Virus record (IMG/VR): IMGVR_UViG_3300027710_000003
Location: 1 to 37,968 of that record
Strand: one strand, 5' to 3'
Source of the DNA: a virus
DNA: 37,968 bases
Shown here: positions 1 to 37,968 of the stretch, in pieces
Layout of the letters: every line of letters begins with the position of its first letter
How positions within the stretch are numbered: the stretch's first letter is position 1
Position numbers and translations under genes: made by a program
The notes under the pieces: model-generated
Databases searched by the model: none
What the model was told of the DNA's origin: nothing
What the model saw: only the letters and a program-made list of their open reading frames with translations

Positions 1-120
1 CCAGCACACACCACCGGCTGACTGCTTGCGCGTAATTTCGCTCAATGCAGGCGGCGGGCAGATGGAAGATGCGGGCGCTGATTTTACCGTTGAGAAAGGG
101 CTGATCCTTACCGATGAGGA
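1..120. repeat. Left copy of 120-bp terminal direct repeat
   Basis: Bases 1-120 are identical to 37849-37968. The repeat lies entirely inside a tail gene whose reading frame continues correctly when the two copies are merged, so it is best read as the overlap left when a circular or circularly permuted genome is written as a linear contig. The unique genome length is then 37,848 bp. Confidence 0.95.
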
Positions 121-406
121 AACGATCAACCTTAAATACATTCAGCGAATCACAGACGTGACCGATTATCCGGCTGATTTTGTGACGGCGTTTTCATTCC
201 TGCTTGCCTCTTGCATCGCGCAGGATACACAAGGCGCATCAGGGCAGGCTCAACAAATGCGGCAGTTTTACGAAAAGGCAGTCGCTCCACCTGTTAAGGC
301 TCGCGATTCAAACGAGGGCAAAGCGCGGCGCATTCCACCCTTTAACGATTCACAAGTCATCTCTGCCAGAATGGGCGGTTACTGGACTGGCGGCATAACT
401 GAATAA
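1..406 (+). CDS. T7 gp11-like tail tubular / head-tail adaptor protein, 3' part
   Basis: This is the C-terminal part of a gene that begins at 37379 and crosses the artificial contig ends; base 1 is the third base of a codon. Joined, the protein has 291 residues, against 196 for T7 gp11. The part here holds the segment after 'PPADCLRVIS' that is typical of the gp11-like family, followed by a helical region and a stop at 404-406. It should form the adaptor ring between portal and tail nozzle. The gp12-like nozzle gene follows after 4 bp, as in T7. TTG at 26 is only an internal codon, not the start. Function rests on family resemblance plus strict synteny. Confidence 0.85.
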   Translation, partial: QHTPPADCLRVISLNAGGGQMEDAGADFTVEKGLILTDEETINLKYIQRITDVTDYPADFVTAFSFLLASCIAQDTQGASGQAQQMRQFYEKAVAPPVKARDSNEGKARRIPPFNDSQVISARMGGYWTGGITE

Positions 407-410
407 TCTC

Positions 411-3155
411 ATGGCTCAATTCCAAACGATCAAATCGGTGTTCAACGGCGGCGAGATGTCGCCTATCATGGACGGGCGCACGGACTCGGAGAAATACGCG
501 ACGGGGTGCAGAGTCTTGGAAAACTTCATTGTGCGTCCTTATGGCGGAGCGTTCAAGCGTCCTGGGACTAAGTTTGGATTGTCAGATTCTGACGTGACTA
601 ATTGTTTCCGACTTATTGCTTTTCGTCGATCGTCCAATGTTAACTTTGTTTTGGGATTCAAAACAAACGCCATAAAGGTGTGGTCTTATGACACTGGAAC
701 ATTCACACTAATTGCAACGCTAACGACGGATTACACAGAAGCAGAAATCCGCGCCATTCATCACATCCAGCTCAATGACGTGATGTATCTGACAGTTGCA
801 ACTAAACATCCTAAGATCATTACACGCGCCAATGATGGCACTTGGTCATTTACTGACGTGCCGTTTCAGTTTGCTCCCGCCCTTGATCCGCCAAGCGATG
901 CGGTGACGATGATGCTGGAATACGATGCGAACGATTGGGTGACGGCAACAAGTTATTCAGTGGGCAACTTCGTCTTGTATTTGAACGATCTTTACCGATG
1001 CAAGACGGCAAACTCGGACGTTTCGTTTACCGCTGCAAAATGGGATAAGGCTACTTACAAGCAGTCATGGAATGTTGGCCAAGGTTATGTAGCTGGTGAC
1101 ATCACTGAATATTTTGGCAGTAACTACTTTTGTATTACCGCGCACACTTCATCTACGGCTACTAGACCGGGAACTGGTGCTCAATGGGTGTTGATTACAA
1201 TCACAGATTATAGGCTTATTTCCAGTTCTGCCGTATTTGACGCCAATGAAGTTGGAAGCACTTGGCTATTGTCTCCAGGTTCAAGTGGAAGAATTACCAC
1301 TGAAGCAATTGCAACGGCTCCAGATACGACGACAACGGCGGCTATTTTTATTCAAGGCTCCTACGTTGCGCGAACAAGCTGGGCAGTTGGCAGTGCACCG
1401 GCTGGAACTATTATTCAGCTTCAAGAATCTCTTGATAGGATCAACTTCACGAACATTCGCGAATGGTCAGTTGGCGGCGTTCTTGATGGAACAATTAGCT
1501 ATACGGCAGAGGCTCCAAACACTGGCGGATGGTATCGAATGGTGGCCATTCGCACAGGAACAAATTCAAATTCGTCAAGGATGACCATTGAACCGGTTTC
1601 TGGTAAATTGGACATTCCCTTTCAAATTCAAAGCTACGTCTCGACAACTCAGGTCAGAGGCATTCCAAAGCTAGCCGTTGATTCTCTCATTCCTAATGAG
1701 GTTTTAGGCTTTACTTTTCCGGTCTGGCGCAAGGGCGCATTTTCTGTGACTCGCGGTTATCCAAGAACGTGTGCTTTCCATGATAACAGGCTATTTTTTG
1801 CCAGCACGGATTTGTATCCTACTCGAATTTGGGGCAGTCAGATTTCGGATTTTTACACATTCCTGACCGGATCTCTGGACACTTCAGCATTGGATTTAAC
1901 GCTAGCGGCAACGCAGGCCAATCGCATTCAATGGATTTCTAGCTTTAAACGCACGCTTGTCATTGGCACAACTGGCGAAGAATGGACAATGGACAGCGGC
2001 GATCAGGACAGCGCATTAACGCCAAGCAACGCAAGGCTTCGCAGATGGAGCCGATATGGATCATCTCCGTTGCAACCTGTCTTGTCTGGCGATGGCTTGC
2101 TATGGTTAACCGGAGATGACAAGCTCCGTGAGTTTGCCTATGTCTTTGAAAAGGACGGTTATTCAGCGCCTAATATGTCTTTGCTTGCTGAACATATCCC
2201 GACGTCATCGGGCACGATTACTGACATGGTTTACAGCCAATGTCCTGATCCGACGTTGTGGTTTGTTCATGCTGGCGGCGAATTGTCAGGTTTTACTTAC
2301 GACCGAGAAAACAACGTAACGGCTTGGCATCGGCACAACTTTGGAAGCGGCACTCGAGAGATCGAAGGACTCTGCGTCGTCGGCACAAGCGATACAGACA
2401 CAAAAGACTCACTGGTCTTTTTGATGGATTCTGTTTCTGGCGTTACCACTTATTATTCGTTGGAGTCTATTTTAGGTGATGAGTTAACGACTACCAATAA
2501 AAGCTATTCAGGCACGTTTAGCGATTCATGGCGTATTTTGACTGGGACTTACAATGCAGGTTTGAATCAAACGACATTTAACGTCGGCACTCATTTGAAC
2601 GGTGAAAAGGTTGTTTTTACGACGTTTACAAACAGCCAAACCATACTCAATTCTGATGGCAGTCCATTTGAAATGACTGTTTCTAGCGGGAATGCCGTGG
2701 TAAGCGGAAACATATCTTCAGGTTCATACGTTGTCGGAGTCCCGTATTCAGCATTCATAATGCCCAATCGTTTTGAGGTAAACACGCAAAGCGGGACGGC
2801 GCAGATGAATAAGTGGCGCATCTCCCGAGTTTCATTCAGATTGTTTCAGTCAAAATACGGCAACGTGTTTTTTCGACCAACTGAAGGCACTGATTTTCTT
2901 GAAGCTGATTTTAGCAATTTTACCGCTATTGAATATGACGACATGGATGAATTTCCGAAATCTTCAGTCACGTTAAGGAATACAAGTCCTAGCAGCATCA
3001 TCGTCAAAACTGGTCAAACTAAAGCTCAGTCCATCGTTGGCGATTGGGGCGACGCTGTTGATATTACGGTAGCATCCAGACATCCTTGGCCGTTTAACGT
3101 GACGGCCATGCTATGCGAGGTGGCTACAGATGGCATTTCAGGCGCAGGAGCTTGA
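411..3155 (+). CDS. T7 gp12-like tail nozzle protein with two CBM5/12-like modules
   Basis: A 914-residue virion protein. The N-terminus (residues 10-60) has the family signature 'FNGGEMSPIMDGR' followed by 'LENFIVRPYGGAFKRPGT', typical of podoviral tail tubular protein B, the nozzle of the short tail. Residues about 175-215 and 219-265 each show the spacing of a small aromatic-rich chitin-binding-type module (W...Y..G..V...... Y.C........W), so two tandem carbohydrate-binding inserts are likely. A further beta-rich insert follows at about 300-400. T7 gp12 has 794 residues. The start ATG has no Shine-Dalgarno sequence; the gene sits 4 bp after the gp11-like stop. The family call is firm, the carbohydrate-binding inserts are inferred from pattern. 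Confidence 0.88.
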   Translation: MAQFQTIKSVFNGGEMSPIMDGRTDSEKYATGCRVLENFIVRPYGGAFKRPGTKFGLSDSDVTNCFRLIAFRRSSNVNFVLGFKTNAIKVWSYDTGTFTLIATLTTDYTEAEIRAIHHIQLNDVMYLTVATKHPKIITRANDGTWSFTDVPFQFAPALDPPSDAVTMMLEYDANDWVTATSYSVGNFVLYLNDLYRCKTANSDVSFTAAKWDKATYKQSWNVGQGYVAGDITEYFGSNYFCITAHTSSTATRPGTGAQWVLITITDYRLISSSAVFDANEVGSTWLLSPGSSGRITTEAIATAPDTTTTAAIFIQGSYVARTSWAVGSAPAGTIIQLQESLDRINFTNIREWSVGGVLDGTISYTAEAPNTGGWYRMVAIRTGTNSNSSRMTIEPVSGKLDIPFQIQSYVSTTQVRGIPKLAVDSLIPNEVLGFTFPVWRKGAFSVTRGYPRTCAFHDNRLFFASTDLYPTRIWGSQISDFYTFLTGSLDTSALDLTLAATQANRIQWISSFKRTLVIGTTGEEWTMDSGDQDSALTPSNARLRRWSRYGSSPLQPVLSGDGLLWLTGDDKLREFAYVFEKDGYSAPNMSLLAEHIPTSSGTITDMVYSQCPDPTLWFVHAGGELSGFTYDRENNVTAWHRHNFGSGTREIEGLCVVGTSDTDTKDSLVFLMDSVSGVTTYYSLESILGDELTTTNKSYSGTFSDSWRILTGTYNAGLNQTTFNVGTHLNGEKVVFTTFTNSQTILNSDGSPFEMTVSSGNAVVSGNISSGSYVVGVPYSAFIMPNRFEVNTQSGTAQMNKWRISRVSFRLFQSKYGNVFFRPTEGTDFLEADFSNFTAIEYDDMDEFPKSSVTLRNTSPSSIIVKTGQTKAQSIVGDWGDAVDITVASRHPWPFNVTAMLCEVATDGISGAGA

Positions 3156-3188
3156 CTTTAATATCAAATCGTGATGAACTGATAGGAA

Positions 3189-3196
3189 ATCATCAC
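3189..3196 (+). promoter_or_regulatory. ATCATCAC start-proximal motif
   Basis: ATCATCAC directly abuts the ATG at 3197. Only a distant partial purine stretch (AGGAA) precedes it. It is one of a set of near-identical motifs before SD-less starts in this genome. Confidence 0.5.
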
Positions 3197-3613
3197 ATGA
3201 CCATTAGAGCTTATACTCCCGAAGATTTCCCGCTTATTGAGGCGTGGGCCAAAGCTCGCGACATGGCAATGATCCCGCAGCTTCTTAGCCCGAATGGCTT
3301 TATCGTCGAGGATGAAAGCGGGCCTTTTGCCGTGTGCTTTGTGTATCTGGCGTTTGGATGTCCGATTGCATCACTAGATAACCTTTTCACTAAACCGGGC
3401 ACCTCGTTTGCTAAATGCCGCAAAGGTTGGCCGATACTCTGGCGAACAATTCTTTCCTTTCTCTCAAATTTGAGAACTTGCGATGACGTGCCTTTGAGCT
3501 ATAAGATAGTCAGGATATACACCCGCACTCCGCTTGCTAGGTTTCTACGCAATTCTGAGGGCTGGAGCGTATCCGAACATACAAGCACACAGGCCATTTA
3601 TGCGATACCGTGA
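3197..3613 (+). CDS. GNAT-fold-like protein, syntenic with T7 gp13
   Basis: The ATG at 3197 is preferred over an in-frame codon at 3113 because the latter lies inside the gp12-like gene, and 'MTIRAYTPEDFPLIEAWAK' is a typical GNAT N-terminus (beta strand then helix alpha 1). The product has 138 residues, the same length I recall for T7 gp13, which occupies the same slot between gp12 and gp14 and is itself GNAT-like. No clear acetyl-CoA P-loop (RxxGxG/A) is visible, so enzymatic activity is doubtful and a structural or assembly role is more likely. The 3' end overlaps the next gene by 14 bp if that gene starts at 3600. Confidence 0.75.
   Translation: MTIRAYTPEDFPLIEAWAKARDMAMIPQLLSPNGFIVEDESGPFAVCFVYLAFGCPIASLDNLFTKPGTSFAKCRKGWPILWRTILSFLSNLRTCDDVPLSYKIVRIYTRTPLARFLRNSEGWSVSEHTSTQAIYAIP
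3462..3475. promoter_or_regulatory. TCTCA-N4-TGAGA palindrome, copy A
   Basis: Perfect 14-bp palindrome TCTCAAATTTGAGA within the gp13-like gene, about 125 bp before the gp14-like start. It shares arms and spacing with four further copies (15043, 26980, 32068, 35708) that lie between genes. Confidence 0.5.
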
Positions 3614-4241
3614 CCATCTTGATTACATCCCGCTAAATACTGGCGGGCCGATTGGCATTCATTGCTCTACGCGTCCGCCTTGCAATGATGTGATTACACC
3701 AACAGTCTTGGCTTGGGCATCGCTTGCAACGTCGCTTGTCGCAGGTGGAACGTCTGCATACATGCAGTATGACTCTGCTCAAAATGCAGCTAAACAGGCC
3801 GAATATAACGCACAGGCACAAGCTGACGCCATCGGCGAGGAGCGCAAACGGCAGGCACTTGAGGGTCAAGAGAACCAACGTCGTCTTGTGCAAGAGCAAC
3901 GCAGGCAAAGGGCGACACAACTCGCGGCAATGGCCGGTAGCGGCGCTATGCTTGGCACTGGATCGTCTCTTGCATTGGAAGCTGACACCTGGGCCAAGCA
4001 GCAAACAGAGCTAGCAGATCAGCAATACGTCAATCAGTTGTCTCAACGGCAACTTGCCTATCAGCGAACGTCCACACTCCAGATGGGCCAGCAAACAGCC
4101 GCAGGCATTCGCAGCGACGCCACAGGGCAGGCCATCGGCAATATTGGATCAACAATCGGTCAGGCTTATCAGTCATGGTCAACACGGCCTAAGCCGGCAG
4201 GTGAATCAACGTCAGGATTAACGTCAGGCTCAGGAAAATAA
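3600..4241 (+). CDS. T7 gp14-like internal virion protein
   Basis: Encodes 213 residues from ATG 3600, or 183 if GTG 3690 ('MITPTVLAWASLATSLVAGG') is the true start; the first 30 residues look unlike the family, so the later start is a serious alternative. A short hydrophobic segment (about residues 35-53) is followed by an Ala/Gln/Glu/Arg-rich helical coiled region and then a Gly/Ser-rich region containing 'GSGAMLGTGSSL', a pattern typical of gp14-like ejection proteins that form the outer-membrane pore at infection. T7 gp14 has 196 residues. It lies between the gp13-like and gp15-like genes and is separated from the next ATG by one base, so co-translation is expected. Confidence 0.75.
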   Translation: MRYRDHLDYIPLNTGGPIGIHCSTRPPCNDVITPTVLAWASLATSLVAGGTSAYMQYDSAQNAAKQAEYNAQAQADAIGEERKRQALEGQENQRRLVQEQRRQRATQLAAMAGSGAMLGTGSSLALEADTWAKQQTELADQQYVNQLSQRQLAYQRTSTLQMGQQTAAGIRSDATGQAIGNIGSTIGQAYQSWSTRPKPAGESTSGLTSGSGK

Positions 4242-4242
4242 T

Positions 4243-6306
4243 ATGGCACGCATTCCAATCCTTCAAGAACCTAGGCAACTCCAGACCGGCAATCAGACGA
4301 TTCGCACGCCCGACCTTCCAGCCGTCACAAATGCCAGCATGGGCAAGGCAATCGGCAATTTAGGCAACGTGGCCTTCGACATTGCAGAAAAGGCCAAGCG
4401 TGCAAACGACGTGACCAAGCTCACGGAAGCTAGCCTTGCGATGAACAAAGCGCAGGCTGACTTTGCGACGTGGCAGCAATCGCCGGAAGGTCAGGACGAA
4501 AATAATTGGCTTCCAAAGTGGCAGAGTTTGCAGAACGATATCAAGACTCAATTCGATCAAGCTGAATTGACGCCTGAAGCAAGAATGCAGTTCACTGATA
4601 ACCTGTCAAACTGGGCGACTCGCGGAACGATCAACGTGCAAGCTCAAGCGTTTAAGCAAGCAGGCGCAAGAATGGATGCGACTGGGCAAATGGCAAGGCA
4701 GCAAGCTATCAAAACTGGCGATATGACTATTTATAAAAACCATCTAAAAAATGAGGTTTCCATTGGTCTGAAAACGAGAGAGCAAGCCGATTTAGAATTG
4801 ATGGACGCAGACATAACATACGCATCCCGAGCTTCAGAAAACCAATGGAAATCCGCAGTAATTGCAGGTGACGAGCAAGGTTTAGAAGCAGCCATTCAAC
4901 TGGGCAGGGATCGCGCCGGATGGGATGAGGACACTATTAAGGTTAAGCGCTTGTCAGGAATGGAAGGAATCGAACGCACTAGAGCCGTCAACAAAAGCAA
5001 AGCGGAGGTTGAGTTTTTGGGCGATGTCTTTATGCGTAAGGCTCAAGGTGAAGTCATTGTTCCCTCTCAGATTGAAAGCTGGGTTAAGGAAAACAAGATC
5101 GACAAAGAAACAGGCGCTCGTTTGCTAGTTACCACAAAGTCGGAACAAGGCGCAATGCAGAGCGAGTTTTACGATTTCCTAAATAACGAGGTCGATTCAT
5201 ACGATCCAATGACAGACCCTCAGCGCGTGAAAGAATACGAAATGGGGAAAAAAGCCGCCATGATTGGCCTCAATGGTTCGCAGATGGAGTTTTTTCAAGC
5301 TAGGTTGGAGCGAGCAAAAAATCTCAACGGCCCCCAACGGGCGCAGCAGGCTGTTTTATCCACTGGTAAAAAAGTTATTGGTGAGATGCTAAAGGACGTA
5401 GGCATAACTCGCGCATGGGATTCTGACGCTGAAACCTTATTCAAAGATCCCGCAAAGCTGGAAGCATTTGGCGTTTCTAAAGACGTTTCAAAGGAGATTG
5501 AAAAACTCACCAAAGGTGAATTTACATGGAGCGGTCAACCAACCGGAAAAGGAATGGATAAAGCCAAAGCCTTGCAGCTATTTAAGCAGCAAGCAGCAAC
5601 ACGCGTAGCCGCAAAGCCAGCCGGATTGAGTGACGCAGAGTGGAGCAAGTTGGTAACCCTTTCAGAGTCGGAAACATCCACAGATCCCAACGCGACTATT
5701 TCCACCGAGTTTAATCGGGCAATCCTTGAAGAAGGCTTGGAGTCTTGGTATGAATACGAGCGGAATAAGCGAGGAACGCCGCCGACCGAAAGTGAAGTCA
5801 AGTCGTGGGTAGGCGATAAGACGCGTGCGGTTTTACAGGGCGCAGGCGCGGCTAATCTTTTCAAAACTCCTGAAACGTCGGCTGTCAATACAGGCATAGA
5901 ATCGCAGCGATATACAAGGCTTCCTGATGGTTCTTATGAAGGAATGGCTTCTAGTTATGGTTATGCTGGAGACAATGACAACGGTTATAATTCTCTTGGC
6001 ATGTTGCGCGGTGAGCAGCCATGGTATGGGGAGCTTCCCACCGTAGCACTTGCTCCGCGCATGGCTGAAGAGCTTGGCGTTCAATTGCCTACCAGAAAGA
6101 AAGACGGCACTTGGGATTACTCAAAATCAATTGTCGAAGTAGAAGCTGATGGAAAAAAGACAAAAGCCATTTTTGATGAAACTGGCATGTATATGGTTGA
6201 GGCTAGTAAGAATAAGCTTATTGATCTGACGCCTGAAGCTTCCGATGCTTTAGGGCTGCCGCAAAGAAGTAACGCAAAAGTTACAGTTAGAAAACCTACT
6301 TTATAA
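4243..6306 (+). CDS. T7 gp15-like internal virion protein with C-terminal double-psi beta-barrel
   Basis: A 687-residue protein (T7 gp15: 747) in the gp15 position. Residues 1-540 are mostly helical, as expected for an ejection protein of the core. Residues about 560-687 look like a RlpA/MltA-type double-psi beta-barrel: 'GMASSYGYAGDNDNGYN' from G567, 'VALAPRMAEELGVQLP' from about 601, 'FDETGMY' with D645 and 'IDLTPEASDALGL' with D661. In lytic transglycosylases of this fold an Asp in the corresponding segment is catalytic, so the domain may cut peptidoglycan during genome entry. T7 instead carries its transglycosylase at the N-terminus of gp16, which is missing in the gp16-like protein here. 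The fold is inferred from motif pattern only. Confidence 0.75.
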   Translation: MARIPILQEPRQLQTGNQTIRTPDLPAVTNASMGKAIGNLGNVAFDIAEKAKRANDVTKLTEASLAMNKAQADFATWQQSPEGQDENNWLPKWQSLQNDIKTQFDQAELTPEARMQFTDNLSNWATRGTINVQAQAFKQAGARMDATGQMARQQAIKTGDMTIYKNHLKNEVSIGLKTREQADLELMDADITYASRASENQWKSAVIAGDEQGLEAAIQLGRDRAGWDEDTIKVKRLSGMEGIERTRAVNKSKAEVEFLGDVFMRKAQGEVIVPSQIESWVKENKIDKETGARLLVTTKSEQGAMQSEFYDFLNNEVDSYDPMTDPQRVKEYEMGKKAAMIGLNGSQMEFFQARLERAKNLNGPQRAQQAVLSTGKKVIGEMLKDVGITRAWDSDAETLFKDPAKLEAFGVSKDVSKEIEKLTKGEFTWSGQPTGKGMDKAKALQLFKQQAATRVAAKPAGLSDAEWSKLVTLSESETSTDPNATISTEFNRAILEEGLESWYEYERNKRGTPPTESEVKSWVGDKTRAVLQGAGAANLFKTPETSAVNTGIESQRYTRLPDGSYEGMASSYGYAGDNDNGYNSLGMLRGEQPWYGELPTVALAPRMAEELGVQLPTRKKDGTWDYSKSIVEVEADGKKTKAIFDETGMYMVEASKNKLIDLTPEASDALGLPQRSNAKVTVRKPTL

Positions 6307-6307
6307 A

Positions 6308-9300
6308 ATGCCACTAGATCCACAGACCGCCGACCTAATGCTGACAGATTTCAGCGCATGGGAAAACACACTGGACGATACGCAGCGCCAACAACTTGAA
6401 ACTACCTTTAAGTATGAGCCTGACAGGGTAGCGGCTCAAAAGCGCTTTGCTGCCGTGGCGAGCGTTGCAGCATATACCAACAGCGATGTCCAAGAAGTTT
6501 CTAATCGCTTTGAAGATTACTACATGCACGCTTTCGCTCGTGATGAGCAGGTTGGCTTTGGACTCAAGAGCGGCGTTAAAGACATCAACGAGTTTCAGCA
6601 ACTGCTTACTGAGCGAGCAAACGGAAACAAAGCTAAGGTCGGCACATTTAAAAGCGCCAATGCGGCGGCTGTTGATTCAGCACTTCGCGGCAGTTCAAGC
6701 TTAAATGATTTTGCAGCATGGCAATTAGAGAACGAGCACCTTCCAGAAGCTTTTAGTGATAAAGCATATGAGGTTTGGCAGAAGACATATTCCGATGTTA
6801 AAAACGAGTTAGGCGAGGATGGTCGAGCTGCAGCATCGCGAGCATTTCGCGCCATGCGTACCATGACTGGAGTGTCAGAGGAATCTGATGCGTCTGTAAA
6901 CGAGGCTAAACGTGATCTCATCAATCTGCGCGTGCGCTCGCCAAAGGCATATGATTTGGCGCTGGCTTCCGTGCAGTTAATGGCTCAAGACGCTGGCGGT
7001 GTTGATAAAGGAGTAATACAAGGAGTTGGTGAAAATTTTGGTCGTTCAATATCTAATATTATTGAAGGTGTATTTTTTGCCAAGCCGCTTATTGAAATGT
7101 CTCAAGATGTTAGCGAAGCAATGGTCAAGGCTGGTATTACAAACGCAGAAAATCCAGAACGACTTGCCGCGCAAATTCGTGCTCGCCGAGAGGTGGAAAA
7201 TGATATTCGCGAAATATCTCGCGGCATTATTGATCCAGTAAAAAAAGCGCGCGACGGATGGTCTGGATGGGCTGAAAGCGCAGCTTATATGACCGCTTCA
7301 AGTTTGCCTTATATGGTTGGCGTGTTTACTCCAGGAGGTCAAGGTCAGGTTGCTATGGCTGGATCGTTTACGAGTGACAGTTATAATGAATTTCGAAATA
7401 ATGGATGGGAGGGCGTCTCTGCTGCAACTGGAGCTGTGGCAAGCGGTGTATTCCAATCAGCAGTAGAAACTGCTTCTGAATTTATTTTAAAAATCCCAGG
7501 TGTTGCTGGCGTGTTAAATAAATTTGGCGTTAAGCCAGGCAGTTTTTGGGCAACTCAATTTTTTCTTAGAACCGTGGCAAGATCAGGAATAGAGGTTGGT
7601 GAAGAAATTATTCAAGAAGCTACCACTCCATTTGTTCAAGAGTTGGCTAACGCCATCATTCCGTCTATTCCAGACACGCCAGAAGGTAAGCATTTAAGTG
7701 ATGTGATGGGCAAGTTTTTTGAAGCTGATAATTTTGCGCCGTTAATTCTTTCTGTGCTTCCTCTTGGCATGATCGGCGCAGGTATGTCCACGTCACAAGA
7801 TATGGATTATTTAAAGGAAGTTCAGTCATTCTTTGGCGATGATGCTGCATCTGAAATTATGGCAGAAGCCGATCCAGCCAAACGTGATGCAATGATTCGT
7901 GAAAAGTTCAAAGCAATGCCTGTTGAAGAGCTTGTTAAGCGCGCACGGATGAAGATGGAAGCAATGGCAAAACGAACAGGTCAAAGCTTTCAAAATGAGC
8001 AAGATGTTGAATCATTCCAAGACACAACGTCACCCGAATACACAGTAAGCGTAACCCGTACACCATCTGGATGGCAGGTGCGTATGGGTGATGGCAATGT
8101 AATTCAGGTTGATTCCGTCGAAGCCGCTCGTCGCATCGCAGTCGATCTTCGCCAAGTCGGAAGTCAGCAAGAGGCCGATAAATTAGTCGGCGTAATTGAC
8201 GGCTATTACGAAAAAGGTAGGCAGGCTGAAACTGTGCTTACAGGTGAAAAAGTTGAGGCATCTGAAGAGTTTGGAGTCGTGGCTATTCGGCGCGATGCTA
8301 GTGGCGCTATTATCTCTCAGCGCCAGCTTGGCCCTCAAGCTCTTGAAACCGTTCGCGCAGAAGCTGAAGTTGCAGGTATTAAGACAGGCACGCGTGGCAT
8401 TTTCGCGCACATTAACGGATCGAACGAAGTCTTCCCGATGCGCGTGGCCGATGGCGCTAAAGAGATCGTCCGCAGGATGAATCTTTACAAGTCACAGGTT
8501 GAAGGACAACCGCAGGTGATTACGTTTCTGCATGAAAACTTTGAATCGACTTGGAGTTTAGGAATGGCTAACGGCACGTTCTCAGATCAAGAGACACGCA
8601 CGGCAATGCGCGCTTTGCTGCCTGCTTTTGAAGGCGTGACGGCATTGAATGCCGAAGAGGCTCAATTCATCGACAATCTACGCACGTTGGCAAATGGCCA
8701 AGGTAATGAAACCATGTTGCGTGAAACCGTGTCGGAAATGGTCATTCGTGACGTGCTAGGACGTGATCGCCAAGGCCGTGCCACGGGCATGAAGCCAGGT
8801 TCAATCTCTCGCGCTATTGAGGCGTCTGTTATGGGCGCTAATACTCAAGAGGAAGTTAGCGCACTAAAGAGCATTCTGGCTGCAATCAAGGCATTCACTG
8901 CCTACCTAAAAGGCGTGTTCGGCACCGTTGACGCTATCACTAAAGCTCGCGATGAAGGCAAGCTCGGCGAAGAATACGACACGTTTATCAACAAAGTCCT
9001 CGGCATCGACGAGGTAAAGCAGATGGAAGGGCAGGCGATAGACGAGGCGAAGGCCATTATGGAAGAAATGCTAGCGCCATGGGAAGTGCAGGCAGTGATC
9101 GACGCTAGCAACATGGATCCAACTAGTGATGCCGAAGCTCTTAAAACTAAGGAGTTCTCACAAGCGGAAATCGACGCCAAAGAAAAGATTGGCGAAGGTT
9201 CTGAGAGTGAAGTGTTTGATGATGGCGATAACGTCCTTAAAGTGGCTGAATCCTACAACCAAACTGAGACATTAGCGGAGCGTGTTGTTTATGCTTTAAG

Positions 9301-12300
9301 AGGTGAAAAGCTTCTTGGCAACCTAAGTGGATTGCGTTACGCAGGATTCCGCCGTGGACGCAATGGAGTTCTTAACCCAGTATTTTCACAAAGGAAAATT
9401 GAAGGGCCAAGCGCAACTAAAGAGCAAGTCAGAGAGTTATTTGCAAAATATGGGTGGTCTGAAAATAACGATGGATCATTTTTTATAGACACTCCTGAAG
9501 GCAGAGTCACAACTATGCGTGACCTTTACGAGGGCGGTAATGTTATTGACGTAAATGGCCAAGCTATTCCAAGGGATATTGGGACTACTATAGATGCTAA
9601 GATGCCGTTTAGCATTTCGCCAATAACATCCGCAGAGGATGTTTCATACAACGAAGCGATTAGAGTTCAGCCAACCTCAATAATGGCTCGCGCTGCCAAT
9701 CGCGATAGCATTGGAGTTAAGGACAATATCCTGTATCGAAAAGATCGCGCATATCGATTTATTGGTGCAGAAGGTCTAGCTGATTTGCGTGAGTCTGGAC
9801 TTGTTCGTGCTCGGCAAAACACAAAGCAAGCTTACGAAAGAGCGGTTTTCATGAGTGGCAAAAGCTCAGGTCGCTATGCTGACACGCACATGATTGAGGT
9901 AATTCCAGACGACACATGGAGTGGTGACAAATATATTTCGCCTTCAAGCGATTTAGCAATCAATGACATTCCGCATCGAATCTACGAGCGCAATGCAGAT
10001 GGATCGTATTCTGTTATTGAGGATACAATCGGAGATCAGGCGTTGCTGAATGAAAGTGGCCTTGAGGAAAACGGGCAGAAAGTGGACGCCGGGAATATGG
10101 CGTTTAGCGTCTCGTCGGGCGGTCTTTCTGAGGCGGAGGCTCCCGCATGGCCGTATGATGGCAAAACCGATTGGACTGGCAAATCTGTCCCCGAAGAAGT
10201 GGTTATTTACCGGGCAAACACTTTTGATCGTGGAACCTTTTGGAGTTCTTCTTCAAGTTTTGTTAGTGCCTTTTCAAAAAGCCATGACAATGCGCCTATT
10301 CGCACAAGCAAGGTTCGTTTTAACAAAGTCTTAGACCTTACTGGCGTTGGATCGAATCCTGTTGACTTCATTAAGCGGCTGGAGGTTCAAGGTATCAATC
10401 CAGACGAACCAATTAAATTTGACCCTCGTTCTCCAGCAGAGTCTGCACGGCAGATGTCACATTATCTAACCGAGGATGATCCTGATCGCATTTTTGAAAT
10501 CGTTGATCGCGCAGGGCCGCATTGGAACCGTCAAGGGTGGCAGGCTGTAAAATTCTACGAGACTTATGATGGCAACCCTGGGCGAACATACCATGTCTTG
10601 CCAGAGTTCTTCAACCCTGAATCTTCCCGTGCCGCAGGTGGCACGTTCTCCATCTCTCCCATCCGCAACCTAAACGAACTCAGCGATCAAGTAGAGCGCA
10701 ATTTTGCCGAGAACCCGGCTGGCGCGTTAGAGGTTAAGTCCAAAGTTATCCGCCAGTTTGCCAAACTCCGCGACAAGTGGAGCAATGAACGATGGACGCC
10801 GCAGGGCAACAAGATCAGGCCGATTAGTGAAAAGCGCACGGTAAAGAGCTTGGACAAAGAGCAGGCAATGCGGCAGGCGCAGCGTGAAGTTGAGCTTGTA
10901 AATGAAGGCATGGACAAGCTGACGCCAGACACGCTGATGGCGTATTCTGAAGGCGTCGGCACGCTGGAAGACGATCCGCTTGTGAAGAAAATGCTTCACG
11001 ATAACGGGCGATTAATGTCGAAAGCTACGGCTGCGCGTGAAGGTCGAGACATCAAAGATCAATACGACGATCTGAATTGGATTCCTCCGCAATGGTATTC
11101 CAACGGCAGGACAATTAAGACCGTTGTTATCACGCGCAAAGATGGATCAAGCGAAAGCTTCCCGTCTGCCAAGGTTCCCGCTGAAATCAAAGCTGCAATT
11201 AAGTCGGGTGAAGTGAAGGTTAAAATCAACAAGGTAACGATTCCAGCGGTTGGCGGCATCATGCCAGACGTAATGGCTAACAACCTGGGATTTGATACTG
11301 CCTCCGAAATGTGGGCCGCGCTTGAATCGTCCATTAAATCCCATCGTAATGCTAAAGCTGATTATGCCAAAGCAGAGGCCGCAGTTAAAGCGGTCGAAAA
11401 AGCCGCATTTGAACAAGCACGCCAAGAAGCTCAAGCATGGCGCGACGAGGCCGATGCAATGCAGAAAGAGGACTGGTCGCCGCGTGAATCATTAGTGCGC
11501 GATCTCATCACGCTAGAAGCAATCGTTGCCATGTTCCCGCAAGAGATTCGTGGGAAAATCGGCGGCTTTGTTACCCTAGCACGCAAGGCTAGCGAGGCGG
11601 CACGTTTGAAAGTGTTGCAACGCCAGCTTGAACGCGGGCAGGTGCTGTTGGAAAAGCATCTCAAGGAGCAGTATGGAACGGCGGTTGATAAACTTTTTGA
11701 CAAGTATCGTCCTGAGCGCAAGGCAGGTGAAAAGCCAAAAGGCAAACTTGATCCAGACGCGCAGGAAATCGCAGACAAAGCAGAATCCGCGATGGGCATG
11801 ACCGCCGACGAGGTAAACGCAGAAATCGATAAGATTAACACGCTGCTCAATGCCGACAATATTAGCGCCGAAACTGAGACAAAACTTGAAGCAATGCGCG
11901 AGCTTGTGCAATTGCTGGGCGATTGGAAGAATGCCAACTCGGCGCGCCGTGAATCTGCCTTCTTGGCGCTAAATGACGTGCTTTCAGAAGGCTGGGCCAA
12001 GTGGAAAATGAAGCAACTTCTCAAGCGCGAGCAACGCGAGGAAATGCGCAAGATACTCAAATCCGCCACCGGAAAGAAAGGCGTAGCCAGCGAGCGTGAC
12101 AAGATGAAGCTGGAATCTGCAAAAGTGCTTGGCAAGGCATCACGATGGGTTCTAAATCTTTCTTCGTTTGGTGAAGTTATGAAAGCCGTGTTTGGCGAAA
12201 AAGCAGCACGGCAATTTATCGACAACGAGCGCAACGCATCAAATCAATACGAGGATGCCATCCAATTATTCAGCGAACGCATCGACGAGTTTTTCACAAC

Positions 12301-14014
12301 TCTTGCAGGCGGCGTTTTAAAAGGTGAGCGCCTTCGCTTTGATCTTGCACAGCCTACGCTGACAATCGATGCAGGCGGCATGAATGAGCGAAATATCTCA
12401 CAACTCCAAGGTATTCAGGCGCTGCTTATGTGGCAGCAAGAAGACGGCAAACGTCATATGGAGGGGCCGCGTGATGAGAATGGCGCGCCCATTGAGGGCA
12501 AGTGGAGTTACGATCAAGCATGGATCGACGAGCTAACCAGCAAGCTCTCGCCGGAAGCTGTCGAAGTGAAAAAGTTTATTGAGCAGCTTTACGGTGAAGA
12601 GTGGGTTCCATTGAATGCGGTTTATCGTGAGCGGCACGGAGTCAATCTGCCAAGGCATGACAAATACGCACCGATCACAGTAACGCCACAGCAAGCCAAA
12701 GCTGGCGAAATGGTTGATCCTGTTTCTGGCGCTGCAATCGCTGGCTCTATCTTGACTCCAGGCTCGCTCCGTTCTCGTAATCGTTCAGCACTGGCTGAAC
12801 CTGAATTTCGAGACGCACTTTCTACGTTCATTGCTCACACAAAACAAATGGAGCATTGGAAGGCGTATTATGATCTCGCCGTTGAAATGCAAGCCGTTCT
12901 TGGCAATCGTGACGTTGCAAATTCAGTAAAGGCGGCAGTCGGTGACGAGGGCGCTACTGTTCTCAGGAAGTGGGTGGATGTGTTCGCGCAGGGCGGCACC
13001 CGCGATGCTGCCGCAGGATTGGCCGTTTCTGACGGTCTGGGCAGGCTTGCGGGCCGTGTGGCTACCGTGGGCCTTCTTGGGCGATTTTCTACGCTGCTAG
13101 TGCAATCTACACAGCTTGCGGCGGCATCGGTCAAAATGCCGACTGGCGCTTATTTGAAACGCTTTGCGCTTCTTATGTCCGGCAATTTGCAATGGGCTGA
13201 CGCAATTAATTCAGAGTTCATTCAAAGACGTATTAAGTCCGCGCCTCCGATTATTCGCCAAGCATTTCAAAGCTTGGGCGAGGCCACAAGGCCAAATGAA
13301 ATCCAACGCGTAACTCGATTCTTTGGGCAGTTACTTTCAGGCGCTGACGGTCTTTTTACCGCTGGAACGTATGCCATTCTTCTTGATTATCACCGCACGC
13401 AAGGCGCAAAAATGGGGATGCAAGGCGAAGCTTTAGAATCTTACGCACACGCTGAAGCTGTCAATGCTACCGAGCAAGTGGCGCAACCTGTTCGAACGGG
13501 CACGCGTTCAATCATTGAAGTGACAAACACAAATCCCTTGGCAAAAATGTCATGGGCTTACGCTTCAGAAGCTCGCCAAAAAATGGCACTTTTTGCATGG
13601 TCTGCATACAACGCCAAGAATGATCCAGCAGGCGCGGCTAAGACTGCGTTTCTTGTGTTTGTAATCGGTGGGCTAATGTCGCAGGTTTTAAAAAATCTTT
13701 GGCGCGAAGCTAAGGGTGACGACGATGAAAAAAAATGGAGTCCTGAACGGCTTACTTTGGCAATGCTATCACCCATTACGTCGGCTATTCCTGGAGCTTC
13801 TATGCTTGCTGGCGAAGGTGGGTCATTGTCTGGCGCTGAATATACAAAGTATGCCATCAAAGATGTATTTGATGGAGACGCTGACATGAAAGATGTGGAC
13901 ACAATTCTTTCGGCTATGGGTTATTTTAACGACACAGCCGGAGGAATTGCCACGCTTTCACACGCTGGATATGACTTTGCAAAATTGCTAGAGAATGCTT
14001 TTAGCGAAAAATAA
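6308..14014 (+). CDS. Giant gp16-position ejection protein with polyvalent-type effector modules
   Basis: A 2,568-residue protein, about twice T7 gp16 (1,318). Hydrophobic stretches lie at about 320-345, 374-395, 476-495, 2245-2275 and 2446-2500, bracketing a long soluble middle, a layout known from large phage polyvalent proteins. Residues 742-747 (HENFES) resemble a degenerate zincin HExxH with a later 'ETVSEM'. Residues about 955-1095 are kinase-like: G962-E-G964 loop, K978 in 'VLKV', D1072, N1078, D1081. Two modules follow, about 1145-1240 and 1295-1445; the second has ART-like 'IYR' (R1302), a Ser run 1313-1317 and a C-terminal 'GWQAVKFYE'. 'FS(I/V)S' linkers sit at 1101, 1266 and 1447. 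A coiled coil spans about 1680-1800. The start is one base after the previous stop. A virion role is firm by synteny; the effector modules are inferred. Confidence 0.8.
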   Translation: MPLDPQTADLMLTDFSAWENTLDDTQRQQLETTFKYEPDRVAAQKRFAAVASVAAYTNSDVQEVSNRFEDYYMHAFARDEQVGFGLKSGVKDINEFQQLLTERANGNKAKVGTFKSANAAAVDSALRGSSSLNDFAAWQLENEHLPEAFSDKAYEVWQKTYSDVKNELGEDGRAAASRAFRAMRTMTGVSEESDASVNEAKRDLINLRVRSPKAYDLALASVQLMAQDAGGVDKGVIQGVGENFGRSISNIIEGVFFAKPLIEMSQDVSEAMVKAGITNAENPERLAAQIRARREVENDIREISRGIIDPVKKARDGWSGWAESAAYMTASSLPYMVGVFTPGGQGQVAMAGSFTSDSYNEFRNNGWEGVSAATGAVASGVFQSAVETASEFILKIPGVAGVLNKFGVKPGSFWATQFFLRTVARSGIEVGEEIIQEATTPFVQELANAIIPSIPDTPEGKHLSDVMGKFFEADNFAPLILSVLPLGMIGAGMSTSQDMDYLKEVQSFFGDDAASEIMAEADPAKRDAMIREKFKAMPVEELVKRARMKMEAMAKRTGQSFQNEQDVESFQDTTSPEYTVSVTRTPSGWQVRMGDGNVIQVDSVEAARRIAVDLRQVGSQQEADKLVGVIDGYYEKGRQAETVLTGEKVEASEEFGVVAIRRDASGAIISQRQLGPQALETVRAEAEVAGIKTGTRGIFAHINGSNEVFPMRVADGAKEIVRRMNLYKSQVEGQPQVITFLHENFESTWSLGMANGTFSDQETRTAMRALLPAFEGVTALNAEEAQFIDNLRTLANGQGNETMLRETVSEMVIRDVLGRDRQGRATGMKPGSISRAIEASVMGANTQEEVSALKSILAAIKAFTAYLKGVFGTVDAITKARDEGKLGEEYDTFINKVLGIDEVKQMEGQAIDEAKAIMEEMLAPWEVQAVIDASNMDPTSDAEALKTKEFSQAEIDAKEKIGEGSESEVFDDGDNVLKVAESYNQTETLAERVVYALRGEKLLGNLSGLRYAGFRRGRNGVLNPVFSQRKIEGPSATKEQVRELFAKYGWSENNDGSFFIDTPEGRVTTMRDLYEGGNVIDVNGQAIPRDIGTTIDAKMPFSISPITSAEDVSYNEAIRVQPTSIMARAANRDSIGVKDNILYRKDRAYRFIGAEGLADLRESGLVRARQNTKQAYERAVFMSGKSSGRYADTHMIEVIPDDTWSGDKYISPSSDLAINDIPHRIYERNADGSYSVIEDTIGDQALLNESGLEENGQKVDAGNMAFSVSSGGLSEAEAPAWPYDGKTDWTGKSVPEEVVIYRANTFDRGTFWSSSSSFVSAFSKSHDNAPIRTSKVRFNKVLDLTGVGSNPVDFIKRLEVQGINPDEPIKFDPRSPAESARQMSHYLTEDDPDRIFEIVDRAGPHWNRQGWQAVKFYETYDGNPGRTYHVLPEFFNPESSRAAGGTFSISPIRNLNELSDQVERNFAENPAGALEVKSKVIRQFAKLRDKWSNERWTPQGNKIRPISEKRTVKSLDKEQAMRQAQREVELVNEGMDKLTPDTLMAYSEGVGTLEDDPLVKKMLHDNGRLMSKATAAREGRDIKDQYDDLNWIPPQWYSNGRTIKTVVITRKDGSSESFPSAKVPAEIKAAIKSGEVKVKINKVTIPAVGGIMPDVMANNLGFDTASEMWAALESSIKSHRNAKADYAKAEAAVKAVEKAAFEQARQEAQAWRDEADAMQKEDWSPRESLVRDLITLEAIVAMFPQEIRGKIGGFVTLARKASEAARLKVLQRQLERGQVLLEKHLKEQYGTAVDKLFDKYRPERKAGEKPKGKLDPDAQEIADKAESAMGMTADEVNAEIDKINTLLNADNISAETETKLEAMRELVQLLGDWKNANSARRESAFLALNDVLSEGWAKWKMKQLLKREQREEMRKILKSATGKKGVASERDKMKLESAKVLGKASRWVLNLSSFGEVMKAVFGEKAARQFIDNERNASNQYEDAIQLFSERIDEFFTTLAGGVLKGERLRFDLAQPTLTIDAGGMNERNISQLQGIQALLMWQQEDGKRHMEGPRDENGAPIEGKWSYDQAWIDELTSKLSPEAVEVKKFIEQLYGEEWVPLNAVYRERHGVNLPRHDKYAPITVTPQQAKAGEMVDPVSGAAIAGSILTPGSLRSRNRSALAEPEFRDALSTFIAHTKQMEHWKAYYDLAVEMQAVLGNRDVANSVKAAVGDEGATVLRKWVDVFAQGGTRDAAAGLAVSDGLGRLAGRVATVGLLGRFSTLLVQSTQLAAASVKMPTGAYLKRFALLMSGNLQWADAINSEFIQRRIKSAPPIIRQAFQSLGEATRPNEIQRVTRFFGQLLSGADGLFTAGTYAILLDYHRTQGAKMGMQGEALESYAHAEAVNATEQVAQPVRTGTRSIIEVTNTNPLAKMSWAYASEARQKMALFAWSAYNAKNDPAGAAKTAFLVFVIGGLMSQVLKNLWREAKGDDDEKKWSPERLTLAMLSPITSAIPGASMLAGEGGSLSGAEYTKYAIKDVFDGDADMKDVDTILSAMGYFNDTAGGIATLSHAGYDFAKLLENAFSEK

Positions 14015-14026
14015 AGCCCGCAAGAT

Positions 14027-14311
14027 TCAGGATCGGCTAAGTGAGTAAATATCCGCAAGCACGGATTTAAGCCTGTCGATCTCGACGGCCTGCTGTTGGA
14101 TCGTCTGCACGTCTCTGGCAGATGCTGCAAGGTGAGACTCGGTGCGCTCGCGGAGACGTTCGAGGAGTTCGGCGTTAGCTGCTAGTGCTGCGTCTCGCTC
14201 GCGCTCAAGTTTGCGTGCAAATTCAGAGGATACTGTGTTATATGGAGGCATCATTCCGGGTTGAGCGAAAAATGTCATGCCATCAGTTTCAGGTGTTGGT
14301 GTGTCGTTCAT
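14027..14311 (-). CDS. Small coiled-coil protein, MNDTP family
   Basis: A 94-residue protein encoded convergently to the giant virion gene. It starts 'MNDTPTPETDG' and has a long charged helix (about residues 30-85, 'ARKLERERDAALAANAELL') that should form a coiled coil. Its start overlaps the stop of the upstream reverse-strand gene by 4 bp (ATGA), so it is translationally coupled. The segment before the ATG reads CATCACACC on the coding strand, similar to the ATCATCAC motif. N-terminal similarity to the adjacent 90-residue protein suggests duplication. Function unknown. Confidence 0.7.
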   Translation of the reverse strand: MNDTPTPETDGMTFFAQPGMMPPYNTVSSEFARKLERERDAALAANAELLERLRERTESHLAASARDVQTIQQQAVEIDRLKSVLADIYSLSRS

Positions 14312-14580
14312 GGTGTGATGAAGGGTTGGAGTTTGGCGAGGGCAAGATGAACAGATTCCATTGTTTCCGATTCTCGTTCAATGTCGCTGTTATTGCGTGT
14401 AAAGATTGGTTGAACGATCAGGTAATTTAAGCATTTGTGCAAAGCCAAGTCGGCATCGCGGATGGCTTTGATTGACTCGTTGAGCTCGCGTTCCAGTTCC
14501 TTAGCTAGCTTTTCCAGCATTATGCTTCTTGCTGCGTCGTAGCCTTCCAGCACTTCGTCTGTTCTCGGTGTATCGTTCAT
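14308..14580 (-). CDS. Small coiled-coil protein, MNDTP paralogue
   Basis: A 90-residue protein starting 'MNDTPRTDEV' with the helix 'LAKELERELNESIKAI', the pattern of many short uncharacterised phage and bacterial proteins. It is preceded by a good Shine-Dalgarno sequence (AAAGGAGA, about 8 bases from the ATG) and overlaps both neighbours by 4 bp. It forms the middle of the only reverse-strand operon in the genome. Function unknown. Confidence 0.75.
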   Translation of the reverse strand: MNDTPRTDEVLEGYDAARSIMLEKLAKELERELNESIKAIRDADLALHKCLNYLIVQPIFTRNNSDIERESETMESVHLALAKLQPFITP

Positions 14581-14888
14581 GGCTGTTCTCCTTTCGATAA
14601 TTCATAGGCGTCTAGGGCTGCGAAAGCAGTCGGCAAAGGGTTAATGCCTTCGTGCTTTTGCCACAAATATTCGTCGCCAAATTGAAAACGGCGGTCCTCG
14701 TATTCTTCGGTGATTAAAGCCAAGGCATTTGCCAGCTTCTCTATTAGGACAGATTGAGCCTTAATAGTCGCCATATCTTCCGCTCGAAGATTAGCCAGCT
14801 TGAGAGCAAGCTCTGCTAGCTCGTCATACTCGCGCTGCTCGACGAGTTCGATGATGCCTTCCGGCGTGTGGTATGGGTAGGTTTTCAT
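14577..14888 (-). CDS. Reverse-strand operon leader gene, helical protein of unknown function
   Basis: A 103-residue, mostly helical acidic protein ('MKTYPYHTPEGIIELVEQR'). It is the first gene of the reverse-strand operon. Its ATG has no Shine-Dalgarno sequence but is abutted by ATCATCAC on the coding strand. A terminator-like hairpin with a U-rich tail ends about a dozen bases upstream of that motif, so expression probably depends on readthrough. I do not recognise the family. Confidence 0.7.
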   Translation of the reverse strand: MKTYPYHTPEGIIELVEQREYDELAELALKLANLRAEDMATIKAQSVLIEKLANALALITEEYEDRRFQFGDEYLWQKHEGINPLPTAFAALDAYELSKGEQP

Positions 14889-14896
14889 GTGATGAT
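14889..14896 (-). promoter_or_regulatory. ATCATCAC start-proximal motif, reverse strand
   Basis: On the reverse strand ATCATCAC directly abuts the ATG at 14888. Its presence on the opposite strand, in the same position relative to the start, argues that the motif belongs to translation initiation rather than to base composition. Confidence 0.5.
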
Positions 14897-14899
14897 TTT

Positions 14900-14935
14900 A
14901 AAACAAAAAGGCCGACTCGGGCAAGGAGTCGGCCT
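14900..14935 (-). terminator. Intrinsic terminator/attenuator upstream of the reverse-strand operon
   Basis: Perfect 10-bp stem: AGGCCGACTC (14909-14918) pairs with GAGTCGGCCT (14926-14935) around a 7-nt loop. Read on the reverse strand the stem is followed by TTTTTGTTTT, so it terminates leftward transcription just before the first gene of the reverse-strand operon. The + strand side lacks a T-run, which fixes the direction. Confidence 0.75.
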
Positions 14936-14966
14936 AATGCGGTTCATCGCAAGTTGGACGGTCACG

Positions 14967-14975
14967 CCTTGCCCG
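14967..14975 (-). promoter_or_regulatory. Leader segment complementary to the terminator loop
   Basis: Nine bases (CGGGCAAGG on the reverse strand) are perfectly complementary to the whole loop plus closing base pair of the attenuator hairpin (14918-14926). In a leftward transcript this could form a pseudoknot with the hairpin or interfere with its formation. Confidence 0.45.
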
Positions 14976-14991
14976 CGAGAACCATTTCCCT

Positions 14992-15020
14992 TTTATTGAT
15001 CGGATTCCTCATCGCGTCAA
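14992..15020 (-). promoter_or_regulatory. Sigma70-like promoter for the reverse-strand leader/operon
   Basis: On the reverse strand TTGACG (15015-15020) and AATAAA (14992-14997) are separated by 17 bp, matching 5/6 and 4/6 of the sigma70 consensus. Transcription would start near 14985 and run through the complementary segment and the hairpin before reaching the ATG at 14888. Confidence 0.5.
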
Positions 15021-15042
15021 ATTAAAATGAGCTTGATTTTAC

Positions 15043-15056
15043 TCGCATTTGTGAGA
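15043..15056 (+). promoter_or_regulatory. TCTCA-N4-TGAGA palindrome, copy B, with extended -10-like sequence
   Basis: TCGCATTTGTGAGA has one mismatch in the left arm. It lies 10 bp before the first fibre-region gene and contains TGTGAGAAT, which also occurs in copy D and could act as an extended -10 (TGn plus GAGAAT). CTTGATTT upstream may help as a -35. It may be promoter, operator or both. Confidence 0.5.
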
Positions 15057-15066
15057 ATCTGGCGAC

Positions 15067-15333
15067 ATGACTCTGAACCGAGAACATTCCTCTAAAGGCT
15101 ACAAGATTAATGCTGGCACCTCAACCGTGACGTATAATTTCTACGGGTTCACGGTTATCGCCGAAACTGTAATCAATGCCATTACTGCTCCAACTGGCGG
15201 AGGCATTGAGAACAACTCATACGACGGCGACGAAGCTGGCCTCGCTGGTGTCACCTTGCCAGTTGGTTATTATCCGATTCGCGGTAGCGCGATTGATTTA
15301 ACCTCCGGCACAGTCATCCTTTGGACTGAATAA
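15067..15333 (+). CDS. Short beta-rich virion-associated protein, unknown
   Basis: An 88-residue protein rich in Gly, Thr and Tyr ('YNFYGFTVIAETVINAIT', 'YYPIRGSAIDLTSG'), predicted to be mainly beta strand. It heads the fibre-gene run and is followed after 2 bp by the FN3-like gene, so a minor structural or fibre-associated role is likely by context. No Shine-Dalgarno sequence is visible. The family is not recognised with certainty. Confidence 0.7.
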   Translation: MTLNREHSSKGYKINAGTSTVTYNFYGFTVIAETVINAITAPTGGGIENNSYDGDEAGLAGVTLPVGYYPIRGSAIDLTSGTVILWTE

Positions 15334-15335
15334 AT

Positions 15336-15698
15336 ATGCCTGCCATGTGCCTCAGCTTAAATTTGCCATGCGGCGTAGCTGATCGCACGTTGACACCTCC
15401 AACCGTTGCGCCTGTGCTAACGGTTGGAGCTTTTTTTGCATCTTTTACAGCTATGTTACAGTGGACGGCTAGCAATAAAACAGGAAGCGATGGTTTTGGT
15501 TATCGGGTTGATTTAAGCATTAACGGTGGCGCATTTAATGAAGTAACGTCCTTATCGTCCGAAGATTTAAGCTACAACGATCAACAAAATTCTGCAATTG
15601 GCGAAACGTATACTTACCGAGTAACGCCGTTTAACTCAGCGGGCGACGGTGTTGCAAGCAATACTGCCAGTGTAATCTTGCCAGGAATTAACCCATGA
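15336..15698 (+). CDS. Fibronectin type III domain protein
   Basis: A 120-residue protein. Residues about 20-115 fit one FN3 domain: 'AMLQWTASNKTGSDGFGY' (strand B tryptophan), the strand C-E region 'VDLSINGGAFNEV', and the terminal 'YTYRVTPFNSAGDGVASN' typical of strands F-G. FN3 domains are frequent surface decorations on phage tails and capsids. It overlaps the next short gene by 4 bp (ATGA) and probably belongs to the fibre operon. Confidence 0.75.
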   Translation: MPAMCLSLNLPCGVADRTLTPPTVAPVLTVGAFFASFTAMLQWTASNKTGSDGFGYRVDLSINGGAFNEVTSLSSEDLSYNDQQNSAIGETYTYRVTPFNSAGDGVASNTASVILPGINP

Positions 15699-15832
15699 AC
15701 GCGCTTTCTCTCGGACTTCCTTTCGGCATTTCTCCGCCGACTTCGGCACCTCCGCCGGGCACGTGGATACTTGCAACCAATACCTGGAATGATACCGGCG
15801 TTTGGCTAGACTCTGAAACTTGGAACGATTAA
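15695..15832 (+). CDS. 45-residue Pro/Trp-rich protein between fibre genes
   Basis: A short gene whose ATG overlaps the FN3 gene stop (ATGA) and which ends 3 bp before the fibre gene start. The product has a Pro-rich stretch ('SPPTSAPPPGTW') and a near-repeat of the form NTWND...ETWND at the C-terminus. Tight packing between two genes is the main support. It may be a fibre-attachment peptide; function is unknown. Confidence 0.6.
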   Translation: MNALSLGLPFGISPPTSAPPPGTWILATNTWNDTGVWLDSETWND

Positions 15833-15835
15833 CAT

Positions 15836-17149
15836 ATGCCCATTGGAACTATAACAAACGGCGAGTCGGGTTCATCCGTAAGGGCGAAACTCAATAGCGT
15901 TATCTCTGCGACTAATTCGGCGCCTACAGACTACGCCACAGCCGCGCAAGGCGCTACTGCTGACTCCACAGCTAGCAGCCTTTCTTCGCACGTTGGAAAC
16001 ACAAGCAATCCGCACAGTGTAACCAAGTCGCAAGTCGGACTCGCTAACGTAACAAATGACGCGCAGACTATTGCGTCAATCGTGCCGAATACCGCGCCAA
16101 GTGCAGGCCAGGTCTTAGTTGGCAACGCAGGCGGAACAGCTTACGCGCCAGTTTCTGCTTCGGGAGACGCTACGCTTGCAAGCACTGGCGCTCTGACATT
16201 GGCAACGGTCAATAGCAACGTCGGCAGTTTCGGCAGTGCCACGGCAGCGCCAGCGGTTACGGTCAATGCCAAAGGGCTTGTTACGGCAGTTTCGACCAAT
16301 ACGATCACGCCCGCAGTTGGCAGCATTACAGGACTGGGCACTGGCGTTGCTACGGCGCTTGCTCAAAACGTCACCGGCAGCGGCAGCATCGTTCTCGGAA
16401 CATCTCCGACTCTTACAACTCCGGCGATTGGGACGCCATCAAGCGGCACACTGACAAGCTGCACCGGATTGCCACTTAGCACTGGCGTCACTGGGACTTT
16501 GCCAATCGCTAACGGCGGCACAGGTCAAACGGCGCAGACAGCGGCATTTGATGCGCTCGCTCCGACCACGACCAAAGGCGACCTCATTGTTCACAACGGC
16601 ACTGACAACATCCGCGTGGCAGTTGGCGGCACTAATGGGCATGTGCTTACGGTGGACAGCGCAGAGGCCAGTGGCGTGAAATGGGCGGCTGCTAGCGGCG
16701 GCGGTGGCGGCGGAGGCGGCGGTGGTTCCTCAGCAATTTACGCTGTAACGACATCTGATTCGGTAATAACTTCAACAACATTGGCCGATTTCTTAACAGC
16801 AAGCATTCCCGCAACTGGAACTTATGGCTTTTTTGCGACAGGCTCAGCCACTTCAGGAGCATTGACTGAAGGCATGAGCCTTGCAATTAACGGGCCTACT
16901 GCCAGCGCACTGAGTTTATTTGGAACGGTGCCAAGCAATTCAACTGGCAGTGTCACTGGCACTGTTGTTACTGCTTACAACACAAAGGTTTCTAGCGTGC
17001 AAATCAGTCCTGCTGGCAATTCTAGGTGGACGCTAAATGGTTATGTGACAGTAACATCAACAGGAACTTTTGCGCTTCGCTTTTCAAGTGAAACCGGAGG
17101 AACTGTAACGATACAAGCGGGTGCAATCCTTAATTTATTTCCAGTCTAA
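15836..17149 (+). CDS. Tail fibre protein with poly-glycine hinge
   Basis: A 437-residue fibre. Residues about 50-70 contain '[17 protein letters not shown]', a hallmark of trimeric phage fibre shafts, followed by Gly/Thr/Ser-rich repeats and '[19 protein letters not shown]'. A run of ten glycines at about residue 288 (nucleotides 16700-16727) separates the shaft from a C-terminal beta domain (about 300-437), which is the likely receptor-binding tip. The stop overlaps the next ATG (TAATG). The N-terminal virion-attachment part is short, so one of the three small upstream proteins may link it to the tail. Confidence 0.88.
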
Positions 17150-17568
17150 TGAAGCTCACTGACCACATCCATATTATCTGGCCCGAAAGACCTTTTGTTG
17201 CTCGCGGAGATGTCTTTGAGTTTGATGATGGTCTGCCAATGCCCACACAAACTGAACTTGATGCCACTTATGATCAAGCCTTGGCCTTGTATGAAGCAAG
17301 AAAACAACAATACCTGATCAATGGCATTGTCGTCTCCATGCGGAGCTTTCGCGAAGCGTGCGGGCGCGACCTTACAATCAGAATTAGTGCTTACGTTGCC
17401 AGCATTGAAGATCTCAATGAGCGGTTCAAAGCTCAGACTGATTTTGAATTTGCGACTACGGTTTCACGCGCTCATTTTCGCGTTTCGCAGATTGCCTCAG
17501 CTTTGGGCAAGACTGAATCCGAGATCGACGAAGTGTTTGCACTAGCTCAACAATTAGACTTAAATTGA
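17149..17568 (+). CDS. Helical protein downstream of the fibre, possible assembly factor
   Basis: A 139-residue protein starting in the TAATG overlap with the fibre stop, so it is translationally coupled to the fibre. The N-terminus is mixed ('DHIHIIWPERPFVARGDV'), the rest is helical. Small genes directly after fibre genes are often fibre chaperones or assembly proteins; that is context only, since no chaperone motif is visible. Confidence 0.7.
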   Translation: MKLTDHIHIIWPERPFVARGDVFEFDDGLPMPTQTELDATYDQALALYEARKQQYLINGIVVSMRSFREACGRDLTIRISAYVASIEDLNERFKAQTDFEFATTVSRAHFRVSQIASALGKTESEIDEVFALAQQLDLN

Positions 17569-17571
17569 CTT

Positions 17572-17739
17572 ATGCAAGACAATCACCTCACTCCCTTCAT
17601 TGGATCGCTAATTGCCTTTGCAAGCACGGTGACGAGTCTTGCAGAGATTGAAGTTTGGCTCAAGCTAAGTTCTTTAGCAGTCGGAACTCTAGCTGGTATA
17701 TTAGGCTGCATTTCAGCAATCAAAAACCTGACTAAATGA
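17572..17739 (+). CDS. Small membrane protein, holin candidate 1
   Basis: A 55-residue protein with two hydrophobic segments, 'FIGSLIAFASTVTSL' (about 9-23) and 'LSSLAVGTLAGILGCISAI' (about 32-50), and a basic C-terminus. This is the topology of a small class II holin. It overlaps the next membrane protein by 4 bp (ATGA) and sits directly before the spanin-like pair and the amidase, so a lysis role is likely. No sequence family is claimed. Confidence 0.65.
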   Translation: MQDNHLTPFIGSLIAFASTVTSLAEIEVWLKLSSLAVGTLAGILGCISAIKNLTK

Positions 17740-17912
17740 AAGCATATCTACTCAAAAACTGGAAAACTTCACTTGTTGGCGTGTTCGCCATCCTCGCCGT
17801 GATCACCTCGACATGGCTGCCGCAATACAAAGACGAGCTTGAGGCCGTCGTGGGCGTCCTTGTTGGCCTCGGACTGCTCGCAGCAAAAGACAGCGACAAA
17901 ACTGGAGTATGA
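17736..17912 (+). CDS. Small membrane protein, holin candidate 2
   Basis: A 58-residue protein with 'SLVGVFAILAVITSTW' and 'AVVGVLVGLGLLAAK' as probable membrane segments and the ending 'KDSDKTGV'. The pattern 'NWKTSL...G' with 'AKDxxxTG' at the end is common in short phage lysis-region proteins. It overlaps both neighbours by 4 bp. Either this or the preceding gene, or both as holin and modulator, may form the inner-membrane hole. Confidence 0.7.
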   Translation: MKAYLLKNWKTSLVGVFAILAVITSTWLPQYKDELEAVVGVLVGLGLLAAKDSDKTGV

Positions 17913-18133
17913 TAGGTATTATTGAACTGCTTAACCTAGCTTTGCGAGTCTGGCTGGCAGTCAATGCCTCGAAACCTTTTCAACGACTCCATGAAATTGA
18001 TCGCGAAATACGCCGTTTGTCTATCGGCGCTAATGAGTCTGCTCTCTTGCAAATCGAAGCGCTCGACCGAGAACGCCGAGTCCTTGCTAAACTCGTCGGC
18101 ACTCTACACACCGACCTCAGTAACAAGTCTTGA
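17909..18133 (+). CDS. Inner-membrane spanin-like protein (Rz-like)
   Basis: A 74-residue protein with a hydrophobic N-terminus ('IGIIELLNLALRVWLAV') followed by a charged helix ('REIRRLSIGANESALLQIE') predicted as a coiled coil. A lipoprotein gene lies inside it in another frame, which is the arrangement of lambda Rz/Rz1. The membrane segment is weak because it contains Glu and Arg. Position after the holin candidates supports the call. Confidence 0.65.
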   Translation: MIGIIELLNLALRVWLAVNASKPFQRLHEIDREIRRLSIGANESALLQIEALDRERRVLAKLVGTLHTDLSNKS

Positions 18134-18239
18134 GGGCGTCGAATATCAATTTGCTGAAGGACGCTGGAGAGGCACTGGCGAGCATCTTTATTCACAGGCC
18201 GCGTTCACACGCGCCTTAACCATAGGAAGAGGCAAGTAA
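17991..18239 (+). CDS. Outer-membrane spanin-like lipoprotein (Rz1-like), embedded gene
   Basis: An 82-residue protein in a different frame from the Rz-like gene, overlapping its last 143 bp and extending 106 bp beyond. 'MKLIAKYAVCLSALMSLLSC' is a signal peptide of class II: basic start, hydrophobic core and a lipobox ending in C20, which would be lipidated. ATG 17991 is chosen because the in-frame ATG at 17964 would bury the signal peptide. Together with the Rz-like protein it would span the periplasm and fuse the membranes at lysis. Confidence 0.7.
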   Translation: MKLIAKYAVCLSALMSLLSCKSKRSTENAESLLNSSALYTPTSVTSLEGVEYQFAEGRWRGTGEHLYSQAAFTRALTIGRGK

Positions 18240-18243
18240 CACC

Positions 18244-19227
18244 ATGACTAAAGCCGAAATTGTTAGATCGTATCTTGAGCGTTTTCCAGAAACGGAAAAT
18301 CGGACATTGGCTAAACTCTTGCATAAGGAATTGCCCACGGTTTTTATGTCGCCCGAATCGGCTCGCGACATTATAAGAAGACTTCGGGGGGCCAAAGGAA
18401 AACGTCATACTAAATACGCTACGGATAAATCGGCATTTAAGCCGCTTGGCTGGCAAAAGGATGTGATACCTAAAACGCTTGCAAGAACGCGGGAGCCAAT
18501 CGTTTTGAGTGGTGCCTTAAAGGTGCTGATTTTGTCAGACATCCACATTCCCTACCACGACGAAGCTGCCGTTACCGCTGCTATTGCTCACGGCAAAAAG
18601 AAAAAGCCGGACGTGATTATCCTCAACGGCGACATCGGCGATTTCTACGGCGTGTCCCGTCACGACAAAGATCCGCGCCGCTCGCTTGCGGATGAGTTGG
18701 ACGCCATTCGCCAGTTTTTATTTTACCTCCGCAAGCAGTTCCCAAACGCCCGCATTCTCTACAAAATCGGAAACCACGAAGCGCGAATGGAGATGTTTCT
18801 GGTTAAGAATGCTCCAGTGCTTCTTGGAGTTTCGGATTTTGAGCTTCCCGTGCTGCTGAAATTTGATGAGTCGAGAATTGAGCTTGTGCCATCGCTGACG
18901 CTTATCCGGCTAGGCAGTCTGCCGATTTACCACGGGCACGAATTGCCGCAGGGCATGTCATCGCCAGTCAATCCTGCGCGAGGGATTTGGATGCGCGTGC
19001 AGGAATCGCTTATCTGTGGCCATTGGCACCGAACAAGCGAGCACACTGAAAGCACGGGACTAAACAAAAAGCTTTCATCCTGTTGGTCAACTGGATGCCT
19101 TTGCGACTTGACTCCCGACTACGCTATTGTGAATCGCTGGAACCACGGCTTCGCTTGGGTGGAAACTCAGGCCGATGGCAACTATGAAGTCACGAATCAC
19201 AAAATCATCAACGGGAGGGTTTATTAA
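18244..19227 (+). CDS. Calcineurin-like metallophosphoesterase
   Basis: A 327-residue protein. Residues 93-265 hold all motifs of the family: D99-x-H101 in 'LSDIHIP', D130 in 'LNGDIGD', N177-H178 in 'GNHE', H230/H232 in 'YHGHE' and H260-x-H262 in 'CGHWH'. Residues 1-60 form a basic helical region resembling a small DNA-binding HTH, so the substrate may be nucleic acid or nucleotide. A purine-rich AGGAAGAGG lies 12 bases before the ATG. It sits oddly between spanin and endolysin genes; the stop directly abuts the amidase start. Confidence 0.88.
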   Translation: MTKAEIVRSYLERFPETENRTLAKLLHKELPTVFMSPESARDIIRRLRGAKGKRHTKYATDKSAFKPLGWQKDVIPKTLARTREPIVLSGALKVLILSDIHIPYHDEAAVTAAIAHGKKKKPDVIILNGDIGDFYGVSRHDKDPRRSLADELDAIRQFLFYLRKQFPNARILYKIGNHEARMEMFLVKNAPVLLGVSDFELPVLLKFDESRIELVPSLTLIRLGSLPIYHGHELPQGMSSPVNPARGIWMRVQESLICGHWHRTSEHTESTGLNKKLSSCWSTGCLCDLTPDYAIVNRWNHGFAWVETQADGNYEVTNHKIINGRVY

Positions 19228-19770
19228 ATGAAAGCTGTTTGCCTAGATCCTGGCCACGGAATGAGCAATCGGCGCGCAGGTGCTTATGATCCTGGCGCTT
19301 GTGCTTTCGGTAAAAAAGAAGCTGAAATCGCGATGGACTGGGTTAACGAGCTGCGCGTCATCTTGCAAGCTCGCGGGCACAAGGTTGTCAGGACTCGAAT
19401 CAACGGCAGCGATCCCGCGCCAGTTGGCGAGCGTGCTGGCATCGCGGAAGACTACGGCTGTGATATTATGCTAAGCATTCATTGCAACGCTGCAAACGGC
19501 TCGGCAAATGGCACAGAGACGTTTTACCGTGGCGAGTTTAACAAAGAGCTGGCTTCAAAAATTAACGCGGCTTTATGCGCTGCTCTTGGCACTAAATCAA
19601 GGGGCGTTAAAACGGAATCATCTAGCCAGCATTCACGGCTTGCGGTGATGTCTTTTCAGCCGTGTTTTCTCATTGAGCTTGGCTTCATCGACAACGCTGG
19701 CGATCTCGAAAAGATGATTGATCCCGTGCGTAGGCTGGCAGCTTGCGAGGCCATTGCTGAACTGCTATGA
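19228..19770 (+). CDS. N-acetylmuramoyl-L-alanine amidase, endolysin (Amidase_3)
   Basis: A 180-residue single-domain enzyme that cuts the bond between N-acetylmuramate and L-alanine in peptidoglycan. Zinc ligands are H10 ('DPGHG'), E31 in 'KKEAE' and H85 ('SIHCNA'); E150 in 'IELGFIDN' is the catalytic Glu. There is no signal peptide or membrane segment, so release through a holin is expected. GGGAGGG before the ATG is a good Shine-Dalgarno sequence. The gene overlaps the next by 4 bp. Confidence 0.92.
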   Translation: MKAVCLDPGHGMSNRRAGAYDPGACAFGKKEAEIAMDWVNELRVILQARGHKVVRTRINGSDPAPVGERAGIAEDYGCDIMLSIHCNAANGSANGTETFYRGEFNKELASKINAALCAALGTKSRGVKTESSSQHSRLAVMSFQPCFLIELGFIDNAGDLEKMIDPVRRLAACEAIAELL

Positions 19771-19892
19771 GACGCGCAATTTGGTCTTACAGTTTTTATT
19801 TCTTGGCCGTCTATTGCTTTGGCTTTGTGTATGGCACGGCGTTATTCAGCCTTGTGTGGTTTATCCAGCTTGTTATCGAATGCGCCGATTAA
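19767..19892 (+). CDS. 41-residue membrane protein
   Basis: A short gene starting in the ATGA overlap with the amidase stop. The product is almost entirely hydrophobic and aromatic ('AIWSYSFYFLAVYCFGF', then 'ALFSLVWFIQLVI'), so one long or two short membrane segments. Its position directly after the endolysin suggests a lysis-related or inner-membrane role. Function unknown. Confidence 0.55.
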   Translation: MRRAIWSYSFYFLAVYCFGFVYGTALFSLVWFIQLVIECAD

Positions 19893-19945
19893 TGGAAATC
19901 CCTCTCGGATGGAAGCTCTACAATGGGCCGAAAGACTGGCGTTAG
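19892..19945 (+). CDS. Possible 17-residue mini-ORF
   Basis: ATG overlaps the preceding stop as TAATG and the ORF ends at TAG 19945. The peptide 'MEIPLGWKLYNGPKDWR' reads like a folded-protein segment and could be a real short gene, but there is no further support. Confidence 0.25.
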   Translation: MEIPLGWKLYNGPKDWR

Positions 19946-19966
19946 CATGATAAGTGCGTTTGCCGC

Positions 19967-20032
19967 ATGAATGACCACGGTGACGATCCGCTCAGTTCTT
20001 TCCTTGCCAAGTGGCAAAATAGGCACGGGTGA
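19967..20032 (+). CDS. Possible 21-residue mini-ORF
   Basis: ATG 19967 to TGA 20032 encodes a 21-residue peptide beginning 'MNDHGDDPLSSFLAKW'. It lies in the otherwise gene-free interval 19946-20105. Codon use resembles coding sequence, but no ribosome-binding site is visible. Confidence 0.25.
   Translation: MNDHGDDPLSSFLAKWQNRHG
20004..20017. repeat. Inverted repeat TTGCCA-N2-TGGCAA
   Basis: Perfect 6-bp arms with a 2-bp centre, about 90 bp before the RHH-protein start. It could be an operator for that protein; it occurs once and overlaps the 21-residue mini-ORF. Confidence 0.3.
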
Positions 20033-20052
20033 AAATAAATTACAATTTCCAC

Positions 20053-20081
20053 TTGTGTAAGTTTCTACCGTGTGATTAGAT
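20053..20081 (+). promoter_or_regulatory. Candidate promoter for the early region
   Basis: TTGTGT and TTAGAT are separated by 17 bp, and the -10 is preceded by TGA (extended -10 form). Matches to consensus are only moderate (3/6 each). It lies in the main gap before the early genes, and the predicted start (about 20088) gives a short leader ending in CATCATCAC-ATG. Confidence 0.3.
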
Positions 20082-20096
20082 GCGTTGTCATTACGA

Positions 20097-20105
20097 CATC
20101 ATCAC
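20097..20105 (+). promoter_or_regulatory. CATCATCAC start-proximal motif
   Basis: CATCATCAC directly abuts the ATG at 20106, which has no Shine-Dalgarno sequence. Confidence 0.5.
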
Positions 20106-20369
20106 ATGAAAACGCTAAAAATTAGCGAGACATTGCACTCGCAACTACGCATCAACGCAGCCAATCAAGGCTGTAGTCTTCAGTCCCTCGCTGAGGGATT
20201 TATCACCAATGGCATTGCAGATTTGCTTAAACGCAAGCAGGTTTGGGTAGTATATGATGAACGTGATTGTGAGATCATCGGCGTTTATGCTAATGAAGCA
20301 ATGGCTAAGGAAGTTTCTTATCGCTCTGTATGGTATAGGAGAGAAGCGACAATCTTGAACACCAAGTAA
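20106..20369 (+). CDS. Ribbon-helix-helix-like small protein, possible regulator
   Basis: An 87-residue protein. Residues 1-40 fit an Arc/CopG-type ribbon-helix-helix: strand 'MKTLKISETLHSQLRINA' then helices 'AANQGC' and 'SLQSLAEGFITNGIADLL'. Residues 48-87 form a small beta-rich tail ('VWVVYDERDCEIIGVYA'). ATG 20106 is chosen over an upstream codon at 20085 because of the abutting CATCATCAC motif and the typical RHH N-terminus. It is the first early gene and may regulate the early promoter; DNA binding is inferred. Confidence 0.65.
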   Translation: MKTLKISETLHSQLRINAANQGCSLQSLAEGFITNGIADLLKRKQVWVVYDERDCEIIGVYANEAMAKEVSYRSVWYRREATILNTK

Positions 20370-20385
20370 GTAAACTCGATACAAT
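20355..20385 (+). promoter_or_regulatory. Candidate promoter TTGAAC-N19-TACAAT
   Basis: -35 TTGAAC (4/6) and -10 TACAAT (5/6) are 19 bp apart, slightly long. The start site would fall at or just before the ATG of the 17-residue mini-ORF at 20392. Confidence 0.3.
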
Positions 20386-20391
20386 AATAGT

Positions 20392-20445
20392 ATGAACCCC
20401 AAGACTGGCAATCCTATTCGCATTCGGAAAGGATCAGCAATATGA
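20392..20445 (+). CDS. Possible 17-residue leader peptide
   Basis: Encodes 'MNPKTGNPIRIRKGSAI' and overlaps the next ATG by 4 bp (ATGA). The Shine-Dalgarno-like GGAAAGGA of the next gene lies inside it. It may be a leader peptide that couples translation of the 108-residue protein, or incidental. Confidence 0.3.
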   Translation: MNPKTGNPIRIRKGSAI

Positions 20446-20768
20446 ACGACTTAACTCCATGGCTTGACTCCATCAACGAAGGGCCGCGCAAGCGTGCATT
20501 TTTTGCAGCCGTGTTTTCCAAGCTGGAAGACCTCGGCTTCATTCTCAAGAATCCTGACGCAATCGACGGCGGCTATCGTTTGGAGTTTCGCAATGACGAT
20601 AATCTTACTTGGGTTATTGCTGACCGTTACATGAGTTGGCCTGTGGCTGGCGAATATCCAGGCATTCAGCTTTACAGTGAAAATGAAGCGTGGGAAGCAT
20701 CCTTCCGCGCTTGGACTCCAATTCAACTGGCTTTAGACGCAATCGAATACCTTGCACCCAATGAATAA
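20442..20768 (+). CDS. Early-region protein, unknown
   Basis: A 108-residue acidic mixed alpha/beta protein ('MNDLTPWLDSINEGPRKR' to 'DAIEYLAPNE'). A purine-rich GGAAAGGA is about 8 bases before the ATG. It overlaps the next gene by 8 bp in another frame. No family recognised; placement among early genes suggests an accessory or host-takeover role. Confidence 0.7.
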   Translation: MNDLTPWLDSINEGPRKRAFFAAVFSKLEDLGFILKNPDAIDGGYRLEFRNDDNLTWVIADRYMSWPVAGEYPGIQLYSENEAWEASFRAWTPIQLALDAIEYLAPNE

Positions 20769-20994
20769 TCTATCCTCATTCCATTTCCGTTCCGGCATGG
20801 GCGACCGTGTCACCGACAACCGCGCAGAGTGGTTGATTAAGCTAGACGATCACATTCGCGCCAATTCACCACGGCAGCGCAGGCTGGAAGCGGAGCGCCG
20901 CTTTCTGCTTGCTCGCTATCACGAAACATTCTCAGCCATTGCAGGCTGCATCCTGCTGGTTGTTATTATCCTCTGCCTCGCATTCATCGCCTAA
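20761..20994 (+). CDS. Small protein with C-terminal membrane anchor
   Basis: A 77-residue protein with a charged soluble N-terminal half and a hydrophobic C-terminus ('AIAGCILLVVIILCLAFIA') that should anchor it in the inner membrane with the N-terminus in the cytoplasm. ATG 20761 is preferred over an in-frame TTG at 20752. Function unknown. Confidence 0.65.
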   Translation: MNNLSSFHFRSGMGDRVTDNRAEWLIKLDDHIRANSPRQRRLEAERRFLLARYHETFSAIAGCILLVVIILCLAFIA

Positions 20995-21003
20995 CATCAT
21001 CAC
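20995..21003 (+). promoter_or_regulatory. CATCATCAC start-proximal motif
   Basis: CATCATCAC lies 4 bases (TACT) before the recT ATG at 21008; no Shine-Dalgarno sequence is present. Confidence 0.45.
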
Positions 21004-21007
21004 TACT

Positions 21008-21958
21008 ATGTCATCACAAATTACTACTACAAACAAACCGTCCGCGCTTGCCACTATGGCGAGCAAGTTCAACGTCGATCCGGCCAAGCTGCTTGGAACG
21101 CTCAAAAATACTGTCTTCAAAGGCGCGTCCGATGACGAGCTTATGGCTCTTGTTATCGTCTCCAACGAATACGGCCTTAACCCAATATTGAAGGAGATTT
21201 ATGGATACCCAGCTAAGGGTGGCGGCATTGTTCCTGTCGTGTCCATTGACGGCTGGCTGAGAATGATGAATGACCACCCGCAGTTTGATGGCATCGAGTT
21301 TCAGTTTACTGAAAACGACGGCAAGCTCATTTCATGCACCGCGCTTATTCATCGCAAAGATCGCAAGCATCCAACTAGCGTCACTGAATACTTAGGCGAA
21401 TGCCGTCGTAACACTGACCCGTGGAAGATGGAGCATCGCATGTTGCGACACAAAGCAACCATCCAGTGCGCTCGCGTGGCGTTTGGTTTCAGCGGCATCA
21501 CTGACGAAGATGAAGCCGAGCGTATTGGCATGGCTCGCGACGTGACGCCAAAGGCTACCGATTCCAAACTATTTAAGCCAAAAACTCTTGCGCCGGAGGA
21601 ATGCCCGCAGCCTCCGCCATACAAATCTCTGGCTCAGTCAGAGGCCGCATCCTCGCCCGCGCGTGCATTGACGCCTGGGTCTAATACAAATGAGGGTGCG
21701 GAATTCTTTTTTAGTCTCAGCGATGTGCTGCCTTCGCAGGTTGAACAAATCGCCGCCAAGCTAGCGCAGGTTGAGCAAATCGCCGCCAAGCTAGCAGTGG
21801 CTGGCATTAAATGGTCTGAAGTTCATGGCGTCATGGCAGATCAAGGCCTCGCCGATCCTGAGTTTGTGCCGCTGCCCGAAGCTGCTGCTGACGTGCTTAC
21901 AAGCTGCCTCGCGCAGTTTGACGCAATCGTGAAGCTCGTGAAAGGAGGCCAGCCATGA
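21008..21958 (+). CDS. recT: RecT/Bet-family single-strand annealing protein
   Basis: A 316-residue annealing recombinase. Residues 40-190 match the Bet/RecT family: 'LVIVSNEYGLNPILKEIYG', 'GGGIVPVVSIDGWLRMMND', 'HPQFDGIEF' and 'MLRHKATIQCARVAFGFSG' followed by 'DEDEAERI'. It anneals complementary single strands made by the partner exonuclease encoded directly downstream (4-bp overlap). The C-terminal region (about 200-316) is variable and contains a tandem 10-residue duplication at about 244-263. The ATG at 21008 is chosen over upstream in-frame codons that lie in the previous gene. Confidence 0.92.
   Translation: MSSQITTTNKPSALATMASKFNVDPAKLLGTLKNTVFKGASDDELMALVIVSNEYGLNPILKEIYGYPAKGGGIVPVVSIDGWLRMMNDHPQFDGIEFQFTENDGKLISCTALIHRKDRKHPTSVTEYLGECRRNTDPWKMEHRMLRHKATIQCARVAFGFSGITDEDEAERIGMARDVTPKATDSKLFKPKTLAPEECPQPPPYKSLAQSEAASSPARALTPGSNTNEGAEFFFSLSDVLPSQVEQIAAKLAQVEQIAAKLAVAGIKWSEVHGVMADQGLADPEFVPLPEAAADVLTSCLAQFDAIVKLVKGGQP
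21736..21795 (+). repeat. Tandem 30-bp duplication within recT
   Basis: Two adjacent 30-bp copies (21736-21765 and 21766-21795) differ by one base (A/G in ttgAacaaa versus ttgGcaaa context: GAA to GAG, silent). They encode 'QVEQIAAKLA' twice. In-frame, recent duplication in the variable C-terminal part. Confidence 0.85.
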
Positions 21959-23127
21959 GTTACGTCAACCCATTTCAAAACGTGCCTAGTGCATCGAAGC
22001 TCCATCGCGTGCTAGAATGTCCCGGCAGTCATCAAGCTGAGTTTGCAGCGCCACAAGTCGAGGAGGATACTACCGAGGCCAATATTGGAAACGAAGTTCA
22101 CGCTATTCTTGCCGGCGAACTGACTGAAGACAATGCGAGCGTCGAGGCTGTGCAAACGGCGGAGATGTGCGAACGCCAGGTTTCAAGTCTCATCACTGAA
22201 TGGGGCCACGATGACAAGAATAGGCTGAGTGAGAAACGCTATGGCTTAACACGTCTTGGCGGAGTCGTGGAAGTCACCGAAAGCACAAAAGCCGACGTGA
22301 TTTTTACCGGCCAGTTTGACCGGCTTTATATCTCTGGCACTCACGGTCTTCTCATCGACTTTAAAAGCCTGCGCGGCGATCACGCTACGGCAATTGAGAA
22401 CCCGCAGTTGATGAGTTTGGCCGTCCTAGTGGCGAAAAAGCACAAGCTGACTGACGTGCGCGTTGCCCTTGTCCAGCCGATGAAAGGCAAGCCGACAACG
22501 GCGGACTTCAACGCTAACGGGTTAAAACTTGCCGAGTCATGGCTTTTCGCTGCTCTCGATGCCGAGATGGAAGCCGGGCCTGATGATTTGCGGGCTGGCG
22601 ATTGGTGCAAGTATTGCAAAGCCCGCTACGGGTGTCGCAAGTTTCAAGAATCCGCCATTCAGGAGGTTGAAGTCATCGAACCTGCTACCATTGCAGGTAT
22701 GGACGGCGAGACGCAGAGAAAGGCCATGTGGGCGCGTGCGTTAGATCTTCCCGCCGCTCGTCTTGCATCTGCGATGAATGGGCTGGCAATGGTCAAACGC
22801 TACGTTGCCGCCATTGAGGGCGTGGCAAAGGCACGCGCTGAAAACGATCCCGAGTTCCAGCAGTTCTTTACGCTGCGAGAAAAAAAGGGGCGGCGCTCAA
22901 TCACTGACGTCACAAAGGTTTTTGCCGCATGTGAAGCTCACGGCGTCACCGCTGAGCAGTTTACCGCGCTTTGTTCCATCGGGCTTGGAGATGTGAAGCA
23001 ACTTCTCAAAGATGCGACTTACTTAAAAGGCAAGGCACTTGATAATCTTCACGATGCAGTCTTGACGGGTGCCGTGGAAGTGGGCAAATCAAGCGTGGAA
23101 CTTGTTCCCGCAGGTCAGTTGGAATAA
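21955..23127 (+). CDS. Cas4/RecB-like PD-(D/E)xK exonuclease with Fe-S cysteines (DUF2800-like)
   Basis: A 390-residue nuclease, the expected partner of RecT that resects double-strand ends. Nuclease motifs: G45-x-x-x-H49 ('IGNEVH'), D122 in 'GQFDRL', D135-x-K137 in 'LLIDFKSL'. C22 near the N-terminus and C218, C221, C227 ('DWCKYCKARYGC') form the four-cysteine pattern of a 4Fe-4S cluster as in Cas4 and AddB. Residues 235-390 are helical and C-terminal to the nuclease. A strong Shine-Dalgarno sequence AAAGGAGG precedes the ATG; overlap with recT is 4 bp. Confidence 0.88.
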   Translation: MSYVNPFQNVPSASKLHRVLECPGSHQAEFAAPQVEEDTTEANIGNEVHAILAGELTEDNASVEAVQTAEMCERQVSSLITEWGHDDKNRLSEKRYGLTRLGGVVEVTESTKADVIFTGQFDRLYISGTHGLLIDFKSLRGDHATAIENPQLMSLAVLVAKKHKLTDVRVALVQPMKGKPTTADFNANGLKLAESWLFAALDAEMEAGPDDLRAGDWCKYCKARYGCRKFQESAIQEVEVIEPATIAGMDGETQRKAMWARALDLPAARLASAMNGLAMVKRYVAAIEGVAKARAENDPEFQQFFTLREKKGRRSITDVTKVFAACEAHGVTAEQFTALCSIGLGDVKQLLKDATYLKGKALDNLHDAVLTGAVEVGKSSVELVPAGQLE

Positions 23128-23134
23128 AACAAAA

Positions 23135-23152
23135 CATCATCACCATCATCAC
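23135..23152 (+). promoter_or_regulatory. Tandem CATCATCAC start-proximal motif
   Basis: CATCATCAC occurs twice head to tail, ending one base before the ATG at 23154. The preceding stretch is A-rich and there is no Shine-Dalgarno sequence. This is the clearest example of the motif. Confidence 0.55.
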
Positions 23153-23153
23153 A

Positions 23154-24122
23154 ATGAATATCTTAGATCAATCCTCCGGCGAAGGCTGGAGCTTATACAA
23201 TGCCGATTGCGTTGAACTTGTTAGCTCGATGCCTGACAATTCAATCGACCTGAGCGTTTATTCGCCACCGTTCGCTAACCTTTACATTTATTCGGACTCG
23301 GTAGCCGATATGGGAAACTGCGCGGATGACTCCGAGTTTTTTGAGCAATACAAGTTCCTGATTCGTGAGAAGTTGCGCGTTACCGTTCCGGGACGTCTCA
23401 CTGTCATTCACTGCAAAGATCTTCCTGCTTATTTTGGCAGCGATGGCTATGCAGGTTTGCGAGACTTTCCCGGTGACATCATCAGGGCGCATGAAACCGA
23501 GGGCTGGAATTTTCATTCCCGCGTTACGATATGGAAATGCCCAGTCACAGAGCGCGAACGCACTAACAACAACGGACTGCTTCACAAGTCCGTCTTGCGT
23601 GATCAATCGCAACTCCGGCAGGGCATGGCTGATTATCTTATCATCATGCGCAAGCCACCGCTTGAAGGAATGATGAGCACAAAGCCAATTTCACGCGGCG
23701 GATTTGCTGGCTACATCGGAGACGCTGACCTCGATCCGCGCAAGGAAGGTTGTTATCACCCTTCGCCCTACTCACGCAATACGGTTGCAGCGGTGGACTC
23801 TATTAACATTTGGAGGCGATACGCGGAGCCGGTATGGTGGGACGTTGATCAACAGGACGTGTTGAATTTTAAAATTGCCAAGTCTAGCAAGGATGAAAAG
23901 CATATCTGCCCTTTGCAGCTTGGCGTAATTCGGCGTTCTATTCAGCTTTGGAGCAATCCTGGCGACGTAATTTTTTCACCGTTCACGGGCATTGGCAGTG
24001 AAGGCGTTTGCGCCGTTGAGATGGGCCGGAAGTTTATCGGCTCTGAACTCAAGCCTGAATATTATCAACACGCTAAAGGCTTCCTTGCGGCCGCATCAGC
24101 ACAACCGGAGTTTATGCTATGA
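23154..24122 (+). CDS. Beta-class DNA methyltransferase (N4-cytosine/N6-adenine)
   Basis: A 322-residue enzyme. The catalytic motif IV is 'SPPF' (37-40) and the AdoMet-binding motif I 'FSPFTGIGSEG' (274-284) comes after it, followed by 'GRKFIGSELKPEYY'. The order IV then I is beta class. SPP(F/Y/W) is commoner in N4-cytosine enzymes, but N6-adenine enzymes with this motif exist, so the target base is open. It overlaps the SNF2-like helicase gene by 4 bp, so the two are made together. Its likely role is to modify phage DNA against restriction. Confidence 0.9.
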   Translation: MNILDQSSGEGWSLYNADCVELVSSMPDNSIDLSVYSPPFANLYIYSDSVADMGNCADDSEFFEQYKFLIREKLRVTVPGRLTVIHCKDLPAYFGSDGYAGLRDFPGDIIRAHETEGWNFHSRVTIWKCPVTERERTNNNGLLHKSVLRDQSQLRQGMADYLIIMRKPPLEGMMSTKPISRGGFAGYIGDADLDPRKEGCYHPSPYSRNTVAAVDSINIWRRYAEPVWWDVDQQDVLNFKIAKSSKDEKHICPLQLGVIRRSIQLWSNPGDVIFSPFTGIGSEGVCAVEMGRKFIGSELKPEYYQHAKGFLAAASAQPEFML

Positions 24123-25477
24123 ATTATCACGACTTCCTCAACTCCAAGAAGCTCATGCCTGCTTCCATGCCGATTAATCACAGCGGCATTCATAAATCGC
24201 TTTTCCCGTTTCAAAAGAAAGTTGCAGAGTTTTCCCTTGAAAAAGGCCGCTCTGCTTTGTTCCTCGATACTGGACTTGGTAAGACTATCACTCAATGCGA
24301 GTGGGCTAGACACGTTCCCGGCGAGGTGCTTATTGTGGCACCGCTGGCGGTGGCAAGCCAGACAGTCAAAGAGGCACAAAGTCGTCTAGGCATGGATGTC
24401 GTTTATTCAAAAGACGGCACCGTTTCCAGCCGCATCACGATCACGAACTACGAGCGTCTTGATAAATTCGACTGTCGCCGTTTCGCTGGCGTCGTGCTCG
24501 ATGAAAGCTCAATCCTTAAGGGCTTTATGGGCAAGACGAAGCAGCTACTTTGTGATCAGTTTAGTGATACTAAATACCGACTAGCCTGCACCGCTACGCC
24601 AGCGCCTAACGATCACATGGAGCTTGGCAACCATTCGCAGTTTCTTGGCGTCATGCCATCGACTGAAATGCTTGCTCGCTGGTTTATCAATGACCCGTCA
24701 AAAGTGGGCGTTTATAAAATTAAAGGCCATGCCGAAGCTGACTTTTGGGCATGGGTAGGAAGCTGGGCCGCGTGCGTCTCGATGCCTTCCGATCTGGGCT
24801 TTGAAGATGGCGCTTATATTTTGCCCAAGCTCCAAACTCACACGCATACGGTCAACACTCCAATGCAGGCAGGTGATGAGGGCGAGTTGTTTATGATGCC
24901 GACATCATCGGCAACGGACTTGCACAAGACAAAGCGGCTTACGTTGAAAGAACGGTGCGGCCTTGCTTCTGAATTAGCAAATGGCACAAGTGAAGCGTCT
25001 CTTGTTTGGTGTGAATCAAATGATGAAAGCGAGTTGTTGGCAAAGCTCATTCCTGACGCCGTGGAGGTAAAAGGATCTGATTCGATTGATGCTAAGGAGG
25101 ATAGAATGAATGCTTTTAGCGAGGGCCGCGCTCGCGTGCTGATTAGCAAGCCGTCCATCTGTGGATTTGGGATGAACTGGCAGCACGCTAGTCACATGGT
25201 ATTCGCTTCGATCAGCTACAGCTACGAGTCATTTTATCAGGCCATCAGGCGCGAGTGGCGATTTGGTCAAACGAGGCCGGTCAATGTTCACGTCGTTATA
25301 TCTGACGCAGAGCTTCCCGTCTGGCGCACGATTGAGCGTAAGGCAGGGCAACACGATCAGATGAAAAAGGCTATGGTCAAGGCTATTATGGGCGGCCAGG
25401 GAACGTCAACAAAGCTAGCTTATCATGGCCGCGCCGTTGCTAAAATGCCGTCATGGCTGCAAGGGAGGGTTGCATGA
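24119..25477 (+). CDS. SNF2/DEAD-like superfamily 2 helicase
   Basis: A 452-residue superfamily 2 ATPase: Walker A 'LDTGLGKT' (49-56), motif II D128-E129 in 'VVLDESS', motif III 'TATPAPND' (158-165), and motif VI near the C-terminus 'QAIRREWRFGQ' (about 380-390). It is short for SNF2 proteins and has only the two RecA lobes. Coupled by a 4-bp overlap to the methyltransferase upstream and the VRR-NUC nuclease downstream, it probably remodels or translocates on DNA in replication, recombination or modification. Confidence 0.9.
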   Translation: MNYHDFLNSKKLMPASMPINHSGIHKSLFPFQKKVAEFSLEKGRSALFLDTGLGKTITQCEWARHVPGEVLIVAPLAVASQTVKEAQSRLGMDVVYSKDGTVSSRITITNYERLDKFDCRRFAGVVLDESSILKGFMGKTKQLLCDQFSDTKYRLACTATPAPNDHMELGNHSQFLGVMPSTEMLARWFINDPSKVGVYKIKGHAEADFWAWVGSWAACVSMPSDLGFEDGAYILPKLQTHTHTVNTPMQAGDEGELFMMPTSSATDLHKTKRLTLKERCGLASELANGTSEASLVWCESNDESELLAKLIPDAVEVKGSDSIDAKEDRMNAFSEGRARVLISKPSICGFGMNWQHASHMVFASISYSYESFYQAIRREWRFGQTRPVNVHVVISDAELPVWRTIERKAGQHDQMKKAMVKAIMGGQGTSTKLAYHGRAVAKMPSWLQGRVA

Positions 25478-25842
25478 AACCTCCGTCATATTCCGAACAC
25501 GTCGAGCAACGCGCGTTAGTTGCCTGGGCTACCATTCAAAGTAAAACGATCCATGAGCTTGCGTCATTGTTTTCGGTGCCAAACGGCGCGCACGTTTCAA
25601 AGGCACAAGCTGGCAAGCTGAAATCCGAAGGCTTGAAAGCTGGCGTTCCTGATTTGTTTCTGGCGATTCCTCGTCACGGCTATTCAGGAATGTTTATCGA
25701 GATGAAGCGCGTCACCGGCGGCATCGTTTCGCAGGCGCAGAAAGAATGGCATCAACGTCTTGCTCAGAACGGCTATCACGTCGTCATTTGTAGAGGCTTT
25801 GATGCCGCAAAACTAGAAATCCTTAACTACTTAAAACCATGA
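25474..25842 (+). CDS. VRR-NUC domain nuclease
   Basis: A 122-residue stand-alone VRR-NUC protein: 'SVPNGAHVS' (34-42), 'GVPDLFLA' with D60, 'MFIEMKR' with E76-x-K78, then 'SQAQKEWHQRL' and 'GYHVVICRG'. This PD-(D/E)xK subgroup cleaves branched DNA structures such as Holliday junctions or flaps, fitting a genome rich in recombination genes. ATG 25474 overlaps the helicase stop by 4 bp and is preceded by AAGGGAGGG. Confidence 0.88.
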   Translation: MKPPSYSEHVEQRALVAWATIQSKTIHELASLFSVPNGAHVSKAQAGKLKSEGLKAGVPDLFLAIPRHGYSGMFIEMKRVTGGIVSQAQKEWHQRLAQNGYHVVICRGFDAAKLEILNYLKP

Positions 25843-26558
25843 AAGTTCTTATTGCCTGCGAATACAGTGGCGCTGTTCGTTCGGCATTTAGAGCGCTTGG
25901 ACACGACGCCTGGAGTTGCGATCTGCTGCCATCTGACGACGGCAGTGAGTTTCATATTTTAGGCGACGTGCTCAAGATTATTGATGACGAATGGGATATG
26001 ATGGTGGCATTCCCGCCATGCACACACCTGGCCGTGAGTGGAGCCAAGCACTTTGCAGCTAAACGAGCTGATGGGAGACAGCAAGAAGGCATTGATTTTT
26101 TCATGGCTTTAGCAAATGCAAACATACCACGAATTGCCATTGAAAACCCAGTCGGCATTATGTCGTCAGTTTGGCGGAAGCCTGACTGTATTATACAACC
26201 ATACGAGCACGGGCATGAAGCCACTAAAACAACGTGCCTTTGGCTTAAAAACTTACCACCCATAACACCGACAAACTTAGTCGGAAAAGGAACTCGTCAT
26301 GTCACAAAAGGCGGGAACTCGCTTCCAACTTGGTATAATCTGCCACCCTCAAAAGACCGATGGAAAATCAGATCAGCGACATTTCAAGGAATAGCAAACG
26401 CGATGGCAAAACAATGGAGCGCATTCGTATTATCTTCGCCGATGAACTTCCCGAATGTGAATGCTGTGGAGAGCCTTGGTGTATTGTTCACATGGAACAC
26501 TACGCCGAATGTGACTGCATCGGCCCTGACAACGCCGAAGATAAGGGTTATAGATTAA
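25839..26558 (+). CDS. C5-cytosine methyltransferase-like protein
   Basis: A 239-residue protein with the C5 methyltransferase landmarks: N-terminal 'LIACEYSGAVRSAF' (AdoMet loop), 'FPPCTHLAVSG' (PC loop, C61) and 'IENPVGIM' (ENV-like, 101-108). The end 'ATFQGIANAMAKQW' (about 181-194) is where related phage proteins usually stop; the last 45 residues here look unrelated and overlap another gene for 145 bp. It lacks a large target-recognition domain, so specificity is unclear. Four-bp overlap with the VRR-NUC gene. Confidence 0.85.
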   Translation: MKVLIACEYSGAVRSAFRALGHDAWSCDLLPSDDGSEFHILGDVLKIIDDEWDMMVAFPPCTHLAVSGAKHFAAKRADGRQQEGIDFFMALANANIPRIAIENPVGIMSSVWRKPDCIIQPYEHGHEATKTTCLWLKNLPPITPTNLVGKGTRHVTKGGNSLPTWYNLPPSKDRWKIRSATFQGIANAMAKQWSAFVLSSPMNFPNVNAVESLGVLFTWNTTPNVTASALTTPKIRVID

Positions 26559-26596
26559 TTAATGAGGACGGAATTACTTACGCAATAAAACCATGA
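26414..26596 (+). CDS. Cys-rich small protein, possible zinc binder
   Basis: A 60-residue protein with 'ELPECECCGEPWCIVH' and 'HYAECDCIGP', giving six cysteines and two histidines in the first 40 residues, typical of a small zinc-binding phage protein. Its first 145 bp overlap the methyltransferase gene in another frame; its stop overlaps the next ATG by 4 bp. ATG 26414 is chosen since the earlier in-frame ATG (26360) lies deeper in the conserved part of the methyltransferase. Confidence 0.65.
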   Translation: MERIRIIFADELPECECCGEPWCIVHMEHYAECDCIGPDNAEDKGYRLINEDGITYAIKP

Positions 26597-26964
26597 AAAA
26601 ACTAAACATCTCAATCAACCTGCTCCAACTCCAGGGAGCATGCAAAGCAACAATCAAGGGCGAGGATTGCGTTGTGATCCGCATCGCTAAGAGCAGGGCC
26701 AAGCCGCATCAAAATGGCAAGGTTTATCTGAACTTAGAGGCGGTGAGCAACAAGAACGGCGCGGACGATTACGGCAATACGCATTTTGTCGTGGAGCCAT
26801 CGACCAAAGACGAGCGAGAAAGCGGAGCCGCTAAGCTGCCAATCATCGGCAACGGCAAAGAATGGTCAAACGAAGGGCAGCAATCGCAAGCTCGCACGAC
26901 TCGGCAGGTTGAAAAGGCAGCTCCAGCGCCCTTAGAAGACGATGGCGGAGATATTCCGTGGTAA
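26593..26964 (+). CDS. SSB-like single-stranded DNA-binding protein (probable)
   Basis: A 123-residue protein with a beta-rich N-terminal 75 residues ('LNISINLLQLQGACKATI', 'GKVYLNLEAVSNKNG'), a flexible Gln/Ser/Arg linker and an acidic C-terminal tip 'EDDGGDIPW'. The acidic tip ending in an aromatic residue is the hallmark of SSB proteins that recruit partners. Position between recombination genes and the replication initiator supports the role. Sequence in the core is divergent, so the call is inferred. Confidence 0.65.
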   Translation: MKKLNISINLLQLQGACKATIKGEDCVVIRIAKSRAKPHQNGKVYLNLEAVSNKNGADDYGNTHFVVEPSTKDERESGAAKLPIIGNGKEWSNEGQQSQARTTRQVEKAAPAPLEDDGGDIPW

Positions 26965-26979
26965 TTGTTCTTTTGATTT

Positions 26980-26993
26980 TCTCAAATCTGATA
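26980..26993 (+). promoter_or_regulatory. TCTCA-N4-TGAGA palindrome, copy C
   Basis: TCTCAAATCTGATA, one mismatch in the right arm, in the gene-free interval before the initiator operon. A further TGAGA follows at 26997. Adjacent TTGATT and GATAAA could contribute to a promoter, but spacing is not ideal. Confidence 0.45.
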
Positions 26994-27012
26994 AACTGAG
27001 ACGCCGAAAGGT

Positions 27013-27033
27013 AGCCGCGTGGAAACGGCTTTT
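27013..27033 (+). terminator. Weak hairpin with short T-run
   Basis: AGCCG (27013-27017) pairs with CGGCT (27026-27030) around an 8-nt loop, then TTT and an A-rich stretch. The stem is only 5 bp, so termination is doubtful; it lies after the SSB-like gene. Confidence 0.3.
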
Positions 27034-27047
27034 AAAAAATAGCAGAC

Positions 27048-27140
27048 ATGAACAAAACTAAAACGCCCCCAGCTTTTAAGGATCGCCGTTGCTATGCGGT
27101 TTCCAGCCTTAAATGCCTGGGGGCGGCTTTTTGTTTATGA
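27048..27140 (+). CDS. Possible 30-residue ORF coincident with a large hairpin
   Basis: ATG 27048 to TGA 27140 encodes 30 residues ('MNKTKTPPAFKDRRCYAV' then a Cys-containing hydrophobic end) and overlaps the next ATG by 4 bp. Most of it is the hairpin 27064-27125, so it may be a structure rather than a gene, or a leader peptide whose translation melts the hairpin. Confidence 0.3.
   Translation: MNKTKTPPAFKDRRCYAVSSLKCLGAAFCL
27064..27133 (+). terminator. Large imperfect hairpin followed by T-run
   Basis: CGCCCCCAG (27064-27072) pairs with CTGGGGGCG (27117-27125), and inside it TTTAAGG (27075-27081) pairs with CCTTAAA (27107-27113), with a further CCG/CGG at the tip. GCTTTTTG follows. It looks like a strong terminator or attenuator placed just before the initiator operon (ATG 27137). 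Confidence 0.6.
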
Positions 27141-27421
27141 AAACGATACCCGAAGCATTCATTAAATCCGGCTGGCATTTCCGCCAGATCGAACGGCAAG
27201 GAGAATGGGCAATCTTTGAGCGTCACTCAACCCGTGGAAATGCCCGCACTCATTACGAGGTTGTGAGAATCCGCTCGCATGACGGCTTTAAGATTCCCGG
27301 CACCGAAACAATGGCGGAGCCTGCGGAAATCTACCCATCTGATAACGTATGGGGGCGTGATGGCTTTACTCTTCCGACTATCACTATGGCACGCGAGAAA
27401 TTTGAGCAACTTACAAAATGA
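27137..27421 (+). CDS. Small protein before the replication initiator, unknown
   Basis: A 94-residue mixed alpha/beta protein ('MKTIPEAFIKSGWHFRQIE', 'ARTHYEVVRIRSHDGFKIP', 'FTLPTITMAREKFEQL'). ATG 27137 starts inside the tail of the large hairpin; the stop overlaps the initiator start by 4 bp. The pattern with 'HYEVVRIR' is reminiscent of short phage early proteins of unknown role. Confidence 0.7.
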   Translation: MKTIPEAFIKSGWHFRQIERQGEWAIFERHSTRGNARTHYEVVRIRSHDGFKIPGTETMAEPAEIYPSDNVWGRDGFTLPTITMAREKFEQLTK

Positions 27422-28110
27422 GAATACGAACCATCAAGCCTGAATTTTGGATGCACGAAGGATTGTGTAGTAAGTCTGAGTTCACGCGATTACTTGCCAT
27501 TGCTCTGCTTAACTGGGCAGACGATGAAGGATACTTCCTAGCCAATCCAGTGCTGATTCGTGGACAGGTCTTTCCATTCTTGGATGATTCCACGAAGATT
27601 CCAAGAGCACTCCAAGACCTTTCCAGCGTAGGGTGGATTGACCTGGGCAAAGATGATCAAGGAAGGTCTATTGGTAGGATCAAGAACTTTGCTAAGCATC
27701 AAAGGGTGGACAAGCCGAATCCAAGTAAACTCAAGGCTTCCAGCGTATTCCAAGAAGGCTCCAAGAATGATCTTGGAATGATCTTGGAGGACTCCAAGGC
27801 GGAAGGGAAGGGAAGGGAAGGGAACAAGAAAGGGAAAGTACATCCTTCGGATTGGGAAGGTTTTGAGGAATTTTGGACAGCATATCCAAGAAAGACCGCT
27901 AAATCAGACGCTCTGAAAGCATGGAACAAAATCAAGCCAGATCTCATTACCGTCCTTAATGCTTTAGACTGGCAACGTAAGTCTGAAGACTGGACTAAAG
28001 ATTCAGGACAATACATTCCATATCCTGCCAGCTACCTTAATTCAAAACGCTACGAGGACGAGAAACCAAAACCGAAAGCTCAACCAATCCGCCCTCAATC
28101 TTGCTTATGA
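27418..28110 (+). CDS. Replication initiator / helicase-loading protein, wHTH plus DnaD-like C-terminus
   Basis: A 230-residue protein. Residues 1-110 form a winged-helix-like region ('IRTIKPEFWMHEGLCS', 'LLAIALLNWADDEGYFLA', 'IPRALQDLSSVGWIDL') typical of phage replisome organisers. A basic low-complexity linker at about 125-142 is encoded by the purine tract. Residues 145-215 ('FEEFWTAYPRKTAKSDA', 'GQYIPYPASYLNSKRY') match the C-terminal region of phage initiators paired with DnaB- or DnaC-like partners. The gene contains two blocks of 11-bp repeats, suggesting the origin lies within it, as in lambda O. It overlaps the DnaB-like gene by 4 bp. Confidence 0.85.
   Translation: MRIRTIKPEFWMHEGLCSKSEFTRLLAIALLNWADDEGYFLANPVLIRGQVFPFLDDSTKIPRALQDLSSVGWIDLGKDDQGRSIGRIKNFAKHQRVDKPNPSKLKASSVFQEGSKNDLGMILEDSKAEGKGREGNKKGKVHPSDWEGFEEFWTAYPRKTAKSDALKAWNKIKPDLITVLNALDWQRKSEDWTKDSGQYIPYPASYLNSKRYEDEKPKPKAQPIRPQSCL
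27577..27631. repeat. Iteron block 1: five 11-bp units (candidate origin)
   Basis: Units at 27577 (TTCTTGGATGA, inverted), 27588 (TTCCACGAAGA), 27599 (TTCCAAGAGCA), 27610 (CTCCAAGACCT) and 27621 (TTCCAGCGTAG) follow each other at exactly 11 bp. Core TTCCAAGA. Because 11 is not a multiple of 3, the period is not a protein repeat and points to a DNA-level function, one unit per helical turn. Confidence 0.65.
27738..27802. repeat. Iteron block 2: six units, five at 11-bp steps (candidate origin)
   Basis: Units at 27738 (TTCCAGCGTA), 27748 (TTCCAAGAAGG), 27759 (CTCCAAGAATG), 27770 (ATCTTGGAATG, inverted), 27781 (ATCTTGGAGGA, inverted) and 27792 (CTCCAAGGCGG). CTCCAAGA (27759) and TCTTGGAG (27783) form perfect 8-bp inverted arms, so the block has dyad symmetry. 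It directly precedes a purine tract. Confidence 0.7.
27803..27839 (+). repeat. Purine tract with G-quadruplex-type motif next to the iterons
   Basis: Four GGG runs at 5-bp steps (27805, 27810, 27815, 27820) and a fifth at 27832 in an all-purine stretch broken by a single C. It could be a helically unstable or quadruplex-forming segment next to the iterons. It encodes the basic linker of the initiator, so a coding explanation is also possible. Confidence 0.5.
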
Positions 28111-29381
28111 ATATGCCAGTATCACATGAGGCTGAATCATCGCTTCTCTCATGCTTCCTTCAAGATCCAGTCAATCGCATAGGAGAGGCTAGAAATACAC
28201 TCAATGTTTCAGCTTTTGATCTTGAAAAGCACAGGCGTATTTTTACCGCTCTTGTTACCCTTTACGATTCAGGGAGTCCCATTGACCCAATCATCCTGGG
28301 TTCTCACTTTCGCAGCCTTGGTGAATTGGAACGCGTCGGAGGTGACTCTTACCTTTCAGAGTTGTTCTGTTACGTTCCAAGTCCGGCTCATTACCTAGAA
28401 TACAAGCGCATCGTTACTGACAAGTATCTCGCTCGGTGCCATATCGAAGCGCATTCCAAAGCACTGGCCATATTCCAAGATTCAAGCATTAGCATCGCTA
28501 ACGCGATTGAGCAGGCTCAGGAAGCGCTGGAATTCGTGGCAAAGTCAACAATCCGCAAACTGTCACGGGTAACATTGAAAACGGCAATGGATCAAACGAT
28601 GGACGAGATCCACGAGCGAATGAGCAAAGGGGGCGCATTAGCAGGATTTACAACTGGGTTTGATACGATAAACAAGAAATGTGGAGGACTTCAGAAAGGC
28701 CGTGTCACCGTATTTGCGGGTCTGCCTTCCGACGGCAAAAGCGCTATTATGCAAAACTGCGCGAGAAATGCGCTGAGATCAGGTGCCAAGGTGGCTTGGT
28801 ATTCGCTAGAAATGCCGATTACAGAGCAGACCTTGCGAATATTGAGCGAAGACAGCGGCGTTGATAATGCCTCGCTTTATAATGGCCTAATGAGTCGAGG
28901 TCAGCAGGATATGCTTATGCGGTCAATTCGTGAGCTTTCAGATCTAGGTTGTGATTTGATCGACACCGACAATGCCACGGCATCAGACATCTTGGCCGAT
29001 ATCGAACAAGGCGGCTACGATTTAGCCGTCGTTGATTATCTCCAGTTACTCGAGGAAGAGGGACGCAAGGGCGCAACTCGGGAAGAAATCGTTTCTAGCG
29101 TATCCAGACGCATGAAGAATGCAGCACGTCGCAGCGGTTGCCACATCCTCACAGCTTCACAGCTAAACGATTACGGTAAATTGCGCGAATCTCGGGCCAT
29201 TGGTCAAAACGCTGATAGCGTGTTTATTATCTCAAAAGTCGAGGTTGATGGCGTATCAGACGAAACTCAGCGCTCATTGTATTGTGACAAGAACCGAGGC
29301 GGCGCACGCAATTGGACAATTCCACTGGCATTTTCAGGGCCTACCTTTACTTTCAAGGAAATCAGAGAAGACTTTAATTGA
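28107..29381 (+). CDS. DnaB-type replicative helicase
   Basis: A 424-residue hexameric helicase. Residues 1-100 resemble the DnaB N-terminal domain ('SHEAESSLLSCFLQDP'), and the RecA-like C-terminal domain has Walker A 'GLPSDGKS' (205-212), 'WYSLEMP' (231-237) and Walker B 'LAVVDYLQLL' with D310. It unwinds DNA at the fork 5' to 3' and recruits host primase and polymerase, since no polymerase is encoded. ATG 28107 overlaps the initiator stop by 4 bp and is preferred to an upstream TTG at 28101. Confidence 0.92.
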   Translation: MNMPVSHEAESSLLSCFLQDPVNRIGEARNTLNVSAFDLEKHRRIFTALVTLYDSGSPIDPIILGSHFRSLGELERVGGDSYLSELFCYVPSPAHYLEYKRIVTDKYLARCHIEAHSKALAIFQDSSISIANAIEQAQEALEFVAKSTIRKLSRVTLKTAMDQTMDEIHERMSKGGALAGFTTGFDTINKKCGGLQKGRVTVFAGLPSDGKSAIMQNCARNALRSGAKVAWYSLEMPITEQTLRILSEDSGVDNASLYNGLMSRGQQDMLMRSIRELSDLGCDLIDTDNATASDILADIEQGGYDLAVVDYLQLLEEEGRKGATREEIVSSVSRRMKNAARRSGCHILTASQLNDYGKLRESRAIGQNADSVFIISKVEVDGVSDETQRSLYCDKNRGGARNWTIPLAFSGPTFTFKEIREDFN

Positions 29382-29382
29382 T

Positions 29383-29769
29383 ATGCCAGCACTAAAAAAC
29401 CTTAAGCATGAAGCATTTGCACAAGCAGTGGCGCTAAATACGCCAGCGGCTAAGGCTTATCGTGATGGCTGGAATTGCACGCCAGAATCAGCCGAAACTG
29501 CCGGCCCTCGATTGGCTAATCGTGTTGAGGTGATGTCTAGGATTGAAGAATTGCGGGCAAAAGTAGCCGAAAAAGCCGACCGCAAGTTCGACATGAGCAA
29601 AGATAAATGGCTTGAAAGGCTGGCTAGAATTGCCGCATCTGCCGAAGAGGTGGCCGACTTTTCAGCCGCTACCGGCGCGCTTCGAGAGATTGGCAAAGGC
29701 GCAGGCCATTATGCTCCTGAGAAGGTTGAGCATTCTGGAGCTACTGAAATTGTGATCAGGAAGTTATGA
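29383..29769 (+). CDS. terS: Terminase small subunit
   Basis: A 128-residue protein with the TerS N-terminal HTH pattern: 'LKHEAFAQAVALNTPAAKAY' then 'SAETAGPRLANRVEVMSRI', followed by a helical oligomerisation region with 'AEEVADFSAATGALREIGK'. It should bind the packaging site and stimulate the large subunit. It starts 1 bp after the helicase stop, so packaging is linked to the replication operon. Four-bp overlap with the next mini-gene. Confidence 0.85.
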   Translation: MPALKNLKHEAFAQAVALNTPAAKAYRDGWNCTPESAETAGPRLANRVEVMSRIEELRAKVAEKADRKFDMSKDKWLERLARIAASAEEVADFSAATGALREIGKGAGHYAPEKVEHSGATEIVIRKL

Positions 29770-29906
29770 GCCGCACAATCAAGCAGCCATACCGAAAAAG
29801 CAGGCGTTTTGACCGCTCCTGTCGAAGCCACGGCAACTGTGGATACTGCTTAGGCAATCGAATGCACAAACACCGAAAGCAGGAGGCTAGAGCTAGTGAC
29901 CATTGA
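29766..29906 (+). CDS. 46-residue Cys/His-rich basic protein between terminase genes
   Basis: A short gene with ATGA overlap to terS and an 11-bp overlap with terL. The product is very basic and has 'CRSHGNCGYCLGNRMHKH', a C-x(5)-C-x(2)-C pattern plus His that could bind zinc. I have the impression that similar R/C/H-rich mini-proteins sit beside terminases of other phages. It may bind nucleic acid during packaging. Confidence 0.65.
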   Translation: MSRTIKQPYRKSRRFDRSCRSHGNCGYCLGNRMHKHRKQEARASDH

Positions 29907-31197
29907 ACTGCCACACCGATTCAACCCGCGTGATTACCAGCTTCCCATGTGGCGAGCGATGGACGCGCATAAACGCTGTCTGATGGTGTTTCATCGGCGT
30001 GCAGGTAAAGATAAGCTTTGCTTTAACAAGCTGGTTTGCAGGGCAATAGAGACGCGGGCAAATTATGCGTATTATTTTCCGACTGCGGCGCTAGGCAGAA
30101 AGGCGCTATGGCACAACGTCGACGTGACAAACGCCATGCGCGTTATCGACCACATACCGAAGGAACTGCTAGCTAAGCCTCCGAACCAAACGGATATGCG
30201 TATTGAACTAATCAACGGCAGCACGATTCAGATCCTGGGCACTGATAACCTCGACGTTGTGGGCGGCAACTACTACGGCGTTGTGTTCTCAGAGTTTCAG
30301 AATCAAAACCCGTTGGCCTGGGATTACACACGGCCGATCTTGGCTGAGAACGGCGGCTTTGCATGGTTCAACGGCACGCCACGCGGAGAAAACCACTTCT
30401 TCGATATGCTGAAGATGGCTAAAACAAACGAGTCGTGGTTCACCCAGGTGCTGAGCGTTGAGGATACCGGCGCTATCACGCTGGCGCAAATTGACGAGGA
30501 GCGACGCTCTGGAATGTCTGAGCCGCTAATCAGGCAGGAGTTTTACTGTGACTTCAACATAGCTAACGAGAATGCCATCTATGGTCGATACATGACAGTG
30601 GCTGCAGCGGAAGGGCGCATTGGCGAGTTCCCGATTGATGGCCGCAGTCCGGTGCATACGTTTTGGGATTTGGGCGGGCCGCGCAATACGACGGTATGGT
30701 ATGGTCAACGCTCGGCATTTGGGCATTTCCGGTGGATTGATTGCGACATTGGCCTTCCGCTTACGATTCAGGAGCGATGCGCGCACATGGCCGCGAAGGG
30801 CTACAACTACGGGAAACACTTCATGCCGCACGATGCACGCCAAACGCAGCGCAACGGCGTCACGTTTGAGTCGGATGCAATGGCGGCAGGATTCAAAAAC
30901 ATCGTCGTTGTGCCTGTCATCCCTGACGTGTGGCAAGGCGTCGATTACGTCATGGGATTGATGCCTACGTTTGAGTTTCGCGTCCCAGCTTGTGAAATGG
31001 GCGTCAAAGGACTCAAAGCCTACGAGTCCGCGCCTAATTCATCGAGCGGCATTGTTCGCAACGTCCCGCTTCACACTTGGGCGTCTCACGTTGCCGATGG
31101 CGTGCGAACCATGGCAGAGGCAGATCGTTTAGGCTTGATTCCCGGCTACAATAGCCCAGAATCGCCACGCAGACGCCAGGAATGGCAGCAAACATAA
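29896..31197 (+). CDS. terL: Terminase large subunit (packaging ATPase/nuclease)
   Basis: A 433-residue terminase. The ATPase has a variant Walker A 'FHRRAGKDK' (32-40) and Walker B ending 'VVFSEF' with E133; the coupling motif is 'WFNGTPRG' (157-164). The nuclease domain begins with 'FWDLGG' (D258) and continues with 'HDARQTQRNG' (about 312). The GTG start is chosen since AGGAGG lies 9 bases upstream and 'MTIELPHRFNPRDYQLPMW' is a typical N-terminus. It is shorter than T7 gp19 (586) and the circular map suggests headful rather than T7-type terminal-repeat packaging. Confidence 0.92.
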   Translation: MTIELPHRFNPRDYQLPMWRAMDAHKRCLMVFHRRAGKDKLCFNKLVCRAIETRANYAYYFPTAALGRKALWHNVDVTNAMRVIDHIPKELLAKPPNQTDMRIELINGSTIQILGTDNLDVVGGNYYGVVFSEFQNQNPLAWDYTRPILAENGGFAWFNGTPRGENHFFDMLKMAKTNESWFTQVLSVEDTGAITLAQIDEERRSGMSEPLIRQEFYCDFNIANENAIYGRYMTVAAAEGRIGEFPIDGRSPVHTFWDLGGPRNTTVWYGQRSAFGHFRWIDCDIGLPLTIQERCAHMAAKGYNYGKHFMPHDARQTQRNGVTFESDAMAAGFKNIVVVPVIPDVWQGVDYVMGLMPTFEFRVPACEMGVKGLKAYESAPNSSSGIVRNVPLHTWASHVADGVRTMAEADRLGLIPGYNSPESPRRRQEWQQT

Positions 31198-31204
31198 TCA
31201 TCAC
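31197..31204 (+). promoter_or_regulatory. ATCATCAC start-proximal motif
   Basis: ATCATCAC lies one base before the ATG at 31206; no Shine-Dalgarno sequence nearby. Confidence 0.5.
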
Positions 31205-31205
31205 C

Positions 31206-31463
31206 ATGAAAAACAAAGAACCAAGTGAATCCAAGTATCAAATTCGAGTAACTCGATTGTCGGTCTTGCCTGTTGGTGAGCCTATATTCTCAGAGCAAGC
31301 AACGCATGTTTCCATTGTGGATGAAGCTGGTGGTGAGTTTATTGAAGTCTCTCAGGCAAGTGATCGCAGTGGTGTTGAATCACAGACTATCAGAATTGAT
31401 CCTGTAGAATGGCCTTCAATTAAGCTGGCTGTTGATCAACTTATCAGCGAGTGCATTTCATGA
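31206..31463 (+). CDS. 85-residue protein after terL, unknown
   Basis: A small beta-rich protein ('YQIRVTRLSVLPVGEPIF', 'HVSIVDEAGGEFIEVSQ') with an acidic C-terminal helix. ATG 31206 is preferred to an upstream in-frame ATG inside terL, because of the abutting ATCATCAC motif. Stop overlaps the next ATG by 4 bp. No family recognised. Confidence 0.7.
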   Translation: MKNKEPSESKYQIRVTRLSVLPVGEPIFSEQATHVSIVDEAGGEFIEVSQASDRSGVESQTIRIDPVEWPSIKLAVDQLISECIS

Positions 31464-31756
31464 AATACAACGCAGTAAATTTCAGCTCCATCACCGATTG
31501 GAACCAGACAAACGAGGTAATTGCCAAGCAGCTTGGTTGCTGTGAGAAGACAGTCACTAAGTTCAGGCGTAAGCTAGGATTGCCAAGAGCGCCGGACAAG
31601 ACCACACGCACGAGGCTGAAAGAGCAGTTGCCACAAATCAGTGATCGAGCTTGGGAAACGCATTCAAACTGGGCCATCTCTAAGATTCTGAAATGCAGCG
31701 AAAGCGCCGTTCAGGTGTATCGGCTGCACAACTTTAAGCCAAGATTCAAGAAATGA
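31460..31756 (+). CDS. Helix-turn-helix protein, possible late regulator
   Basis: A 98-residue basic protein with two HTH-like segments: 'NEVIAKQLGCCEKTVTKFRR' style core at about 18-38 and 'NWAISKILKCSESAVQVYR' at about 70-88. Each fits helix, turn and recognition helix, so the protein may read a bipartite site. It overlaps both neighbours by 4 bp. Its place before the structural genes makes it a candidate regulator of late transcription, possibly through the TCTCA-N4-TGAGA sites; that link is speculation. Confidence 0.65.
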   Translation: MKYNAVNFSSITDWNQTNEVIAKQLGCCEKTVTKFRRKLGLPRAPDKTTRTRLKEQLPQISDRAWETHSNWAISKILKCSESAVQVYRLHNFKPRFKK

Positions 31757-32079
31757 CGCCTTTCCAAAAAGCCTACGACCTAGCCAAGGAGCTAGGGATC
31801 AATTTCAACGAAATGATGAAAGAGCATCTGACGGATGGCTATGTCTTTTGCTCGCCTGACTGTTTCATCTGCGCGTTTGATACGAGTCGAGACTACGGCG
31901 ATTACTCAGAGCTTGCCGTTTTTGTGACGCTGGCCGTGGGCAATCTTGATCATTTCGTCAGCATTGACCCGCTCAGAGAAAAGCGCAAGTGGTTAGGATT
32001 TTGCCGCGAACACAATGGAGAACCTCACTGGATTCCATATCAACGATTGAGAAAAAGGCTTGCGACTTCTCAAAAGTGA
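31753..32079 (+). CDS. 108-residue protein, unknown
   Basis: Mixed alpha/beta protein with 'YVFCSPDCFICAFDTS' (three cysteines) and a basic C-terminal helix. Contains a segment 'ELAVFVTLAVGNLDHFVSI' that looks like a buried beta sheet rather than a membrane segment. Its C-terminal codons overlap palindrome copy E. No family recognised. Confidence 0.65.
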   Translation: MTPFQKAYDLAKELGINFNEMMKEHLTDGYVFCSPDCFICAFDTSRDYGDYSELAVFVTLAVGNLDHFVSIDPLREKRKWLGFCREHNGEPHWIPYQRLRKRLATSQK

Positions 32080-32081
32080 GA
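32068..32081 (+). promoter_or_regulatory. TCTCA-N4-TGAGA palindrome, copy E
   Basis: TCTCAAAAGTGAGA with perfect arms, straddling the stop of the preceding gene and 16 bp before the next ATG. TGAGAGAAT overlaps it as an extended -10-like element, and TTGCGA lies 17 bp upstream of AATCGC. It could start transcription of the virion operon. Confidence 0.5.
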
Positions 32082-32096
32082 GAGAATCGCTTAATT

Positions 32097-32378
32097 ATGG
32101 GAGGCAGTCCAAAACCACAGAAACCCAAAGCGCCACCGCCTACGCCTGCGCCAGTTCGTGCTGACTCGGCTGACGGAGAGCAGGCCAGCACAGCCGCATA
32201 TCGTCGCATGGGCCTTGATAAAACAATCAATCCTGCAAATCCATTGGCCCCTAAAACGGCGCTTGGCTCAATCGGCGCGCTTGGATCTGGCGGTGAAGGC
32301 GTGATGGTTAACACGCGAGCACCTAAGCCGAAGCCCACTAATATCGGCGGGTTTATGACTCAATTCCCATCGCGCTAA
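32097..32378 (+). CDS. Small Pro-rich virion/assembly protein, T7 gp7.3 position
   Basis: A 93-residue protein starting 'MGGSPKPQKPKAPPPTPAP', then Ala/Gly-rich with 'LGSIGALGSGGEGVMVNT' and ending 'GGFMTQFPSR'. It lies directly before the portal as T7 gene 7.3 does and has the same low-complexity character. It may help attach tail to head. The assignment is by position and composition. Confidence 0.65.
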   Translation: MGGSPKPQKPKAPPPTPAPVRADSADGEQASTAAYRRMGLDKTINPANPLAPKTALGSIGALGSGGEGVMVNTRAPKPKPTNIGGFMTQFPSR

Positions 32379-32380
32379 TT

Positions 32381-34063
32381 ATGAACGACGAAGGCACGGA
32401 TCAAACAAAGAAGTGGCTTAGCTGTTATCAGCGGCTCAAAGATCAGCGCGTGTCGACTCAAGATCAAATCTGGCAGGACATCGCCAACTACGTTAGCCCG
32501 CGCAAGGCAGGCATTACGGAAAAGCGTTACATGCCAGACAGTAACAAAGAAGCGCAAATCTACGACGCCACTGCCACCGACTCGGTGCAACGTGCCGTCT
32601 CCGCTTACACGTCATGGACGACGCCAGCATCTCAGCCGTGGATTTCGCTAAAGCCTAATTTAAAGCTGAAGAATGACGACTCGGTGAAAGGTTGGCTCTC
32701 GGAGTGTTCGCAGATTCTCAATCAAGAGGTGAACAGTCGCAGCAACTTCCAGCTCGAGCGCCTTGAATCCGTAGCCGACCTTTGGAACTTTGGCACCACT
32801 GCCATTTTTTCAGAAATGGGCGAGGGCAATCGACTGCGCTTTGAAAAGATCAAGATTGGCACCTACGTCTTTGAGCTTGATCCATTCGGCAAATGCTACC
32901 GATTCATCCGCGAGTTTGAACTAACGGCAGAGCAGGCACGCCAGCAATTCGGCGAAGACAATCTTCCCAAGGTCATTAAGGACTGCTTTCAGGGTGATTA
33001 CAGCAAAGGGAAAAGCTTCACATTCATTCACATCGTCGAGCCTCGCGAGCCTTCCAAAGTTGGCGCATACGGATACAACATTAAGACGCGCAAGAAGTAT
33101 GTCTCGGCTTACGTCGAGATGTCGTCAAAGAAGATGGTTCAAGAGGGCGGTTACGACGGATTCCCTTTCACCGTTGGCCGTTACTTGTCTTACGACGCAA
33201 TGATCGGCTCCACTGGATGGGGTTACGGCCCAGGGTTTGCCATCTTGCCAGAAGCTCGCCAGCTTAATTTTATCCAGCAGATGATGGACGTGTTTGCGGA
33301 GAAGCAAGTCTTCCCGCCGATGCTTGTGCCTGACACGTTTGAAGGAAGTCTCAAAACGGCAGCACGGGCGTTGAATTATTACCCTTCCGGCATGGGGCCT
33401 GAGAGCGTTTATCCTGTGCCTGTAACTGGCGAATGGAGCGTTGCTTTGGAGCGTGTGCGGATGCGTCAGGACATGATCAAGCGCCTCTGCTCGCTTGATA
33501 TGTTCCAGATGTTTGCCAGCATTGACCGCGAGATGACCGCCTATGAGGTAGCGCAACGTGCGGGTGAAAAGCTCGACACCGTAGGGCCTATCTATCACCG
33601 CGACGTTCGTGAGACGATCGAGCCGCATCTACGCCGTGCCTTCGAGCTTTGCGCTGAGAATGGCTTATTGCCTCCACCTCCGCAGGAAGCTTATGAGCTT
33701 GTCGGTCGTGGCTTTGTGCAGGTGGCTGATCCAGAGATTGCGCTTACGTCACGGCTGGCGATGGCGATTGATAGCTGGAACGCTCGCGGCGCAGATGAGG
33801 TCATGCAGACGGCCGCTTCAATCGCTGCCATTGATCCTACGGTCATGGACAACATCGACACGGCTTTTTACATCCGCGAGAAGTCCCGCCTTGTTGGCGC
33901 TCCTGAAGGGCTGCTCCGCAAGCGTGAAGATGTAGAGGCCATCCAACAACAACGCGCACAGGCGCAGCAAATGCAGCAGGCCGCGATGATGGCCAAGGAG
34001 ATGGGCAGCGCCGTAAATAGTGCTGGCGGCATCGACAAAGTGAAGGAATTAGTTGGGGCGTAA
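32381..34063 (+). CDS. Portal (head-tail connector), T7 gp8-like
   Basis: A 560-residue portal subunit (T7 gp8: 536). Family signs: 'QDIANYVSPRKAG', 'DATATDSVQRAVSAYTSW' near the N-terminus, 'GYGPGFAILPEARQLNFIQ' in the clip/stem region, 'MTAYEVAQRAGEKL' and a C-terminal Gln-rich crown ('QQQRAQAQQMQQAAMMAK'). It forms the dodecameric ring through which terminase packages DNA and to which the gp11-like adaptor binds. Confidence 0.92.
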   Translation: MNDEGTDQTKKWLSCYQRLKDQRVSTQDQIWQDIANYVSPRKAGITEKRYMPDSNKEAQIYDATATDSVQRAVSAYTSWTTPASQPWISLKPNLKLKNDDSVKGWLSECSQILNQEVNSRSNFQLERLESVADLWNFGTTAIFSEMGEGNRLRFEKIKIGTYVFELDPFGKCYRFIREFELTAEQARQQFGEDNLPKVIKDCFQGDYSKGKSFTFIHIVEPREPSKVGAYGYNIKTRKKYVSAYVEMSSKKMVQEGGYDGFPFTVGRYLSYDAMIGSTGWGYGPGFAILPEARQLNFIQQMMDVFAEKQVFPPMLVPDTFEGSLKTAARALNYYPSGMGPESVYPVPVTGEWSVALERVRMRQDMIKRLCSLDMFQMFASIDREMTAYEVAQRAGEKLDTVGPIYHRDVRETIEPHLRRAFELCAENGLLPPPPQEAYELVGRGFVQVADPEIALTSRLAMAIDSWNARGADEVMQTAASIAAIDPTVMDNIDTAFYIREKSRLVGAPEGLLRKREDVEAIQQQRAQAQQMQQAAMMAKEMGSAVNSAGGIDKVKELVGA

Positions 34064-34072
34064 TTATCACAC

Positions 34073-34354
34073 ATGACACCATCATCACCTGAGTTACTAA
34101 CGCCGCTGACAGCCGACGAAAAAAAGAACGTGTTAAAGGCCGCTCTTCGACTTTTTGACAAGCCGGACTTTCAGCTAGTCTTTCGCTCACTGAACGCAGA
34201 CGTTGGCGGCATCCTAAATCCTGCCTTTGAGCAAGGCGGAGATGTAGTTAAGGCAGCATTCCGCGAAGGGCAGAAAGAGCCGCTTCGATGGCTATTTACG
34301 ATGCACCTAAAGGGCATTCCAGAAACCGAAAAACCTCAAGAACAAGAGACATGA
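34073..34354 (+). CDS. 93-residue protein between portal and scaffold
   Basis: A helical, acidic/basic mixed protein ('LTADEKKNVLKAALRLFD', 'GDVVKAAFREGQKEPLRWL'). The segment before the ATG reads ATTATCACAC, a weak form of the ATCATCAC motif, and CATCATCAC recurs within the first codons. Stop overlaps the next ATG by 4 bp. Function unknown. Confidence 0.7.
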   Translation: MTPSSPELLTPLTADEKKNVLKAALRLFDKPDFQLVFRSLNADVGGILNPAFEQGGDVVKAAFREGQKEPLRWLFTMHLKGIPETEKPQEQET

Positions 34355-34803
34355 TCACGATCACACCAGACAATCAAATCGACCGCGACGGCGAAATCAT
34401 TGGCAATATCATCGGCAATATCGCATGGATGAACGCCAAGCCAGCGCCGCGCATTATTGGACAAATTCGCCAAGTCGCAGGCATCGAAGGTCTTACTTTT
34501 GAAGTCGCCGAAGCGCCAACTGTTAACGAATCCTTAACTGTTAAACCAATTTCCGCGCCGGAGGTTGTCGGTAATCCGTCGGCGTCGGAGCCTGCCGCTA
34601 GTTGTGATGATCTAGCGGCAGGCAATCTTTCTGATCCGCCATGCGTGGAAACAGTTACGGAAGTCGTCTTGAAAGAGGCGCTTCCAGCCTTTTGTGTCGG
34701 TTCTGACTGGGGCACTGTCGGCACGCCATACTTCGCTCGGTGCTTCGTGAACAGCTACGGCAATGACGCCTACTCTCAGTTCTGCAAGGCTAACGGCATC
34801 TAA
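34351..34803 (+). CDS. 150-residue protein between portal and scaffold
   Basis: Starts 'MITITPDNQIDRDGEIIG'; the middle (about 60-110) is Pro/Ala/Ser/Thr-rich and probably disordered; the end 'GTPYFARCFVNSYGNDAY' looks structured. ATG 34351 in the ATGA overlap is chosen over an in-frame codon at 34288. Possibly a minor virion or assembly protein; no family recognised. Confidence 0.65.
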   Translation: MITITPDNQIDRDGEIIGNIIGNIAWMNAKPAPRIIGQIRQVAGIEGLTFEVAEAPTVNESLTVKPISAPEVVGNPSASEPAASCDDLAAGNLSDPPCVETVTEVVLKEALPAFCVGSDWGTVGTPYFARCFVNSYGNDAYSQFCKANGI

Positions 34804-34808
34804 TTCCT

Positions 34809-35645
34809 ATGGAAATCGACACAACACCAACGGCGGAGACAGCGCTGCAACAGCAAGCTGCGGTCACAACTGAAACGACAACGACGCCAATCGAAGCCGC
34901 GCCATCTACGGTAACGCGGCCTGATTACATTCCTGAAAAGTTTTGGGATGCACAGAAGGGCGAGGCCAAGCTAGATCAGCTAGCCATCAGCTACGCCAAT
35001 TTGGAAAAAGCTTTTTCCTCGAAGTCGCAGGCACCGAAGAAACCTGCGGCCGACGCATCGCCAGAGGATCAGGCCAAGTATTTTGCCGATCTTCGCAAGT
35101 TCACCGGAGCGCCAGAGAAGCCGGAAGATTACGGCATTAAGGCACCTGACAACCTTCCTGCGGGCGTCGAGTGGAATGCTGAATTAGCCGGAAAAGCTGC
35201 GGGCATTGCTCACAAATACGGCGTGCCACCGGAAGCGCTGCATGAGTTGATTAATCTCAATAATGAGAATATCAGCAGCATTGTGGCAAAATCTGAGTCG
35301 GCTCAAAAAGAGCAGGTTGAAGCGATGGTAGCTGAACTCAATGCCGAGTGGAAAGACGACGCCAAGAACAACTGGCAACGTGCTAACCGTGGAGCGATTG
35401 CGATGGGCGTTGATTTGGAAGCCAGCGGACTGGGTAACAATCCGCACTTTATCCGTGCAGCTTTGCGCTTTGATGAAATGATCAGTGACGACAAGGGGCT
35501 GGTTAGCTCTGACAGTCAGGCTACTTACAAAGAACAAATGGATCGCATCCAAAAGGGTGACGACTTCAACGGCAAGAATGGGCCGGAAGCTCAACAGGCA
35601 GCGCTGGCAAAGCTCCAAGGGCTTTTCAACGCATCGCAAAAGTAA
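34809..35645 (+). CDS. Capsid scaffolding protein, T7 gp9-like
   Basis: A 278-residue acidic protein (T7 gp9: 307). A disordered Thr/Ala-rich N-terminus is followed by 'YIPEKFWDAQKGEAKLDQ', a motif common to podoviral capsid assembly proteins, then a long helical region and a C-terminal helix 'AQQAALAKLQGLFNASQ' that would bind the capsid shell. It lies directly before the capsid gene, as in T7, and is followed by a strong terminator. Confidence 0.85.
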   Translation: MEIDTTPTAETALQQQAAVTTETTTTPIEAAPSTVTRPDYIPEKFWDAQKGEAKLDQLAISYANLEKAFSSKSQAPKKPAADASPEDQAKYFADLRKFTGAPEKPEDYGIKAPDNLPAGVEWNAELAGKAAGIAHKYGVPPEALHELINLNNENISSIVAKSESAQKEQVEAMVAELNAEWKDDAKNNWQRANRGAIAMGVDLEASGLGNNPHFIRAALRFDEMISDDKGLVSSDSQATYKEQMDRIQKGDDFNGKNGPEAQQAALAKLQGLFNASQK

Positions 35646-35663
35646 CCTGAAAACGATGAAGAA

Positions 35664-35695
35664 AGCGGCTCTCAGAAATGGGAGCCGTTTTTTTT
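35664..35695 (+). terminator. Intrinsic terminator after the scaffold gene
   Basis: Nine-bp stem CGGCTCTCA/TGGGAGCCG (one G-U pair) closed by a GAAA tetraloop and followed by eight T residues. Partial termination here would separate scaffold and capsid expression. Confidence 0.85.
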
Positions 35696-35707
35696 GCTTG
35701 CATCTTT

Positions 35708-35721
35708 TCTCAGATGTGAGA
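35708..35721 (+). promoter_or_regulatory. TCTCA-N4-TGAGA palindrome, copy D, candidate capsid promoter
   Basis: TCTCAGATGTGAGA with perfect arms, 12 bp after the terminator T-run and about 150 bp before the capsid start. It contains TGTGAGAAT (as in copy B); TTGCAT lies 17 bp before AATTTA. Placement between terminator and leader strongly suggests a promoter for the capsid gene. Confidence 0.55.
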
Positions 35722-35726
35722 ATTTA

Positions 35727-35869
35727 GGGTAACAACGGCCCCGCAAGGATAAGCTGTATGCCGGACATAGGCCCGCAAACAGCGGAGAACCGAAGAACCG
35801 GGAAGACACGATACTTCCTCAGTCGCTCACAAGGGCGGCTCAACTTCACCTCTCTAATTCCCTGCCAAT
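35727..35869 (+). ncRNA. Structured 5' leader of the capsid gene (candidate cis-regulatory RNA)
   Basis: A 143-nt leader rich in potential stems. The clearest are GGGAAG/CTTCCT (35800-35819, 8-nt loop) and, one base later, AGTCGCTC/GGGCGGCT (35821-35840, ACAA tetraloop, two G-U pairs). Further upstream GCTGT (35753) can pair with ACAGC (35779). It also holds an ORF of 41 codons (35758-35883) overlapping the capsid start out of frame. No known riboswitch class was matched by eye. Confidence 0.45.
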
Positions 35870-36769
35870 ATGGCTACTATTGATACCTTCTACCCAACGA
35901 TGTTCCAGACATCGTTCGACCAAGTCCTCCAGCAGATGGATTCCCGTTTGCTCGGCTCCATTACTCGCGCCGATTTCACCGGCAAAAAGAAATGGTTCAA
36001 CCTCCTGAATGACAGCGAGGCGCAAGACATCCTTACCCGCAAAGGCGACACTCCAGACGGCGAGTTTGACGGCTCCAAGTATTGGCTCACCCAACGTCCG
36101 AAGGAAAAGGTCACAACCTTCGACGAATGGGACAAGCACTTCCTTGGCACCATTGTATTGCCAACTTCTGACGAAGTTCAAAGCCACGCGATGGCCTTCA
36201 ACCGCGCCACCGATGACGTGATCATCAGCGCCTTTGATGCTACCCGCTACATCGGCGAAGACGGCACCACGACTGACAGCTTCCCAGCTGGTCAGTCTAT
36301 CGCTTCAAACTATGTTGAAACTGGTTCTGATACTCCATCTGGTATGACGCTCGCAAAACTGCGCCGCGCCAAGTATCTCATGGACGTGAGCGAAGTGCCT
36401 GATTCCGAGCGTTACATCGTTATCGGTGCAAAGCAGGAGCAAGATCTCCTCCGCGACACCAATCTGACAAGCGCTGACTTCAACACGGTCAAAGCTCTGG
36501 TTGATGGCAAGGTTGACACCTTCCTCGGCTTTAAGTTCCTGAAGTCTCAGCGTCTGCCAGTTGGCACCGTTTCCGGTGTTGCTGACATCCGCAGCTGCTT
36601 CGCCTTCCACAAGTCTGCAATCAAGTTCGCCATGAGCGATCGCCAGACCCGCATGGACATCCTGCCACAGCGTCGTCACGCTCTCCAGATCCGTTCGACC
36701 ATGATGCTCGGCGCCGTCCGCACTGAAAACGAAAAGGTTGTTCGTATCTACAGCGACGAAACTCCATAA
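35870..36769 (+). CDS. Major capsid protein
   Basis: A 299-residue protein (T7 gp10A: 345) with 'MATIDTFYPTMFQTSFDQVL' at the N-terminus, 'LPTSDEVQSHAMAFNRATD' and 'FAFHKSAIKFAMSDRQTRMD' near the C-terminus, typical of a podoviral capsid family with the HK97 fold. Codon use is markedly C-ending (for example tcc, ctc, cgc) compared with neighbours, fitting the most highly expressed gene. It has its own terminator, promoter-like site and leader upstream and a terminator downstream. Confidence 0.9.
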   Translation: MATIDTFYPTMFQTSFDQVLQQMDSRLLGSITRADFTGKKKWFNLLNDSEAQDILTRKGDTPDGEFDGSKYWLTQRPKEKVTTFDEWDKHFLGTIVLPTSDEVQSHAMAFNRATDDVIISAFDATRYIGEDGTTTDSFPAGQSIASNYVETGSDTPSGMTLAKLRRAKYLMDVSEVPDSERYIVIGAKQEQDLLRDTNLTSADFNTVKALVDGKVDTFLGFKFLKSQRLPVGTVSGVADIRSCFAFHKSAIKFAMSDRQTRMDILPQRRHALQIRSTMMLGAVRTENEKVVRIYSDETP

Positions 36770-36781
36770 CCTGAACGGATT

Positions 36782-36808
36782 GGGGCGGTGTAAAAACCGC
36801 CCCTTTCT
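36782..36808 (+). terminator. Hairpin terminator after the capsid gene
   Basis: Perfect 8-bp stem GGGGCGGT (36782-36789) / ACCGCCCC (36796-36803), 6-nt loop, followed by TTTCTT. Confidence 0.75.
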
Positions 36809-36836
36809 TAAACCTTTACCCTCAAAAAATACTCTT

Positions 36837-37304
36837 ATGGCTGCTCTTACTGACTCCTCACTCTTCACGGCACAAGCTGCCGCTCTCCTCGACGGCTCCG
36901 AACGTCCAAACCGCACTGGCGCTACTGGCGGCACGGTTAAGAAGCTCCGCGCTTCCTATACCACCACTGGAAGTGAAGCTGCGAACGACACATTTAATCT
37001 CTGCTACCTTCCTAAAGGCGCTTCGCTTTCTCGGGCAGGTTCAGCGGTTTCTTGCGTTGATCCTGGCACCACGCTCACGCTTGACATCGGCACAAGCTCC
37101 AATGCAGACCTTTACGCTGACGGCATCGTTCTTTCGAGCGGTGGCACCGTGGGCTTTGGTTCTGCCGTTGCTGGCACCGCTGCCGATTTGGCTCCTACTG
37201 TCACCACTGACAATAGTGCCGTCATCGTGACCATTGCCTCCGCTAATACGGTCACGGCTTCAGTCGTTCTCTACTTTGAGATCGAATACGTCGATTGGAA
37301 CTAA
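36837..37304 (+). CDS. Capsid decoration or head-fibre-like protein
   Basis: A 155-residue protein. Residues 30-155 are beta-rich and Gly/Ser/Thr/Ala-rich ('LSSGGTVGFGSAVAGTAAD', 'SVVLYFEIEYVDWN'). ATG 36837 is chosen over an in-frame codon at 36738 inside the capsid gene. Codon use is C-ending like the capsid gene, so it is probably abundant. It is flanked by terminators on both sides. A decoration or minor capsid role is inferred from position and composition. Confidence 0.7.
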   Translation: MAALTDSSLFTAQAAALLDGSERPNRTGATGGTVKKLRASYTTTGSEAANDTFNLCYLPKGASLSRAGSAVSCVDPGTTLTLDIGTSSNADLYADGIVLSSGGTVGFGSAVAGTAADLAPTVTTDNSAVIVTIASANTVTASVVLYFEIEYVDWN

Positions 37305-37325
37305 TACTTCCCGTTGGTTGACCTC

Positions 37326-37361
37326 GGGAGGCTCCTTGTGTATTAAGGGGCCTCCCTTTTT
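37326..37361 (+). terminator. Strong intrinsic terminator before the gp11-like gene
   Basis: Twelve-bp stem (37326-37337 with 37345-37356, one U-G pair) around a 7-nt loop, followed by TTTTT. It separates head from tail genes. Confidence 0.85.
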
Positions 37362-37378
37362 CTTGAATCATTACCATT

Positions 37379-37968
37379 ATGGCCGCCACTGCTACAGAGA
37401 TCGCAAACCTTGCAATTGCCCATCTTGGTGGAAGGGCGCTGACTGCGCTTTCCACTGACACAACTCAACAAGCGGCTAGTTTGCGGAAGTGGTATAATCC
37501 AGACGCAGGAACGCCGATTTACACGGCACTTGATGAGGCATTACGGGCGCATCCGTGGAATTTTGCTACAGCTAGAAAGCGGCAAACTGTCACCTATCAC
37601 ACGCTAACAGGAGGCGCATCTGTTTCTGATGCAAGCGGACTCATCAAAATTACGCACGCTGGACATGGTTATACCACAGGAGACCGTGTTTATGTAAAGG
37701 ATGTGCAAGGCGTAACCGTTGCCAATGGTCAATGGTATGTCACCGTAATCAATTCAAACAACTTCACGCTCGACGATTCGGTTTTTGCAGGCACTTACAC
37801 GGCGGCGACAGGCAGCGTCGTCGGCATTCCACAGTTTGACTGGGACTTCCAGCACACACCACCGGCTGACTGCTTGCGCGTAATTTCGCTCAATGCAGGC
37901 GGCGGGCAGATGGAAGATGCGGGCGCTGATTTTACCGTTGAGAAAGGGCTGATCCTTACCGATGAGGA
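37379..37968 (+). CDS. T7 gp11-like tail tubular protein, 5' part, with beta-domain insert
   Basis: The N-terminal part of the 291-residue adaptor that continues at the contig start (1-406). 'ATEIANLAIAHLGGRALTAL' (residues 5-24) and 'LDEALRAHPWNFATARK' (51-67) are family marks. Residues about 72-150 are an insert absent from T7 gp11: 'HAGHGYTTGDRVYVKDV', 'NGQWYVTVINSNNFTL', a small beta domain often annotated in tail proteins as FCCH-like. The fold resumes with 'PQFDWDFQHTPPADCLRV'. The region before the ATG (ATCATTACCATT) is a loose version of the ATCATCAC motif. The last 120 bp duplicate the window start. Confidence 0.85.
   Translation, partial: MAATATEIANLAIAHLGGRALTALSTDTTQQAASLRKWYNPDAGTPIYTALDEALRAHPWNFATARKRQTVTYHTLTGGASVSDASGLIKITHAGHGYTTGDRVYVKDVQGVTVANGQWYVTVINSNNFTLDDSVFAGTYTAATGSVVGIPQFDWDFQHTPPADCLRVISLNAGGGQMEDAGADFTVEKGLILTDE
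37849..37968. repeat. Right copy of 120-bp terminal direct repeat
   Basis: Identical to bases 1-120. Merging the two copies gives an uninterrupted gp11-like reading frame of 291 codons plus stop. Confidence 0.95.

Follow-up and report, generated by a model that had tools for sequence, protein, structure and literature searches.

The minus strand of the window (the whole 37,968-nt stretch of viral DNA analyzed here) carries an element that we consider, at a probability of roughly 0.55, to encode a small non-coding phage RNA (about 80 nt) within an exchangeable accessory module on the reverse strand. Homology was confined to the RNA, the RNA was invariant and its neighbors were exchanged, which indicates a self-standing RNA module; therefore, we preferred a small-RNA gene over an attenuator, a PeSL-like cassette and a plain terminator. 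The earlier note had proposed either an attenuator under pseudoknot control or the end of a small phage RNA: the latter gained from the coincidence of the homology block with the RNA, from the invariance and from the exchanged genes, while the former was weakened. To our knowledge, no small RNA is known from phages of Verrucomicrobiota, a widespread, poorly studied phylum, and no catalogued relative of this RNA was found; the 86-nt stretch, constant amid exchanged neighbors, is a clean candidate for testing.

Phage genome and host

Because the window, a virus record, has an exact 120-nt direct terminal repeat (1-120 and 37849-37968), it probably represents the complete genome (about 37.8 kb) in a circularly closed or terminally redundant form. 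Among its products is a podovirus-type head-tail connector (Pfam Head-tail_con); this protein shared about 30% identity with pelagiphage portals and up to 40% with proteins of Verrucomicrobiota genomes (39 of 388 genomes had a match), and from this likeness of the portal protein the host is probably a verrucomicrobium. A portal homologue was present in about 10% of the sampled Verrucomicrobiota genomes (G139, G219, G249 and others), some of which had two or three, which suggests that prophages of such a kind are frequent.

Layout of the element and its promoter

On the minus strand (15020-14888), TTGACG, 17 nt and AATAAA are followed by a leader of about 50 nt, a 10-bp hairpin, a U-rich tail and an ATG (Table 1); this layout had been claimed in the earlier note and all of its coordinates held. 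The terminator hairpin reads AGGCCGACTC-CTTGCCC-GAGTCGGCCT, then TTTTGTTTTAAAATCATCAC, then the ATG of the first reverse ORF at 14888. This intrinsic terminator at the 3' end of the RNA (7 of the 10 bp are G-C, then the U-rich tail) ranked top in the 10-kb region in a consensus scan, and a -10-like TAAAAT lies directly past it. The RNA start was inferred 6-8 nt past the -10 box, and the RNA end was placed in the U-tract.

Table 1. Coordinates of the minus-strand element and of the reverse ORFs behind it in the window.
Feature	Position	Strand	Basis
Putative sigma-70-like promoter TTGACG-N17-AATAAA	-35 15020-15015, -10 14997-14992 (14992..15020)	-	Sequence match
Proposed small RNA, ~80 nt	14902..14985	-	Invariance, block common with L032, fold z
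Hairpin 1	14941..14983	-	Minimum-energy fold, window and L032 copies
Hairpin 2, 10-bp intrinsic terminator stem, 7-nt loop CUUGCCC, U-rich tail TTTTTGTTTTAAAATCATCAC	14909..14935	-	
Leader 9-mer CGGGCAAGG	14975-14967	-	Exact complement of terminator loop and closing pair
Terminator loop and closing pair CCTTGCCCG / CCUUGCCCG	14926-14918	-	Partner of leader 9-mer
First ORF after the element, 103 aa, no family	14577..14888	-	No Pfam/PHROGs match
Second reverse ORF, 90 aa, no family	14308..14580	-	No Pfam/PHROGs match
Third reverse ORF, 94 aa, no family	14027..14311	-	No Pfam/PHROGs match

The promoter matched at 9 of 12 positions and missed the conserved final T of the -10 box. Sites of equal quality on the minus strand numbered 13 in the window against 13.75 expected, so its description as the only reverse-strand promoter was unsupported. 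In four relatives the promoter was conserved apart from one spacer change in L034 (1/35 positions variable).

Invariant RNA and exchanged neighbors

The same element was present in four related phage contigs (L012, L019, L023 and L034), which were located by searching with the first ORF and with the loop-leader pattern and were aligned with the window, and its position relative to the forward gene at 15067 was the same in all four. Among these five phages, the RNA (14900-14985) had 0/86 variable positions, compared with 4/46 in the stretch between the promoter and the forward gene (Fisher p 0.014) and 32/267 in the neighboring forward gene itself (Fisher p 0.0001); identity among the five near copies could partly reflect recent exchange. 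The ORF after the element differed, being the 103-aa ORF in the window, another in L012 and a third (MKTTYTN...) in L019, L023 and L034, and a homologue of the 103-aa ORF was found further down in relatives with another ORF behind the RNA. The 103-aa ORF is cargo and no fixed partner of the element. Judged from the sequences, the gene order of the window looks like a deletion between two copies of ATGAAAAC present in L023.

A sixth copy (L032/L139) was 87% identical to the window element, and the match (window 14983-14902, L032 3904-3820) ran from the opening G of the leader stem through to the end of the U-tract, TTTTTGTT, with flanks on both sides that were unrelated to the window sequence. 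Thus delimited by sequence comparison, the conserved unit is the RNA itself, independent of the neighboring ORFs. This copy lies about 60 nt past the stop codon of the last gene in a reverse operon, and about 280 nt without an evident gene separate it from the end of a convergent large gene. The promoter falls outside the block common to the window and L032, and upstream of the L139 copy no comparable promoter match was found; the L139 RNA may arise by release from the operon transcript at its 3' end, or it could be just the operon 3' end with its terminator. The 300 nt behind the L032 copy were considered as a second structured RNA and rejected (fold z -0.5).

The exchange of cargo right at the edge of the element recalls the PeSLs of T4-type phages (Arbiol 2010, Comeau 2014), which reportedly occur densely in shuffled regions (PMC4503421, where both studies are cited). 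In a cassette of this kind, identity of promoter and terminator would let neighboring genes swap and the RNA itself would be functionless. The combination of a promoter-like site with a stem-loop beside exchanged small genes, the TAAAAT past the terminator, and the absence of the whole module from L083, a closely related phage with 93% identity in the neighboring large protein, are consistent with it. However, each genome held one copy, against the high density reported for PeSLs, the promoter was not conserved in the distant copy, and an extra hairpin (hairpin 1) was conserved though it has no role in the model; in addition, the order promoter-RNA-terminator-gene is unlike that of PeSLs. We regard such a cassette as distinctly unlikely.

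Predicted fold

The window RNA folded better than 200 of 200 shuffles (z -3.8), and the L032 copy adopted the same fold (z -3.5). Hairpin 1 consists of a GGUUC-UCGC ... GCGA-U-GAACC stem, an inner GGCG/CGUC hairpin and the internal-loop bases GGGCAA, and the consensus of the element is GGUUC-NCGC-GGGCAA-GGCG-loop-CGUC-nnnnnn-GCGAU-GAACC-GCAYUAR-terminator. In L032, 8 of the 9 outer pairs of hairpin 1 were unchanged (one U-A became A.A), and hairpin 2 showed one compensatory double change from G-C to A-U. Because the sample of six genomes comprised two distinct element sequences, covariation support for the structure amounted to this one pair; equal support arose in 230/500 shuffles, and two sequences give covariation almost no power.

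Hairpin 1 and the leader 9-mer were as conserved as the terminator, which speaks against an ordinary terminator that ends or insulates reverse transcription, with leader complementarity due to chance. Directly upstream of the element the window has forward genes only, with no evident reverse gene to terminate. In favor of an ordinary terminator, such structures are frequent, the promoter match does not exceed chance and the L139 element stands behind the last gene of its operon, yet we hold this reading to be highly unlikely.

Loop-leader complementarity

The claim that 14967-14975 is exactly complementary to the loop and closing pair at 14918-14926 was borne out, and a 50-nt leader containing such a 9-nt complement arose in 3 of 20,000 dinucleotide shuffles. 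Moreover, among 20 distinct strong terminator-like hairpins in the examined loci, only this element (window and L139 types) had more than 5 complementary nt within 60 nt upstream. Both 9-mers were unchanged in all six copies. The complementarity, whose loss beside a retained hairpin the earlier note would have counted against its proposal, thus survives in one divergent relative; since both partners are unchanged, this survival is no positive covariation evidence, and covariation cannot test the pseudoknot. What argues for a pseudoknot, at the level of sequence, is the improbability of the match and its conservation.

In the predicted fold most of the leader 9-mer pairs inside hairpin 1, so a pseudoknot would need a local rearrangement. 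The calculated cost of freeing 6 or 7 leader bases was about 4.7 or 7.1 kcal/mol for the window copy (L032 copy: 3.6 or 6.0 kcal/mol), and the loop duplex would give back about 8.5 or 11.0 kcal/mol before loop penalties are subtracted. On this balance, docking of the loop onto the leader is plausible and is not demanded by the predicted energies.

The predicted loop-leader pairing coexists with the terminator stem without competition, and no switching state is therefore evident, which weakens the reading as an attenuated leader. In that reading, the terminator would limit transcription of the reverse operon, and read-through would be set by whether the loop-leader pairing is made or released. 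Like attenuators and riboswitch leaders, the window element is a structured leader with a terminator before an ORF: a strong 10-bp terminator stands between promoter and ORF, the ATG is always about 18 nt past the T-tract in the window and the four relatives, and the 9-nt complementarity offers a possible control. However, the ORF behind the element varies among phages while the leader is constant, the L032/L139 element has no evident gene behind it, so that not all members run from promoter to gene, and no Rfam match was obtained. We consider an attenuator unlikely, and keep it as a tentative second reading.

The module has a large tail-end gene on one side and the tail-fibre genes on the other. 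Under the preferred reading as a small-RNA gene, transcription in the window group would begin at the promoter (15020-14992) and stop at the intrinsic terminator, and the RNA would fold into hairpin 1 and the terminator hairpin 2. The 7-nt terminator loop would probably dock onto the internal loop GGGCAA of hairpin 1, and the docked RNA would be compact and closed, acting alone in trans on RNA or protein. Further, we speculate that the element may represent a new family of small phage RNAs, in which the terminator loop inserts into the internal loop of the hairpin before it; the RNA closed in this way, or two molecules so joined, would form a stable particle able to bind a protein of the host or the phage. 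This extension is doubtful.

Searches for relatives and comparison with known phage RNAs

Rfam returned no family at gathering score and nothing credible at E up to 10, and distant blastn searches with the region and with the element as queries found nothing credible among phage and plasmid records. In pattern scans of viral contigs with five forms of the pattern, some without the 9-mer, only the same contigs were real, and the remaining matches were due to chance and mostly coding; the scan of 84,980 species genomes gave 34 matches, none of them element-like beyond the pattern. A covariance model scored the copies at 105-111 bits, two of the scored sequences having been used to build it, with one full-scoring copy per genome, and it found no match in 31 further related virus contigs. 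Its best match in 388 Verrucomicrobiota genomes (L130, 38.5 bits) was a terminator lying between tolB-like and superoxide-dismutase-like genes, and it was therefore rejected as convergence. Comparison of the loop with the start sites of the phage's own genes yielded no target better than shuffled loops.

The OOP RNA of phage lambda is about 77 nt long and ends at an intrinsic terminator. Like it, the element RNA is a short phage RNA opposite to the strand of most genes; OOP is antisense to cII, whereas the element RNA is opposite an intergenic stretch without a recognizable target, and no sequence relation between the two was found. Phage-encoded small regulatory RNAs, including OOP, are reviewed in PMC12197685.

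RNA anti-CRISPRs (Racr), as defined in PMC10651486, resemble the element in being small phage RNAs in an accessory region with a predicted promoter upstream. Some type I-E repeats share their 3' end with hairpin 1 (terminal sequence GATGAACCG), and 9 nt were identical to I-E repeats of two Verrucomicrobiota genomes, so that the RNA might mimic a solitary repeat. Among the 19 repeats compared, which lie beside cas6e-family genes in Verrucomicrobiota genomes, a 9-nt match was nevertheless the shuffle mean (284/500 shuffles were as good). Within hairpin 1 the handle bases are engaged in pairing, the RNA lacks the repeat hairpin, and the Rfam CRISPR repeat models gave no match at E up to 10. With a similarity no better than chance, the repeat mimic was rejected as extremely improbable.

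Other features of the region

The reverse accessory genes at 14027-14888 encode proteins of about 90-100 aa (MNDTPxTDE..., FARKLERERD). The same place holds different reverse genes in L139, L142, L143 and L144, and reverse genes are absent from it in L083, L084 and L100; the first reverse ORF of the window occupies the place of another gene in L023 (4630-3990, minus strand). The forward gene at 6308-14014 (2568 aa) has relatives at 42-93% in 22 viral contigs, and it probably encodes a large protein of the virion interior or of the tail. Clear Shine-Dalgarno sequences were seen in few genes. ATCATCAC recurs directly before ATG at 3189, 20098, 23145 and 31197 on the plus strand and at 14896 on the minus strand, as well as at gene starts of the related phages L139 and L143, and it is possibly a translation-start motif of these phages.
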